Origin: an uncultured Acidovorax sp.
GTDB taxonomy: Bacteria; Pseudomonadota; Gammaproteobacteria; Burkholderiales; Burkholderiaceae_C
Direction: 5' to 3'
Length of the DNA stretch: 64,000 nucleotides
NCBI GenBank assembly: GCA_913774625.1
Contig: CAJYHL010000051.1
Coordinates: forward strand, 124,001-188,000
In this document: in pieces, positions 1 through 64,000 of the stretch
Numbering within the stretch: position 1 is the stretch's first letter
Layout: each line of letters opens with the position of its first letter
Notes under the pieces: generated by a model
What the model was told of the DNA's origin: nothing
What the model saw: the letters and a program-made list of their open reading frames with translations, nothing else
The model's database searches: none
Translations under genes and position numbers: made by a program

Positions 1-3000
1 CCGGCCATTCGCTGATCGTCATCGAGCACAACCTGGACGTGATCCGCGCCAGCGACTGGCTGATCGACCTGGGGCCCGAAGGCGGCGACGGCGGTGGCCT
101 GGTGGTCGCCGAAGGCACGCCCGAGGACGTGCGCCAGCACCCCACGTCGCATACCGGCGCGGCGCTGCGCGACTACGAACTGGCCCTGGGCGAGGGCGGC
201 CATTCGGTCCACGAAAAGGCCGCAGCGCTACGGAAAGAGAAGCGCAAGGCGCAGGCGCATGCTGCGCCGGAGGCGCGGAACGCCATCGAGATCGTCAACG
301 CCAAGGAGCACAACCTGAAGAACCTGTCGGTGGACATTCCGCGCGGCAAGTTCAACGTGGTGACCGGCGTCTCGGGCTCGGGCAAGTCCACGCTGGCCTT
401 CGACATCCTGTTCAACGAAGGGCAGCGCCGCTACCTCGAATCGCTCAACGCCTATGCGCGTTCCATCGTGCAGCCGGCCGGCCGGCCCGAGGTGGATGCG
501 GTCTACGGCATTCCGCCCACGGTGGCCATCGAGCAGCGCCTTTCGCGCGGCGGCCGCAAGAGCACGGTGGGCACGACCACCGAGGTCTGGCACTTCCTGC
601 GCCTCTTGTACGTGAAGCTGGGCGTGCAGCACTGCATCCACGACGGCGCCGCCGTGCAGCCCACGAGCGCCGACAACATCGCCGCGCAGCTGCTCACGCA
701 GTTCAAGGGCCGGCACATCGGCCTGCTGGCGCCGCTGGTGATGAACCGCAAGGGCGTCTATACCGAGCTGGCCGACTGGGCCCGCCCGCGCGGCTACACG
801 CACCTGCGGGTGGACGGCAACTTCCTGCCGACCACCGGCTTTCCGCGCATCGACCGCTTCAAGGAGCACACCATCGAGCTGCCCGTGGCCAGCCTGGACG
901 TGACGCCTTCGCAGGAGGCCGAGCTGCGCGCCGCGCTGGCCCGTGCGCTGGAGCTGGGCAAGGGCGTGGTCCACGTGCTGAGCGGGCTCGACGGCCTGAA
1001 GGAGGCCATGGCCGCCGGCCAGCCCACCGCCGGCATCGGCACGCTGCAGGCCTTTTCCACCAAGCGCGCCTGCCCGGTCTGCGCCACCAGCTATGCCGAG
1101 CTGGACCCGCGCCTCTTCTCCTACAACAGCAAGCACGGCTGGTGCCCCGACTGCGTGGGCACGGGCGTGAAGCTCACCCGCGAGCAGCGCAAGGTCTTCG
1201 ACGACTCGGTGCAGGACGACAAGGATCGGGGCCGCGAGCAGACCTTCGCCGAACCCGAGGCCGAGGACGTGGCCGAGACCGCCTGCCCGACCTGCCAGGG
1301 CACGCGCCTGAACCCCGTCGCGCGCGCCGTGCTGTTCGCCGGCGTGCCGGTGACCGAGGTGGCGCGCCTGTCGGTGGCCGAGGTGCGGCAGTGGATCGAC
1401 GGCCTGCAGCTCTCGGGCCGCGAGGCCGAGATCGCCCGCGACCTGGTGCCCGAGATCAAGAGCCGGCTCGAATTCCTGGAGGAAGTGGGCCTGTCCTACC
1501 TCACGCTGGACCGGGGCGCGCCCACGCTCTCGGGCGGCGAGGCGCAGCGCATCCGCCTGGCCGCGCAGCTGGGCAGCAACCTGCAGGGCGTGTGCTACGT
1601 GCTCGACGAGCCCACCATCGGCCTGCATGCGCGAGACAACCAGATCCTGCTCAACGCCCTGCACAAGCTGGGCGACAAGGGCAACACCCTGGTGGTGGTG
1701 GAGCACGACGAGGACACCATCCGCCGCGCCGACCACATCATCGACATCGGCCCCAGCGCGGGCAAGCGCGGCGGGCGGCTGGTGGCCCAGGGCTCGGTGG
1801 CCGACATCCAGGCCGCCGAGGATTCGCAGACCGGCCGCTACCTGCTGCACGCCATGCGCCACCCGCTGCAGGCGCGGCGCAGCATGCAGCCCTCCGAGGT
1901 GGACGCCGACACCGTGGCGTCGGCCCAGCCCGCCGATGCACCTGCCGGCCGCCAGAGCGCTGCCGTCAAGAAACGGGCGGCGCAGGCTGCGGCATTGCAA
2001 GCCGCTGCGCTGGAGGATGCCAAGGAGCGCGCCGCCATCCGCTGGCTGACGGTGCACGGCGCGAGCCTGCACAACCTGCAGAACGTGACGGCCACCGTGC
2101 CGCTGCACCGCCTCGTGGCCGTCACCGGGGTCAGCGGCTCGGGCAAATCCACGCTGGCGCGCGACGTGCTGCTGGCCAACGTGCAGGCCTGGGTGCAGCA
2201 GCGCTCCACCAAGGCCGGACGCGACGCCATGGACGCCGGCAAGGCACCGCCGCTGGCCGGCTGCACGGGCCTGTCTGGCTTCGAGACCATCGACCGCGTG
2301 CTGGAGGTGGACCAGACCCCCATCGGCAAGACGCCGCGCAGCTGCCCGGCGACCTATATCGGCTTCTGGGACACCATCCGCAAGCTCTTCGCCGAGACGC
2401 TGGAGGCCAAGGCCCGCGGCTACGCGGCCGGACGCTTCAGCTTCAACACCGGCGAAGGCCGCTGCCCGGTCTGCGAAGGCCAGGGCATCCGCACCATCGC
2501 CATGAGCTTCCTGCCCGACGTGAAGGTGCCCTGCGAAGCCTGCCACGGCGCGCGCTTCAACCCCGAGACGCTGGCCGTCACCTGGCGCGGCAAGAGCATC
2601 GGCGACGTGCTGCAGATGGAGGTGGACGAGGCGGTGGACTTCTTCGCCAGCATGCCGTCCATCGCGCACCCGCTGCAACTGCTCAAGGACGTGGGCCTGG
2701 GCTACCTCACGCTGGGCCAGCCCAGCCCCACGCTCTCGGGCGGCGAGGCGCAGCGCATCAAGCTGGTGACCGAGCTCACCAAGGTGCGCGACGAGGTGGG
2801 CCGCCGCGGGCAGAAGGCGCCGCACACGCTCTACGTGCTGGACGAGCCCACCGTGGGCCTGCACATGGCCGACGTGCACAAGCTCATCCGCGTGCTGCAC
2901 CGCCTAGTCGATGGCGGCCACAGCGTGGTGGTGATCGAGCACGACCTCGACGTGATCGCCGAGGCCGACTGGATCATCGACCTGGGGCCCGAAGGCGGCA

Positions 3001-3098
3001 AGGAGGGCGGGCGCATCGTGGCGGCTGCCACGCCGGAAGAGGTGGTGCGCCTGGGAACCCACACCGGCCGGGCCATCGCGCCGGTGCTGGCGAGATAG
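1..3098 (+). CDS. uvrA: Excinuclease ABC subunit UvrA, tandem/double-length form, 5' truncated by window edge
   Basis: Frame is open from base 3 (GHSLIVIEHNLDVIR...DLGPEGGDGGG), so the GTG at 39 is internal. A C-terminal UvrA module is followed by a second complete UvrA (GVSGSGKSTLAFDILFNEGQRRYLESL, CxxC zinc motifs, two LSGGEAQRI signatures). Confidence 0.93.
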   Translation, partial: GHSLIVIEHNLDVIRASDWLIDLGPEGGDGGGLVVAEGTPEDVRQHPTSHTGAALRDYELALGEGGHSVHEKAAALRKEKRKAQAHAAPEARNAIEIVNAKEHNLKNLSVDIPRGKFNVVTGVSGSGKSTLAFDILFNEGQRRYLESLNAYARSIVQPAGRPEVDAVYGIPPTVAIEQRLSRGGRKSTVGTTTEVWHFLRLLYVKLGVQHCIHDGAAVQPTSADNIAAQLLTQFKGRHIGLLAPLVMNRKGVYTELADWARPRGYTHLRVDGNFLPTTGFPRIDRFKEHTIELPVASLDVTPSQEAELRAALARALELGKGVVHVLSGLDGLKEAMAAGQPTAGIGTLQAFSTKRACPVCATSYAELDPRLFSYNSKHGWCPDCVGTGVKLTREQRKVFDDSVQDDKDRGREQTFAEPEAEDVAETACPTCQGTRLNPVARAVLFAGVPVTEVARLSVAEVRQWIDGLQLSGREAEIARDLVPEIKSRLEFLEEVGLSYLTLDRGAPTLSGGEAQRIRLAAQLGSNLQGVCYVLDEPTIGLHARDNQILLNALHKLGDKGNTLVVVEHDEDTIRRADHIIDIGPSAGKRGGRLVAQGSVADIQAAEDSQTGRYLLHAMRHPLQARRSMQPSEVDADTVASAQPADAPAGRQSAAVKKRAAQAAALQAAALEDAKERAAIRWLTVHGASLHNLQNVTATVPLHRLVAVTGVSGSGKSTLARDVLLANVQAWVQQRSTKAGRDAMDAGKAPPLAGCTGLSGFETIDRVLEVDQTPIGKTPRSCPATYIGFWDTIRKLFAETLEAKARGYAAGRFSFNTGEGRCPVCEGQGIRTIAMSFLPDVKVPCEACHGARFNPETLAVTWRGKSIGDVLQMEVDEAVDFFASMPSIAHPLQLLKDVGLGYLTLGQPSPTLSGGEAQRIKLVTELTKVRDEVGRRGQKAPHTLYVLDEPTVGLHMADVHKLIRVLHRLVDGGHSVVVIEHDLDVIAEADWIIDLGPEGGKEGGRIVAAATPEEVVRLGTHTGRAIAPVLAR

Positions 3099-3110
3099 CC
3101 GGGTAGATCG

Positions 3111-4289
3111 TCAGGCCCGGGCGGCCTGCAGAGGCGCGCCGCTCCGGCCCAGCCGGCTGCTGGCGCCCACCAGCGCCAGCCCCACGGCCGCCAGCGCCGC
3201 TGCCGCCCAGGCCACGCTGAGCAGGCCCAGGCCCTGGGCGATCACCAGCCCGCCCAGCCAGGCGCCGATGGCATTGCCCAGGTTGAAGGCGGCGATGTTG
3301 AGGCTGGAAGCCAGCGTGGCGCCCTGCGGGCCGGCCTGCTGCAGCACGCGCATCTGCATGGGGGCCACGGTGGCGAAGGCCGCCGTGCCCAGCACCACCA
3401 CATAGGCCATGGCCAGGGCCGCATGGCCGAAGGCCCAGCGGCCGGCCACCAGCACCAGCAGCAGCGCGGCGATCGACAGGGCCAGCGCCCGCATCACGCC
3501 CGCGCGGTCGGCCAGCTTGCCGCCCAGCAGATTGCCGGCGGCCAGGCCCGCGCCGAACAGCAGCAGCGTGACGGCGACCGCGCCGCCCGCCATGTGCGTG
3601 ACCTGCGTCAGCAGCGGCTCCACATAGGTGTAGAGCGCGAACACGCCGGCGAAGCCGAACACGGTGATGCCCAGGCCCAGCCAGACCTGGGGCCGGGCCA
3701 GCACCGCCAGCTCCTGCTGGAGCGGCGTGGCGGCCGGCCGGCCCGTGTCGCGCGGCACGAAGACGGCCAGGATGGCGAGCGCCGCCACGCCCACCAGGGC
3801 CACGGCCGCGAAGGCCATGCGCCAGCCGAAGTGCTGGCCGATCCAGGCGCCCGCCGGCACGCCCAGCAAGGTGGCGAGCGTGAGCCCCGAGAACATCAGG
3901 GCGATGGCCGAGGCCTTCTTCTCCGCCGGCACCAGCCCGGTGGCCACCACGGCGCCCACGCCGAAGAAGGTGCCGTGCGTGAGCGCCGTCAGCACCCGTG
4001 CAGCCAGCAGCCAGCCGTAGCTGGGCGCCAGCACCGCGGCGGCGTTGCCGGCGATGAAGATCAGCATGAGGGCCAGCAGCAGGCGCTTGCGCGGCCATTG
4101 CCGCGTGAGCAGCGTGAGCACGGGCGCGCCCACGGCCACGCCGATGGCGTAGCCCGAGATCAGCGTGCCGGCCGTGGGAATGGAGATGCCCAGGTCCTGG
4201 CTGACCTGGGTGAGCAGTCCCATGATGATGAATTCGGTGGTGCCGATGCCGAAGGCGCCGGCCGCGAGGGCGAGGAGGGAGAGAGGCAT
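3111..4289 (-). CDS. MFS transporter (AraJ/YdhP-like arabinose/sugar efflux family)
   Basis: MPLSLLALAAGAFGIGTTEFIIMGLLTQVSQDLGIS... typical MFS N-terminus, about 12 TM segments; CAT start at 4287-4289, trimmed from the longer ORF. Confidence 0.88.
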   Translation of the reverse strand: MPLSLLALAAGAFGIGTTEFIIMGLLTQVSQDLGISIPTAGTLISGYAIGVAVGAPVLTLLTRQWPRKRLLLALMLIFIAGNAAAVLAPSYGWLLAARVLTALTHGTFFGVGAVVATGLVPAEKKASAIALMFSGLTLATLLGVPAGAWIGQHFGWRMAFAAVALVGVAALAILAVFVPRDTGRPAATPLQQELAVLARPQVWLGLGITVFGFAGVFALYTYVEPLLTQVTHMAGGAVAVTLLLFGAGLAAGNLLGGKLADRAGVMRALALSIAALLLVLVAGRWAFGHAALAMAYVVVLGTAAFATVAPMQMRVLQQAGPQGATLASSLNIAAFNLGNAIGAWLGGLVIAQGLGLLSVAWAAAALAAVGLALVGASSRLGRSGAPLQAARA

Positions 4290-4392
4290 GGGATTCAGGC
4301 GCGCCTGGTGTGGGGCGCGCGGAGCGAATGGACGATGGGCTGAACTGTGGCGCCCGGCTCCGCTTTTGTGTAGATGGAATAATGGAAATGGC

Positions 4393-4413
4393 TTTGTGCC
4401 TGCTAGGCACAAA
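4393..4413. promoter_or_regulatory. Candidate LysR-type operator (perfect 8-bp inverted repeat TTTGTGCC-TGCTA-GGCACAAA)
   Basis: TTTGTGCCTGCTAGGCACAAA read directly in the intergenic region between the divergent MFS and LysR genes. Confidence 0.7.
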
Positions 4414-4440
4414 TTTCCCATTGAGCCTGTCTCGTTGTCC

Positions 4441-5457
4441 ATGCCCGCTTCCCGCTCCGCCCCTGCATCCCGCCCGCCGGCCGCTTCCGCCGCCACCGTC
4501 CCGGTGCCGTCGCCAGCCGGCGGCCTGGCCGATGCCCACCGTTCCGCCGACCTGGAAACCTTGGTGCTGGTGGCCGAGCGCGGCAGCCTGTCGGCCGCGG
4601 CGCGGCACCTGGGCGTGTCGCCCTCGGCCGTCAGCAAGGCCATGTCGCGGCTGGAGGCGCGGCTGGGCGTGCAGCTGCTGCAGCGCAGCACCCGGCGCGT
4701 GCTGCTCACGCCCGAAGGCGCGCAGCTCTGCCAGGGCGCCAAGCGGCTGCTGGCCGACCTGGCGGAGCTGGAGGCCGAGGTGGCGGCGCGCAGCGAGCCG
4801 CGCGGCACGGTGCGCATCAGCGCCAGCACCTCGGCCGGCGCGATCCTGCTGCTGCCGCTGGTGCCGCGGCTGCTGGAGGCGCTGCCGGGGCTCAGCCTGG
4901 ACCTGCATTTCTCCGACCAGGTGGTGGACCTGGCCGAGACGGGCATCGACATCGCCATCCGCTGGGGAGCGCTGCCCGCTTCCGATGTGATCGCACGGCC
5001 GCTGGGCCGCACGCGGCAGGTCGTGGTGGCCGCGCCCGCCTATCTGGAGCGGCACGGCGTGCCCGCCCATCCGCAGGACCTGCAGCACCATCTGCGGCTG
5101 GGCTGGAACTACCCGCGCGCCATCCCCCACTGGCCCTTCCTCGTCGATGGCCGGCGCGTGGCGGTGGATGCGGGCCAGGTCATCCGCGTGAACGACGGCG
5201 ACGCGATGCGCCAGCTGGCGCTGCAGGGCGCGGGGCTGGCGCGCCTGTCGCTCTACCACGCCTGGGACGACCTGCAGCACGGCCGCCTGCTGCCCGTGCT
5301 GCAGGCCTTCGACTGCGGCGACCTGGAGCCCATCCATGCCGTCTATGTGGGCCGGCCCGACCGGCTGCCTCCGCGCACCCGCGCGGTGCTGGACTTCCTG
5401 CAGGCCCATGTAGACCTGCGCCATGCCGAGGCGCCGTGGGGGGCCACGGCGCGGTGA
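4441..5457 (+). CDS. LysR family transcriptional regulator
   Basis: DLETLVLVAERGSLSAAARHLGVSPSAVSKAMSRLEARLGVQLLQRSTRRVLLT: LysR HTH; divergent from the MFS gene. Confidence 0.9.
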   Translation: MPASRSAPASRPPAASAATVPVPSPAGGLADAHRSADLETLVLVAERGSLSAAARHLGVSPSAVSKAMSRLEARLGVQLLQRSTRRVLLTPEGAQLCQGAKRLLADLAELEAEVAARSEPRGTVRISASTSAGAILLLPLVPRLLEALPGLSLDLHFSDQVVDLAETGIDIAIRWGALPASDVIARPLGRTRQVVVAAPAYLERHGVPAHPQDLQHHLRLGWNYPRAIPHWPFLVDGRRVAVDAGQVIRVNDGDAMRQLALQGAGLARLSLYHAWDDLQHGRLLPVLQAFDCGDLEPIHAVYVGRPDRLPPRTRAVLDFLQAHVDLRHAEAPWGATAR

Positions 5458-5657
5458 GCCGGCGCCGCCGGGCGGGCAGGGAGGCGAAGCCGCGGCGTGC
5501 AAGGCGCCTGCGTCGAGTCCTACAGCCGCTGCTGCGGCGGGACGACAAGGCACCCCGATGCCGGGTTCCTAGGATCGTTCCACGCTTCGCCGCTCCGCTT
5601 TTGGTAGCGAACGGCGCCTATCGACACCATTCCCCGGACTTCCAGGAGCCTCTTTCC

Positions 5658-6152
5658 ATGAAACCTCTGCTCACGGCCTGCGCGGCCATCGCCGCTTCCT
5701 CCCTGCTGCTCACGGCCTGCGGCGGTGGCAACGACAGCGATCCCACCCCCAGCGAGCAGACCGGCGTGCTCACCGTGACCGGCGCCACCGATTCCAGCCT
5801 GAACGGCATCTACGGCGACGGCAACGTCAACCTGACCGATGTGGACAAGAAGAACCCCATCGGTTCCTACCCCGAGGTCTGCACCTTCCGCTTCGACGGC
5901 ATCAACAAGGTCGGCACCACCGGCTCGGCCTCCGGCGACATCCGCTACCGCCCCGACGCACTGAACGTGTATGAAGCCTGGCTCACCTTCCAGGGCAAGG
6001 AATTCGGCGCCAGCGACTGGTCCGACGTGGCCGTGGTGCGCGGCTCCGACCGCATCCGTCTGTCGGGCAAGCGCCTGACGGCCTCCGACGGCTCGGCTGT
6101 GGTGGTCACGGGCGTGGTGCCCATGCGGCCCAACCGGCCCTCCGGCTGCTGA
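5658..6152 (+). CDS. Small predicted lipoprotein, function unknown
   Basis: MKPLLTACAAIAASSLLLTACGGGNDSDPTPSEQ: signal peptide with lipobox (LTAC); 164 aa. Confidence 0.75.
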   Translation: MKPLLTACAAIAASSLLLTACGGGNDSDPTPSEQTGVLTVTGATDSSLNGIYGDGNVNLTDVDKKNPIGSYPEVCTFRFDGINKVGTTGSASGDIRYRPDALNVYEAWLTFQGKEFGASDWSDVAVVRGSDRIRLSGKRLTASDGSAVVVTGVVPMRPNRPSGC

Positions 6153-6222
6153 CCCTGCTTCCGCCTGCCGCCTCCCCCCCTTTTCGTTCCTCCTCCACCC
6201 CTCCCCTCCAGCGGGGCTTGCG

Positions 6223-6261
6223 CCCTGGAGGCCCTTCACCGGGCCTCCAGGGTCTTTTTTT
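6223..6261 (+). terminator. Rho-independent terminator
   Basis: CCCTGGAGGCCC-TTCACC-GGGCCTCCAGGG followed by TCTTTTTTT: perfect 12-bp stem and T-run. Confidence 0.92.
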
Positions 6262-6368
6262 GGAAACGCCCCCGTCCGCGTCTGCACAAATTGCGCACAA
6301 AAGCTCGATAGTCGATCAAGGTTGGCTCACCACACTCCGCGGAATAATTTTTCCGGAGTCCCTGTTCC

Positions 6369-7742
6369 ATGACCCTCGACGCTGCCCAGCTCCTCGCTGA
6401 CGAAGCCAAGTACTGCTCCTTCGGCGACACCGTTCACTACGTGAACCCGCCCAAGATCTTCACGGGCTGCAACGGCAGCTACATGCTGGACGACAACGGC
6501 ACGCAGTACCTCGACCTGCAGATGTGGTATTCGGCCGTGAACTTCGGCTACAAGAACGAGCGCCTGGAAAACGTGCTCAAGCAGCAGCTCGACACCCTGC
6601 CGCAGATCGCCAGCCAGTACCTGCACCCCACCAAGATCGAACTGGCCAAGACCATCGCCCAGGACGCCGAGAAGAAGTGGGGCCGCCCGGGCCGCGTGCA
6701 TTTCAACGTGGGCGGTGCCCAGGCCATCGAAGACTCGCTCAAGGTGGTGCGCAACGCCACCGGCGGCAAGAGCCTGATGTTCGCCTTCGAGGGCGGCTAC
6801 CACGGCCGCACGCTGGGCGCCTCCAGCATCACCTCCAGCTACCGCTACCGCCGCCGCTTCGGCCACTTCGGCGACCGCGCGCAGTTCCTGCCCTTCCCGT
6901 ACCCCTTCCGCCGCCCCAAGGGCATGACGGCCGAGGAATACGCCGACTCGCTGGTGGCCGACTTCGCCCGCAAGTTCGAGAACGAATACCACGCCGTCTG
7001 GGACCCCAAGACCCGCCAGTGCGAATACGCCGCCTTCTACATCGAGCCCATCCAGGGCACGGGCGGCTACGTGATCCCTCCGGCCAACTACTTCAAGGGC
7101 ATCAAGAAGGTGCTCGACGAGCACGGCGTGCTGCTGGTGGTCGACGAGATCCAGATGGGCTTCTGGCGCACCGGCAAGCTCTGGTCCATCGAGAACTTCG
7201 GCGTGCAGCCCGATGTGCTGGTCTTCGCCAAGGCGCTGACCAACGGCCTGAACGCCCTGTCGGGCCTGTGGGCGCGCGAGGAGCTGATCAACCCCACGAT
7301 CTTCCCGCCGGGCTCCACCCACTCCACCTTCGCCTCCAACCCGCTGGGCACGGCCCTGGGTCTGGAAGTGATGAAGATGACGCACGAAGTGGACTTCGGC
7401 AAGCAGGTCTGCGATAGCGGCGCCTACTTCCTCGAAGGCCTGAAGGACCTGCAGAAGCGCCACAAGGAAATCGGCGACGTCGATGGCCTGGGCCTGGCGC
7501 TGCGCGCCGAGATCTGCGAGGCCGACGGCTTCACGCCCAACCGCGCGCTGCTCGACAAGATGGTGGACATGGGCCTCGAAGGCACGCTGGAATACCAGGG
7601 CCAGAAGCGCGGCCTGGTGCTGGATGTGGGCGGCTACTACAAGAACGTCATCACCTTTGCGCCCTCGCTGATGATCTCGCGCTCCGAGATCGACGAGGCC
7701 ATGGTGCTGCTGGACCAGCTGCTGACCCGCGCGAAGAAGTGA
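6369..7742 (+). CDS. Class III PLP-dependent aminotransferase (acetylornithine/4-aminobutyrate type)
   Basis: FNVGGAQAIEDSLKVVRNATGGKSLMFAFEGGYHGRT, LLVVDEIQMGFWRTGKLWSIENFGVQPDVLVFAKALTNG (catalytic Lys context). Confidence 0.9.
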   Translation: MTLDAAQLLADEAKYCSFGDTVHYVNPPKIFTGCNGSYMLDDNGTQYLDLQMWYSAVNFGYKNERLENVLKQQLDTLPQIASQYLHPTKIELAKTIAQDAEKKWGRPGRVHFNVGGAQAIEDSLKVVRNATGGKSLMFAFEGGYHGRTLGASSITSSYRYRRRFGHFGDRAQFLPFPYPFRRPKGMTAEEYADSLVADFARKFENEYHAVWDPKTRQCEYAAFYIEPIQGTGGYVIPPANYFKGIKKVLDEHGVLLVVDEIQMGFWRTGKLWSIENFGVQPDVLVFAKALTNGLNALSGLWAREELINPTIFPPGSTHSTFASNPLGTALGLEVMKMTHEVDFGKQVCDSGAYFLEGLKDLQKRHKEIGDVDGLGLALRAEICEADGFTPNRALLDKMVDMGLEGTLEYQGQKRGLVLDVGGYYKNVITFAPSLMISRSEIDEAMVLLDQLLTRAKK

Positions 7743-7881
7743 TCCAACCCCCTGAGCAGCTTCGCCGTTCCTCCCTTCTCTCGCTTCGCGGGAAGGGGGG
7801 TGACGCCAGCGCGGCGGGGCGGCCCTTGCGCGGCGTCCGGGCTTCTGGAGTGCGCTTGGTTTCCGCTGCCGCAGCGATTCC

Positions 7882-8958
7882 ATGAACTGGCGCAACCGGC
7901 TGGAGCCGGAGTCGCTCGTGCAGCATGCGCTCGCCCATCCGCCCGAAGGCTTCGGCTGGCTGGGCGGCGTGCCGGCGCCCGTCTTCGAGGCGCCGTTCGA
8001 CCTGCTGACTACCGCCGACGACGCACTCAAGGCGCGGCTGGCGCGCCTGCCGCTCTTTGCGCGCTGGTCGCGCTGGCTGCGCGTGCGCACGGCGTTCGTG
8101 GGCACCACGGTGACGGAATACGCGCCGCTGCCGAAAGACGCCACGCCGGCTGCGCTGGCCGAGGCCGTGCGCACCGGCCCCGGGCGCAGCCATGCACTGG
8201 CCATCGTCAAGGACATTCCCCAGGATTCGCCCCTGCTGGACGAGGCCGACAACGCCTATGCCCGCGAGCTGGCCGAGGCCTGCGCGGCCCGGGGCTACGT
8301 GCTGGTCGAAGGCCAGGCGCTGGCCTATGTGCCCATCGACTTCGCCAGCGTGGATGAATACCTCTCGCGCCTGTCGTCCAGCCGCCGCAGCAACCTGCGG
8401 CGCAAGCTGCGCAGCCGGGCCGAGCTGCGCATCGAGCGCGTGCCGACCGGCGAGGCCTTCGCCGACGACGACCGGGTGGACGCCTGCTATGCGCTCTACG
8501 AAGCCGTGCATGCCCAGAGCGAGATCCATTTCGACCGTCTGACGCGCAGCTTCTTCGCGGCCGTGCTGCGCGACGCGGGCAGCGGCGGCATCTGCTTCGA
8601 ATACCGGCATGCGGGAACCGGCGCGCTGCTGGGCTGGAATCTCTGCTATGAATGCGATGGCCGGCTGGTGGACAAGTACATCGGCCTTTCGTACCCCGCC
8701 GCGCGCGAGGTCAATCTCTACTTCGTGAGCTGGATGGTCAATCTCGAATACGCGATAGAACGGGGTCTCTCGCACTACATCGCGGGCTGGACCGACCCCG
8801 AGGTCAAGCGCAGCCTGGGCGCGCGCTTCACCTGGACGCGCCATGCCGTGCATGTGCGCAACCCGCTGCTGCGCGCGCTCGCGCGCCGCTTCGCCGGCCA
8901 TTTCGAGAGCGACAGCCGCTGGCAGGACGGCGCCGCCGCGGAGGGGGCCAGGCCATGA
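7882..8958 (+). CDS. GNAT/FemAB-like (Acetyltransf_6 / peptidoglycan-recognition-type) acyltransferase
   Basis: SVDEYLSRLSSSRRSNLRRKLRSRAELRIERVPTGE...CYALYEAVHAQSEIHFDRLTRSFFAAVLRDAGSGGICFEYRHAGTGALLGWNLCYE...DKYIGLSYPAAREVNLYFVSWMVNLEYAIERGLSHYIAG: FemAB/BioF2-like GNAT pattern. Confidence 0.72.
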   Translation: MNWRNRLEPESLVQHALAHPPEGFGWLGGVPAPVFEAPFDLLTTADDALKARLARLPLFARWSRWLRVRTAFVGTTVTEYAPLPKDATPAALAEAVRTGPGRSHALAIVKDIPQDSPLLDEADNAYARELAEACAARGYVLVEGQALAYVPIDFASVDEYLSRLSSSRRSNLRRKLRSRAELRIERVPTGEAFADDDRVDACYALYEAVHAQSEIHFDRLTRSFFAAVLRDAGSGGICFEYRHAGTGALLGWNLCYECDGRLVDKYIGLSYPAAREVNLYFVSWMVNLEYAIERGLSHYIAGWTDPEVKRSLGARFTWTRHAVHVRNPLLRALARRFAGHFESDSRWQDGAAAEGARP

Positions 8959-9881
8959 TCGCCGCCGCTGCAGCACCGCACACGCCGCCCCCGCCGGTGG
9001 TGCTGGACCTGGACGCCTCCGTCGGCGCTCTGCCGGGCGAAGTCCGCCTGCCGCTGAAGGAGGCCTGGCAGGAGCGGCTGCGCTTCGGCTGCGGCCTGCG
9101 GACCCTGCGGTCTTTCCGTTCGGTGCTCGATGCCGCCATGCCGGCTTTCGGCGCCCACGGCACGGTGTTCATGGGCAGCGGCGATTTCCACCATCTGAGC
9201 TGGCCGCTGATCGAGCGCTGCATCGCCGCGCACGGCTTCACCCAGGCCCGGCCGCTGCACGTGCTGGTGCTGGACAACCATCCCGACAACATGCGCTTTC
9301 CCTTCGGCGTGCATTGCGGCTCGTGGGTGCGGCGCGTGGCCCTGCTGCCCCAGGTGGCGCATGTGAACGTGGTGGGCATCACCTCGGGCGACATCGGCGC
9401 CGGCCATGCCTGGGAGAACTACCTGGGCCCGCTGCGCGCCGGCAAGCTGACCTACTGGAGCACCGGCGTGGACACCGGCTGGGCGCGCTGGCTGGGGGTG
9501 GGGGAGCGCTTCCGCTCGTTCCCGGACGTGGATGCGCTGGTCGGAGCCCTGATGTGCATGCTGAGCCGCCAGAGCCTGCCCACCTATCTCAGCATCGACA
9601 AGGACGCGTTCTCGCCGCGCGTGGTGCGCACCAACTGGGACCAGGGCGTGCTGGAGGCGCGCCATGTGGCGGCGGTGCTCACGCTGCTGCGCGGCCATCT
9701 GGCAGGCAGCGACGTGACCGGCGACGTCTCCACCCACCGCTACGCCACGGCCTGGAAGCGCTGGCTGAGCGCGGGCGACGGCCAGGACACCGGGGCCGAG
9801 CAGGCCGAGCTGCCGGCCTGGCAGGCGGCCCAGGCGGCCTTCAACGTCTGGCTGCTGGACCTGCTGGAAATGGACAGCTGA
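8955..9881 (+). CDS. Arginase/ureohydrolase-fold protein
   Basis: GSGDFHHLSW, VLVLDNHPDNMRFP, YLSIDKDAFS correspond to the GGDH, DAHxD and SxDxDxxDP metal-ligand motifs; ATG overlaps the preceding stop by 4 nt. Confidence 0.7.
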   Translation: MIAAAAAPHTPPPPVVLDLDASVGALPGEVRLPLKEAWQERLRFGCGLRTLRSFRSVLDAAMPAFGAHGTVFMGSGDFHHLSWPLIERCIAAHGFTQARPLHVLVLDNHPDNMRFPFGVHCGSWVRRVALLPQVAHVNVVGITSGDIGAGHAWENYLGPLRAGKLTYWSTGVDTGWARWLGVGERFRSFPDVDALVGALMCMLSRQSLPTYLSIDKDAFSPRVVRTNWDQGVLEARHVAAVLTLLRGHLAGSDVTGDVSTHRYATAWKRWLSAGDGQDTGAEQAELPAWQAAQAAFNVWLLDLLEMDS

Positions 9882-9895
9882 GGCCGGCCGGCTAG

Positions 9896-11137
9896 CTAGC
9901 TGGCCAGCGGCTCAACGGCGCGCTGCAGCGCGGTGCATAGCCGGTCGAAATCTCCGTCGCCCAGCCAGGGGCTGTTGCTGATCGCCAGCACCCGCGCGGC
10001 GAAGTCCCGCGCATGGGGCCAGTCCTCGCCGGGGCTGCGCGCCACGTGCCGCGCATAGCGCTCGTAGTCGGGAAGGGCCTGCACGAAGGGCAGGCTCACG
10101 CCCAGGCCCTGGCCCCACAGCGCGGCGATGGCGGCCTCACGCCGGGCGGCGTCGGGCAGCAGCGCCAGCAGCGTGGGCCAGATGCCCTGTGCGCCCGGCA
10201 CGGCGGCGCTGTCCTCGATCAATTGCAGTTCCGGCACGCGCTCGCGCAGCAGGGCCATGCGCTGCCGCGCCCGCGCCCGGCCCTCGTCCAGCCAGGCGGG
10301 CAGCCGGGCCAGTGCGCGCACGCCCACGGCGCGGCGCCAGCGGCCGACGCTGTGCAGCGGAATGGCTTCGTCGAAATCGTCGCCCGCCGCCGCGATGCGG
10401 TCGCCCTGGGCCAGCGCCCGGCGCAGCGGCAGGCCGTAGGCCAGCGGCAGGCCGGCCGGGCGGTAGAGGGCGGCATAGCCCAGCAGCTCCGCGCTGCGGC
10501 GCAGTTCCCAGCCCCAGCGCCAGGGCGCCACGCGGCGGGCCGCGCGGGCGCAGGCGGCGCGCAGTTCGGGGTCGGCCACCACCAGCGCGCCGCCTTCGTA
10601 GATCGTCAAACCCTTGCCCACGGCCAGGCTGAAGAACACCATGTCGCTGCCCGTGGTGCCGATGCAGGCGCCGCCCGCCTCGCGCGCGCCCAGGGCCTGG
10701 GCAGCGTCTTCGATGACGCGGGCGCCCGCCGCATGGGCGATGGCGCGCACCGGCGCCACGTCGGCCACGCGGCCGGCCAGATGGGTGGGCAGCACGGCCA
10801 GGGTGCGCGGGCCGCAGAGCGCGGCGAGCGCCTGCGGGCACAGGTCCAGGCTGGCGGGCCGCAGGTCGCACACGCGCAGCCGCAGGCCGCAGTGCGCGGC
10901 GGCCAGGGCGACCAGGGGGCAGGTGTAGGCCGGGGCGATGACTTCGTCGCGGCCCGGTGCGCGCTCGCGCAGCGCGGTCAGCGCCACCACCAGCGCGGCG
11001 GTGCCGGAGCATTCGACCTGCACCGCCGGCACGCCCAGGAAGCGGGCCAGAGCGGCTCCTAAGTCGGCATCGCCGCCGGGCAGCAGGTCGCGCCAGCCCA
11101 GCGGCAGGCCGGCGGTGGGCGGCGCCTCAGGCGCCAT
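9896..11137 (-). CDS. DegT/DnrJ/EryC1/StrS-type aminotransferase
   Basis: VQVECSGTAALVVALTAL, VIAPAYTCPLVALAAAHCGLRLRVCDL, VIEDAAQALGA, VFFSLAVGKGLTIYEGGALVV (candidate catalytic Lys). Confidence 0.82.
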   Translation of the reverse strand: MAPEAPPTAGLPLGWRDLLPGGDADLGAALARFLGVPAVQVECSGTAALVVALTALRERAPGRDEVIAPAYTCPLVALAAAHCGLRLRVCDLRPASLDLCPQALAALCGPRTLAVLPTHLAGRVADVAPVRAIAHAAGARVIEDAAQALGAREAGGACIGTTGSDMVFFSLAVGKGLTIYEGGALVVADPELRAACARAARRVAPWRWGWELRRSAELLGYAALYRPAGLPLAYGLPLRRALAQGDRIAAAGDDFDEAIPLHSVGRWRRAVGVRALARLPAWLDEGRARARQRMALLRERVPELQLIEDSAAVPGAQGIWPTLLALLPDAARREAAIAALWGQGLGVSLPFVQALPDYERYARHVARSPGEDWPHARDFAARVLAISNSPWLGDGDFDRLCTALQRAVEPLAS

Positions 11138-11540
11138 GGGGGGCGGGTGGAGCGGCGTCCGGCGGCGCCTGCTCATCGGCCTCGCTGCGTGCCAGGCAGG
11201 CGATGCCGGCGGCGATCAGCGCGGCGCCCAGCAGCTGCGGCCAGCCGATGGGCTCGTTGAACAGGATGGCCGACAGCGCCAGCACCGAGACGACCTCGAG
11301 GTGCGATGCCGCGAAGGCCGGGCCGATGGGCGCATGCTCCAGCAGCGTCATCCAGGTGAAGAAGGCGCCCACGTAGCCCACGAAGGCGCCGTAGATCCAG
11401 GGCTGGCCGAAGACCCGCAGCAGCCAGGCGCCGGAGAATTCCAGCGGCAGCGCATGCTCGCCCGCGACCTTGAAGCTGATCTGCGCGAGCGTGTCGAAGG
11501 CGACCAGGATGAGGAAGCCGATGGCGTAGAAGCGTCTCAC
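11127..11540 (-). CDS. Small EamA/SMR-type membrane protein (137 aa, 4 TM)
   Basis: MRRFYAIGFLILVAFDTLAQISFKVAG...LEHAPIGPAFAASHLEVVSVLALSAILFNEPIGWPQLLGAALIAAGI: EmrE/ArnE-like pattern. Confidence 0.8.
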   Translation of the reverse strand: MRRFYAIGFLILVAFDTLAQISFKVAGEHALPLEFSGAWLLRVFGQPWIYGAFVGYVGAFFTWMTLLEHAPIGPAFAASHLEVVSVLALSAILFNEPIGWPQLLGAALIAAGIACLARSEADEQAPPDAAPPAPHGA

Positions 11541-11544
11541 GGCG

Positions 11545-11931
11545 TCACCCCTTGAGCCCGACGATGGCCACGCCCGCCGACACCAGCAGGATGCCGGCCA
11601 CGCGCATGGGCGAGAGCTTCTCGCGGAAGAGAAAGCGGCCCGCGACCATCACCGCCACGATGTTGATCGAGCCCAGCAGCACGCCGTCGGACAGCGGCAC
11701 CAGGGACAGGAAGGCCAGCCATACCAGGAATTCGGCCACATAGCAGCCGATGCCGATCCAGATCCAGGGCCGGCGCGCCATCCAGATCCAGCGTGCCAGG
11801 CCCGTGCCCGCGCGCGGGTCGGCGGTGGCGGCGGCCTTGAAAGCCAGCTGCCCGCCCGTGTCCACCAGCATGTTGAGCACCCACAGCAGCGCCACCAGCG
11901 GCGTGATGCCGCCACCCTCCGCAGGCGTCAT
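11545..11931 (-). CDS. Small EamA/SMR-type membrane protein (128 aa, 4 TM)
   Basis: LVALLWVLNMLVDTGGQLAFKAAAT...LVPLSDGVLLGSINIVAVMVAGRFLFREKLSPMRVAGILLVSAGVAIVGLKG; adjacent paralogue of the 11127-11540 protein. Confidence 0.8.
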   Translation of the reverse strand: MTPAEGGGITPLVALLWVLNMLVDTGGQLAFKAAATADPRAGTGLARWIWMARRPWIWIGIGCYVAEFLVWLAFLSLVPLSDGVLLGSINIVAVMVAGRFLFREKLSPMRVAGILLVSAGVAIVGLKG

Positions 11932-12875
11932 GGCGCGGCGCCTTCGTCGCCCGGGGGCTGCTGCTGCTGCTGCGCGATGCCTTCGGCGAAGGCCACCGTG
12001 CGCGCCAGCACCGTGCGGCGGTCGCGGTCGATGGTGATCATGTGGTAGCTGTCGTCCAGCAGCACCAGCTCCACCGGGGCGTGGCGCACGCCGCGCACGA
12101 TGTCCTGGGCGTTGCCGGCCGCTGCGATGTCGTCGTTGCGGGCATGCATGACCAGGCAGGGCGCGCGCACCGCGCCCAGGTTGCGCCGCACGTAGGCCGA
12201 AAGGGCCCGCAGCTCGATCACCGACCACCAGGGGTTGCCCGGCAGGCCGGCGGCGGCGCTGTCGCCCGAATGCATCTGGGACACCACGCGCTCGCGCAGG
12301 GCCTCGTCCTTGATGCCGTAGGGCGGCGCTTCCATGAAGACCTTGCGGCGGCCGATGCCGAGGGCGCGGAAGAGCGGCAGCAGGAAGGCCAGGCGCGTGT
12401 AGCCCGGAATGCTCCAGCCGTCATAGCGGAAGGTGGTGGACAGCGCCACCACGCCCGCCACCTGCTGCGGCCGCTCGATGGCCAGGGCCAGCGACAGCAG
12501 CGCACCCATCGACAGGCCGCAGGCGATGACGGGCCGGCCGGTGTGCTGCATCAGCCGCTCTGCGCCGCGCCGGGCGCTGGCCACCCAGTCCTTCCAGCCC
12601 GTGGCGATCAGGTCGTCCTGCGTGCCGCAGTGGCCGGCCAATTGCACGGCCAGCACGGTGAAGCCGGCGCGGTGCAGGCCCTTGGCGAGCAGGCGCATCT
12701 CGTTGGGCGTGCCGGTCAGGCCGTGGATCAGCAGCACGCCGGTCGAGGCCAGCGGGCCGTGGCCTTCGAGCAGGTATTCGTGCTCGGTGCCGGTGGTGGA
12801 GACGGAGGAATGGCTGGCCCGGGGCGTCTCGTCCATGGCGCGCAGGGTCGCGGTGGCTACTGCTGCTGCGTTCAT
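11928..12875 (-). CDS. Alpha/beta hydrolase (carboxylesterase/monoacylglycerol-lipase-like)
   Basis: GVLLIHGLTGTPNEMRLLAKGLHRAGFTVLAVQLAGHCG; GLSMGA nucleophile elbow. Confidence 0.85.
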   Translation of the reverse strand: MNAAAVATATLRAMDETPRASHSSVSTTGTEHEYLLEGHGPLASTGVLLIHGLTGTPNEMRLLAKGLHRAGFTVLAVQLAGHCGTQDDLIATGWKDWVASARRGAERLMQHTGRPVIACGLSMGALLSLALAIERPQQVAGVVALSTTFRYDGWSIPGYTRLAFLLPLFRALGIGRRKVFMEAPPYGIKDEALRERVVSQMHSGDSAAAGLPGNPWWSVIELRALSAYVRRNLGAVRAPCLVMHARNDDIAAAGNAQDIVRGVRHAPVELVLLDDSYHMITIDRDRRTVLARTVAFAEGIAQQQQQPPGDEGAAP

Positions 12876-13669
12876 GCCATCTCCAGCTGGCGGGGGGCCA
12901 GCGCATCGAGCTGGTGCAGCATCTGCAGCGTGTCGGAGAAGCCGACGAAGGGCGCGTGGGCTATGCCCTTGCTTTCGCAGTGCGCGATGAGCTTGTACTT
13001 GGCGAAGACGAAGTCGGCGCGGCCGGAGACGCAGAAGTCCGAGGTGCTGTCGCCCACGAAGAGCACGCGCCCGTGCAGGGCCCGCTGCTCGGCCAGGCGT
13101 TCGCACTTGCAGTTGCCGCTGGCGCGTTCGCAGCGGCCGCTGGCCCAGGGCGATTCCAGGCGCCACTGGCGCGGGCCGGCCTGCACCAGGCGGTTGGCGA
13201 TCACCGGCAGGCCGTCCAGGCCATGGCGCGCCAGCACGGACCGGATGGCGTAGTCGATGCCGTCGCTCACCACCTGCACGGGCATGCCCAGCTTGCGGGC
13301 TTCGCGCACGAAGGCGGCGAAATGCGGATCGACCTCGATGGTCTCCAGGTGGGCGTCGAGTTCGGCACGGTCCATGTCCAGCAGCGCGACCTGGCCCTTC
13401 ATGCATTCGCGCGAGCCGATCTCGCCGCGCTCCCAGGCGTCTTCCAGCGCCTGCCAGCCGGGCTGGCCGAAGCGCTGCAGCAGCGAGTCGGTCACGTCTG
13501 CAGTGCTGATGGTGCCGTCGAAGTCGCACTGGACCATCCAGCCGGCGGAAGCGGCGGCTTCAGGGCGCGCGGCCTGCGCGGAGGCGACGGAGATCACGCG
13601 GCGCAGCGAAGCGGCGGATGCCGAGGCGGAAGAGGCGGGCGTGGACGGGGCAAAGGCAACGGGCTTCAT
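12872..13669 (-). CDS. HAD-IB family phosphatase (MtnX-like)
   Basis: MVQCDFDGTISTADVTDSLLQRFG...MPVQVVSDGIDYAIRSVL...VLFVGDSTSDFCVSGRADFVFAK: HAD motifs DxDGT and GDSxxD. Confidence 0.82.
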   Translation of the reverse strand: MKPVAFAPSTPASSASASAASLRRVISVASAQAARPEAAASAGWMVQCDFDGTISTADVTDSLLQRFGQPGWQALEDAWERGEIGSRECMKGQVALLDMDRAELDAHLETIEVDPHFAAFVREARKLGMPVQVVSDGIDYAIRSVLARHGLDGLPVIANRLVQAGPRQWRLESPWASGRCERASGNCKCERLAEQRALHGRVLFVGDSTSDFCVSGRADFVFAKYKLIAHCESKGIAHAPFVGFSDTLQMLHQLDALAPRQLEMA

Positions 13670-13684
13670 GGAGCGCTCCTGCGA

Positions 13685-14683
13685 TCAGCGGTGAAAGGCG
13701 ACCCGAACGGTCTGGCCGGGGCGGGTGTCCGCCGGGGCTCGTTCGAATTCCAGAATGCATTCGACGACCCGTACCGGGCCGCGCTGGGCATCGTCCAGCA
13801 GCCGCGCAGCGCCCAGCACGGGGCTCATGCGGACCACGCGGGCGGGCGGCAGCGTGACGGGGGTGGCGTCGCCATCGGTGGTGACGGTGGCCTGCATGCC
13901 GACCTTGACGGCGGCTGCATAGCTTTCATTGACTTCCGCGCGCACCTGCAGCGGGCGGTGCGGCAGCAGCGTGATGGCGGCGTGCCCGCCCGAGCCCGGC
14001 AGGCGCTGGCCGGCCTGGGTGGCCACGCGCACCACGATGCCGTCGTCGGGCGCGTGCAGCTCCAGCCGGCCCTGCTGGCTGCGCAGCAGCGCCAGCCGCT
14101 GGCGGGCCACGTCGGCTTCGGCGCGGGCGATGGCCACGTCGGATTCGGCGGAGCGCACCGCCTGGGCGGCCTCTTCGGCGCGCTGCGGCTCGGCCGCGCC
14201 GGCGGCGCTGGCTTCGGCCAGGCGCTCGGCCGTGCGGCGCAGCGCGGGCAACTGCTGGGCGCGGGCATTGGTGCGGGCCTCGGCCAGCTGCAGCTCGGCC
14301 TGGGCGACATTGACCTCCGCCTGCGAGGCGGTGGGCGAGAGGCGCAGCAGCACCTGGCCGCGCTTGACGTGCTGGCCTTCCTGCACGGCCACCGAATCGA
14401 CCAGGCCTTCCTGCAGCGGAGACAGCTCGACCAGGCCGCCCTGCACCTCGATGCGGCCGCGCGCCACGGCGGCGGGCAGCGCCGCGCTGGCGGAAGTGCC
14501 GGGCGTGGCGGGCGCCGAAGCGCTGCCGTTGCCGTTGCTGCTGCTGTTATTGCCGCCCGGCGCGGCCGCAGCCGGTGGGTGGTCGTTGCAGGCGGCGAGC
14601 ATCGGCAGCACGGCGGCCAGGACAGCGGCGGCAGCGGTGGCGCGCAGCGGCTTGCTGCGCAGGAGGGAGTGGTGGCGGTTCAT
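13685..14683 (-). CDS. HlyD/DevB-type membrane fusion lipoprotein of an ABC exporter
   Basis: LPMLAACNDHPP lipobox; GLVELSPLQEGLVDSVAVQEGQHVKRGQVLLRL (biotinyl-lipoyl-like hairpin domain). Confidence 0.85.
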   Translation of the reverse strand: MNRHHSLLRSKPLRATAAAAVLAAVLPMLAACNDHPPAAAAPGGNNSSSNGNGSASAPATPGTSASAALPAAVARGRIEVQGGLVELSPLQEGLVDSVAVQEGQHVKRGQVLLRLSPTASQAEVNVAQAELQLAEARTNARAQQLPALRRTAERLAEASAAGAAEPQRAEEAAQAVRSAESDVAIARAEADVARQRLALLRSQQGRLELHAPDDGIVVRVATQAGQRLPGSGGHAAITLLPHRPLQVRAEVNESYAAAVKVGMQATVTTDGDATPVTLPPARVVRMSPVLGAARLLDDAQRGPVRVVECILEFERAPADTRPGQTVRVAFHR

Positions 14684-15450
14684 GCGGCAGAGGTCTCGGG
14701 CACGGCGTCGGGCTGGCGCCAGTCGCTGCGGATGGCACCGTCTTCCATGCCGAGCACGCGGTCGGCATGGCGGACGAGGCGCGGGTCATGGCTCACGCAC
14801 AGCACGGTGGTGCCGTGCGAGCGGGCGATGCGGTGGAGGATGTCGATCACGCGCTGGCCGCTGTCGGCATCCAGCGCGCTGGTGGGCTCGTCGGCGAAGA
14901 GCAGCTGGGGCGACTTGGCGATGGCGCGGGCGATGGCCACGCGCTGCTTCTCGCCGCCCGAGAGCTGCGCCGGGCGCATGTGGGCGCGCTGGATCAGGCC
15001 GACCTCGTCCAGCGCCTGCTGCGCGCGCTCCTGGCTTTCGCGGGCGCTCAGGCCCAGGTAGCCCAGCGGCAGCTGCACCTGTTCGAGCGAGGTGAGCGCC
15101 GGGAACAGGTTGAAGCCCTGGAACACGAAGCCCGTGTGGTGCAGGCGGAAGCGCTCCAGCGCCCGGGCGTTCAGCGAGCCCAGGTCTTCGCCCAGCGCGC
15201 GGATGGTGCCGGAATCGGGCTTCTGCAGTGCCGACAGCAGCGACAGCAGCGTGCTCTTGCCGCAGCCCGAAGGGCCGGAGATGAGCGTGAGCTCGCCGGT
15301 GTGTATGGACAGGTTCATCTGGCGCAGCACCTGGACCTGCACCACGCCGGACACGAAGGACTTGTGCAGGTCGACGGCCTGCAGGCTGGGGGTGCCGCGC
15401 TGGGCGCGGGCAGTGGCGGCCACGGGGGAGCGGGGGGCGGAACGGGTCAT
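14680..15450 (-). CDS. ABC transporter ATP-binding protein (LolD/MacB/DevA type)
   Basis: LISGPSGCGKSTLLSLLSAL Walker A; QLSGGEKQRVAIARAI signature; LLFADEPTSALD Walker B. Confidence 0.95.
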   Translation of the reverse strand: MTRSAPRSPVAATARAQRGTPSLQAVDLHKSFVSGVVQVQVLRQMNLSIHTGELTLISGPSGCGKSTLLSLLSALQKPDSGTIRALGEDLGSLNARALERFRLHHTGFVFQGFNLFPALTSLEQVQLPLGYLGLSARESQERAQQALDEVGLIQRAHMRPAQLSGGEKQRVAIARAIAKSPQLLFADEPTSALDADSGQRVIDILHRIARSHGTTVLCVSHDPRLVRHADRVLGMEDGAIRSDWRQPDAVPETSAA

Positions 15451-16583
15451 CGCAGCAGCAGGGCGGGGTCCGCGGCCATGAGGCCGCGCATGGCGAAAAG
15501 GCCCGACAGCAGGGTCACGGCGGCGACCAGCACGGCGCAGGCGCCGGCGGTGAGCGGGGTCATGGCGACGGGCACGCCGTGGGCATTGGCCAGCGCCAGC
15601 AGGGCGGCGCTGGCGCAGCCGCCCAGCAGCAGGCCCAGGCCGCCGATCCAGCAGGCCTGCTCGACCACCAGCCGGCCCAGAGCGCGGCGGCTCACGCCCA
15701 GGGCGTTGAGCACGGCGTATTCGCGGGCGGAGCCGGCCACCACGCCGATCAGCGACTGGCTGGTGACCACCGTGCCCACCAGGCAGACGATGCCGACCAT
15801 GAAGAGCACGGCCACTCCGGCGCCGGTGTCCAGCAGCCAGTAGAGCTGCGAGCGGCGGGCGAAGTCCCGGGCGGTCCAGACCTCGAAGGGGCCGAAGCCG
15901 GGGGCGCCGTCCGCCAGCCGCGCCTGCACCTCGGCCGCCTGGGCCGGCGTCTGCGTGCGGGCCACCACGTAGGTCGGGCCGGCGGCGGCATCGTTGCCGG
16001 CGATCTCGCGGGCCGAGTCGATGGAGGTGAGCACGTTCACGCCGCCCAGGCCGCGCAGGCCTTCGACGGCCGCCACCACGTGCACGGGGTGGGCGTTGAT
16101 CCAGGCCTGGCCGCCGACGGTGGTGTCCAGCGTGGAGAGGTCTTCGCGGTCCACGATCACCGCGCCCGGGTCGCGCAGCGCGGCGCGCTGCCAGGGCGCC
16201 AGCAGGCGCGAGAACATCATGCCGTCGGGCGCAGTGCGGATGCCGGAGACATAGACCGACACGCCGCCGCCGCTGCCCTGGCTGCTGCGCCAGTCGCCGT
16301 CCACCCACAGGTAGGGCTCCGTGGCCGTGACGGCCGGGTCCATGGACAGGCGCAGGTTCACGTCCCGGCCGATGGCGCGGCCGAAGTTCACGCTCTGCGT
16401 GCCGGGGTAGCCGGCCCAGAGGTCGGCGCCCGAGGCGCGCACATAGACGGCCGCGCTGCCGAAGATGCCCAGCACCAGCGCCGCCTGCACCGACAGCAGC
16501 ACGCAGGAGAAGCCCACGGCGAACACGGCGGGCACGAAGCGGCGCCATTCGTGGACCAGGGTCTTGCGGGCCAGCGCGATCAT
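15447..16583 (-). CDS. ABC transporter permease (FtsX/DevC type)
   Basis: N-terminal TM, large periplasmic domain, three C-terminal TMs (SREYAVLNALGVSRRALGRLVVEQACWIGGLGLLLG). Confidence 0.88.
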   Translation of the reverse strand: MIALARKTLVHEWRRFVPAVFAVGFSCVLLSVQAALVLGIFGSAAVYVRASGADLWAGYPGTQSVNFGRAIGRDVNLRLSMDPAVTATEPYLWVDGDWRSSQGSGGGVSVYVSGIRTAPDGMMFSRLLAPWQRAALRDPGAVIVDREDLSTLDTTVGGQAWINAHPVHVVAAVEGLRGLGGVNVLTSIDSAREIAGNDAAAGPTYVVARTQTPAQAAEVQARLADGAPGFGPFEVWTARDFARRSQLYWLLDTGAGVAVLFMVGIVCLVGTVVTSQSLIGVVAGSAREYAVLNALGVSRRALGRLVVEQACWIGGLGLLLGGCASAALLALANAHGVPVAMTPLTAGACAVLVAAVTLLSGLFAMRGLMAADPALLLR

Positions 16584-18067
16584 CAGGACGCCTCCTGGCG
16601 TGCCGCCGTCGCCTGCGCGGGCTGCTGCCGCTGCTGCTGGGGCGCCTGTGCCGCGGCGTCGCCTTCCGCGGGCAGCGGCGCGCCGCCCAGGGCCTTGTAG
16701 AGCGCGACGAAGGCCAGCGCCCGCGCGTCGTTGGCGGTGGCCTGCTCGGATTCGGCCTGCAGCAGGGCGCGTTGCGCGGCCAGGCCCTCGTATTCGCTGG
16801 ACAGGCCCAGCCGCGCGCGGGTGCGGGCGGCCTGGTCGCGCTGCTGCCAGGTGGCGGTGACTGTTGCCAGCGCGTCGGCGCGCGCCTGCTGCGCGGCCAG
16901 CGCGGCCAGCGCGCCTTCGGCCTCGGCCACGCCGGCGCGCAGGGCGCGTTCCTGGCCCAGCATGGCGGCCTGCAGCGCTTCCTGCTGCGCATCGACCTGC
17001 AGCCGGCGGCGGCCCCAGTCGAAGATCGGCACGTCGATCACCGGGCCGATGGCGGGCATGTCGTCGCTGGTGGTGCGGCGGTTCTGGGTGATGTTGTAGG
17101 AATAGAGCAGCGAGCCCGCGATGGAGATGCGCGGGTAGAGCTCGGAACGGGCCAGGCCCAGGGCGGCTTCGGCCTTGCGCACGGCGGCCTCGGCGGCCTG
17201 CACGTCGGGCCGGGTGCGGACCAGGTCGGTGGGCAGGGCCTTGAAGGCGAAGGGCGCGAGGGCCACGGCGCCGGGGGCGGAGGCCGCGCTCCAGGCCGCG
17301 TCGGGCGCGGGGCGGCCCAGCAGCACGGCCAGCGCCTGGGCGGCGCGGGCGCGGGCCTCTTCGGCCGTGGCGCGGGCCGCCAGAGTCTGCGCTGCCTGGG
17401 CGCGGGCCTGGGCGGCTTCGTCGGGAGTGCCGGTGCGGGTGCGCTGGCGCACCTCGGCCAGATCTTGAGCGCGGGCGTCGATGCGGGCGGTGGCGTCCAG
17501 CAGCCGCAGCTGGCGGCGGGCGGCCTGCAGGTCGAGGTAGTTGCGCACCACGTCGGCCACCACGGCCACGCGCACACCCTGCTGGTCGGCCAGCGAGCCG
17601 TCGGCCTCGGCACGCGCCGCGGAGCGGATGCTTTCGCCGGCGCCGAACAGGCCCAGCTCCCAGATCATGTCGATGCTGGCGTGGAAGTAGGTGTCGGTGG
17701 CGGTGATGTCCTGCAGCGTGCGGGCGCCTGCGCTGAAGGAGGGGCGGAACTGCACCGCCGCGCGGCCGGCCTGCAGGCGGGCTTCGCGCAGGCGGTGGGT
17801 GGCGATGGCGAGGTCCAGGTTGCGGGCCAGCGCCTCGTCCACCAGCGCATCGAGCGCCGGGTCGTTGAAATGCTTCCACCAGGCCCGCAGGTCGGGCGCG
17901 GCCGGGCCCTGGGGCACGGGGGCGGTCCAGGCGGGCGCCACCACCTGCTCGGCAGGCCGCTGCTGCATGTCGGGGCCGGGCGCGGCACAGCCCGCCAGCA
18001 GGGCGAGGGCTGCCAGCCCGGCGCCTAAGCGGCGGGGGGCGGCGGAAAACGGGGGAGTGGATCGCAC
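16583..18067 (-). CDS. Outer membrane efflux factor (TolC/NodT/OprM family lipoprotein)
   Basis: LAALALLAGCAAPGPDMQQRPAEQVVAPAWTAPVPQ...WWKHFNDPALDALVDEALARNLDLAIATHRLREARLQAG...RPDVQAAEAAVRKAEAALGLARSELYPRISIAGS. GTG start at 18067 is a best guess. Confidence 0.88.
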   Translation of the reverse strand: MRSTPPFSAAPRRLGAGLAALALLAGCAAPGPDMQQRPAEQVVAPAWTAPVPQGPAAPDLRAWWKHFNDPALDALVDEALARNLDLAIATHRLREARLQAGRAAVQFRPSFSAGARTLQDITATDTYFHASIDMIWELGLFGAGESIRSAARAEADGSLADQQGVRVAVVADVVRNYLDLQAARRQLRLLDATARIDARAQDLAEVRQRTRTGTPDEAAQARAQAAQTLAARATAEEARARAAQALAVLLGRPAPDAAWSAASAPGAVALAPFAFKALPTDLVRTRPDVQAAEAAVRKAEAALGLARSELYPRISIAGSLLYSYNITQNRRTTSDDMPAIGPVIDVPIFDWGRRRLQVDAQQEALQAAMLGQERALRAGVAEAEGALAALAAQQARADALATVTATWQQRDQAARTRARLGLSSEYEGLAAQRALLQAESEQATANDARALAFVALYKALGGAPLPAEGDAAAQAPQQQRQQPAQATAARQEAS

Positions 18068-18077
18068 GGGCAGGCTG

Positions 18078-18099
18078 GCAGGCTTTTGTAACAGCCTGC
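18078..18099. promoter_or_regulatory. Inverted repeat GCAGGCT-N8-AGCCTGC in the divergent promoter region
   Basis: Perfect 7-bp arms read directly between the exporter operon and the response-regulator gene. Confidence 0.5.
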
Positions 18100-18229
18100 A
18101 TTGGACCGTGCCAAGCTTGCGCAGCGATGCATGGAATATGGAGGCTTCGTGGAGAGACGCAGCGGTAGCCCCCGTGCAATGGCCGGTCTGGGCGGGGCGG
18201 GGATAATCCGGCCCCATCCCCTGCCGCCT

Positions 18230-18994
18230 ATGCACAACCCCCCCCCATCGCAGACCCCGGCCCCTCTCATCCTCGTGGTGGAAGACGAGCCCGGCATCGC
18301 CAGCATCCTCACCGCCTACCTGCAGCGCGACGGCCTGCGTGCCCAGCACGCGGCCGACGGCCTGGAAGCGCTGCGCCTTTTCCGCCAGATCCGGCCCGAC
18401 ATGGTGCTGCTGGACATCCACCTGCCCGGCATGGACGGGCTGGACCTGCTGCGCGAGATCCGCTCCGACGGCCAGACGCCCGTGATCATGGTCACCGCCG
18501 TGGCCGACGACGTGGACAAGCTGCTGGGCCTGCGCATGGGGGCGGACGACTACGTGGTCAAGCCCTTCAGCCCGCCCGAGGTGGTGGCGCGCGTGCGCGC
18601 CGTGCTGCGCCGGGCGCAGTCGCAGCCGGCGGCACCCAGCCGCGCGGCCGGCCCCATCCGCGTGGGGCGCATCGAGATCGACCAGGAGGCGCATGCCGCC
18701 TTCGTGCATGCGGAAGACGGCCAGTCCGTGGCGCTGCCGCTCACGCTCACCGAATTCCGGCTGCTGGCCTGCCTGGCGGCCCAGCCCCGCCGGTGCTTCT
18801 CGCGCAGCCACCTGATCGAGCACTGCCTGCCCGAGAGCGACGCGCTCGACCGGGTGATCGATTCGCACCTCTCCAAGCTGCGCCGCAAGCTGCAGCAGGC
18901 GGGGCAGGGCGACCTGATCGAGACCGTGCGCGGCATCGGCTACCGCTTCTGGCCCGGCGGCGGCCCGGGACTGCTCGGCGGCAACGGCACGTGA
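18230..18994 (+). CDS. OmpR/PhoB-family response regulator
   Basis: LILVVEDEPGIASILTAYL, MVLLDIHLPGMDGLDLLREIR, GADDYVVKPFSPPEVVARV; C-terminal winged helix (DRVIDSHLSKLRRKL...RGIGYRF). Confidence 0.95.
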   Translation: MHNPPPSQTPAPLILVVEDEPGIASILTAYLQRDGLRAQHAADGLEALRLFRQIRPDMVLLDIHLPGMDGLDLLREIRSDGQTPVIMVTAVADDVDKLLGLRMGADDYVVKPFSPPEVVARVRAVLRRAQSQPAAPSRAAGPIRVGRIEIDQEAHAAFVHAEDGQSVALPLTLTEFRLLACLAAQPRRCFSRSHLIEHCLPESDALDRVIDSHLSKLRRKLQQAGQGDLIETVRGIGYRFWPGGGPGLLGGNGT

Positions 18995-20169
18995 TGATGC
19001 AGCCCGGCCCGTTCCTGCAGCGCGTCTGGGTCCGCTTCGGCCTCAGCATCGCCGCCACCGTGGTGGCCACCATGGCCCTGCTGGCGGGCAGCGTGATGCT
19101 GTTCTCTGAAATCCAGTACCGCGACTTCTACCGCAGCCTGCCCACCGAGGTGCAGCACGAACTGGACGATCTGCGCGACCGCGGCGAGCAGGACGGCCCG
19201 CGCGTCATGGAGATCTACGGCCAGTACTGGCGCGGCGACCTGTTCTTGGGCGAGAAATGGTCGCTCGCCATCGGGCTGGTGATCTGCCTGCCCGTGGGGC
19301 TGGTGGTGGGCTTCTGGGTGTCGCGCATCGTCACGCAGCCGCTGGCCTCCATGGCCGAGGTGGCCTCCCACGTGGCCGAGGGCGACTTCAGCGTGCGCGC
19401 CCAGCCCGGCCATCTGCACGACGAGATGGCCTCCACGGTGCGCCGCTTCAACCAGATGATCGACTCGCTGGAGCGCATGGCCAAGGAGCGCCGCGCCATG
19501 GCCGCGTCCGTCTCGCACGAGTTGCGCACGCCGCTGGCCGTGCTGCGCGCGCGGCTGCATGCCATCTGCGACGGCGTGATCGAGGCCGACGCGGCGGAGT
19601 CCCGCGCCCTGCTGGACCAGGTGGAGTATCTGGGCCGGCTGGTGGGCGACCTGCACACGCTCTCCATGGCCGAGGCCGGCCAGCTGTCGCTGGAGACCGG
19701 CCCGGTCGATCTGGCCGAGCTGGTGCGCGAGGCCCTGGCCGTGCATGCCCAGCGCATCGCCGACCACGGCATGGAGCTGGATCTGAGCCTGCCCGCATCC
19801 GGCGCCCCGGTGTGGGTGGTGGTGGACCCGGACCGCGTGCGGCAGATCCTCTTCAACCTGGTGGAGAACGTGCTCAGCCATGCCGCCTCGGGCGGCTGGC
19901 TGGGGGTGGACGTCGCCATGGAGGGCGGCTGTGCCGTGCTCAGCGTGAGCGACGCCGGCCCGGGCCTGCCGCCGCACATGCAGGAGCGCCCGTTCGAGCG
20001 CTTCCCGCACCCGGCCGGCCGGCGCAGCGACGGCTCGGGCCTGGGCCTGTCCATCGTGCGCGCGCTGGCGGAACGCCAGCAGGGCCGGGTGCAGGTCGAG
20101 AGCCGGCCCGAAGGCGGCAGCCGCTTCGTGGTGCAGCTGCCGCTGGCCAGCGTCGCCGCCGGCGAATGA
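18994..20169 (+). CDS. Sensor histidine kinase (HAMP-HisKA-HATPase)
   Basis: [22 protein letters not shown]-box; [13 protein letters not shown]-box; [21 protein letters not shown]-boxes. Confidence 0.95.
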
Positions 20170-20215
20170 CCGCCGCTATGGCTCGGCTGCCGGCGCGATG
20201 GGACAATGCCGCCCC

Positions 20216-21277
20216 ATGACCGCAGCCGCCCCCGCTTCCACCCCCGACACCCTCACCATCACCCGGCCCGACGACTGGCACCTGCACGTGCGCGACGGCG
20301 AGCCCCTGCGCACCGTGGTGCCGCACACCGCCGCCCAGTTCGGCCGCGCCATCATCATGCCCAACCTGCGCCCGCCCGTGACCACGGCCGAGCAGGCCCT
20401 GGCGTACAAGCAGCGCATCCTGGCCGCCGTGCCCGAAGGCGTGGCCTTCGAGCCGCTGATGACGCTCTATCTCACCGACAACCTGCCGCCCGAGGAGATC
20501 GCCCGCGCCAAGGCCGCCGGCGTGGTCGCCGCCAAGCTTTACCCGGCCGGCGCCACCACCAACAGCGATGCCGGCGTGACCGACCTGCGCAAGACCTACA
20601 AGACCCTGGAAGCCATGCAGAAGGCCGGCCTGCTGCTGCTGGTGCATGGCGAAGTCACCTCCAGCGACATCGACCTCTTCGACCGCGAGGCCGTGTTCAT
20701 CGAGCAGCAGCTGATCCCGCTGCGCCGCGACTTTCCCGAGCTGAAGATCGTCTTCGAGCACATCACCACGAAGGACGCGGCGCAGTACGTGCGCGAGGCC
20801 GGCCCCTTCACCGCCGCCACCATCACCGCCCACCACCTGCTCTACAACCGCAACGCCATCTTCACGGGCGGCGTGCGCCCGCACTACTACTGCCTGCCGG
20901 TGCTCAAGCGCGAGACGCACCGCGTGGCGCTGGTCGAGGCCGCCACCAGCGGCAGCGACCGCTTCTTCCTGGGCACCGACAGCGCGCCGCATCCGGCCCA
21001 CCTGAAGGAGCACGCCACGGGCTGCGCCGGCTGCTACACCGCGCATGCGGCCATCGAGATGTATGCCGAGGCCTTCGACCATGCGGGCGCGCTTGACAAG
21101 CTCGAAGGCTTCGCCAGCTTCCACGGCCCGGCCTTCTACGGTCTGCCGCGCAACCAAGGCACCATCACCCTGCGCCGCGAATCGTGGACCCCGCCGGACA
21201 GCTTCGCCTTCGGCGAGGCCGAGCTCAAGCCCCTGCGCTCGGGCGAGTCGCTGCCCTGGCGCGTCGTCGCCGCCTGA
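20216..21277 (+). CDS. pyrC: Dihydroorotase
   Basis: [42 protein letters not shown] (carboxylated Lys); [15 protein letters not shown]. Confidence 0.97.
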
Positions 21278-21281
21278 GGGC

Positions 21282-22064
21282 GTGGCGGCCACAGCAGCCA
21301 TCGACTGGTCGCGCCCCTGGCTGCAGCCGCTCGCGGCCGTAGGCCGCGTGGTGGCCGCCCGCGCCGATGCCGGGGCCGGCGGCGTGGCCCAGGCCCTGAA
21401 CGCCCAGGGCGGCCCGGCGCACGGGGGCGATGCCGTGCCGGAATTCGTCGGCCAGCAGGCCCTGCCCAGGGGCGTGGCCTACGAGAGCTTCATCCACGCC
21501 ACCGGCAGCGTGCCCACGCGCGACAACCTGCACGACCTCTTCAACGGCCTGGTCTGGCTGCATTACCCGCGCACCAAGCGCCTCCTGAACCAGTGGCAGG
21601 CCCGCACCATCGCGCAGCAGGGCGTGGGCGCGGTGCGCGGGCCGCTGCGCGACGCCGCCACGCTCTTCGACGAGAACGGCGCCGTGCTGTTCGCGCCGCC
21701 CGCGCTCTGCGAGGCGCTGCGCGAGCGCGCCTGGCGGCGGCTTTTCGTGGAGCTGCGCCCGCTCTGGGCCCGGGCCACGCTGCTGCTCTTCGGCCATGCG
21801 CTGATGGAGCAGCTGGTCCAGCCCCGCAAATCGATCACCGCCCATGTCTATTGCGCCGACGCAGCTATCGATTCGGTAGCGGAGGCCGACGCCTGGCTAG
21901 CCGCCACGTTGACCGAGGCCGCCTTCGCCGCCAAGCCGTTCAATCCCCTGCAAGTCCTCGGAGTCCCCGGCTGGTGGGCCGGAAACGAAGACTTTTGCTT
22001 CTATGATGACCCCCTCGTTTTCCGCAGCAGGCGGCCTCCACAGGCACCACAACAACCGGCTTGA
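21282..22064 (+). CDS. DUF3025 domain-containing protein
   Basis: YESFIHATGSVPTRDNLHDLFNGLVWLHYPRTKRLLNQWQA: DUF3025 pattern; GTG start. Confidence 0.78.
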   Translation: MAATAAIDWSRPWLQPLAAVGRVVAARADAGAGGVAQALNAQGGPAHGGDAVPEFVGQQALPRGVAYESFIHATGSVPTRDNLHDLFNGLVWLHYPRTKRLLNQWQARTIAQQGVGAVRGPLRDAATLFDENGAVLFAPPALCEALRERAWRRLFVELRPLWARATLLLFGHALMEQLVQPRKSITAHVYCADAAIDSVAEADAWLAATLTEAAFAAKPFNPLQVLGVPGWWAGNEDFCFYDDPLVFRSRRPPQAPQQPA

Positions 22065-22190
22065 CCCTGCTGCGCGGGGCGTGGCTTGAAGGCCTGGGCG
22101 CCACCCCCATTTCCCGGACTGTGACGATGGCGGCGGACCTGTTCCGCCGCGCCACACACGCTTTTCGTATCCCTTCGCGGAGAACCTTCG

Positions 22191-23060
22191 ATGAAACGTA
22201 TCGCACTTTTTCTGCTCACCAACATCGCCGTGGTGGTGGTGCTGGGCATCGTCGCCAGCCTGCTGGGCGTCAACCGCTTCCTGACGGCCAACGGCCTGAA
22301 CCTGGGCGCGCTGCTCGGCTTCGCCTTCATCATGGGCTTCGGCGGCGCCATCATCTCGCTGCTGATGAGCAAGCCCATCGCCAAGTGGAGCGCGGGCGTC
22401 ACCCTCATCGACGGCTCGGGCTCGCCCGACGAGCGCTGGATCGTCGAGACCGTGCGCAAGTTCGCCGACCGTGCCGGCATCGGCATGCCCGAAGTCGGCA
22501 TCTTCGAGGGCGAACCTAACGCCTTCGCCACCGGCGCCTTCAAGAACAGCGCCCTGGTGGCGGTCTCCACCGGCCTGCTGCAGGGCATGACCCGCGACGA
22601 GGTCGAGGCCGTGATCGGCCACGAGGTGGCCCACGTCGCCAACGGCGACATGGTCACCATGGCCCTGATCCAGGGCGTGATGAACACCTTCGTCGTGTTC
22701 CTCTCGCGCGTGATCGGCTATGCGGTGGACAGCTTCCTGCGCAAGAACGACGAGAACAATTCCGGCCCCGGCATCGGCTACTACGTGACCACCATCGTGC
22801 TGGACATCCTGCTGGGCTTCCTCGCCTCCATGATCGTGGCCTGGTTCAGCCGCCAGCGCGAATTCCGCGCCGACGCCGGTTCCGCCCAGCTCATGGGCCA
22901 GAAGCAGCCCATGATCAACGCCCTGGCCCGCCTGGGCGGCGCCACGCCCAACGAGCTGCCCAAGAGCATGGCCGCCATGGGCATCACGGGCGGCATCGGC
23001 AAGCTGTTCAGCACCCACCCGCCGATCGAGGAGCGCATCGCCGCGCTGCAGGCCCGCTGA
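22191..23060 (+). CDS. htpX: Membrane zinc metalloprotease HtpX
   Basis: [38 protein letters not shown] (HExxH); C-terminal [14 protein letters not shown]. Confidence 0.97.
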
Positions 23061-23084
23061 GGCCTCCCTGCTCGAAAGCCAAGA

Positions 23085-23114
23085 AACCCGCCGCATTGCA
23101 ACGGCGGGTTTTTT
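23085..23114 (+). terminator. Rho-independent terminator after htpX
   Basis: AACCCGCCG-CATTGCAA-CGGCGGGTT plus T-run. Confidence 0.9.
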
Positions 23115-23156
23115 CGTTGGGGCGCCATGCGGCACCATGACGATCGACGGGGCGGG

Positions 23157-23774
23157 CTACCCATGGGGCCAGGCCAGCCTGGCGGCCAGCAGGCAGAAGG
23201 CCGCTGCGAAGCACCAGCGCATCGCCTGCAGCACGCCGGGGCGCGAAAGCACGCGGTCGCGCATCGCGGCCGCCAACAGCCCGTAGGCCACGAACACGGC
23301 GAAGGTCATCGCCATGAAGACAAGCGAAAGCTCCAGCATGCGATAGGTGGGTTGCGCCTCACGCGGATCGATGAACTGCGGCAGGAAGGCCAGGAAGAAC
23401 AGGGACAGCTTGGGGTTGAGCGCGTTCACGAGCACGGCTTCGCGGATCACCTGGCCTGCGGAGCGGGCTGCGCCCGCAGGCTCCAGCCGCAGCGGCCCGC
23501 CGTCCCTGACGGCCAACCAGGCCAGGTAGAGCAGATAGGCCGCGCCGCCATAGCGCAGCGCCGTGAACGCGGCGGAACTCGCGGCCAGCACGGCGGCGAG
23601 ACCCGTGATGGCCGCCAGCATGTGCGGCACGATGCCCAGCGTGCAGCCCAGGGCCGCAACCACGGCGGCGCGCCGGCCGTGCGACAGGGCGGCCGACAGG
23701 GTGATCAGGGCACCGGTGCCCGGTGCGGCGATGACGACGAGCGAGGTGGCGAGGAATTCACGGGAGAGCTGCAC
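23157..23774 (-). CDS. LysE family translocator
   Basis: APGTGALITLSAALSHGRRAAVVAALGCTLGI...NALNPKLSLFFLAFLPQFI. Confidence 0.88.
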   Translation of the reverse strand: MQLSREFLATSLVVIAAPGTGALITLSAALSHGRRAAVVAALGCTLGIVPHMLAAITGLAAVLAASSAAFTALRYGGAAYLLYLAWLAVRDGGPLRLEPAGAARSAGQVIREAVLVNALNPKLSLFFLAFLPQFIDPREAQPTYRMLELSLVFMAMTFAVFVAYGLLAAAMRDRVLSRPGVLQAMRWCFAAAFCLLAARLAWPHG

Positions 23775-23855
23775 GGCAGGCCTTCGGGCGGGAGTGGATA
23801 GGGCCCTATCCTCTGCAGCCCGCGTGCCCCGGTCTTGGATGAAATTGCGGCTGCT

Positions 23856-24671
23856 TCAGCCCCGGCGCGCCTCGGCATAGCGGCCGGGCGGCATCCCGAA
23901 GCTGCGCACGAAGACCCGGCTCATGTGGCTCTGGTCGCAAAAGCCGCTGTCCGCCGCCGCCTGCGCCAGAGGCAGGCCCTGGCCGATCAGCTGGCGGGCG
24001 CGGTGGATGCGCCTTTGCAGCAGATAGGCATGGGGCGTCATGCCGGTCGCCCGCGCGAACGCGCGCAGGAACTGGTAGCGGCTGAGCCCGGCGTCTGCGG
24101 CCAGGCTGTCCAGGCTGGAGCCGCCTGCCGGGTCGTCGTCCATGCGGGCGCGGGCGCGCGGGATGCCGGGCGGCAGCGGGCCCTGGCGCGGCGTGGCGGG
24201 CTGCAGCAGGCCCCCCAGCATCAGCAGCAGGCTTTCCTGTGCGGCCAGCTCGCCCGCGTCGCCAGGCGCCTGTGCCGTCATGGCCTGGAACAGCCGGCCG
24301 AAGAGGGCCGCCATGGCGGGGCTGCGCAGCGCGGGCCGGGTGAACTCCACAGCCGGCTGAGGGCCTTCCTCGGCCATGTCCCGGGCCAGCCGCGGCAGCA
24401 CGGCGGGGTCGAGGTACAGCATGCGCCAGGCGCGTCCGCCCTCGCCGATGGGCGCGCCGTCATGCACTTCGCCGGGGTTGACGGTGATGATGTCGCCCGC
24501 GCCGGCCTCGACCACGCCCCGGCCGCTGGCCGACTTCTGCGCGCCGCGCTGGATCAGGCCCAGGCCGAACTGCTCGTGTGTGTGCCGCCCGAAGGCGAAT
24601 GCGGTGTCCGCCGCCACGGCTTCGATGCCGGCCATGCGGCAGGGCAGCAGCTGGAATCGCTGGTGCTGCAT
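23856..24671 (-). CDS. AraC family transcriptional regulator
   Basis: SLDSLAADAGLSRYQFLRAFARATGMTPHAYLLQRRIHRARQLI...AAADSGFCDQSHMSRVFVRSFGMPPGRY. Confidence 0.92.
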   Translation of the reverse strand: MQHQRFQLLPCRMAGIEAVAADTAFAFGRHTHEQFGLGLIQRGAQKSASGRGVVEAGAGDIITVNPGEVHDGAPIGEGGRAWRMLYLDPAVLPRLARDMAEEGPQPAVEFTRPALRSPAMAALFGRLFQAMTAQAPGDAGELAAQESLLLMLGGLLQPATPRQGPLPPGIPRARARMDDDPAGGSSLDSLAADAGLSRYQFLRAFARATGMTPHAYLLQRRIHRARQLIGQGLPLAQAAADSGFCDQSHMSRVFVRSFGMPPGRYAEARRG

Positions 24672-24705
24672 GGGGTGGTGCGCGGGCGGCTGTCCGGGAT
24701 GGGTT

Positions 24706-25329
24706 TCAGCGGCCGGGCGGCTGCATGCGCCCGGCCAGCGCGGCATTGCCCCGGCCCGCCGCGCCCTCGGCGGCGCCGGCCCGGTCGCGCGCATCCTTGT
24801 TCTGGCTGAGCTTGCGCTTGCCCACCAGCGAGGTCACGGCGATCTCGATGCCGACGATGTGCTGCAGCAGCCCGTCGATGAAGCCCGGTTCCGAATCCGA
24901 CATCTTCCAGGGGCGTGCCTCGGCCGCTTCGTGCCGGCGCGTGAGCCGGCCCACAAGGCCGCGCATGAAGCGCTCGTCGTCGCGCACCGTGAGCAGGCCG
25001 TGGGCGTGGACGACCTCGTAGTTCCAGGTCGGCACCTGGCGATGCGCCTCGTGCTTGCTCGGGTACCAGTTGGGCGAGATGTAGCCCTCGGCGCCCCGGA
25101 ACACGACCATCACCTGCGCGCCCGCGCAGCGCTGCCAGACCGGGTTGGCCCGCGCCACATGGGCCGTCAGCAGGCCGTGGGTGCCGGCGGCCGGGTCGAA
25201 CTCGAAGGGGATGTGGTCGGCGTCCAGCCCGTGCGCGCCGTGGGTGACCAGCATGCCCAGCGGATGGGCCTGGATGATGCGGGCCAGTTCGTCGGGCCGG
25301 GTTTCGGCGAAGTGCTCTGGGATGTACAT
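24706..25329 (-). CDS. FMN-binding negative transcriptional regulator (PaiB family)
   Basis: MYIPEHFAETRPDELARIIQAHPLGMLVT...HIPFEFDP...YISPNWYPSKHEAHRQVPTWNYEVVHAHG. Confidence 0.9.
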   Translation of the reverse strand: MYIPEHFAETRPDELARIIQAHPLGMLVTHGAHGLDADHIPFEFDPAAGTHGLLTAHVARANPVWQRCAGAQVMVVFRGAEGYISPNWYPSKHEAHRQVPTWNYEVVHAHGLLTVRDDERFMRGLVGRLTRRHEAAEARPWKMSDSEPGFIDGLLQHIVGIEIAVTSLVGKRKLSQNKDARDRAGAAEGAAGRGNAALAGRMQPPGR

Positions 25330-25379
25330 CGTGCGGCGCAGGAGGGGGAAGGACGGAGCGAGAGTGCGGCCATCTTGCC

Positions 25380-26288
25380 TCAAGGCGGCGCTTGCGCAGC
25401 GCCGCCGGCCTGCGCCTTGTCCAGCAGGAAGTCGATGCAGGTGCGCACGGCCCGCGTCTGGTGGCGGTTGGGCAGGTACAGCAGGTACATGTGGGTGCCG
25501 AAGATGCTCAGCCGGTATTCGTCGAGCGTGGTCAGCACCTCGCCGGTGGTCAGTTCGCCCTGCACCACGTAGTCGGGCACCAGGCCCACGCCCAGGCCGG
25601 CCAGGATGCCCTGGCGCAGGAACGGGAAGTGCTCGGAGACGAGGGTGGGCTCCAGCATCACCTCGTGCCGCTCGGTGCCGCGGTAGGCCGACAGGCGCAG
25701 TTGCCGCCCGGTCACGCCGGCCGTGATGACGGGGCCGGCGCGCAGTTCGTGCAGGGTGCGCGGCAGGCCGTGGCGGCGAGCGTAGCCGGCCGATGCGCAG
25801 GCCAGGTAGCGCACCGTGCCCAGGCTGCGCGCCACCAGCGACAGGGGCGGCTCCTGCACCACGCGGATGGCGATGTCCACCTCGTCGCGCAGGTTGTCGG
25901 CGCGGTTCTCGAACAGCACGTCCAGCACGATGCCGGGATAGAGGCGCTTGAACTCGATCAGCCAGTCGCTCGCCACGATCTGCCCATAGCCGCTGGGCAG
26001 GCTGATGCCCACGCGGCCCTGCAGCTCCTGGCCCAGCGTGGTCACGGCCTCCTGCGCGGCGCGCAGCTCGTTCTGGATGGTGCGGCCGTGCTCGTACAGG
26101 CGCAGGCCGATCTCGGTGGGCTCCACCCGGCGCGTGGTGCGCTGCACCAGCTGCACGCCCACGGCCTTTTCCAGCTTGGTGAGGTGGTAGCTCACATTGG
26201 CGCGGCTCATGCGCAGCTTGCGCGCGGCCTGGCTCAGGTTGCCGCTGTCGATGATCTCGACCAGCAGGGTCAGCGAGGGCAGATCCAT
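25380..26288 (-). CDS. LysR family transcriptional regulator
   Basis: SLTLLVEIIDSGNLSQAARKLRMSRANVSYHLTKLEKAVGVQLVQRTTRRVEPT; divergent to the acyl-CoA operon. Confidence 0.92.
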   Translation of the reverse strand: MDLPSLTLLVEIIDSGNLSQAARKLRMSRANVSYHLTKLEKAVGVQLVQRTTRRVEPTEIGLRLYEHGRTIQNELRAAQEAVTTLGQELQGRVGISLPSGYGQIVASDWLIEFKRLYPGIVLDVLFENRADNLRDEVDIAIRVVQEPPLSLVARSLGTVRYLACASAGYARRHGLPRTLHELRAGPVITAGVTGRQLRLSAYRGTERHEVMLEPTLVSEHFPFLRQGILAGLGVGLVPDYVVQGELTTGEVLTTLDEYRLSIFGTHMYLLYLPNRHQTRAVRTCIDFLLDKAQAGGAAQAPP

Positions 26289-26317
26289 GGGGAATTCAGC
26301 AGATTGGTTGAAATCCT

Positions 26318-26332
26318 TTGACAGTCTGTCAA
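26318..26332. promoter_or_regulatory. Candidate operator TTGACAG-T-CTGTCAA
   Basis: Perfect 7-1-7 palindrome in the LysR/operon divergent intergenic region. Confidence 0.65.
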
Positions 26333-26404
26333 TGATTGATGTGATTGTCAGAAAACATTGTCGCCGCAAGAATGGATCGGAACCCAGATCCAGGAGACAA
26401 AGGC

Positions 26405-28540
26405 ATGACCTCAGCAGCGGCAACCGCGTCGCCCGTGCAAACACGCCTGCAGGGCGACGGCGTTCTCGTCGTCCGCATCGACAATCCGCCCGTGAACGCG
26501 CTGGGCGCAGCCGTGCGGCAGGGCCTGATGGAGGCCATCGGCGAGGCCGAATCGCGCGCCGACGTGCAGGCGGTGCTGATCGTGGGCGCCGGCAAGGCCT
26601 TCATCGCCGGGGCTGACATCCGCGAATTCGGCAAGCCGCCCGTGCCGCCGGCCCTGCCCGAGGTCTGCCAGCGCATCGAGTCCTGCGCCAAGCGCGTGGT
26701 GGCCGCCATCCATGGCGCGGCGCTGGGCGGCGGGCTGGAAGTGGCGCTCGCGGCGCACTACCGCGTGGCGCTGCCGGGCGCGCAGCTCGGCCTGCCCGAG
26801 GTGAACCTGGGCCTGCTGCCCGGCGCGGGCGGCACGCAGCGCGCGCCGCGCCTGATGGGCGTGAAGCCGGCCGCCGAGATGATGCTGGGCGGCAAGCCCC
26901 TGAATGCCAAGGCGGCCCTGGCCGCCGGCCTGGTGGACCGGCTGGCGGAGGGCGACGACCCGGTCGCCGCAGGCCTGGCCTGCGTGCAGGAGCTGCAGGC
27001 CGCGCAGGCGCCGCTGCGCCGCACGCGCGACGTCGCTATCGCCGACCGCACTGCCGCGCTGGCCGAGCTGGACGCGCTGGCCGCCGATACCGCCAAGAAA
27101 TCGCGCGGCCTCTTTTCGCCGCAGAAGATCGTCGAATGCGTGCGCAACGCCGTGGAGCTGCCCTTCGATGAAGGCATGCAGCGCGAGCGTGCGGCGTTCA
27201 TGGAATGCATCGCCAGCCCGCAGCGCGCGGGATTGATCCATGCCTTCTTCGCCGAGCGCGAGGTCGCCAAGGTGCCCGAGGCGCAGGCCGCCGCGCCGCG
27301 CCCGGTGGCCTCCATCGCCGTCATCGGCGGCGGCACCATGGGCGCGGGCATCACCGTGTCGGCGCTGGACGCCGGCCTGCCCGTGACGATGATCGAGCGC
27401 GATGACGCCTCGCTGGCCCGGGGCCGCGCGCATGTCGAGAAGGTGTACGACGGCCTCGTCGCCAAGGGCCGCATGACGGCCGAGGCCAAGGCCGCCGTGA
27501 TGGCGCGCTACACCGGCAGCACGCGCTACGAAGACATCGCCGAGGCCGATCTGGTGATCGAGGCGGTGTTCGAGGACCTGGAGGTCAAGAAGGCCGTGTT
27601 CCGCGAGCTGGACCGCGTCTGCAGGCCCGGCGCGGTGCTGGCCACCAACACCTCGTACCTGGACATCGACGCGATCGCCGCCGCCACGCAGCGCCCGCAG
27701 GACGTGATCGGCCTGCACTTCTTCAGCCCCGCCAACATCATGAAGCTGCTGGAGATCGTGGTGCCGGCCAAGGTGAGCGCCGACGTGGTCGCCACCGCCT
27801 TCGCGCTCGCCAAGCGGCTCAAGAAGGTGCCGGTGCGTGCCGGCGTGTGCGACGGCTTCATCGGCAACCGCATCCTGGCCGTGTACAAGCAGGCGGCCGA
27901 CTATCTTCTGGAAGACGGCGCCTCGCCCTACGAGATCGACGCGGCGGTGCGCGGCTTCGGCTACCCCATGGGCCCGTTCCAGGTGACCGACCTGGCCGGC
28001 GGCGACATCGGCTGGGCCACGCGCAAGCGCCGCGCGGCCACGCGCGACCCCAAAGCGCGCTACGTGGAGATCGCCGACCGCATCTGCGAGCGCGGCTGGT
28101 TCGGCCAGAAGACCGGGCGCGGCTTCTACCTCTACCCCGAGGGCGCCCGCACGGGCCAGCCCGATCCGGAGGTGCTGGCCATCGTCGATGCCGAGCGCGC
28201 GAAAAAGGGCGTCGTGCCACGCAGCTTCACGCCCGAAGAAATCATGCGCCGCTACATGGCCGCGATGGTCAACGAGGGCGCGAAGGTGGTGGAAGAGGGC
28301 ATCGCCTTGCGGCCGCTGGACGTGGACGTGACCTTTCTCTCGGGCTACGGCTTCCCGCGCTTTCGCGGCGGGCCGATGCACTACGCCGACACGGTGGGCC
28401 TGCCGACGATCCTGGCCGACATCCGCGAATTCGCGCAGGAAGACCCCCTCTTCTGGAAGCCCGCGCCGCTGCTGGAAAAGCTGGTGGCCGAGGGCCGCGA
28501 CTTCGGCAGCCTGAACCGCGCTGCTGCCGAAGCGCATTGA
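26405..28540 (+). CDS. Bifunctional enoyl-CoA hydratase / 3-hydroxyacyl-CoA dehydrogenase
   Basis: N-terminal crotonase fold (AGADIREFG, GGGLEVALAAHYR); then IAVIGGGTMGAGITVSALDAGLPVTMIERD NAD-binding and HCDH C-terminal domains. Confidence 0.93.
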   Translation: MTSAAATASPVQTRLQGDGVLVVRIDNPPVNALGAAVRQGLMEAIGEAESRADVQAVLIVGAGKAFIAGADIREFGKPPVPPALPEVCQRIESCAKRVVAAIHGAALGGGLEVALAAHYRVALPGAQLGLPEVNLGLLPGAGGTQRAPRLMGVKPAAEMMLGGKPLNAKAALAAGLVDRLAEGDDPVAAGLACVQELQAAQAPLRRTRDVAIADRTAALAELDALAADTAKKSRGLFSPQKIVECVRNAVELPFDEGMQRERAAFMECIASPQRAGLIHAFFAEREVAKVPEAQAAAPRPVASIAVIGGGTMGAGITVSALDAGLPVTMIERDDASLARGRAHVEKVYDGLVAKGRMTAEAKAAVMARYTGSTRYEDIAEADLVIEAVFEDLEVKKAVFRELDRVCRPGAVLATNTSYLDIDAIAAATQRPQDVIGLHFFSPANIMKLLEIVVPAKVSADVVATAFALAKRLKKVPVRAGVCDGFIGNRILAVYKQAADYLLEDGASPYEIDAAVRGFGYPMGPFQVTDLAGGDIGWATRKRRAATRDPKARYVEIADRICERGWFGQKTGRGFYLYPEGARTGQPDPEVLAIVDAERAKKGVVPRSFTPEEIMRRYMAAMVNEGAKVVEEGIALRPLDVDVTFLSGYGFPRFRGGPMHYADTVGLPTILADIREFAQEDPLFWKPAPLLEKLVAEGRDFGSLNRAAAEAH

Positions 28541-28562
28541 CGAACCACATCCGAAAGACCCC

Positions 28563-29759
28563 ATGGATCTGCAATTCACCCCCCAGGAGGAGGCCTTCCG
28601 CGACGAAGTGCAGGCCTTCCTGAAAGAGCACCTGCCCGCCGAGCTGTCGCACAAGGTGCGCGCCGGCCTGCGCCTGGACAAGGCCGACATGGAGCGCTGG
28701 CACGCGATCCTGAACGCGCGCGGCTGGCTCGCGAACCACTGGCCCGAGCAGTACGGCGGGCCGGGCTGGAACGCCGTGCAGAAGTTCATCTTCGAGAACG
28801 AATGCGCGCTGGCCGGCGCGCCGCGCATCGTGCCCTTCGGCGTGAACATGCTGGGCCCGGTGCTCATCAAATACGGCAACGAGGCGCAGAAGCAGTACTG
28901 GCTGCCGCGCATCCTGAGCGGCGAGGACTGGTGGTGCCAGGGCTATTCGGAGCCCGGCGCGGGATCGGACCTGGCCTCGGTCAAGACCACGGCCGTGCGC
29001 CAGGGCGACCACTACGTCGTCAACGGCCAGAAGACCTGGACCACGCTCGGCCAGCACGCCAACATGATCTTCTGCCTGGTGCGCACCGACCGCGAGGCCA
29101 AGGCACAGTCGGGCATCAGCTTTCTGCTGGTGGACATGCGCTCGCCCGGTGTCGAGGTGCGGCCGATCATCACGCTGGACGGCGAGCACGAGGTGAACGA
29201 GGTGTTCTTCACCGACGTGCGCGTGCCGGCCGAAAACCTGGTGGGCGAGGAGAACAAGGGCTGGACCTACGCCAAGTACCTGCTGACCTACGAGCGCACC
29301 AACATCGCGGGCGTGGGCTTCTCGGTGGCAGCGCTGGAGAAGTTGAAGCGCGTGGCCGCCACGGTGCAATGCAACGGCCGCCCGCTCGCGCAGGACCCGC
29401 TGTTCGCCGCGCGCCTCGCCCGCGTGGAGATCGACCTGGAGAACATGAAGACCACCAACCTGCGCGTGATCGCCGCCGTCGCCGGCGGCGGCGTGCCGGG
29501 TGCGGAAAGCTCCATGCTGAAGATCCGCGGCACCGAGATCCGCCAGGAGATCCTCTCGCTCACGCGCCGCGCCATGGGCCCCTATGCGCTGCCCTTCGAG
29601 GAAGAGGCGCTGCACGCCGGCCACGAAGACCTGGCCGTGGGGCCGGAAGGCGCCGCTGCCGCCGCGGCGAACTACTTCAACTACCGCAAGCTGTCGATCT
29701 TCGGCGGCTCCAACGAGATCCAGAAAAACATCATCTCCAAGATGATCCTGGGACTGTGA
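28563..29759 (+). CDS. Acyl-CoA dehydrogenase
   Basis: GYSEPGAGSDLASVKTTAV; LLTYERTNIAGVGFSV; IFGGSNEIQKNIISKMILGL. Confidence 0.95.
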   Translation: MDLQFTPQEEAFRDEVQAFLKEHLPAELSHKVRAGLRLDKADMERWHAILNARGWLANHWPEQYGGPGWNAVQKFIFENECALAGAPRIVPFGVNMLGPVLIKYGNEAQKQYWLPRILSGEDWWCQGYSEPGAGSDLASVKTTAVRQGDHYVVNGQKTWTTLGQHANMIFCLVRTDREAKAQSGISFLLVDMRSPGVEVRPIITLDGEHEVNEVFFTDVRVPAENLVGEENKGWTYAKYLLTYERTNIAGVGFSVAALEKLKRVAATVQCNGRPLAQDPLFAARLARVEIDLENMKTTNLRVIAAVAGGGVPGAESSMLKIRGTEIRQEILSLTRRAMGPYALPFEEEALHAGHEDLAVGPEGAAAAAANYFNYRKLSIFGGSNEIQKNIISKMILGL

Positions 29760-29763
29760 CGCC

Positions 29764-30909
29764 ATGAATTTCGAACACACCGAAGACCGCCGCATGCTGG
29801 CGGACACGCTGGACCGCTTCATCGCCGGGCAGGCCGGCATCGAGCAGCGCAACCACGCTGCCTACGGCGCGCAGGGCCACAGCCCCGACCTGTACCGCGG
29901 CTTCGCCGAGCTGGGCGCGATCGGCGCGCTGTTCACCGAGGCCGACGGCGGCTTCGGCGGCGCGGGCTTCGACGTCAGCGTGGTGTTCGAGCGCCTGGGC
30001 CGCGGCCTCGTCGCCGAACCTTTGCTTGGCGCCCTGGTGGTGGGCCGCGCCGTGGCGGCGGCCGGCAGCGCCGCGCAGAAAGACGCCGTGCTGGCGCCGC
30101 TGATGGCCGGCGAGGCCGTGGCCGCGCTGGCGCACGACGAGCCGGGCGGGCACTACGAGCCGACGCGCGTGGCGGCCACCGCGCGCCGTGCGGGCGACGG
30201 TGGGGGCTGGGTGATCGACGGCGCCAAGGGCGTGGTGCTGTTCGGCGACAGCGCCGGCTGGCTGCTGGTGTCGGCCCGCACGGGCGGCGGCAGCTTCGAC
30301 GCGGCGGGCATCTCCCTGTTCCTGGTGCCCGGCGATGCCGCGGGCCTCACCCGCCAGGGCCATGGACGCATCGACGGCGGCCGCACGGCCGAACTGGTCT
30401 TCACGAACGTGGCCGTGGGCGCGGATGCGCTGCTGGGCGCGGAAGGCGAGGGCGCTGCGCTGCTGGAGCGCGCCGTGGGCTGGGGCCTGCTGGCGCTCTG
30501 CGCCGAGGCCGTGGGCGCGATGGACGTGGCCAAGGAACACACGCTGGAATACCTGCGCACCCGCAAGCAGTTCGGCGTGCCGATCGGCAGCTTCCAGGCG
30601 CTGCAGCACCGCATGGCGGACCTGCTGCTGGAGGTGGAGCAGGCCCGCTCCGCCGTCATCAACGCCGCGGCCGCGATCGACGGTACCGACCGCGCCGCAC
30701 GCGAGCGGGCGCTCTCGGCCGCCAAGTTCAGCATAGGCCGCATCGGCACGCTCGTGGCCGAGGAAAGCATCCAGATGCATGGGGGCATCGGCATGACCTG
30801 GGAGCTGCCGCTGGCGCACTATGCGAAGCGTCTGGTGATGATCGACCACCAGCTGGGCGATGAAGACCACCATCTGGCGCGCTACATCGAGTTCAGCCAA
30901 TCGGCGTAA
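29764..30909 (+). CDS. Acyl-CoA dehydrogenase family protein
   Basis: GRGLVAEPLLGALVVGRAV...EYLRTRKQFGVPIGSFQALQHRMADLLLEVEQARS...IQMHGGIGMTWELPLAHYAKRL. Confidence 0.93.
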   Translation: MNFEHTEDRRMLADTLDRFIAGQAGIEQRNHAAYGAQGHSPDLYRGFAELGAIGALFTEADGGFGGAGFDVSVVFERLGRGLVAEPLLGALVVGRAVAAAGSAAQKDAVLAPLMAGEAVAALAHDEPGGHYEPTRVAATARRAGDGGGWVIDGAKGVVLFGDSAGWLLVSARTGGGSFDAAGISLFLVPGDAAGLTRQGHGRIDGGRTAELVFTNVAVGADALLGAEGEGAALLERAVGWGLLALCAEAVGAMDVAKEHTLEYLRTRKQFGVPIGSFQALQHRMADLLLEVEQARSAVINAAAAIDGTDRAARERALSAAKFSIGRIGTLVAEESIQMHGGIGMTWELPLAHYAKRLVMIDHQLGDEDHHLARYIEFSQSA

Positions 30910-30929
30910 AACGAGAAGGAGCCAGTCCA

Positions 30930-31739
30930 ATGACGGAGACGACCGCGCCCCTGCTGCAGCGCCGCGAGGGCGCCGTGCTGGTGCTCAGCAACAACAACAC
31001 CGCCGCGCGCAACGCGCTGTCGCCCGCGTTCTATGCCGCGCTGACCGAGGCGCTGGCCGCGGCGCAGCAGGATCCCGCGGTGGGCGCCATCGTGCTCACC
31101 GGCGAAGGCGGGCACTTCTGCGCGGGCGGCGACCTGCGCCAATTGGCCAAGCGGCGCGAGCTGCCCATCGAGGAGCGCCGCGCCAGGCTGGAAGGCCTGC
31201 ACGACCTGATCCGCGCGGTGCGCGGCAGCGGCAAGCCGGTGATCGCCGCGGTGGAGGGGGCGGCGGCCGGTGCGGGCCTGTCGCTGGCGCTGGCCTGCGA
31301 CATGCTGGTGGCGGCGCGCGATGCCGTCTTCTCCGTGGCCTACGTCAAGGTCGGCCTCACGCCCGACGGCGGCGCGACGGCCTTCCTCGCCGAATTCGTG
31401 TCACGCCAGGTGCTGACGGAGCTGTGCCTGACGGGCGAGCGCATCTCGGGCGAGCGCCTGCATGCCCTGGGCGCCGTCAACCGCCTGGCCGAGCCGGGCG
31501 AGGCGCTGGCCGGCGCGCTGGCGCTGGCCGCCAGCGTGGCGAACGGGCCGCAGCAGGCCATGGCGCGCATCAAGGCCCTCTGCCTGGCGGCGCCCCAGGC
31601 CACGCTCGAAGAGCAGCTGGAGAGCGAAGCGCAGAGCATGGTGCTGTCGCAGGAGACCGAAGAGTCCCGCGAAGGCATCGCCGCCTTCCTGGAAAAGCGC
31701 GCGCCCGACTACGTGCGCCTGCGCGGCCCGGCGGCCTGA
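30930..31739 (+). CDS. Enoyl-CoA hydratase/isomerase family protein
   Basis: FCAGGDLRQLAKRREL; VEGAAAGAGLSLALACDMLVAARDAVF (crotonase). Confidence 0.92.
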   Translation: MTETTAPLLQRREGAVLVLSNNNTAARNALSPAFYAALTEALAAAQQDPAVGAIVLTGEGGHFCAGGDLRQLAKRRELPIEERRARLEGLHDLIRAVRGSGKPVIAAVEGAAAGAGLSLALACDMLVAARDAVFSVAYVKVGLTPDGGATAFLAEFVSRQVLTELCLTGERISGERLHALGAVNRLAEPGEALAGALALAASVANGPQQAMARIKALCLAAPQATLEEQLESEAQSMVLSQETEESREGIAAFLEKRAPDYVRLRGPAA

Positions 31740-31797
31740 CGCGCTTGCCCTGCCGGGTCGCGCAGGGGGCAGCGGCCACGCCGCCCGCCGCACCACA

Positions 31798-33072
31798 ATG
31801 AACGAACGAATGACTGGAGACAAGACATTGAACGCCACCACCCCTGACGCCGTTTCGCCGGACGCCATCGACTTTCCGCTGGAGGGCGTGCGCGTGCTCG
31901 ACCTCTCGCGCGTGTTCGCCGGGCCGCTGTGCGGCCAGGTGCTGGCCGATTTCGGCGCCGAGGTGGTGAAGGTGGAGCATCCCGGCCGCGGCGACGATAC
32001 GCGCGACTGGGGCATGCGCATCGGCAAGACCGAGACCACCTACTACAACAGCATGAACCGCAACAAGCGGTCGATCACGCTGGACCTGCAGAGCCCCGAG
32101 GGCGCGAAGATCGTGCACGAATTGCTGCCGCTCATCGATGTGGTGATCCACAACTTCAAGACCGGCGGCGCCGAGAAGCTGGGCCTGGGCTACGAGCAGC
32201 TCAAGGCGATCAAGCCCGACCTGATCTACTGCGCCGTGGCCGGCTACGACGTGACCGGCCCCGAGGCGAAGCGGCCGGGCTACGACCTGGTGGTGCAGGG
32301 CGAGACGGGGCTCATGGCGCTCAACGGCGAGGCCGGCCAGCCCCCGCTGAAGTTCGGCGTGGCCGTGGTGGACCTGATGACCGGCATGTACGCCGCGCAG
32401 GCCGTGCTGGCGGCGCTGTTCCAGCGCAGCCGCACGGGCCGCGGCCGCCTGATCGAGATGGCGCTCTACGACTGCGGCCTCATGGTGACCGGCTACTACG
32501 GGCTCGATGCGATGCAGCTGGGGCACGACCCGGCACGCTACGGCAATGCGCATCCGTCCATCGTGCCCTACGGCATGTTCGAGGCGGCCGATGGCCCGCT
32601 CATCATCGCCGTGGGCAACAACGCCCAGTTCGACAAGTTCTGCCGCCAGGTGATCGAACGGCCCGACATCGTGGAAGACCCGCGTTTCGCCACCAACGTG
32701 GAGCGCGCGAAGAACCGCCACGAGATCGGCCCGATGCTCACGGAGCTGATCCGCGGCTTTCCCCGCGAGGTGCTGCTCGAGCGCCTGTCGGCTTGCGGCA
32801 TTCCCTGCGGCAAGGTGGCCGGCCTGCACGAGGCGCTCACCAGCGAGCGCACGCGGCGCGGCGGCCTGCTACAGGACATGCCGCACCCCGTGGTGGGCAC
32901 CACGCCCGTGTTCGCGCCGCCTTACCGCATCGACGGCCAGCGCCTGCCCATCCGCAACGCGCCGCCCACGCTGGGCGAGGGCACGCGGGAGGTGCTGCAG
33001 CGCCTGCTGCAGATGAGCGATGCGCAACTGCACGAGCTGCAGCAGCGCGGCGTACTCACCTTGCCGGAATGA
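31798..33072 (+). CDS. CaiB/BaiF family CoA-transferase
   Basis: LEGVRVLDLSRVFAGPLCGQVLADFGAEVVKVEHPGRGDDTRDWG; NMNRNKRSITLDLQ-type motif. Confidence 0.95.
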   Translation: MNERMTGDKTLNATTPDAVSPDAIDFPLEGVRVLDLSRVFAGPLCGQVLADFGAEVVKVEHPGRGDDTRDWGMRIGKTETTYYNSMNRNKRSITLDLQSPEGAKIVHELLPLIDVVIHNFKTGGAEKLGLGYEQLKAIKPDLIYCAVAGYDVTGPEAKRPGYDLVVQGETGLMALNGEAGQPPLKFGVAVVDLMTGMYAAQAVLAALFQRSRTGRGRLIEMALYDCGLMVTGYYGLDAMQLGHDPARYGNAHPSIVPYGMFEAADGPLIIAVGNNAQFDKFCRQVIERPDIVEDPRFATNVERAKNRHEIGPMLTELIRGFPREVLLERLSACGIPCGKVAGLHEALTSERTRRGGLLQDMPHPVVGTTPVFAPPYRIDGQRLPIRNAPPTLGEGTREVLQRLLQMSDAQLHELQQRGVLTLPE

Positions 33073-33127
33073 TGGATGGATTGACTGATTGATCGACCGA
33101 CCCCACGCTCCACGGAGGACTTTCGCC

Positions 33128-33940
33128 ATGAACGCTGACATTCGCCCGCACGCCACCGCCACCGCCGCCGCCGCCGCCGCCGAGCAGGCCGGCAGCGTGC
33201 GCCACCAGGTCTCCCCCGAGGAATGGCAGACCCGCGTCGATCTGGCCGCCGCCTACCGGCTGGTGGCTCACTTCGGCTGGGACGACCTGATCTTCACGCA
33301 CATCTCCGCCCGCGTGCCCGGCGAGCCGGACCGCTTCCTCATCAACCCCTACGGCATGCTGTTCGACGAGATCACCGCCTCCAGCCTGGTGAAGGTGGAC
33401 CACCACGGCGAGCCCGTGATGCCCACCGACTACGACGTGAACCCGGCCGGCTTCCTGATCCACAGCGCCATCCACGAGGCGCGGCCCGAGGTGCAGTGCG
33501 TGCTGCACACCCACACGGCCTACGGCGTGGCGGTGTCGGCGCAGGAAGGCGGGCTGCTGCCTATCTCGCAGCAGTCCATCTTCCCGCTGGCGGGCCTGGC
33601 CTACCACGGCTACGAGGGCGTGGCGCTGAACGACGACGAACGCCCGCGCCTGGTGGCCGACCTGGGCACGCGCAACTGCATGATCCTGCGCAACCACGGC
33701 CTGCTGACCTGCGGGCGGGGCGTGCCCGAGGCGCTGCTGACCATGTACACGCTGGAATCGGCCTGCCGCATCCAGATCCTGGCGCAGGCCGGCGGCGGCG
33801 CGCTCACGCGCATTCCCGGCGAGATCATCGCCACCTCGCTGGAGCAGTCGCGGCAGGTCACCAAGGGCAAGGGCGCGGGCCTGGCCTGGCCCGGGCTGCT
33901 GCGCCGGCTGGACCGCCTCGACCCCGGCTACAAGGACTGA
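33128..33940 (+). CDS. Class II aldolase/adducin family protein
   Basis: AYRLVAHFGWDDLIFTHISARVPG; CVLHTHTAYGVAVSAQEGGL; NHGLLTCGRGVPEAL. Confidence 0.93.
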   Translation: MNADIRPHATATAAAAAAEQAGSVRHQVSPEEWQTRVDLAAAYRLVAHFGWDDLIFTHISARVPGEPDRFLINPYGMLFDEITASSLVKVDHHGEPVMPTDYDVNPAGFLIHSAIHEARPEVQCVLHTHTAYGVAVSAQEGGLLPISQQSIFPLAGLAYHGYEGVALNDDERPRLVADLGTRNCMILRNHGLLTCGRGVPEALLTMYTLESACRIQILAQAGGGALTRIPGEIIATSLEQSRQVTKGKGAGLAWPGLLRRLDRLDPGYKD

Positions 33941-34007
33941 GCTGCCAGCACCGGCCTGCGCCGGGCCCGCCGGCGTTCAGACAACGAAGAAGGAGACAGC
34001 ACGCACC

Positions 34008-35012
34008 ATGGCAGACCACCGCACCCCATCATCCCGCCGCCTTTTCCTGCAGGCCGGCTCGGCGCTGGCCGCAGGCGCCGCCGCCCTGGCGTTGCCCGTC
34101 CGGGCCCAGAGCCCGTGGCCGTCGCGGCCCATCCGCATCGTCGTTCCCTATACGGCGGGCGGCTTCACCGACCAGATGGCGCGCCTGCTGCAGGCGGGCC
34201 TGCAGCAGCGCCTGGGCCAGCCGGTCATCGTGGACAACAAGCCCGGCGCCAACGGCATCATCGGCGTGGACGCGGTGGCCAAGGCCGCGCCCGACGGCTA
34301 TACCTTCGGCGTGTTCATCGCCGCCTATGCGGCCAACACCACGCTCTACCCCAAGCTGCCCTACGACCCGAAGAAGGATTTGGCGGGCGTGTCGCTCATG
34401 GGCATCTCCCCGCTGGTGGCGGCGGTAGCCTTGAACGCTCCCTTCAAGACCCTGGCCGAGCTGGTGGCCTACGGCAAGTCGCATCCCGGCAAGATCAGCT
34501 ATGCCTCGTCGGGCACGGGCTCGGCCGCGCATCTCACCTCGGAACTGATGCGCAGCGTCACGGGCGTGGACATGGTCCATGTGCCCTACAAGGGCGCCTC
34601 GCCGGCATTGGCCGACCTGCTGGGCGGGCAGGTGCCGCTGTTCCTGGACCCGCCGCCCAACCTGATCCAGCCCGCCAAGGCCGGCAAGATCCGCCTCATC
34701 GGCGTTGCCAGCGACAAGCGCCTGGCCGCGCTGCCGGACGTGCCCACCTTCGCAGAGCAGGGCTACCCGGGCCTGGTGGGCAGCACCTGGGCCGCCATGC
34801 TGGCGCCTGCGGGTACCCCGGCGGCCACCGAGCAGCGCATGTCCGAAGAGGTGGCGCGCATCATCCGCAGCCCCGAGGTCTCGCGCCGGCTGGAGGAGAC
34901 CATGGGCACCATCCCCGAAGGATCGACCCCGCAGGAATGCGATGCCTTCATCGCCGCCGAGACCGCCAAGTGGGCCCGCGTGATCCGCTCGGCGGGCGTC
35001 ACGCTGGACTGA
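34008..35012 (+). CDS. Bug-family (TctC-like) tripartite tricarboxylate transporter substrate-binding protein
   Basis: Tat-like [66 protein letters not shown]. Confidence 0.95.
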
Positions 35013-35200
35013 GTGTCCGAGGCCGCCGCCGGGGGCCGTGCTGGCGGCACGCATTCCGGCCCATGGCAAGCGGGCTCGCGGATTGCACGGCGGGGGATCA
35101 AGGTCAGCGGCTGTGCGCCGATAAGATAGGGCATGTGAGCCTCCAGCCGCCGCGCGCGTCTGGAGGCTTCGTCCCCTTTGCTCCTTTCCGGCCGCCCACC

Positions 35201-36784
35201 ATGTCACTTCACAATGCCCGTCTTTCCCTGCGCCTGGCCCTGGCCTTCGGCGCGGTCTGCCTGGTCATGTCGCTGGCGTCCGCCGTCGGCGCGTGGCGGC
35301 TCATGAACCTGCAGGATCTCGCCGACGACCTGGGCGGCCCCTCCGCAGAGCGGGCGCTGCTGGCGCAGGAGCTCGAAGCCATCGTGGTGCTGAGCGCGGC
35401 GCGGGCGGAGTCGCTGCTGGAGGTGGACAACCCGGCCTATGCCGCGCGGGTCGATGCCGACCGCAAGATCACCTCCGCGCGTTCCACCGAGGTGCGCAAG
35501 CGCCTGGAGGCGCTGGCCTACGACGACGAGTCGCGCCGCCTCTTCGCCGCCATCGACGAAGCCGGCAACGGCTTCCGCGCGGCGCGCGATGCGCTGGTCA
35601 AGCGCCGCCAGGCCGGCGAGGCGCTGCCGCCCGATGCCGTGGGCCAGCAGCTGCGCCCGGCGGCCGACCGCTATGCCGCTGCCGTGAACGCCATGGCCGC
35701 CTACCAGCGCAAGCGCGTGGCCGAGGACCGCGAAGCCGCCGGCGCCAGCGAACGCCAGGGCATCGTGCTGCTGGGTGCGGGCGTGGCGCTGGGGCTGGGG
35801 CTGAGCCTCGTCTGCGCCGTGCTGCTGTCGCGCTCGCTGCTGCGCCCGCTGGCGCAGGCATCGGACGTGGCCGACCGCATCGCCGAGGGCGACCTGACCG
35901 CCGACGTGCCGCCGCCCGTGCCGGGCAACCGCGACGAGGTGCGCGCGCTGCTGGGCCGCCTGGCCGACATGCAGGCGCGGCTGGCCGGGCTGGTCGTGGG
36001 CATGCGCGAGGCCAGTGCCTCGGTGGCGGGCGCGAGTTCGGAGATCGCGGCCGGCAACTCCGACCTGTCCGCGCGTACCGAGCACACGGCCTCCAACCTG
36101 GAAGAGATCGCCGCCAGCATGGAAGAGCTGCTGGCCACCGTGCGCCAGAGCGCCGATGCCTCCCACCAGGCCAGCGGCCTGGCGGCCTCGGCCAGCGACG
36201 TGGCGCAGCGCGGGCGCGATGCGGTCGAGCGCGTGGTGGGCACCATGAACGGCATCGCCCAGTCCTCGCGCAAGATCGCCGACATCACCAGCGTGATCGA
36301 CGGCATCGCTTTCCAGACCAACATCCTGGCGCTGAACGCGGCGGTGGAAGCGGCCCGTGCCGGCGAGCAGGGCCGGGGCTTCGCCGTGGTGGCGGGCGAG
36401 GTGCGCAGCCTGGCGCAGCGCAGCGCCACGGCGGCCAAGGAGATCGGCGCGCTGATCGCCGACAGCGTGCGCCAGGTGGGCGAGGGCACCGAGCTGGCCG
36501 ATGCGGCCGGCGGCACCATGGGCGAGATCGTGCAGTCGGTGCAGCAGGTGGCGGCCATCATCGGGGAATTGAGCACGTCGGCGCGCCAGCAGAGCGCTGG
36601 CCTGGGCCAGGTGGGCGAGGCCGTGAACCAGCTGGACCAGATGACCCAGCAGAACGCTGCGCTGGTCGAGGAATCCTCGGCCGCGGCCCAGGGCCTGCGC
36701 GCGCAGGCGCAGCAGCTGGCCGACCTGGTGGCGGCCTTCCGGCTGCCGCCGCCGGCTGGCGGCACGCCGCCCGCGCTGCGCTGA
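35201..36784 (+). CDS. Methyl-accepting chemotaxis protein
   Basis: Two TMs, HAMP, and the hairpin tip [44 protein letters not shown]. Confidence 0.95.
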
Positions 36785-36967
36785 CGCGCAACTGCGCCTA
36801 ACCCGGCGCCAGCCCCGCTCCGGCCGGAGGGCGGTTTCGCTCCATCTTTGCCTCGGCTTTACACGCCCGGGGTGCGCGGCGGGCGTCCCCCTGCCGTTGA
36901 ATACGCACTTCTCCCTTGCTCTCTCTTTATTGCTTTCTTCCTTCCAACGATGACTGGAGTGTCCGCC

Positions 36968-37333
36968 ATGCCTTCCAACCACCCTGTCGCCCGCATCCGC
37001 CGTGCGGGGGCGCTCACCCTGCTGGCGGCCGCCGCTGCCGCCGCGCTGTCCGGCTGCGTGGTGGCCCCGCCGCGCCAGGTGGTGGTGGAGCCGGGCCCTG
37101 TCGTGGTCGCGCCGATGGCGCCCCCTGCGCCCTATGTGGAAACGGTCACCGTGGCGCCCTCGCCCGTCCACGTGTGGGTAGGCGGCTTCTGGGAATGGGG
37201 CGGCGGGCGCTACGTGTGGCGCCCCGGCCACTGGGCCGCGCCGCCGCGGCCGGGCTGGACCTGGGTGCCCCAGCGCTGGGAGCCGGGCCCGGGCGGCTGG
37301 CACATGCGCCCCGGCCACTGGGGCTATCGCTGA
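36968..37333 (+). CDS. YXWGXW-repeat lipoprotein
   Basis: LSGCVVAPP lipobox; W/G/P-rich repeats VWVGGFWEWGGGRYVWRPGHW...GGWHMRPGHWGYR. Confidence 0.8.
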   Translation: MPSNHPVARIRRAGALTLLAAAAAAALSGCVVAPPRQVVVEPGPVVVAPMAPPAPYVETVTVAPSPVHVWVGGFWEWGGGRYVWRPGHWAAPPRPGWTWVPQRWEPGPGGWHMRPGHWGYR

Positions 37334-38112
37334 TCCTGACTGGCTGAGGGCGGGACCGCGTCCGCCCTGCGCCGCCGGCTCCGGGCGGGGGGCTGGGGCG
37401 TTTGCTGCGCTGAGCCGGGCTCCAGCCCCTTGAGGATCAGGTGGCAGATCAGTTCCTCCGCCCGGGCATAGTCGCTCTCGGTCAGCGCGGGCTGGCCCAG
37501 CAGCAGGGCGAACTGGGTCTGCTGGTCGGCATAGGCTTGGGTGACCGACCAGATGATGAACATCAGGTGCGTGAAGTCCACGGGCGCGATGCGGCCTTCG
37601 CCGGCCCAGCGCTGGAAGGTCTGCACGTCCTTCTTCAGCACCGGGCCCACGCGCTCGGCGATCACGCCGGCATAGCGGGGGGCGCCGGCGATCACTTCCT
37701 TGGCGAAGACCTTGGCCGCGTTGGGCCGCTCCAGCGAAGAGCGCAGCTTGGCGCGGATGTAGTTGCGCAGCGCCTGCTGCGGGTCGTCGCCGTGCGACAT
37801 CTCCTCCATGCCCGACAGCCACTGGTTGAGCACGTCGTCGAGCACGCGCAGGTAGAGCGCCTCCTTGCTCGGGAAGTAGTACAGCAGGTTGTGGCGGCTG
37901 ATGTTCACGGCCGCCGCGATGCTCTCCAGCGATGCGCCCTCGAAGCCGAACTGCGCGAACTGGCTCTCGGCTTCCGTGAGGATGGTGCGTTCCTTGTTCA
38001 GCCGCGACGCCGTGGGCGGGCGCGCGGGCGGGAGCGTGGGGGGCTCGCTGTCGTCTGTGGCGGTGCGCCCGCGCACAGGCGCGGGGCGGGTGGGCGGGGG
38101 AATTCGTCGCAT
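37324..38112 (-). CDS. TetR family regulator (RutR/PydR-like)
   Basis: ILTEAESQFAQFGFEGASLESIAAAVNISRHNLLYYFPSKEALY HTH; divergent from the pyrimidine catabolic operon. Confidence 0.88.
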   Translation of the reverse strand: MRRIPPPTRPAPVRGRTATDDSEPPTLPPARPPTASRLNKERTILTEAESQFAQFGFEGASLESIAAAVNISRHNLLYYFPSKEALYLRVLDDVLNQWLSGMEEMSHGDDPQQALRNYIRAKLRSSLERPNAAKVFAKEVIAGAPRYAGVIAERVGPVLKKDVQTFQRWAGEGRIAPVDFTHLMFIIWSVTQAYADQQTQFALLLGQPALTESDYARAEELICHLILKGLEPGSAQQTPQPPARSRRRRADAVPPSASQDQR

Positions 38113-38171
38113 TGCACCATTGTGGGATGAATGCGGGCGCTTGAAGCTGGCACGCGGCTTGCAGTTGGGTT

Positions 38172-38205
38172 TTTACCGATTGGTAAATTTTTACTGGTTG
38201 GTAAA
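38172..38205. promoter_or_regulatory. Two tandem 16-bp operators (TTTACC-GATT-GGTAAA and TTTACT-GGTT-GGTAAA)
   Basis: 38172-38187 is a perfect inverted repeat; 38190-38205 is one mismatch from it; centre-to-centre 18 bp; between the TetR gene and preT. Confidence 0.8.
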
Positions 38206-38438
38206 TTGATCAACAGGCAGGGCGACGGCATCGCCGATGACACCTGCCAGCACCCCGTGAGGCCCCCGATGAAATCTCCGCTGTCCGCACCACCGTGCGC
38301 CGGGTTCGTTGCCCGCGCATGCGTCCTTTCCCGGGCCTGGCCCGGCCGGCCGGTCTCCGTCCCGTCAGCGTGCAGCGGCGCAGGTCGCCGCGGCGCTCCC
38401 ATTTCCCTCGACTGACCCCTTCCCGCCGGAGGACCCCC

Positions 38439-39794
38439 ATGGAACCGACCGCAAGCCGCGCCTGCGGCGTGCATGCCGCACGCCTGAACCTGGCCGATTA
38501 CGCCGTGAACTTCGGCGACGCGCATCCGCCGCTCACCCGCGCCCAGGCGCTGATCGAGGCCGAGCGCTGCTACTACTGCCACGACGCGCCCTGCGCCACG
38601 GCCTGCCCCACGGGCATCGACATTCCCTCCTTCATCCACCGCATCGCACAGGGCAACGAGCGCGGCGCGGCGCGCGCCATCCTCGAAGCCAACCCGCTGG
38701 GCGGCATGTGCGCCCGCGTCTGCCCGACCGAAGTGCTGTGCGAGCAGGCCTGCGTGCGCAATGCCAACGAGGACAAGCCGGTGGAGATCGGCGCGCTGCA
38801 GCGCCACGCCACCGATGCCTACTTCGCCGCCCCCGGCGCGCCGCTCTTCACCCGCGCCGCCCCCACCGGCCGGCGCGTGGCCGTGGTGGGCGCCGGGCCT
38901 GCGGGGCTGGCCTGCGCCCATGGCCTGGCGCTGCGCGGGCACGACGTGGTGCTGTTCGAGGCCCGGCCCAAGCTGGGCGGCCTCAACGAATACGGCCTGG
39001 CCAGCTACAAGACCGCGGGCGGCTTCGCGCAGAAGGAGGTGGCGTGGCTGCTGTCGGTGGGCGGCATCGAGGTGCGCTGCCAGCAGCAGCTGGGGCGCGA
39101 CATCACCGTCGATGGCCTGCTGGAGGCCTACGACGCCGTTTTCCTGGGCCTGGGCCTGGCCGGCGTGAACGCCCTGGGCATCGCCGAGCCGCAGGCCGCC
39201 GGCCTGCGCAATGCGGTGGACTTCATCGCCGACATCCGCCAGGCCGCCGATCTGTCGGCCGTGCCGGTGGGCCGGCGCGTGGTGGTGATCGGCGGCGGCA
39301 TGACGGCGGTCGATGCCGCCGTGCAGGCCCGCAAGCTGGGCGCGGAAGAGGTCAGCATCGTCTACCGCCGGGGGGCGGAAAGCATGTCGGCGTCGCAGGT
39401 GGAGCAGCGCTGGGCCCAGACCAACGGCGTGGCCCTGCGCCACTGGGCCGCGCCCAAGGAACTGCTGTGCGAGGCCGGCGCCGTGCGCGGCATGCGCTTC
39501 GCCGCCACGGCGGCGGCCGAGGGCGGGCGGCTGGTGGAGACGGGCGAGAGCTTCACGCTGGAGGCCGACATGGTGCTCAAGGCCATCGGCCAGAGCTACC
39601 TGCCTGCATACGCCGGCCCGTCCATCGCGCTGCAGGCCGGCCGCATCGCCACCGACGAAGAAGGCCGCACCAGCGTGCCCCGCGTCTGGGCCGGCGGCGA
39701 CTGCCGTGCCGGCGGGCGCGACCTGACCGTGGAGGCCGTGGAGCACGGCAAGGTCGCCGCCGCCTCCATCCACGCAGCGCTGCAGGCGGGCTGA
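38439..39794 (+). CDS. preT: NAD(P)-dependent oxidoreductase, dihydropyrimidine dehydrogenase subunit PreT
   Basis: CYYCHDAPCATACPTGIDIPSFIHRIA Fe-S domain; VAVVGAGPAGLACAHGLALRGHDVVLFEA; followed by preA. Confidence 0.92.
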   Translation: MEPTASRACGVHAARLNLADYAVNFGDAHPPLTRAQALIEAERCYYCHDAPCATACPTGIDIPSFIHRIAQGNERGAARAILEANPLGGMCARVCPTEVLCEQACVRNANEDKPVEIGALQRHATDAYFAAPGAPLFTRAAPTGRRVAVVGAGPAGLACAHGLALRGHDVVLFEARPKLGGLNEYGLASYKTAGGFAQKEVAWLLSVGGIEVRCQQQLGRDITVDGLLEAYDAVFLGLGLAGVNALGIAEPQAAGLRNAVDFIADIRQAADLSAVPVGRRVVVIGGGMTAVDAAVQARKLGAEEVSIVYRRGAESMSASQVEQRWAQTNGVALRHWAAPKELLCEAGAVRGMRFAATAAAEGGRLVETGESFTLEADMVLKAIGQSYLPAYAGPSIALQAGRIATDEEGRTSVPRVWAGGDCRAGGRDLTVEAVEHGKVAAASIHAALQAG

Positions 39795-39852
39795 GCCTGC
39801 CTCATCACGCCCCATCCAAGCCCCAAGCACAGAACACAGACAGGAGCCGCAC

Positions 39853-41160
39853 ATGGCCGACATCCGCAGCGAATTCCTGGGCATCCGCAGCCCCAACCCC
39901 TTCTGGCTGGCCTCCGCGCCGCCCACTGACAAGGAGATCAACGTCACCCGCGCCTTCGAGGCCGGCTGGGGCGGCGTGGTCTGGAAGACCCTGGGCGAAG
40001 ACCCGCACGTGGTTAACGTGAACGGCCCGCGCTATTCCACGCTCATGTCGCAGGACCGGCGCGTGATCGGCCTGAACAACATCGAGCTCATCACCGACCG
40101 GCCGCTGGCCGTGAACCTGGAGGAGATCCGCCGCGTCAAGCGCGCCTGGCCCGACCGCGCCATGATCGTCTCGCTGATGGTGCCCTGCGTGGAGGAGAGC
40201 TGGAAGCGCATCCTGCCCATGGTGGAAGACACGGGCGCCGACGGCATCGAGCTGAACTTCGGTTGCCCGCACGGCATGAGCGAGCGCGGCATGGGCGCGG
40301 CCGTGGGCCAGGTGCCCGAATACATCCAGATGGTCACGCAGTGGTGCAAGCAGTACAGCCACCTGCCGGTGATCGTGAAGCTCACGCCCAACATCACCGA
40401 CGTGCGCCAGCCGGCGCGCGCGGCCAAGGCCGGCGGGGCCGACGCGGTCTCGCTCATCAACACCATCAACTCCATCATGGGCGTGGACCTGGAGCGCATG
40501 GCCATGAGCCCCCATACCGGCGGCTGGGGCTCGCACGGCGGCTACTGCGGCCCGGCCGTCAAGCCCATCGCGCTGAACATGGTGGCCGAGATCGCGCGCG
40601 ACGCGCAGACCGCCGGCCTGCCCATCAGCGGCATCGGCGGCGTGACCACCTGGCGCGACGCGGCCGAATACATCGCGCTGGGCTGCGGCACGGTGCAGGT
40701 CTGCACGGCGGCCATGGTCTATGGCTTCAAGATCGTGCAGGACCTGTGCGACGGCCTCGCCAACTTCATGGACGCGCACGGCTACGAGCGCATCGACGAT
40801 TTCCGCGGCCAGGCCGTGCCCACCGTCAAGGACTGGAAGCAGCTGGACCTCAACCACATCGAGAAGGCCGTCATCGACCAGGACGCCTGCATCGGCTGCG
40901 GCCGCTGCCACGTGGTGTGCGAAGACACCTCGCACCAGGCCATCACCTTCGACAAGCAGGGCGGCGTGCGCCGCTTCGAGGTGAACGAGGCCGAATGCGT
41001 GGGCTGCAACCTGTGCGCCTCGATCTGCCCGGTGCCCGACTGCATCAGCATGCGCAGCCTGGCGCCCGGCGAGGTCGATGCGCGCACGGGCAAGGTGGTG
41101 ACCGGGGAATACGCCAACTGGACCACGCATCCCAACAACCCGCAACGCGTGCCGGCCTGA
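39853..41160 (+). CDS. preA: NAD-dependent dihydropyrimidine dehydrogenase subunit PreA
   Basis: NPFWLASAPPTDKEINVTRAFEAGWGGVVWKT; ELNFGCPHGMSERGMG; C-terminal CIGCGRCHVVC...CVGCNLCASICP. Confidence 0.96.
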   Translation: MADIRSEFLGIRSPNPFWLASAPPTDKEINVTRAFEAGWGGVVWKTLGEDPHVVNVNGPRYSTLMSQDRRVIGLNNIELITDRPLAVNLEEIRRVKRAWPDRAMIVSLMVPCVEESWKRILPMVEDTGADGIELNFGCPHGMSERGMGAAVGQVPEYIQMVTQWCKQYSHLPVIVKLTPNITDVRQPARAAKAGGADAVSLINTINSIMGVDLERMAMSPHTGGWGSHGGYCGPAVKPIALNMVAEIARDAQTAGLPISGIGGVTTWRDAAEYIALGCGTVQVCTAAMVYGFKIVQDLCDGLANFMDAHGYERIDDFRGQAVPTVKDWKQLDLNHIEKAVIDQDACIGCGRCHVVCEDTSHQAITFDKQGGVRRFEVNEAECVGCNLCASICPVPDCISMRSLAPGEVDARTGKVVTGEYANWTTHPNNPQRVPA

Positions 41161-41224
41161 GCCTTGCTTGTCTGCCATGCGTTCCTTCCTGCCCCTGCGT
41201 CTGCAACGTTGAGGAGAGCTTTCC

Positions 41225-44216
<2,992 letters not shown>

Positions 44217-44263
44217 CCGGCGGGCCTCGCCCATCCCCCATTTCCCAGACTCCGGAGAACACC

Positions 44264-45529
44264 ATGGACACCAAAGTGAAGACCGACATCGGCCACCTGC
44301 GCATCGACGGCCAGCGCCTCTGGGATTCGCTCATGGAGCTGGCGCAGATCGGCGCCACGCCCAAGGGCGGCGTCTGCCGCCTCACGCTGACCGACCTGGA
44401 CAAGCAGGGCCGCGACCTGGTCACCGGCTGGGCGCGCGAGGCGGGCATGTCCGTCACCATCGACAAGATCGGCAACGTCTTCATGCGCCGCCCGGGCCGC
44501 GACGACAGCCTGCCGCCCATCATGACCGGCAGCCACATCGACACCCAGCCCACGGGCGGCAAGTTCGACGGCAACTACGGCGTGCTGGCGGGCATCGAGG
44601 TGGTGCGCACGCTCAACGATCACGGCATCGAGACCGAGGCGCCCATCGAGGTCGCCTTCTGGACCAACGAGGAAGGCAGCCGCTTCGTGCCGGTGATGAT
44701 GGGCTCGGGCGTCTTCGCCAAGGCCTTCACGCTGGAGCATGCCTATGCCGCCACGGACACCGAGGGCAAGACCGTCAAGGGCGAGCTGGAGCGCATCGGC
44801 TACGTCGGCGAGCAGGAGCCGGGCGACCATCCCATCGGCGCGTATTTCGAGACGCACATCGAGCAGGGCCCGGTGCTGGAAGACAACGACAAGACCATCG
44901 GCGTGGTGAGCGGCGTGCTGGGCATCCGCTGGTTCGACTGCACCGTGACGGGCATGGAGGCCCATGCCGGTCCCACGCCCATGGCCCTCCGCAAGGACGC
45001 CATGCTGGCCGCCACCCGCATCATGCAGGACGTGGTCGCCGCCGCCCATCGCCACCCGCCGCACGGCCGGGGCACGGTGGGCATGGTGCAGGTCTTCCCC
45101 AACAGCCGCAACGTCATTCCCGGCCGCGTCAAGTTCAGCATCGACCTGCGCAACAGCACGGATGAACTGGTCGATGCGATGGCCGCCGAGGTCAAGGCCC
45201 TGGCAGACCAGGTGGCCAGGGAGCACGGCGTGCAGGTGCAGATCGACCTCGTCTCCAGCTATCCCGCGCAGCAGTTCCATGCCGAGTGCGTGGAGGCCGT
45301 GGGCCGCGCCGCCGCCAGCCTGGGCTACAGCCACATGCCTGCCGTGTCGGGGGCCGGGCACGACGCGGTGTACATGGCCAAGCTGGCCCCGGCGGGGATG
45401 ATCTTCATCCCCTGCAAGGACGGCATCAGCCACAACGAGATCGAGGACGCCCAGCCCGCGCACATCGAGGCCGGCTGCAACGTGCTGCTGCACGCCATGC
45501 TGGAGCGGGCCGGGGTGGCCGCCGGCTGA
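44264..45529 (+). CDS. M20-family Zn hydrolase (beta-ureidopropionase / N-carbamoyl amino-acid hydrolase)
   Basis: MTGSHIDTQPTGGKFDGNYGVLAGIEVVRTL; WTNEEGSRF; MEAHAGPTPMALRKDAML. Confidence 0.93.
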   Translation: MDTKVKTDIGHLRIDGQRLWDSLMELAQIGATPKGGVCRLTLTDLDKQGRDLVTGWAREAGMSVTIDKIGNVFMRRPGRDDSLPPIMTGSHIDTQPTGGKFDGNYGVLAGIEVVRTLNDHGIETEAPIEVAFWTNEEGSRFVPVMMGSGVFAKAFTLEHAYAATDTEGKTVKGELERIGYVGEQEPGDHPIGAYFETHIEQGPVLEDNDKTIGVVSGVLGIRWFDCTVTGMEAHAGPTPMALRKDAMLAATRIMQDVVAAAHRHPPHGRGTVGMVQVFPNSRNVIPGRVKFSIDLRNSTDELVDAMAAEVKALADQVAREHGVQVQIDLVSSYPAQQFHAECVEAVGRAAASLGYSHMPAVSGAGHDAVYMAKLAPAGMIFIPCKDGISHNEIEDAQPAHIEAGCNVLLHAMLERAGVAAG

Positions 45530-45563
45530 AAACCGGGGTGGGACGAGGCGCGCGGGGGCCGGA

Positions 45564-46145
45564 TCAGTGCGGAGCGGCGCTGCGCCAGGTCAGCAGCCGG
45601 AAGGGCAGCAACAGCAGCACGCCCACGGCCAGCTTCACGCCCAGGTCGCCCAGCGCCCAGGTGATCCACGGATCGCCCGAGCCCGCGAAGGCGATGCCCC
45701 AGAACACGGCGGTGTCGAGCGCTGCGGCCAGCACCGTGGCCAGCAGCGGCGCGCGCCACCAGGTGCCCTGGCGCAGCCGGTGGAAGATGCTGATGTCCAG
45801 GCACTGCGACACGATGAAGGCCGTGCCCGAAGCGATGGCGATGCGCGCGGGCGCCAGCGCCAGCGATGCCGCCACCGCGACAGCGAAGCCCACCCAGGCC
45901 ACGCGCCGCGCCGGCACCGGGCCGTGGCTGCGGTTGATGAGGTCGCTGACCAGGAAGGCCACGGGGTAGCTCAGCGCGCCCCAGGTCAGCCAGTCGTTGA
46001 TGGGGTACTGCACCAGGATGTTGGAGGCCAGCACCACGCAGGCCATGGCCAGCGCCGCGCCCGCGAAGCGCAGCAGCGAGGGGGGCGCGAAGGCCGCCGC
46101 CGTGTCTGCCGGCAGCGGCGTGGCAGCGGGCGTGTGCGCCGTCAT
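45564..46145 (-). CDS. VUT/YhhQ-family (queuosine precursor-type) transporter
   Basis: ASNILVQYPINDWLTWGALSYPVAFLVSDLINRSHGPVPARRVAW; SQCLDISIFHRLR. Confidence 0.85.
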   Translation of the reverse strand: MTAHTPAATPLPADTAAAFAPPSLLRFAGAALAMACVVLASNILVQYPINDWLTWGALSYPVAFLVSDLINRSHGPVPARRVAWVGFAVAVAASLALAPARIAIASGTAFIVSQCLDISIFHRLRQGTWWRAPLLATVLAAALDTAVFWGIAFAGSGDPWITWALGDLGVKLAVGVLLLLPFRLLTWRSAAPH

Positions 46146-47887
46146 GCTGCGGCTCCCAGGATGGCGCGGGCCACGGCCTCGCCCACCTTGATGCCGTCCA
46201 CCCCGGCCGAGAGGATGCCGCCCGCGTAGCTGGCGCCTTCGCCCGCCGGATAGAGGCCGGCGGTGTTCAGGCTCTGGAAGTCCTCGCCCCGGCCGATCTT
46301 GAGCGGGGAGGAGGTGCGCGTCTCCACCCCAGTCAGCACTGCGTCGTGCATGTCGTAGCCGCGGATCTTCCTGCCGAAGGCCGGCAGGGCCTCGCGCATG
46401 GCTTCGGTGGCATAGGCAGGCAGGGCCTCGTGCAGGTCCACCATCGTCACGCCGGGCTTGTAGGAAGGCTCCACGTTGCCCAGCTGCGTCGATGCGCGCC
46501 GCGCCAGGAAGTCGCCCACCAGCTGCGCCGGGGCGTTGTAGCTGCTGCCGCCCAGCAGGTAGGCGTTCGATTCCAGCTGCCGCTGCAGCACGATGCCGGC
46601 CAGCGGATGGGCCTGGCCCGCGGGCAGTTCCTCCACGCCGTGCGTGGCGCCCAGCGCCGCGGCGAAGGCCTCGGCATCGTGCGGGTAGTCGCTCGGGTCG
46701 ATGGCCACCACCATGCCGGCGTTGGCATTGCGCTCGTTGCGCGAATACTGGCTCATGCCGTTGGTGACCACGCGGCCGGGCTCGCTGGTGGCGGCCACCA
46801 CCGTGCCGCCCGGGCACATGCAGAAGCTGTAGACCGCCCGGCCGTTGGCGGCGTGGTGGACCAGCTTGTAGTCGGCCGCGCCCAGCAGCGGGTGGCCGGC
46901 GTGGCGGCCCCAGCGGGCGCGGTCGATCACGCTCTGCGGATGCTCGATGCGCACACCCACCGAGAAGGGCTTGGCCTCCATGTGGACGCCGCGTCCGTGC
47001 AGCATGGCGAAGGTGTCGCGCGAGCTGTGGCCCAGGGCCATCACCACATGGTCGGCGCGCAGCGTGTGCTGCTGGCCCGTGGCCTGGTCCAGCACCTGCA
47101 GGCCGCGCAGGTGGCGCTGGCCGGAGGCGTCGGCCTCGACCACCACGTCGGTCACGCGCTGCCCGAAGCGCACCTCGCCGCCCAGGGCGATGATCTGCTC
47201 GCGCAGCGTCTCCACCACCTTGACCAGCTTGAAGGTGCCGATGTGCGGATGCGCGGCGTAGAGGATCTCGGGCGGCGCGCCGGCCTGCACGAACTCCTCC
47301 ATCACCTTGCGGCCCAGGTGGCGCGGGTCCTTGATCTGGCTGTAGAGCTTGCCGTCGCTGAAGGTGCCGGCACCGCCTTCGCCGAACTGCACGTTCGATT
47401 CCGGCGTCAGCGTGCGCTTGCGCCACAGGCCCCAGGTGTCCTTGGTGCGCTCGCGCACCGGCTTGCCGCGCTCCAGCACGATGGGCCTGAAGCCCATCTG
47501 CGCCAGCACCAGCGCGGCGAAGATGCCGCAGGGCCCGAAGCCCACCACCACCGGGCGGTGCGCCAGCCCTTCGGGTGCGCGGCCTACGGGCTTCCAGGCC
47601 ATGTCGGGCGTGGGCTGCACGTGCGGGCGGCCGGCATGGCGCGCCAGCAGGGCGGGCTCCTGCGCCGGGTCGGCCAGCGCGATGTCGAGGATGTACACCG
47701 CCAGCAGGTCGGCCTTGCGCGCGTCGAAGCTGCGCTTGTGGACATGCAGGCGCGCGATGTCGGCGGCCGGCACGCCCAGGGCGGCGGCGGCCTGCTCGCG
47801 CAGCGCGGCTTCGGGATGGTTGTCGGCGTCGAGGGGGCCGGCGGGCAGGGCGGCCAGCGGCAGCTTGATTTCCGAGAGTCGGATCAT
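46142..47887 (-). CDS. FAD-dependent dehydrogenase (NAD(P)/FAD-dependent oxidoreductase)
   Basis: PVVVGFGPCGIFAALVLAQMGFRPIVLERGKPVRERTKDTWGLWRKRTLTPESNVQFGEGGAGTFSDGKLYSQIKDP. Confidence 0.92.
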   Translation of the reverse strand: MIRLSEIKLPLAALPAGPLDADNHPEAALREQAAAALGVPAADIARLHVHKRSFDARKADLLAVYILDIALADPAQEPALLARHAGRPHVQPTPDMAWKPVGRAPEGLAHRPVVVGFGPCGIFAALVLAQMGFRPIVLERGKPVRERTKDTWGLWRKRTLTPESNVQFGEGGAGTFSDGKLYSQIKDPRHLGRKVMEEFVQAGAPPEILYAAHPHIGTFKLVKVVETLREQIIALGGEVRFGQRVTDVVVEADASGQRHLRGLQVLDQATGQQHTLRADHVVMALGHSSRDTFAMLHGRGVHMEAKPFSVGVRIEHPQSVIDRARWGRHAGHPLLGAADYKLVHHAANGRAVYSFCMCPGGTVVAATSEPGRVVTNGMSQYSRNERNANAGMVVAIDPSDYPHDAEAFAAALGATHGVEELPAGQAHPLAGIVLQRQLESNAYLLGGSSYNAPAQLVGDFLARRASTQLGNVEPSYKPGVTMVDLHEALPAYATEAMREALPAFGRKIRGYDMHDAVLTGVETRTSSPLKIGRGEDFQSLNTAGLYPAGEGASYAGGILSAGVDGIKVGEAVARAILGAAA

Positions 47888-48060
47888 GGCGTTCAGGCCC
47901 GTATCTATCGGGCGTGGGTCGTTTCGTGGGGGCGCAAATCATACGGCAGGCCGGTTTTTCTGGCGATGCACGGGCGCTTTGCCATGGCTTTGCAAGCGGT
48001 TCACAGGCGGCTTCCACAATGGCTGCGTTTGGCAGGGATGTTTCGAGAGGGAGATCGCAG

Positions 48061-48984
48061 ATGGCACGGATCAAGGCGAAGCGTTGTTCGGCAGGCCTGC
48101 TCAAGGCGGCGGGCGTGGCGCTGCTGGCCTGGCCCTGGGGCTGGGCCGCGCATGCGGCGGGCGGTGCGGATGCGGAAGGCGTGGCCGAAGGCCCCGCCTG
48201 GGCCGCGCCCGCAGGCCAGCGGGTGCTGCGCGACCTGCCCTACGGGCCCGACCGGCGCCAGCGCATGGATGTCTATCTGCCGGCAGCGCCGCCCCGGGAC
48301 GCGCCCGTGATCTTCATGGTGCATGGCGGCGCCTGGCGCGTGGGCGATAAATCCAGCGCCAGCGTGGTGCGCAACAAGGTGGAACACTGGGTGCCGCAGG
48401 GCGCGGTGTTCGTGTCGATCAACTACCGCATGCTGCCCGAGGCCGATCCGCTGGCGCAACTGCAGGACGTGGCCCAGGCGCTGGCCACGGCCCAGCGGCT
48501 GGCGCCGCAATGGGGGGCCGATCCGGGCCGCTTCGTCGCCATGGGCCATTCGGCGGGCGCGCATCTGGTGGCCCTGCTGGCGGCCGAGCCCGGCCTGCAG
48601 CAGTCGCTGGGCGTGCGGCCGGTGCGCGGCACGGTGCTGCTCGACAGTGCCGCGCTGGATGTGCCCCGGCTCATGCGGCTGCCCCATGCCCGGCTCTATG
48701 ACCAGGCCTTCGGGGCCGATCCTGCGTACTGGGCCAGCGCTTCGCCGGTGGACCGGCTGCGCCAGGCCGCCGCCCCGGTGCTGGCCGTGTGCTCCAGCCG
48801 CCGGGCCATGTCCTGCGGCCAGGCCCGGGAGCTGGCGGCCCGCGCGCAGCCGCTGGCCATGCGCGTTCAAGTGCTGCCGCAGGACCTGGACCACCGCGGA
48901 ACGAACGAGCAGCTGGGCCTGCCCGGCCCCTACACCGATGCGGTGGATGCTTTCCTGCGCAGCGTGGGCGCGGCCCCTCCCTGA
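48061..48984 (+). CDS. Secreted alpha/beta hydrolase (esterase/lipase)
   Basis: Signal peptide; PVIFMVHGGAWRVGDKSS oxyanion hole; AMGHSAGAHLVALLA nucleophile elbow. Confidence 0.88.
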   Translation: MARIKAKRCSAGLLKAAGVALLAWPWGWAAHAAGGADAEGVAEGPAWAAPAGQRVLRDLPYGPDRRQRMDVYLPAAPPRDAPVIFMVHGGAWRVGDKSSASVVRNKVEHWVPQGAVFVSINYRMLPEADPLAQLQDVAQALATAQRLAPQWGADPGRFVAMGHSAGAHLVALLAAEPGLQQSLGVRPVRGTVLLDSAALDVPRLMRLPHARLYDQAFGADPAYWASASPVDRLRQAAAPVLAVCSSRRAMSCGQARELAARAQPLAMRVQVLPQDLDHRGTNEQLGLPGPYTDAVDAFLRSVGAAPP

Positions 48985-49003
48985 AGGAAGCTGCTGCGGC
49001 GGT

Positions 49004-50008
49004 TCACCGGCGGCGCCGCTTCCAGAACAGCTCGGTCGCCCCGAAGGCCAGCGCCGCCACCCCTAGCGGCGCGAAGAAGTACAGCATGCGGTAGGCCAGC
49101 ACGGCGGCCAGGGCCTGGGTGGGCGGCATGTAGGCCGAGAGCACGGCGGTGGCTACGGCCTCCAGCACGCCCAGGCCGGCGGGAATGCGCGAGACCAGCC
49201 CCGCGATGGCGCCCAGCAGCACGGTGGCCAGCGCCGCCGCGTAGGGTGCCTGCTGGCGCGTCAGGAACCACAGCGCGCCGCCCATCAGCATCCAGTTGGC
49301 GCACGAAACCGCCACCTGCAGCAGCCCTGCCTTCGCGTGCGGCAGGGGAAAGTCGTGGCCCCGCACGGCCAGCGGCCGCCCGCCGCGCCAGGCGCACAGG
49401 GCCAGGTAGCCGGCCGTGATGGCGGCCAGCCCCAGCCCCATCCAGTGCAGCTGGCCGCTGCGCACGCCCCAGCCTTCGGGCAGCTGGGGCGTCCACGCCC
49501 AGAAGACGGCACCTGCCAGCACGAAGTAGCCCAGCCAGTTGGTGATGATGGACAGCACCACGATCTGCCCGATGGCCGCCACGCCCACGCCCTGGCGCGA
49601 ATAGAGCCGGTAGCGCGTGGTGGCGCCACCGATGAGCGAGCCCAGGTTCAGCGTGAAGGGATAGGCGATCAGCGTGATGCCCAGCGTGCGTGCCACCGGC
49701 AGCCCGTGGCGCGTGTAGTGGCGCCCGAACAGGTCGAAGGTGGCGTAGAGCAGATGGCTGGACCAGGCCAGCGCCGCGGCCGGCGCCACCACGGCGAGAG
49801 GCAGGGCGCGCAGCGACTGCCACACGGCCGGCCAGTCCACGCGGCTGCCCTGGTGCCACAGCAGGTAGAGCACGAAGGCCGCGAAGCCGCCGGTCAGCCC
49901 GGTGGCGAGCCAGGGCCACCAGCGCTGCCCGCGCAGGCGGGCCCAGCGGCTGCGCTGCGGTGCGGCGGTGCCGTCGGCACGCGAGGGGCGGGCGGCCATG
50001 CGGGCCAT
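49004..50008 (-). CDS. YbhN/UPF0104-family (LPG synthase TM-like) membrane protein
   Basis: YPFTLNLGSLIGGATTRYRLYSRQGVG; IPAGLGVLEAVATAVLSAY; gene order ybhP-clsB-ybhN. Confidence 0.87.
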   Translation of the reverse strand: MARMAARPSRADGTAAPQRSRWARLRGQRWWPWLATGLTGGFAAFVLYLLWHQGSRVDWPAVWQSLRALPLAVVAPAAALAWSSHLLYATFDLFGRHYTRHGLPVARTLGITLIAYPFTLNLGSLIGGATTRYRLYSRQGVGVAAIGQIVVLSIITNWLGYFVLAGAVFWAWTPQLPEGWGVRSGQLHWMGLGLAAITAGYLALCAWRGGRPLAVRGHDFPLPHAKAGLLQVAVSCANWMLMGGALWFLTRQQAPYAAALATVLLGAIAGLVSRIPAGLGVLEAVATAVLSAYMPPTQALAAVLAYRMLYFFAPLGVAALAFGATELFWKRRRR

Positions 50009-50027
50009 GCCGGCGCGAGGGGCTGGG

Positions 50028-51335
50028 TCAGCCGGCACCGGACGCAGTCCGCTGCGGAGCGGCCGTGGCGGATGCGGGCGAGGCCGCCTGCGCTGCCAGG
50101 TCCTCGTGGCTGACCAGCGATATCTCCGGCGCATGCCGCGGCAGCCAGCCGGCCCAGGTGGGGAACCAGCGCATCAGGTGGAACACGCAGTAGCTGCGCA
50201 GCAGGCGCAGACCCTCCCAGCGGCCCGGGGGCTCGGCCTGCACCTGCTTGCAGCTGTGCTCCATAAGCCGCGACAGGCGCTGGTGCAGTCCGGCGTTGAA
50301 TGCGGCGTCGCGGATGATGACGTTGGCCTCCAGGTTCAGCGACAGGCTCAGCGGGTCGAGGTTGCTGGAGCCCACCGTGGCCCATTCCCCGTCCACCAGC
50401 GCCACCTTGCCGTGCAGCGGCCGGTCGCAGTATTCGTAGATGCGCACGCCGGCGCGCAGCAGGTGGTCGTAGAGCAGGCCGGCGGCGGTCTTCACGATGG
50501 GCATGTCGGGCTGGCCCTGCAGGATCAGCCGTACATCGACCCCGCGCCGGGCCGCGCGCCGCAGCTCGCGGATGAAGCGGTAGCCCGGGAAGAAGTAGGC
50601 GTTGGCGATCACCACGCGCTCGCGCGCCGAGCGCAGGGCGATGCGGTAGTGGCGCTCGATGTCGTTGGTGTGATGGTGGTTGTCGCGCGTCACGAAGAGG
50701 GCCTGCGCGGGGCCGGCCGGCGGCAGGCTGCCGGCAGCCGCCTGCCTGGGCCTCAGTTCCCAGCGGCGGCGACGCTGCTTGAGCGGCAGCACGGCCTCCT
50801 GCACGAAGGCGTGCATCTGCGCCACCAGCGGGCCGCGCACCTGCACCGAATAGTCCTGCTTGGCCTCGGGGCCGAAGTCGGCCACATGGTCGGCCGAATA
50901 GTTGATGCCGCCGATGAAGGCCAGCTCGCCGTCCACCACCACGATCTTGCGGTGCATGCGGCGCAGCACGTTCAGGCGCTGGCCGAAGAGCTGGCGGCCC
51001 GGGTCGAAGATGCGGAAGCGCACGCCGGCGGCGACCAGCTCGCCCACGAAGCGCTCTGACAGGTCGGGCGAGCCGAAGCCGTCCACCAGCACATGCACGG
51101 CCGCGCCGCGCCGCGCGGCCTCCAGCAGCGCGGCATGCAGCTGCAGGCCGATCTTGTCCTCGAACAGGATGAAGGTCTCCAGCCAGACTTCGCGCCGCGC
51201 GTTGCGGATGGCGTCGAACACGCGCGGAAAGAACTCCTCGCCGTTCTCCAGCAGCTCGAAAGCGTTGCCATCGACCCAGCGGCTGCCGGCGCGGCGTGCG
51301 GGCCCGAAGGCGCGGGAAGCGGGGCCCAGGCTCAT
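50028..51335 (-). CDS. clsB: Cardiolipin synthase B
   Basis: Two HKD motifs: [21 protein letters not shown] and [24 protein letters not shown]. Confidence 0.93.
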
Positions 51336-52099
51336 AGCGCGATCTCCGCCGCCAGCGGCGCATGGTCTGACAGGCGGCACCAGGGCCTTCGCGGCAGCGC
51401 CACCGGCGTCAGCACCGCCACGTTGCGCACGTAGATGCGGTCCAGCTGCAGCACCGGCAGCGACGCGGGAAAGGTGCGCCGCGCCCGGCCGCCGCCCTGC
51501 ATGAAGACCTCCTGCAGGCCCGCGCCGTCGCGCAGCACATCGTGCGCGCGGCCGCGCCAGTCGTTGAAGTCGCCGGCCAGCACCACCGGCTCGGCCGGAT
51601 CGAAGGTGTTCACCAGGTCGCAGATGCGGCGCAGCTGGCGCTGGCGGTGCGCCTCCTGCAGGCCCAGGTGAACGCAGATGGCATGCACCTGCGTGGCGCT
51701 GCCGGGCGGCTGCAGCACGCAGTGCAGCATGCCGCGCCGCTCGGGGCCGGTGACGGAGATGTCGTGGTTCTCGTAATGCACGATGGGGAACTTGGACAGC
51801 AGGGCATTGCCGTGGTGGCCGTTGTCGTACACCGCGTTGCGGCCATAGGCATGCTGGTGCCAGATGGTGTCGGCCAGGAATTCGTAGTGCGGCTCCTGCG
51901 GGAAGTTCTCCACGCGCCCGGCATGCTTCTGGTGGCTGCCCAGCACTTCCTGCAGGAACACCAGGTCGGCCGAGACATCGCGCACCGCATCGCGCAGTTC
52001 ATGCAGCATGAAGCGCCGGTTGAAGGTGGTGAAGCCCTTGTGGACGTTCACGGTCAGCACCTTGAACGACGCCGCGGGCTGTGGGGTGGCTGTTTCCAT
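51332..52099 (-). CDS. Endonuclease/exonuclease/phosphatase family protein (YbhP-like)
   Basis: [67 protein letters not shown]. Confidence 0.92.
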
Positions 52100-52260
52100 C
52101 GGGTCGGATCGCAAAGAAAAAAGGCGGGCCCGCTCGCCGGTGCGGCGGGTGTGTCGCCATGTCTTTCGATTGTTCCGATCCGTCCTGCGGCACCCTGTAG
52201 GACGGCTGGCCGATACCTTGACGCTGCAGGGCGGCACCCTGAGGGTGCCCGCCGCCGCAG

Positions 52261-52286
52261 AAAAAAGGGCCGCGATGAGCGGCCCT
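52261..52286 (-). terminator. Rho-independent terminator downstream of cysK
   Basis: On the minus strand AGGGCCGC-TCATC-GCGGCCCT then a T-run (plus strand AAAAAA at 52261-52266). Confidence 0.85.
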
Positions 52287-52307
52287 TCGGATGCAGCGAC
52301 GCAGGGG

Positions 52308-53225
52308 TCAGGCCGGCAGGAAGCCGTCCACCGACAGGTAGCGTTCGCCCGTGTCGTAGTTGAAGCCCAGCACGCGCGCGCCGGCCGGCAGCTCGGGCAG
52401 CTTCTGGGCGATGGCGGCCAGCGTGGCGCCCGAGGAGATGCCCACCAGCAGGCCCTCTTCGCGCGCGGCGCGGCGGGCGTATTCGCGGGCCGGCTCGGCC
52501 TCGACCTGGATCACGCCGTCCAGCAGGGACGTGTCGAGGTTGCCCGGAATGAAGCCCGCGCCGATGCCCTGAATGGGGTGGGGCGCCGGCTGGCCGCCCG
52601 AGATCACGGGCGAGGCGGCCGGCTCCACCGCGAACACCTTGAGCTGCGGGAATTTCGCCTTCAGCACGCGGGCCACGCCCGTGATGTGGCCGCCCGTGCC
52701 CACGCCGGTGATGACCGCGTCCAGGCCTTCGGGGAAGTCGGCCAGGATCTCCTGCGCCGTGGTGCGCACGTGGACATCGACGTTGGCCGGGTTCTCGAAC
52801 TGCTGCGGCACCCAGGCGCCGGGCGTGCTGGCGGCCAGTTCCTGCGCGCGGGCGATGGCGCCCTTCATGCCCTTTTCCTTGGGCGTGAGATCGAAGGTGG
52901 CGCCGTAGGCCAGCATCAGGCGGCGGCGCTCCAGCGACATGCTCTCGGGCATCACCAGCACCAGCTTGTAGCCCTTGACGGCGGCGACCAGCGCCAGGCC
53001 GATGCCGGTGTTGCCCGAGGTGGGCTCGATGATTGTGCCGCCGGGCTTGAGCGCGCCGCTGCGTTCGGCGTCCTCCACCATCGCCAGCGCGATGCGGTCC
53101 TTGATCGAGCCGCCGGGGTTGCTGCGTTCCGATTTCACCCACACGTTGGCGCCAGCGCCGAACAGGCGGTTGATGCGAACGTGGGGCGTGTTGCCGATGG
53201 TCTGCAGGATGTTCTGTACGGGCAT
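52308..53225 (-). CDS. cysK: Cysteine synthase (O-acetylserine sulfhydrylase)
   Basis: [71 protein letters not shown]. cysK versus cysM not settled. Confidence 0.9.
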
Positions 53226-53343
53226 GGCATCTCCGGTAGTTGGGGTGGTCGGGAAGAAAAACGACCGGGCCATTGTGGGCCAGTCCACCTGCCTTGCAGC
53301 AATAAGGTTATGCCACCGCCCCGGGTGGGATAATGCGGCCCGT

Positions 53344-53786
53344 GAAGCACGCCAGACCGCCGCTGGTGCCGTATGGGAAACCTGGCACTGGAGGAACGTC
53401 CGGACTGCACAGGACAGCGTAGCAGCTAACGGCTGCCCACCGTGAGGTGAGGATCAGAGCAACAGAGACGAGTCGAAGCGGGCAACCATGCCAGGCCACC
53501 GACGGTGTTCTATCGGTCGCCCGCGCAAGCGGGCACGGCTGGCGCAAGCCAGACGGTTCGCGGCTTTCGAGCCGCGAAGACCATAGCCACCCGAAGCGGG
53601 CGGCGCCCGCTTCGGGTGAAACGGGCAATCTCTACGCGCAGCAATACCAAGTAGGCCAGCGTCGATGTGGTTCCGCAGAGCTGGCGGGTAGGTAGCACCG
53701 AGCCGTGGCGGCGACGCCCGGCCCAGATTAATGGCGGTCACGTTCGGGCAACCGAATGCACAGAATCCGGCTTATCGGCGTGCTTC
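53344..53786 (+). ncRNA. rnpB: RNase P RNA (M1-like, bacterial type A)
   Basis: GAAGCACGCCAGACCGCCGC... AGGAACGTCCGGACTGCACAGGACAG; GAGATGAGG-like core; CAGATTAATGGCGGTCACG...ACAGAATCCGGCTTATCGGCGTGCTTC. 5' GAAGCACGCC pairs with 3' GGCGTGCTTC. Confidence 0.95.
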
Positions 53787-53866
53787 ACACTTTCTTCTTT
53801 CCGGCAGGCCGCGCCTGCCCCATTCCCTTTCCGCTCCCCTTTCCGTTCCCCCGGCGCCCGCCTGGG

Positions 53867-54889
53867 TCAGCCTTCTCCGCCGCCCGGCTTGCGCCTGGCG
53901 CGCGGATGGGCCGCGTCGTACACCTTGGCCAGGTGCTGGAAGTCCAGCCGCGTATAGACCTGGGTGGTGGTGATGTTGGCGTGGCCCAGCAGCTCCTGCA
54001 CCGCGCGCAGGTCGCCGCTGGACTGCAGCAGGTGGCTGGCGAAGGAATGGCGCAGCATGTGCGGATGCACGGGCGTGGTCAGGCCCGCCTGCTGGCTGCG
54101 CTGGCGCAGCCGCAGCCAGACCGACTGCGCCGTGAGCCGCGCGCCGCGCTGGCCCACGAAGAGCGCCGCATCCAGCCGGGGCGATGCCTCGCCGCCGAAG
54201 GGCTGGGCACGCTGCTCCAGCCAGGCCTGCAACGCGGCCAGCGCGGCGCGGCCCACGGGCACGCTGCGGCGCTTGGAGCCCTTGCCGAAGACATGCGCCT
54301 CGCCCGCCTGCAGGTCGATCCAGCCGCGTCCCTGGCGCTGGGTGTCGGGGCCGGGCACGGCGTCCAGGCCGACCAGTTCGCCCACGCGCAGGCCGCAGCC
54401 GTAGAGCAGCTCGACCATGGCGGCGTCGCGCGTTTCCAGCCAGGGGTCGGCGCCCGCGTGCTCGTGTTCGGCCAGGCGCACGGCGTCGTCCACCGGCAAG
54501 GCCTTCGGTAGCGGCTTGGGCGCCTTGGGCGCGCGCACGTCCAGCACCGGGTTGTGCGGCACCAGGCCCTGGCGCGCGGCCCAGGCGTAGAAGCCGCGCC
54601 AGCCCGAGAGGATGAGCGCGATGCCGCGCCCGCTGCGCCCGCCCGAATGCATCTGCGCGACGAAGCGGCGGATGTGGCCGCTGCTCAGCTGCAGCAGCGG
54701 CAGGCCGGTCGGCTCGGCCAGCCGCGCCAGGCGTTCCAGGTCCAGGGTGTAGAGCGTGAGCGTGCGGGCGGCCAGCCGCTTTTCGACGCGCACGTGTTCC
54801 AGATAGCGCAGCGCGGCTTCGGGCAGGGCGACGGCCGCGGCCTGGGTGGCATCGGCCGGGCCCTTGGCGGTTGTCGCCCCGTCCGCCAC
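53867..54889 (-). CDS. xerC: Tyrosine recombinase XerC
   Basis: ELLYGCGLRVGELVGLD; HPHMLRHSFASHLLQSSGDLRAVQELLGHANITTTQVYTRLDFQHLAKVYDAAHPRA. GTG start approximate. Confidence 0.92.
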   Translation of the reverse strand: MADGATTAKGPADATQAAAVALPEAALRYLEHVRVEKRLAARTLTLYTLDLERLARLAEPTGLPLLQLSSGHIRRFVAQMHSGGRSGRGIALILSGWRGFYAWAARQGLVPHNPVLDVRAPKAPKPLPKALPVDDAVRLAEHEHAGADPWLETRDAAMVELLYGCGLRVGELVGLDAVPGPDTQRQGRGWIDLQAGEAHVFGKGSKRRSVPVGRAALAALQAWLEQRAQPFGGEASPRLDAALFVGQRGARLTAQSVWLRLRQRSQQAGLTTPVHPHMLRHSFASHLLQSSGDLRAVQELLGHANITTTQVYTRLDFQHLAKVYDAAHPRARRKPGGGEG

Positions 54890-54896
54890 GGCGTCC

Positions 54897-55622
54897 TCAG
54901 CGCAGGCGCGAGAGGGCGGCGCTCGCCAGCTCGGCGATGCGCGCGAGGAAGTCCGTGCCCATGTCGGCCTGGAAGCGCTGCGCATCGGGCGAGCCCAGCA
55001 CCAGCAGGCCGAAGGCCGGGCCGGTGCCGTCCACCGCGCCTTCGCGCAGCGGCAGCAGGGCCAGCGACTGCACCTGGTAGGCCTGGGGCAGCCAGGCCGT
55101 GGGCTCGAAGCCCAGGTTGGCGCCGCAGAACGGCGCGGTGAGCGAGGAGGCGAAGGCCTGCGCGTCGGCGCTGGCGCCCTGGGTGAAGGCGGCGCCCTGG
55201 AACGGCGCGGCCACGTCCCACACGCGCAGCGCGGCCTGGGGCACGTCGAACAGGCGCTGCAGGCCGCCGGTGATGGCGGCGGGCAGGTCCTGCGCCTGCG
55301 GCACGGCGGCCAACTCGCAAGACCAGGTGTGGATCTTCTGCCCGATGCCGGTGTTCTCGCTGCCGTTGCGGATGATCTCCATCACGCGCTGCTCCAGGCC
55401 CTTGATCTTCTCGCGCAGCATCTCGGCCTGGCGTTCCTGCAGGCTCACGGCCCGCTGGCTGTGGGGGCTGGTGAAGGTGACGCTGGCCAGCACCTCGGCA
55501 TGGCGCTCGAAGAAGCCGGGCGTGTGCAGCAGGAATTCGGCGATGTCCTCTTCGGTGATCGGGGGCACGGAAGCGGCGGGCTGGGGGGAGGAAGAAGGAG
55601 TGTGGTGGCTGTTGTTGTTCAT
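54897..55622 (-). CDS. DUF484 family protein
   Basis: [69 protein letters not shown]; between dapF and xerC. Confidence 0.92.
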
Positions 55623-56497
55623 GGTGCGTCGGGAATCTCGATCTGGCCTTCGAAGACCGTGGTGGCCGGGCCGGTCATGAAGACCGCGTCGCCCTCGCCG
55701 CCGGCCCAGGCGATGGTGAGCAGGCCGCCGCGCGTGTGGACGTCCACCCGCGCGTCGAGCAGCCCCAGGCGGATGCCGCAGGCCACGGCCGCGCAGGCGC
55801 CCGAGCCGCAGGCCAGCGTCTCGCCGGAGCCGCGCTCGAAGACGCGCAGGCGCACTTCGCCGCGGTTCACGATCTGCAGGTAGCCGGCGTTCACGCGTTG
55901 CGGAAAGCGCGCATGGCCCTCGACCAGCGGGCCGGTGGCGGCGACGGGCGCGGTGTCCACGTCGTCCACCAGCTGCACCGCGTGCGGGTTGCCCATGGAG
56001 GCGATGGCGATCAGAACGGGAGCTGCCTGCGCAGGCGCATCGAGCGCCAGCGGCCATTGTTCGCCCTGGCCGCGCGGCACGGGCTGCAGGCCGGCGGCGT
56101 CGAACGGCACCTCGGCCGGCGCGAAGCGCGGGCGACCCATGTCCACCGTTACGCGGCCGTCGGGCGTGAGCTCGGGCGCGATCACGCCCTTCATGGTCTG
56201 TACGCGCAGCAGGTCCTTGTCCGTCAGGCCCTTGTCGCGCACATAGCGGGCGAAGCAGCGCGCGCCGTTGCCGCACTGCTCCACCTCGGCGCCGTCGGCG
56301 TTGTGGATGACGTATTCGAAGTCGATGCCCTCGGCCGGCGACGGGCGAACGGTCAGGATCTGGTCGGCGCCCACGCCGAAGTGGCGGTCGGCGAGGAACC
56401 GGTATTGCGCGGGCGTCAGGCCCAGGCGGCCCTGAGTCTCGTCGAGCACGACGAAGTCGTTGCCCGCGCCCTGCATCTTGGTGAAGCGGATCTGCAT
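55619..56497 (-). CDS. dapF: Diaminopimelate epimerase
   Basis: [49 protein letters not shown]. Confidence 0.97.
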
Positions 56498-56562
56498 GGA
56501 CGGGATTATCGCCACGCCGCTGCCTGACTGCACCTTCGGCCGCCGCTGCCCATAATCCCCCC

Positions 56563-58266
56563 ATGCCCCGCACCACCCAGCAACTCCATCCATACCGCGA
56601 ACCCGTCGCCACGCGGGCCGCCGCCACCGTGCTGCTGCTGCGCGACGTGCCGGCGTCGGAGCTCGGCGGCGAAGGCGGCAGCGTGCTCGAAGTGCTGATG
56701 ACGCGCCGCTCGCCCCAGGCCAGCTTCGCGCCCGGGGCCTACGTGTTTCCCGGCGGCGGCATCGACGCGCTGGACGCCGCGCCCGCCACCCATGCCGCCG
56801 CGCAGCGCCGGGCCGGGCAGAGCGACCTGCGGCTCACCCAGGCCATCGCCGCCATCCGCGAAAGCTTCGAGGAACTGGGCGTGCTGCTGGCCCGCCATGC
56901 CGACGGGCGCTTCGCCGATGCCGCCGACATCGCCGCGCTGGACCGCTCCGCGCCCTTCGCGCCGCAGTGCCAGGCGCGCGGCCTCAGCCTGGCGGCCGAT
57001 GCGGTCTTCGTGCTGGCGCACTGGACGGCCGACCGCGACCTGCCCAAGCGCTTCGACGTGTCCTTCCTGGTCGCCCGCATGCCCGAAGGACAGGAGCCGG
57101 TGGCCGACGAATCCGAGCAGTTCGAGCCCGTCTGGGTGCGCCCGGCCGATGCGCTGGCGCGGCATGCGGCGGGGCAGTTCTTCATGATCTTCCCCACCGT
57201 GCGCACGCTGGAGCGGCTGGCCGCCTTCGGCAGCGTGCAGGCCGTGCTCGACGCGGTGGCGCGGCAGCCGGAAGAGGCGCCGCTCTGGACCAGCTGCCCG
57301 CGCAGCGGCCTGCTGGCGGGCCAGGAGGCGCGCTACATGGAGCACGAGCCCCCCTTCGGCGAGCTGGCCCTGGTCTGCCCCGACGGCCAGATGCTGCACA
57401 CGCTGGACTGGCAGGCCGACCGCCCCGTGCCCCTCCTGAAGAACGTGCAGCGCCTGACCGCGCCCAACCCCGGCGTGATGACCGGCCCCGGCACCAACAG
57501 CTACCTGGTGGGCGACCCGGACACCGGCTACATCGCCATCGACCCCGGGCCGGAAGACGAAGAACACCTGGAACGCCTCTGGCGCGCAGCCGGCGGCGAC
57601 ATCCGCGCCATCGTCTGCACGCATTCGCACCCCGACCATTCCCCGGGCGCCGCGCCGCTGGCCGCCCGCGTGGCCGCGCACGGCCGGCCGCGCCCGCAGG
57701 TGCTGGGCCTGCCCTCGGCGCCCACGGCCCGCGCCGCCAGCCGCTTCACGCCCGAACGGGTGCTATCGAATGGAGAGCTGCTCACGCTGGCCCCATCTGT
57801 GCCCACGCCGGAAACCACCCACACGCTGGAAGTCGTCCACACGCCCGGCCATGCGGCCAACCATGTCTGCCTGCTGCTGCGCGAAGACGGCCTGCTCTTC
57901 AGCGGCGACCACATCCTGAACGGCAGCACCACGGTGGTGGACCCGCCCGATGGCAACATGGCCGACTACCTCGATTCGCTGGACCGGCTGGATGCGCTCT
58001 GCGCGCAGCACGGCGCCGAATTCATATTGCCCGCGCACGGCTACGTGCTGGGCGACGCGCGCGGCGCCATCGCCCGCCTGAAGGCCCACCGCCTGGCGCG
58101 CGAGGCCAAGGTGCTGGCCGCCATGCAGGCCCTGCCCCAGGGCAGCATGCAGGACTGGGTGCGCCATGCCTACGGCGACGTGCCCGAGCGGATGTGGCCG
58201 GTGGCCGAACGCTCCCTGCTGGCGCATGTGGAGCGCATCCGCGCCCTGGCCGCCGCCAATTTCTGA
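56563..58266 (+). CDS. NUDIX hydrolase / metallo-beta-lactamase fold fusion protein
   Basis: N-terminal NUDIX-like [13 protein letters not shown]...[16 protein letters not shown]-terminal [19 protein letters not shown]...[14 protein letters not shown]...FSGDHIL (LACTB2-like). Confidence 0.9.
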
Positions 58267-58281
58267 ACCGGAAGACCTCTC

Positions 58282-59118
58282 TTGCAACCGAAACACCAAG
58301 ACCACCACCGCGATAACAAAGACGGCGGCAAGGGCCACGTGCGCCTCGCCAAGCGCCTGGCCGAACAGCTGGGCTGCTCGCGCTCCACGGCCGAGCAATA
58401 CATCGAAGGCGGCTGGGTCAGCGTCGATGGCCGCGTGGTCGAGGCGCCCGGCGCCCGCGTATCGCCCGGCCAGGCCGTGGCGCTGGCGACCGATGCCAAC
58501 CTGATGGAGCTGACGCCCGTCACCCTGCTGCTGCACAAGCCCGCCGGCTACGAAGCCGGCCTGGGCGGCGCCGCGCAGGCCCCGGGAGGGCCGGGCTCCG
58601 GCCACCAGAGCCACGGCAGCCGCAGCCAGGGCGCGCCCCGGGCCCTGGCGCTATTGCGCGCCGACACGCACGCAGCCGAGGACGCCAGCGGCGTGCGCGT
58701 GCTGCAGCGCCACTTCCGCCAGCTCGAATGCTTCACGCCCCTGCCCACCGAAGCCAGCGGCCTGGTCGTCTATACGCAGGACCGCCGCGTGGCCCGCAAG
58801 CTGGCCGAAGACATCGAGACGCTGGAGCAGGAATGCATCGTCACCGTGTCCGGCCAGATCGCCGAAGGCGGGCTGGCGCGGCTCTGCCACGGCCTCAGCT
58901 TCAACGGCCGGCCGCTGCCGCCCATCAAGGTCAGCTGGCAGAACGAGAACCGCCTGCGCTTCGCCCTCAAGGGCATCCGCCCGGGCCAGATCCCGTCGAT
59001 GTGCGAGGCCGTGGGGCTGCGTGTGGAAGCCATCAAGCGCATCCGCATCGGCCGCGTGCCGCTGGCGAAGGTGCCGGAAGGGGCGTGGAGGTTCTTGCAG
59101 GGGTGGGAGCGGTTTTGA
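58282..59118 (+). CDS. S4-domain rRNA pseudouridine synthase (RsuA/RluF family)
   Basis: VRLAKRLAEQLGCSRSTAEQYIEGGWVSVDGRVVEAPGARVSPGQ S4 domain; TEASGLVVYTQDRRVARKL; KIRIGRVPLAKVPEGAWRFL. TTG start. Confidence 0.85.
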   Translation: MQPKHQDHHRDNKDGGKGHVRLAKRLAEQLGCSRSTAEQYIEGGWVSVDGRVVEAPGARVSPGQAVALATDANLMELTPVTLLLHKPAGYEAGLGGAAQAPGGPGSGHQSHGSRSQGAPRALALLRADTHAAEDASGVRVLQRHFRQLECFTPLPTEASGLVVYTQDRRVARKLAEDIETLEQECIVTVSGQIAEGGLARLCHGLSFNGRPLPPIKVSWQNENRLRFALKGIRPGQIPSMCEAVGLRVEAIKRIRIGRVPLAKVPEGAWRFLQGWERF

Positions 59119-59171
59119 CGCTCCAGCCAGGGGGGCCGCTATTGGACAGATCACTGAAAGCGCATCGCGCC

Positions 59172-59645
59172 ATGATCCATAAAGAACGCGTCACCGGAGT
59201 GCTGGAGGGGGAATTCGTCGTTTTCCTCATCGGCATGCGCATCAACAAGCCTTTTGCCGTCAACAAGTGGGTTCCGGTCGCGCGTGCCATGCCTCGCATG
59301 ATCCAGGAGCTCTATCGGCAGCCAGAACTCGGCTTCCTGCACGCCGAGATGTGGTTCGGGCGCACGACGATCATGGTGCAGTACTGGCGTTCGATGGGCC
59401 AATTGCTGGATTATGCGAAGAGCCGAAGCTCGGAGCATTTGCCGGCATGGCGCGCTTTCAACAAGTCCATCGGCACCGATGGGTCCGTCGGCATCTGGCA
59501 CGAAACATATTCCGTATCGCCAGGAACTTTCGAAAACATCTACGTCAACATGCCTGCATTTGGCTTGGGCAAGGCTGGAAGGTTGGTGTCGGTTTCCGGT
59601 GCGAAGAACTCTGCTGCTGGCAGGCTGGGCATCGACAGGGATTGA
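59172..59645 (+). CDS. DUF4188-like (monooxygenase-fold) small protein
   Basis: MIHKERVTGVLEGEFVVFLIGMRINKPFAVNKWVPVARAMPRMIQELYRQPELGFLHAEMWFGRTTIMVQYWRSMGQLLDYAK. Confidence 0.8.
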   Translation: MIHKERVTGVLEGEFVVFLIGMRINKPFAVNKWVPVARAMPRMIQELYRQPELGFLHAEMWFGRTTIMVQYWRSMGQLLDYAKSRSSEHLPAWRAFNKSIGTDGSVGIWHETYSVSPGTFENIYVNMPAFGLGKAGRLVSVSGAKNSAAGRLGIDRD

Positions 59646-59686
59646 CCGCTTTGGTCGGACTTGCGGGAGGGCCCGAAGCGGCCCTT

Positions 59687-59919
59687 CTAGCGTTTCCAGA
59701 CCATCCAAACTGGCAAGCCGCATGCGAGCCAGGCGCACACCATCAGCGCGATGCCGAACGGACTGCGCGGCTTCCGTCCCTGTGCCTGCATCCAATCGTC
59801 TGCCTGGCGGCGGCAGTCGGCCAATACGGGTGCGGGAAGCAATCTCGCCGCAAGCCAGATCAATGCAGGCAGCAGCAGGACATCATCCAGATAGCCCAGT
59901 ACCGGGATGAATCGCGGCT
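59687..59919 (-). pseudogene. DUF1232 (YkvA-like) C-terminal gene fragment, 5' end missing
   Basis: [26 protein letters not shown]...[29 protein letters not shown]; sequence upstream of FIPVLG is unrelated and belongs to an IS30-like fragment. Confidence 0.72.
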
Positions 59920-60039
59920 CAGGCTGCCTGCGCTGCGCCCCAGCGCCCGCCCAATACAGCGCAGGCTCTGGCCCTGCGCCCTCTGCGTCTGCAGCATCAC
60001 CCGCTCTTCGGGCTATAACTGCTGGAATCTTCTCGTCAT
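59920..60039 (-). mobile_element. IS30-family transposase N-terminal remnant (with in-frame stop)
   Basis: Minus strand from 60039: [42 protein letters not shown], the IS30-type N-terminal HTH, then fusion to the DUF1232 fragment. Confidence 0.75.
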
Positions 60040-60135
60040 CTTCACACCCTACCTCATGGGCCCGGTGTTGCATTTCGGATTTGAGACTGCCCTTCGATTT
60101 CCAGCTGATGTTGCACCCGTTTTCCCGGCCCCGTC

Positions 60136-60243
60136 CTATTCGCAATAACGCGCCCAATCAATATAGGCTTGCTCCGGGCGCAGGCTGTAATGCCGCGTGC
60201 GGGGGTGGGAGCGCATGCGCTCCAGCAGCTTGGGCTGACGCAC
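60136..60243 (-). pseudogene. intI: Integron integrase (IntI) N-terminal fragment
   Basis: Minus strand [35 protein letters not shown]: matches the IntI N-terminal SAM-like domain pattern (..HYSLRTEQAYVxWxRxFI..), truncated after DWAR. Confidence 0.78.
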
Positions 60244-60398
60244 TTCAGTAAACGATTCAGGAGTCGGAGCTCAACCAGGGCTCATCCGCCAAATTTCAGG
60301 TTTGCCTAACCGGCATGATGCTGGGTCTTCCTGGGGATGGGACGAACGGTGTTGTGTTGGCAGACTGCGGTCGGTAGGATGTCTGTCGTCTAAATCTA

Positions 60399-60405
60399 GT
60401 TAGGC
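60399..60405 (+). other. GTTAGGC recombination-type core site (putative attI or first-cassette boundary)
   Basis: GTTAGGC immediately 5' of the first cassette-like ORF and on the divergent side of the intI fragment; GCCTAAC occurs at 60304-60310. Confidence 0.5.
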
Positions 60406-60429
60406 CTCACAGAAATACAGGAGCACTGG

Positions 60430-60771
60430 ATGAGCATTTGGGTAAGAGCGCTCTTATTCGCTTTCGTCGGAGCATTCATGGCACTGGCTGCGTATAGCCT
60501 GGCAAATGGTGACAGCAAAGCAGCATGGGGCGCATTTCTTATTGCAGCACTTGCATGCCCTCTTCTCATCGAAGCCTGTTGGCCTAGCAAGTACGCTCTG
60601 CGAAAACCATCAGACGGCACGCCCGATACGTTGTCGAATCGTCTTAGGCAGTTCAGGAGTGAGCATCCCGGCATGGATGGCACTCTTCTACTTGGCACCT
60701 TTGTGGCCATCTCTTTAGCGACTGTCGCCGGAGGAGCCATCGGCTTGCTGGCGAGCTTCAACTTCTTTTAG
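60430..60771 (+). CDS. Hypothetical membrane protein (113 aa, putative cassette ORF)
   Basis: MSIWVRALLFAFVGAFMALAAYSLANGD...GTLLLGTFVAISLATVAGGAIGLLASFNFF: predicted TMs; starts 25 nt after GTTAGGC. Confidence 0.65.
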   Translation: MSIWVRALLFAFVGAFMALAAYSLANGDSKAAWGAFLIAALACPLLIEACWPSKYALRKPSDGTPDTLSNRLRQFRSEHPGMDGTLLLGTFVAISLATVAGGAIGLLASFNFF

Positions 60772-61064
60772 CCGCAATTTATTGAGGCAAGCTCATCCAT
60801 GAGAACTACTTTCCACTCCGTGCCCCAGCCTAACCTGTCTACAGGGACTTCCCGGTTAATCAAGCGGATTGATTTTGGTGGTATTCGATAGCCGCCTTCG
60901 CTGTTTTCCTCAAGACCTGAGTTCGGGTTCGATGCAGCGCCACAGAGAACAGACTGCACATCTACAGGCGGCCTTGTTGCACTCGGGTTCCGGTGCGGGC
61001 CCAGATACCAACCGCTCAGCAGGGCTCCATTCGTTCGCCGCCGTCGCCACAACTGGCGCGGCAC
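60768..61064 (-). CDS. Hypothetical protein, reverse oriented (98 aa)
   Basis: ORF ending ...INREVPVDRLGWGTEWKVVLMDELASINCG, convergent with 60430-60771 (4-nt overlap). No recognised family. Confidence 0.35.
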   Translation of the reverse strand: MPRQLWRRRRTNGALLSGWYLGPHRNPSATRPPVDVQSVLCGAASNPNSGLEENSEGGYRIPPKSIRLINREVPVDRLGWGTEWKVVLMDELASINCG

Positions 61065-61159
61065 AGGGTTAGTCGAGCTTGCCTGCTGCCGGTCTGACCT
61101 GTGAATTGCATCTTCGAACGCACGTCTACGGGGAAGAACTTGTGAGTTGGGTGGGCGTT

Positions 61160-62242
61160 TCAGGCCGTGGCGGTGCCAGGTCTTGCCGGCACCTCGCCGG
61201 GCTTGACCGAGACGTAGTTCGGATCAAACTCTCGCCCCTTGGCCAGCAGTGCCCAGACGATGCGCGCGCTCTTGTTGGCCAGCGCCACCACCGCCTTTTG
61301 CCAGCCCACGCGGGCCAGCAACTGCACTAGCCACTGCGAGATCTTGTCGCTGCGTTTGTGCGCCGTCATGACTGCCGACTTGGCGCCCTGGATCAGCAGC
61401 GTGCGCAGGTAGTCGTCGCCGCGTTTGGTGATCCGGCCCAGCACCGTCTTGCCGCCGCTGGAGTTCTGCCGCGGCACCAGGCCCAGCCACGAGCCGAACT
61501 GCGCGCCGTTCTTGAACTGCTTGAAGTCGCCCACCGTGGCGACCAACGCCGAGGCGGTTACGGGGCCGATGCCGGCGAGCTGCGCAGCAGCCTTGGCCTG
61601 CGCGTCCGAACGCACATGCGCGGTGATGCGCTCGTCGCAACTCGCGATGTGGCACTCCAGTTCGACCCAGTGCAGGCGTGCCTCCTGCAGGGCCAGGCGG
61701 GCGATGCCGGGCAACTCGTTGCTGGCGTCCTCCAGCACGTCGGCCAGGCCCAGGCGCAGCGCCTCTGGGCTTTGCGCGAAGACGATGCCGAACTCGGTGA
61801 GCAGGCCGCGGATGCGGTTGATGCAGGCGGTACGGTCTTCCTTGTAACCCTCGCGCAGGCGGTGAATGGCCAGCAGCGCCTGCTGGGCCGGAGTCTTCAC
61901 TGGCACGAAGCGCATGTGCGGCCGGCCCGCGGCCTCGCAGATCGCGGCGGCATCAGCCGCGTCGTTCTTGCCGCCTTTGCCGGCCATGCGGTAGGGCGCG
62001 ACGAAGTGGCCCGCGATGAGGCGTGCATCCAGGCCGTAGCCGCGCAGCTTGCGTGCCCAGTGGTGAGCGCCGCCGCAAGCCTCCATGGCAATGAGGCAAC
62101 CCGCGGGCAACTGCGCGCACCAAGCTGCGAACTTGTCGGCTGGCAGGGCCTTGGCAGCCACCACGCGGCCTGTTGCATCGACCGCGTGAACCTGGATCAC
62201 GCGCTTGGCCAGATCGACGCCGACTCGGGTAATCTCGTTCAT
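61160..62242 (-). mobile_element. IS110 family (IS1111 group-like) transposase
   Basis: MNEITRVGVDLAKRVIQVHAVDATGRVV (DEDD-type N-terminus); C-terminal transposase_20 domain LAGIGPVTASALVATVGDFKQFKNGAQFGSWLGLVPRQNSSGGKTVLGRITKRGDDYLRTLLIQGAKS. Confidence 0.93.
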
Positions 62243-62349
62243 GGGCTTCCCCTTTCAAAGGACCGCAGATTGACGATTCGCACCCTCAATCTTGGCGCCT
62301 CGACGCCGTGGGCCAGAAGGTGGGAAGTCCCTTCGTATTCGTTGCAGCT

Positions 62350-62415
62350 GACGCCAACAGCTTCGCTGTTGGTACCCTGCGCTTCGCTCCGGCGCCGCTG
62401 AAATTGGCGTTAGGC
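62350..62415 (+). other. Right portion of an attC-like site ending in GTTAGGC
   Basis: CAGCTGACGCCAACAGCTTCGCTGTTGGTACCC...GCCGCTGAAATTGGCGTTAGGC: internal hairpin CCAACAGC/GCTGTTGG and terminal R' box; left half not found next to it. Confidence 0.6.
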
Positions 62416-62424
62416 GCCTCTGAA

Positions 62425-62904
62425 ATGATTGTGAATCACCCTCCATCCAAACGAAGCAAGTACGAGCAGCTTTTTGCTGTGTCGGAGCGTTTTTACACGG
62501 AACTGGCAAAGCAGCCTGGTGACTTTGCTGTAAAGCAATGTCAAAACTGGGAGAAGGCAAAGCTGTTCTATGCGGACGCGCTCGCCTCAAAGAAAGCGAC
62601 TCGATCGCAGATTGCCGCCGGGCTCAGACAAGGTCTACGCGAGACCCCTAGAATTCTTGACTCCATGCCCGGACCCGCGCGAAAGGCAGCGATGAGGGCA
62701 TTGGCTGCCGCTTTTCAGACCGAGTGCCCAGACTTTCTTCTCCAGGATAAAGACCGCATGGTAAAGATTCGTACGCGCAAGAGCATTCGAACCGAAGCAG
62801 AGTTCTACTTGGTTAGACACCAGATTGATCTTCTAGAGGAAACCGAAAAATCAACAGAGTTGGCCGAGCTATACGCTCTATTAGATCAATACGAGGCGAG
62901 ATGA
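62425..62904 (+). CDS. Hypothetical protein (putative cassette ORF)
   Basis: MIVNHPPSKRSKYEQLFAVSERFYTELAKQPGDFAVKQCQNWEKAKLFYADALASKKATRSQ...; starts 10 nt after GTTAGGC and ends just before a GCCTAAC box. Confidence 0.7.
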   Translation: MIVNHPPSKRSKYEQLFAVSERFYTELAKQPGDFAVKQCQNWEKAKLFYADALASKKATRSQIAAGLRQGLRETPRILDSMPGPARKAAMRALAAAFQTECPDFLLQDKDRMVKIRTRKSIRTEAEFYLVRHQIDLLEETEKSTELAELYALLDQYEAR

Positions 62905-62911
62905 GGATGGC

Positions 62912-62971
62912 GCCTAACCCTTTATTCAAGCGGACGCGACTTCGTCGCACTGCTTAAGTCAGACGTTAGAG
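62912..62971 (+). other. attC-like integron recombination site (about 60 bp)
   Basis: GCCTAACCCTTTATTCAAGCGGACGCGACTTCGTCGCACTGCTTAAGTCAGACGTTAGAG: R''/L'' and L'/R' boxes with central hairpin GCGACTTCGTCGC. Confidence 0.88.
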
Positions 62972-62974
62972 CTC

Positions 62975-63433
62975 ATGGAATTCAGTGCACTCGCCGGTCA
63001 TCGTCTGAATTCGTTGCGCCTTTTGAGCGTGGGGACCCATCCCGCTTGGGCCGACCACACCTCGCCTCAGATTGCTACGTACGCAGCGAACTTGGAACTT
63101 TCCGAGAACGGGCCTTGCGTTCAAGTGCGGCCATGCGAAGTACCGATTCCGAATGCCTACCCTGCACTGGGGATCGAACTGTGTGATTGGCCCGAGTCGC
63201 CGGGTGTGCAGCGCTGGAACGAGGAAGAATATGCGGTCGAAACCCCAAAGGAATTGGCGCATTTCCTACCCGCAGACATCGAAACAATTAGGCTATGGGA
63301 TTCGATGGGTGAAGGCGTAACCTCAGCGCTAGACCTTGTCCTAAGCACCGGCGCGACCATTACCCTTCGACACGTCTTCCCGCCAATGATGCTTGGCGTT
63401 GATGTGCACACCGAGAAGCACTATGAGCTCTAG
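62975..63433 (+). CDS. Hypothetical protein (putative cassette ORF)
   Basis: MEFSALAGHRLNSLRLLSVGTHPAWADHTSPQIATYAANLELSENGP...; lies exactly between two attC-like sites. Confidence 0.7.
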   Translation: MEFSALAGHRLNSLRLLSVGTHPAWADHTSPQIATYAANLELSENGPCVQVRPCEVPIPNAYPALGIELCDWPESPGVQRWNEEEYAVETPKELAHFLPADIETIRLWDSMGEGVTSALDLVLSTGATITLRHVFPPMMLGVDVHTEKHYEL

Positions 63434-63439
63434 CCTGTC

Positions 63440-63539
63440 GCTCAACAGGACCCGCAACGGCTTGCCGCCTACGGGGCCTTATTTCATTCTGGCCCTTCGG
63501 CGGCAAGCCGTCGCGGGCTGGTTAGCTTCAACGTTAGGC
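63440..63539 (+). other. attC-like integron recombination site (about 100 bp)
   Basis: GCTCAAC...CCCGCAACGGCTTGCCGCC...GGCGGCAAGCCGTCGCGGG...GTTAGGC: long imperfect palindrome bounded by RYYYAAC and GTTRRRY. Confidence 0.85.
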
Positions 63540-63546
63540 CTCCTGT

Positions 63547-63996
63547 ATGCGAGTGTCAGCCTCTACCACTGTTGCCAAACCAGCTGAGACTCTCTTCTGG
63601 CTGTCTCAGGACTACAACCGCAGGCTCGAATGGGACAAGTACCTTTCTGAGGCCTATCTCCTAGGCTCCGCCACCGTTGCAGCCGTGGGAGCTGAATCGT
63701 TTTGCAGAAATCGTAGTGGCTCAGTGCTGGTTTCCAAGTACATATCCTTTTCGCCACCATCCCATGCCGCCGTTCAGATGTCCTCCGGCCCATGGGTGTT
63801 GAGCAAGTTCGGCGGCACATGGCGGTTCGAAAGCATCGACGAGCGCAGCACAAAAGTCCGATTCATCTATAACTTCAAGGCTCGCCCAGCTGTACTCAAA
63901 TGGCTAATGGAGCCGATCATCGGTAGCCTGTACCGCAGAGACATGCAGCGTCGACTAGCTGCATTCAAGCACTGGGCGGAAAAGGAGACTGCTTGA
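63547..63996 (+). CDS. SRPBCC/polyketide-cyclase-like small protein (putative cassette ORF)
   Basis: MRVSASTTVAKPAETLFWLSQDYNRRLEWDKYLSEAYLLG...GTWRFESIDERSTKVRFIYNFKARPAVLKWLMEPIIGSLYRRDMQRRLAAFKHWAEK: START/SRPBCC pattern. Confidence 0.72.
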   Translation: MRVSASTTVAKPAETLFWLSQDYNRRLEWDKYLSEAYLLGSATVAAVGAESFCRNRSGSVLVSKYISFSPPSHAAVQMSSGPWVLSKFGGTWRFESIDERSTKVRFIYNFKARPAVLKWLMEPIIGSLYRRDMQRRLAAFKHWAEKETA

Positions 63997-64000
63997 ATGC

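What the first reader, a model, noticed from the sequence alone, without database searches (positions are those of the whole stretch)
60136..63996. Decayed chromosomal integron with cassette array at the right end of the window
Seen: a minus-strand IntI N-terminal fragment ([31 protein letters not shown]), then in the opposite direction short ORFs separated by attC-like sites (62912-62971, 63440-63539, partial 62350-62415). Established: this divergent intI/cassette geometry defines integrons. Inference: integrase is lost, so the array is frozen locally, although cassettes could be mobilised by an integrase in trans.
Basis: partly seen in the sequence, partly recalled or inferred. Interest (0 to 1): 0.78.

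Follow-up and report, generated by a model that had tools for sequence, protein, structure and literature searches.

The report
Decayed chromosomal integron with stranded cassettes
This is the wreck of a bacterial gene-capture platform (an integron) in a relative of Paracidovorax wautersii: the recombinase gene is destroyed but the docking site and at least six captured gene cassettes remain, one cut by a jumping element that targets such sites; it is a new example of a known kind, with comparative signs that integrases elsewhere in the cell worked on such orphaned platforms.

Summary
The minus-strand fragment at 60148-60285 is the N-terminus of an integron integrase (79-84% identical to intact IntI of five related genera), with a stop at codon 5 and about 300 residues missing. 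Next to it is attI (core 60399-60405), then at least six cassettes, two of them beyond the window. A covariance model built without this array finds attC at 62912-62971 (52 bits), 63428-63539 (25), 64025-64091 (49) and 65044-65099 (39), and nothing else in the window.

The genome has no intact intI. It holds five integron remnants. None of 17 genomes of the genus has an intact intI, against 111 of 251 in the family.

At two sister loci intI was deleted before the split from P. wautersii. Yet the homology of the two species stops exactly at the attI crossover, with different cassettes beyond. An integrase therefore probably acted in trans after cis intI was lost.

Loss of intI with stranded arrays, and IS1111-attC insertion, are known (Xanthomonas). 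This is a new member of a known kind; the trans-served orphan attI loci are the interesting part.

The parts
59687..59923 (-). 3' part of a truncated small membrane-protein gene (DUF1232/YkvA-like), the left chromosomal flank; intact in P. wautersii
   Evidence: homology to P. wautersii C30 stops at 59923; weak DUF1232 match, below the Pfam cut-off
59924..60040 (-). remnant of an IS30-family transposase N-terminus (HTH_38) with a stop
   Evidence: PF13936 29.6 bits
60106..60146 (.). 41-bp end of an ISPa56-like IS3-family element abutting the intI breakpoint
   Evidence: 95% and 90% identity to IS3/ISPa56 elements on two plasmids
60148..60285 (-). intI relic: about the first 45 codons of the integron integrase, with in-frame TGA at codon 5 (60271-60273); catalytic domain absent
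60350..60405 (+). attI, core GTTAGGC 60399-60405
   Evidence: conserved in 9 other integron loci of the genus and in intact integrons of related genera
60430..60771 (+). cassette 1 ORF, 113 aa, hydrophobic, unknown function
   Evidence: lies between attI and the R'' half of attC1; no Pfam, NCBIfam or PADLOC match
60828..60839 (+). attC1, 5' part (R'' GCCTAAC 60828-60834)
   Evidence: joined flanks give an 88-nt attC
60840..62339 (-). IS1111-attC type insertion sequence: 11-bp subterminal repeats AGGGACTTCCC / GGGAAGTCCCT, 3- and 7-bp terminal extensions, about 320-bp non-coding region downstream of tnp
   Evidence: homologous elements start right after an attC R'' in several related genera; family features from PMC11187229
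61160..62242 (-). IS110-family (IS1111 group) DEDD transposase, 360 aa
   Evidence: NF033542 337 bits; PF02371 and PF01548
62425..62904 (+). cassette 2 ORF, 159 aa; relatives in other genera lie between attC sites
62912..62971 (+). attC2
   Evidence: CM 52.2 bits, E 5.8e-11; bottom strand folds into the attC hairpin
62975..63433 (+). cassette 3 ORF, 152 aa; a relative in another genus is flanked by attC
63428..63539 (+). attC3
   Evidence: CM 24.6 bits, E 5.4e-4; bottom-strand fold z = -7.6
63547..63996 (+). cassette 4 ORF, 149 aa, SRPBCC/polyketide-cyclase-like; its attC is at 64025-64091, just past the window (L004:5025-5091)
   Evidence: PF10604 48.8 bits; attC4 49.3 bits

Best explanation
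A decayed sedentary chromosomal integron. Ancestrally it worked like any integron: IntI recombined single-stranded attC hairpins of circular cassettes into attI. Shown: intI was reduced to about 45 codons carrying a stop, with IS3- and IS30-family debris at the break; attI and at least six cassettes with intact ORFs remain; attC1 is split by an IS1111-attC element; no intact intI was found elsewhere in the genome. Inferred: insertion-sequence insertion and deletion removed intI, so cassettes can no longer move by a cis-encoded integrase; cassettes 2 onward can still excise if an integrase is supplied in trans, while attC1 is blocked while the IS sits in it. In this species group integrases probably did act in trans on attI platforms that had lost their own intI.
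For: IntI identity and truncation. attC: independent covariance model, attC structure with compensatory changes in its training set, bottom-strand folds, class-1-trained scan with shuffles. attI homology to intact integrons. Relatives of cassettes 2 and 3 lie between attC sites in other genera. IS1111-attC insertion. IS debris at the break. Trans activity: orthologous intI-less attI loci share the deletion, but their homology ends exactly at the attI core with different cassettes beyond.
Against: The trans step is inferred from two species and draft contigs. Whole-array replacement by homologous recombination with an unsampled strain could mimic local turnover, although an integrase would still have had to act at an intI-less attI somewhere. 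No strain-level data show whether the window array is static. attC3 scores only 24.6 bits. attC2 alone does not fold better than shuffles (z = -0.8), although its sequence and pairing fit the model strongly. The scan found no sigma-70-like Pc promoter.
Confidence: 0.92

Rival explanations
1. The array is a CALIN-like cluster assembled at secondary sites, and the IntI-like fragment is an unrelated tyrosine recombinase remnant.
For: The fragment is only about 45 codons long, and the Pfam domain match is below threshold.
Against: The fragment is 79-84% identical to IntI of related genera, and the adjacent DNA is attI plus the intI upstream region, homologous to that of intact integrons. The first cassette starts at the attI core.
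Confidence: 0.03
2. The array is completely frozen: no integrase has acted on it since its intI was lost, and differences from P. wautersii arose by IS activity, deletion and homologous recombination.
For: No intact intI in the genome or in 17 genomes of the genus. IS remnants flank the array. At the orthologous locus P. wautersii carries a different integron type, so this locus was rearranged wholesale.
Against: At two sister intI-less loci, and at the C24 locus, homology breaks precisely at the attI crossover, which IS or random deletion would not produce repeatedly.
Confidence: 0.35
3. The platform is a recently acquired mobile integron, on a transposon or plasmid, that decayed after insertion.
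For: IS30, IS3 and IS1111 sequences are adjacent. The platform differs in type from the one at the orthologous position in P. wautersii.
Against: The attI/intI region has no match in 72,556 plasmids. The same platform type sits at a conserved chromosomal position in five genomes of the genus. No transposon ends or resistance genes were seen.
Confidence: 0.08

Closest known systems
Sedentary chromosomal integrons of Xanthomonas with truncated or absent intI and CALINs (PMC12444791)
   Same: Ancestral platform, intI mostly truncated or lost, cassettes retained, further intI-less arrays at conserved loci, and IS1111-attC elements cited.
   Different: Xanthomonas has one canonical locus (ilvD) and CALINs described by attC alone. 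Here at least two intI-less arrays keep a recognisable attI, and one genome carries several related platforms.
Complete chromosomal integrons of related Burkholderiales genera (loci L131-L135)
   Same: Homologous intI, attI and attC arrays in the same divergent layout.
   Different: Their intI is intact (337-363 aa); here about 45 codons remain, with a stop.
IS1111-attC group insertion sequences (Tetu and Holmes 2008; Post and Hall 2009; ISKpn4 and ISPst6 in PMC11187229)
   Same: DEDD transposase, about 11-bp subterminal repeats, 3/7-bp extensions, non-coding region downstream of tnp, insertion next to attC R''.
   Different: Not compared with ISfinder entries, so it may be a new isoform; its seekRNA was not examined.
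Class 1 integrons
   Same: attC structure and divergent intI/array geometry.
   Different: Different intI and attI, chromosomal, no resistance cassettes, no functional integrase.

Membership tests
Integron (chromosomal, decayed) | intI encoding an integron-type tyrosine recombinase | tested here: not met
   Only a broken N-terminal relic; none over the TIGR02249 cut-off in the genome. It is therefore called a decayed integron, not an integron.
Integron (chromosomal, decayed) | attI next to intI, with the first cassette joined at its core | tested here: met
Integron (chromosomal, decayed) | array of cassettes separated by attC in the same orientation | tested here: met
   Four intact attC and one interrupted attC between six ORFs
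Integron (chromosomal, decayed) | Pc promoter driving the first cassettes | tested here: inconclusive
   No sigma-70-like site found by a simple scan
Integron (chromosomal, decayed) | cassettes recombine | not testable with these tools
   -
CALIN | at least two attC without a nearby functional integrase | tested here: met
   it additionally retains attI and an intI relic
IS1111-attC group IS | DEDD IS110/IS1111 transposase | tested here: met
IS1111-attC group IS | subterminal inverted repeats of 11-13 bp with short asymmetric extensions | tested here: met
   AGGGACTTCCC / GGGAAGTCCCT with 3- and 7-bp extensions (definition)
IS1111-attC group IS | insertion into attC, also elsewhere | tested here: met
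   Relatives in several other genera start right after a RYYYAAC and end before the rest of an attC; for two of them the joined flanks form an attC
IS1111-attC group IS | seekRNA-guided targeting | not tested
   -

The most novel reading that the evidence does not exclude
This bacterial group runs, or recently ran, a distributed integron: several related attI platforms scattered over the chromosome, some without intI since before speciation, whose cassette arrays were filled and exchanged in trans by one or a few integrases located elsewhere and since lost independently in each species. The window locus would be one of these satellite platforms.
Probability: 0.45. Interest if true: 0.6.

Novelty: new member of a known kind. 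Interest (0 to 1): 0.42.

Why it matters
Integron integrases are assumed to serve mainly the attI beside them, and arrays without intI are usually treated as fossils. Orthologous attI sites that lost intI before two species split, yet carry different cassettes joined exactly at the attI crossover, are natural evidence for integrase action in trans on satellite platforms, and make that directly testable. The genus-wide loss (0 of 17 genomes with an intact intI against 111 of 251 in the family) also gives a clean case of repeated integrase inactivation with cassette retention, parallel to Xanthomonas.

Tried and rejected
A first attC scan with strict pairing rules missed real sites through poor rules and was replaced by a class-1-trained score and a covariance model. 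Rfam gathering search: no attC family match, only RNase P. A plasmid search for the attI/intI region found nothing, so recent mobile origin was rejected. A minus-strand ORF at 60768-61064 was considered as a second gene of cassette 1 and rejected, because most of it lies inside the IS. PADLOC and NCBIfam gave no function for the window cassettes. Literature search for Paracidovorax with integrons: one unrelated paper.

Full report
Where it is. The window is contig C51:124001-188000 of a draft genome of 4.66 Mb (estimated 100% complete, 73 contigs). The contig continues 9.7 kb to the right and was read as L004 (window position = L004 position + 59000). G008 is Acidovorax sp. Leaf160, by the same match of contig length.

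The integrase relic. It aligns at 79-84% to the N-terminus of intact 337-363 aa IntI proteins in five related genera, and the adjacent non-coding DNA is also homologous. The start codon is at 60285-60283; codon 5 is TGA (60271-60273; sequence); homology stops at about 60148. There a 41-bp piece of an ISPa56-like IS3 element (60106-60146) and an IS30-type HTH remnant fill the gap to a truncated DUF1232-like gene whose intact form lies at the same place in P. wautersii. No intI passes the TIGR02249 cut-off anywhere in the genome.

attI and array. The attI core GTTAGGC is at 60399-60405, in a block conserved over the genus. Cassette order: 1 (ORF 60430-60771), 2 (62425-62904), 3 (62975-63433), 4 (63547-63996), 5 (64245-65003), 6 (about 65104-65606); the last two lie past the window. 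I built an attC covariance model from 21 sites, six from class 1 integron cassettes on plasmids and fifteen from other loci of this group, none from the window array. The attC pairing in that training alignment is supported by changes on both sides of pairs (31 cells against a mean of 11 in shuffles, 0/500). The model finds exactly two sites in the 64-kb window at E<=5, 62912-62971 (52.2 bits) and 63428-63539 (24.6 bits), and two in the continuation, 64025-64091 (49.3) and 65044-65099 (38.5). A simpler score trained only on class 1 sites agrees (best of 200 shuffled arrays 26.7; the sites score 24.6-29.3). Bottom strands of attC2 and attC4 fold into the expected hairpins; attC3 folds far better than shuffles (z -7.6), attC2 does not (z -0.8).

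The split attC1. Related elements in other genera show homology from the attC R'' box to a position just before the rest of an attC. It has an IS110/IS1111 transposase (NF033542, 337 bits), 11-bp subterminal repeats, 3- and 7-bp extensions and a non-coding stretch downstream of tnp, which are the IS1111 features given in PMC11187229. Joining the flanks yields an 88-nt attC with R'' and R' boxes and L arms (27.2 in the class-1 score), although its arm pairing alone is not better than shuffles (253/2000).

Cassettes are genuine. The family of cassette 2 is patchy (10 of 401 genomes, 8 genera), and four of the seven relatives examined lie in attC arrays, at least two with attC directly on both sides; cassette 3 (4 of 401 genomes) has a relative flanked by attC. 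Cassette 4 is SRPBCC-like. No defence or resistance family matched the window cassettes.

Other integron loci. The genome holds five attI or intI-relic loci: C51 (window), C24, C33, C16 and C72. P. wautersii holds orthologues of four: C17 (=C24), C25 (=C33), C33 (=C16) and C30 (=window position), plus further attC clusters. No genome of the genus (17) has an intI over the cut-off, against 111 of 251 in the family. The lesions at the C24 locus differ between species: this genome and P. wautersii share none that I could see, while G002 and G014 share theirs. So intI was lost several times.

The in-trans argument. At C33/PwC25 and C16/PwC33 the sequence runs from attI through the intI upstream region straight into the flank in both species (93.6% and 95.1% identity over 672 and 798 bp), with no intI match. 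The intI deletion is therefore older than the split. On the cassette side homology stops exactly at the attI core. PwC25 has ten attC sites and PwC33 eight; this genome has one at C33 and none detected at C16, and cassettes are not shared except for one 72% segment. Junctions at the attI crossover are the footprint of integrase, so an integrase acted in trans after the cis gene was lost, here or in donor strains sharing the deletion. This is inference from two species. For the window locus itself it is only an extrapolation, because P. wautersii carries a different intI type (like this genome's C72) at that position.

Comparison with the known. PMC12444791 reports that most Xanthomonas have lost integrase activity, with intI truncated or absent, and carry intI-less attC clusters at conserved loci. 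Insertion of IS1111-group elements into attC is established (PMC11187229, PMC11089894). The window feature is therefore a new member of a known kind. The less usual part is orphan attI platforms that still turned over; that this has not been described before rests only on the held open-access library and on memory.

Noticed in passing
L005:9000-10475 (C24): The first gene after the C24 attI encodes a 491-aa ATPase-TOPRIM (OLD/PtuA-like) protein, related to anti-phage defence ATPases (PADLOC 140.7 bits); no clear attC follows it.
   Followed up: partly
L006:10453-11241 (C72): Second cassette of the C72 integron encodes an HNH-endonuclease-like protein matching defence effector models.
   Followed up: partly
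window 60290-60320 and the equivalent region of all attI loci: A conserved near-palindrome TTTAGGCAAACCTAAA lies just upstream of the intI start in intact integrons of related genera and persists in the intI-less loci; function unknown.
   Followed up: no
window 59923-65846 against L127 (P. wautersii C30): At the orthologous chromosomal position the two species carry different integron types; the type in P. wautersii here sits at C72 in this genome.
   Followed up: partly
L029 (P. wautersii C25) and L030 (C33): Two attI-headed arrays of about ten and eight cassettes with no intI nearby.
   Followed up: partly
window 53344-53790: Bacterial RNase P class A RNA gene (192.5 bits).
   Followed up: no
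L027:4000-9500 (C16): The region after the C16 attI holds several ORFs, including a duplicated gene starting MPTCFNCRAN, but no attC passed the model; possibly a strongly decayed array.
   Followed up: no
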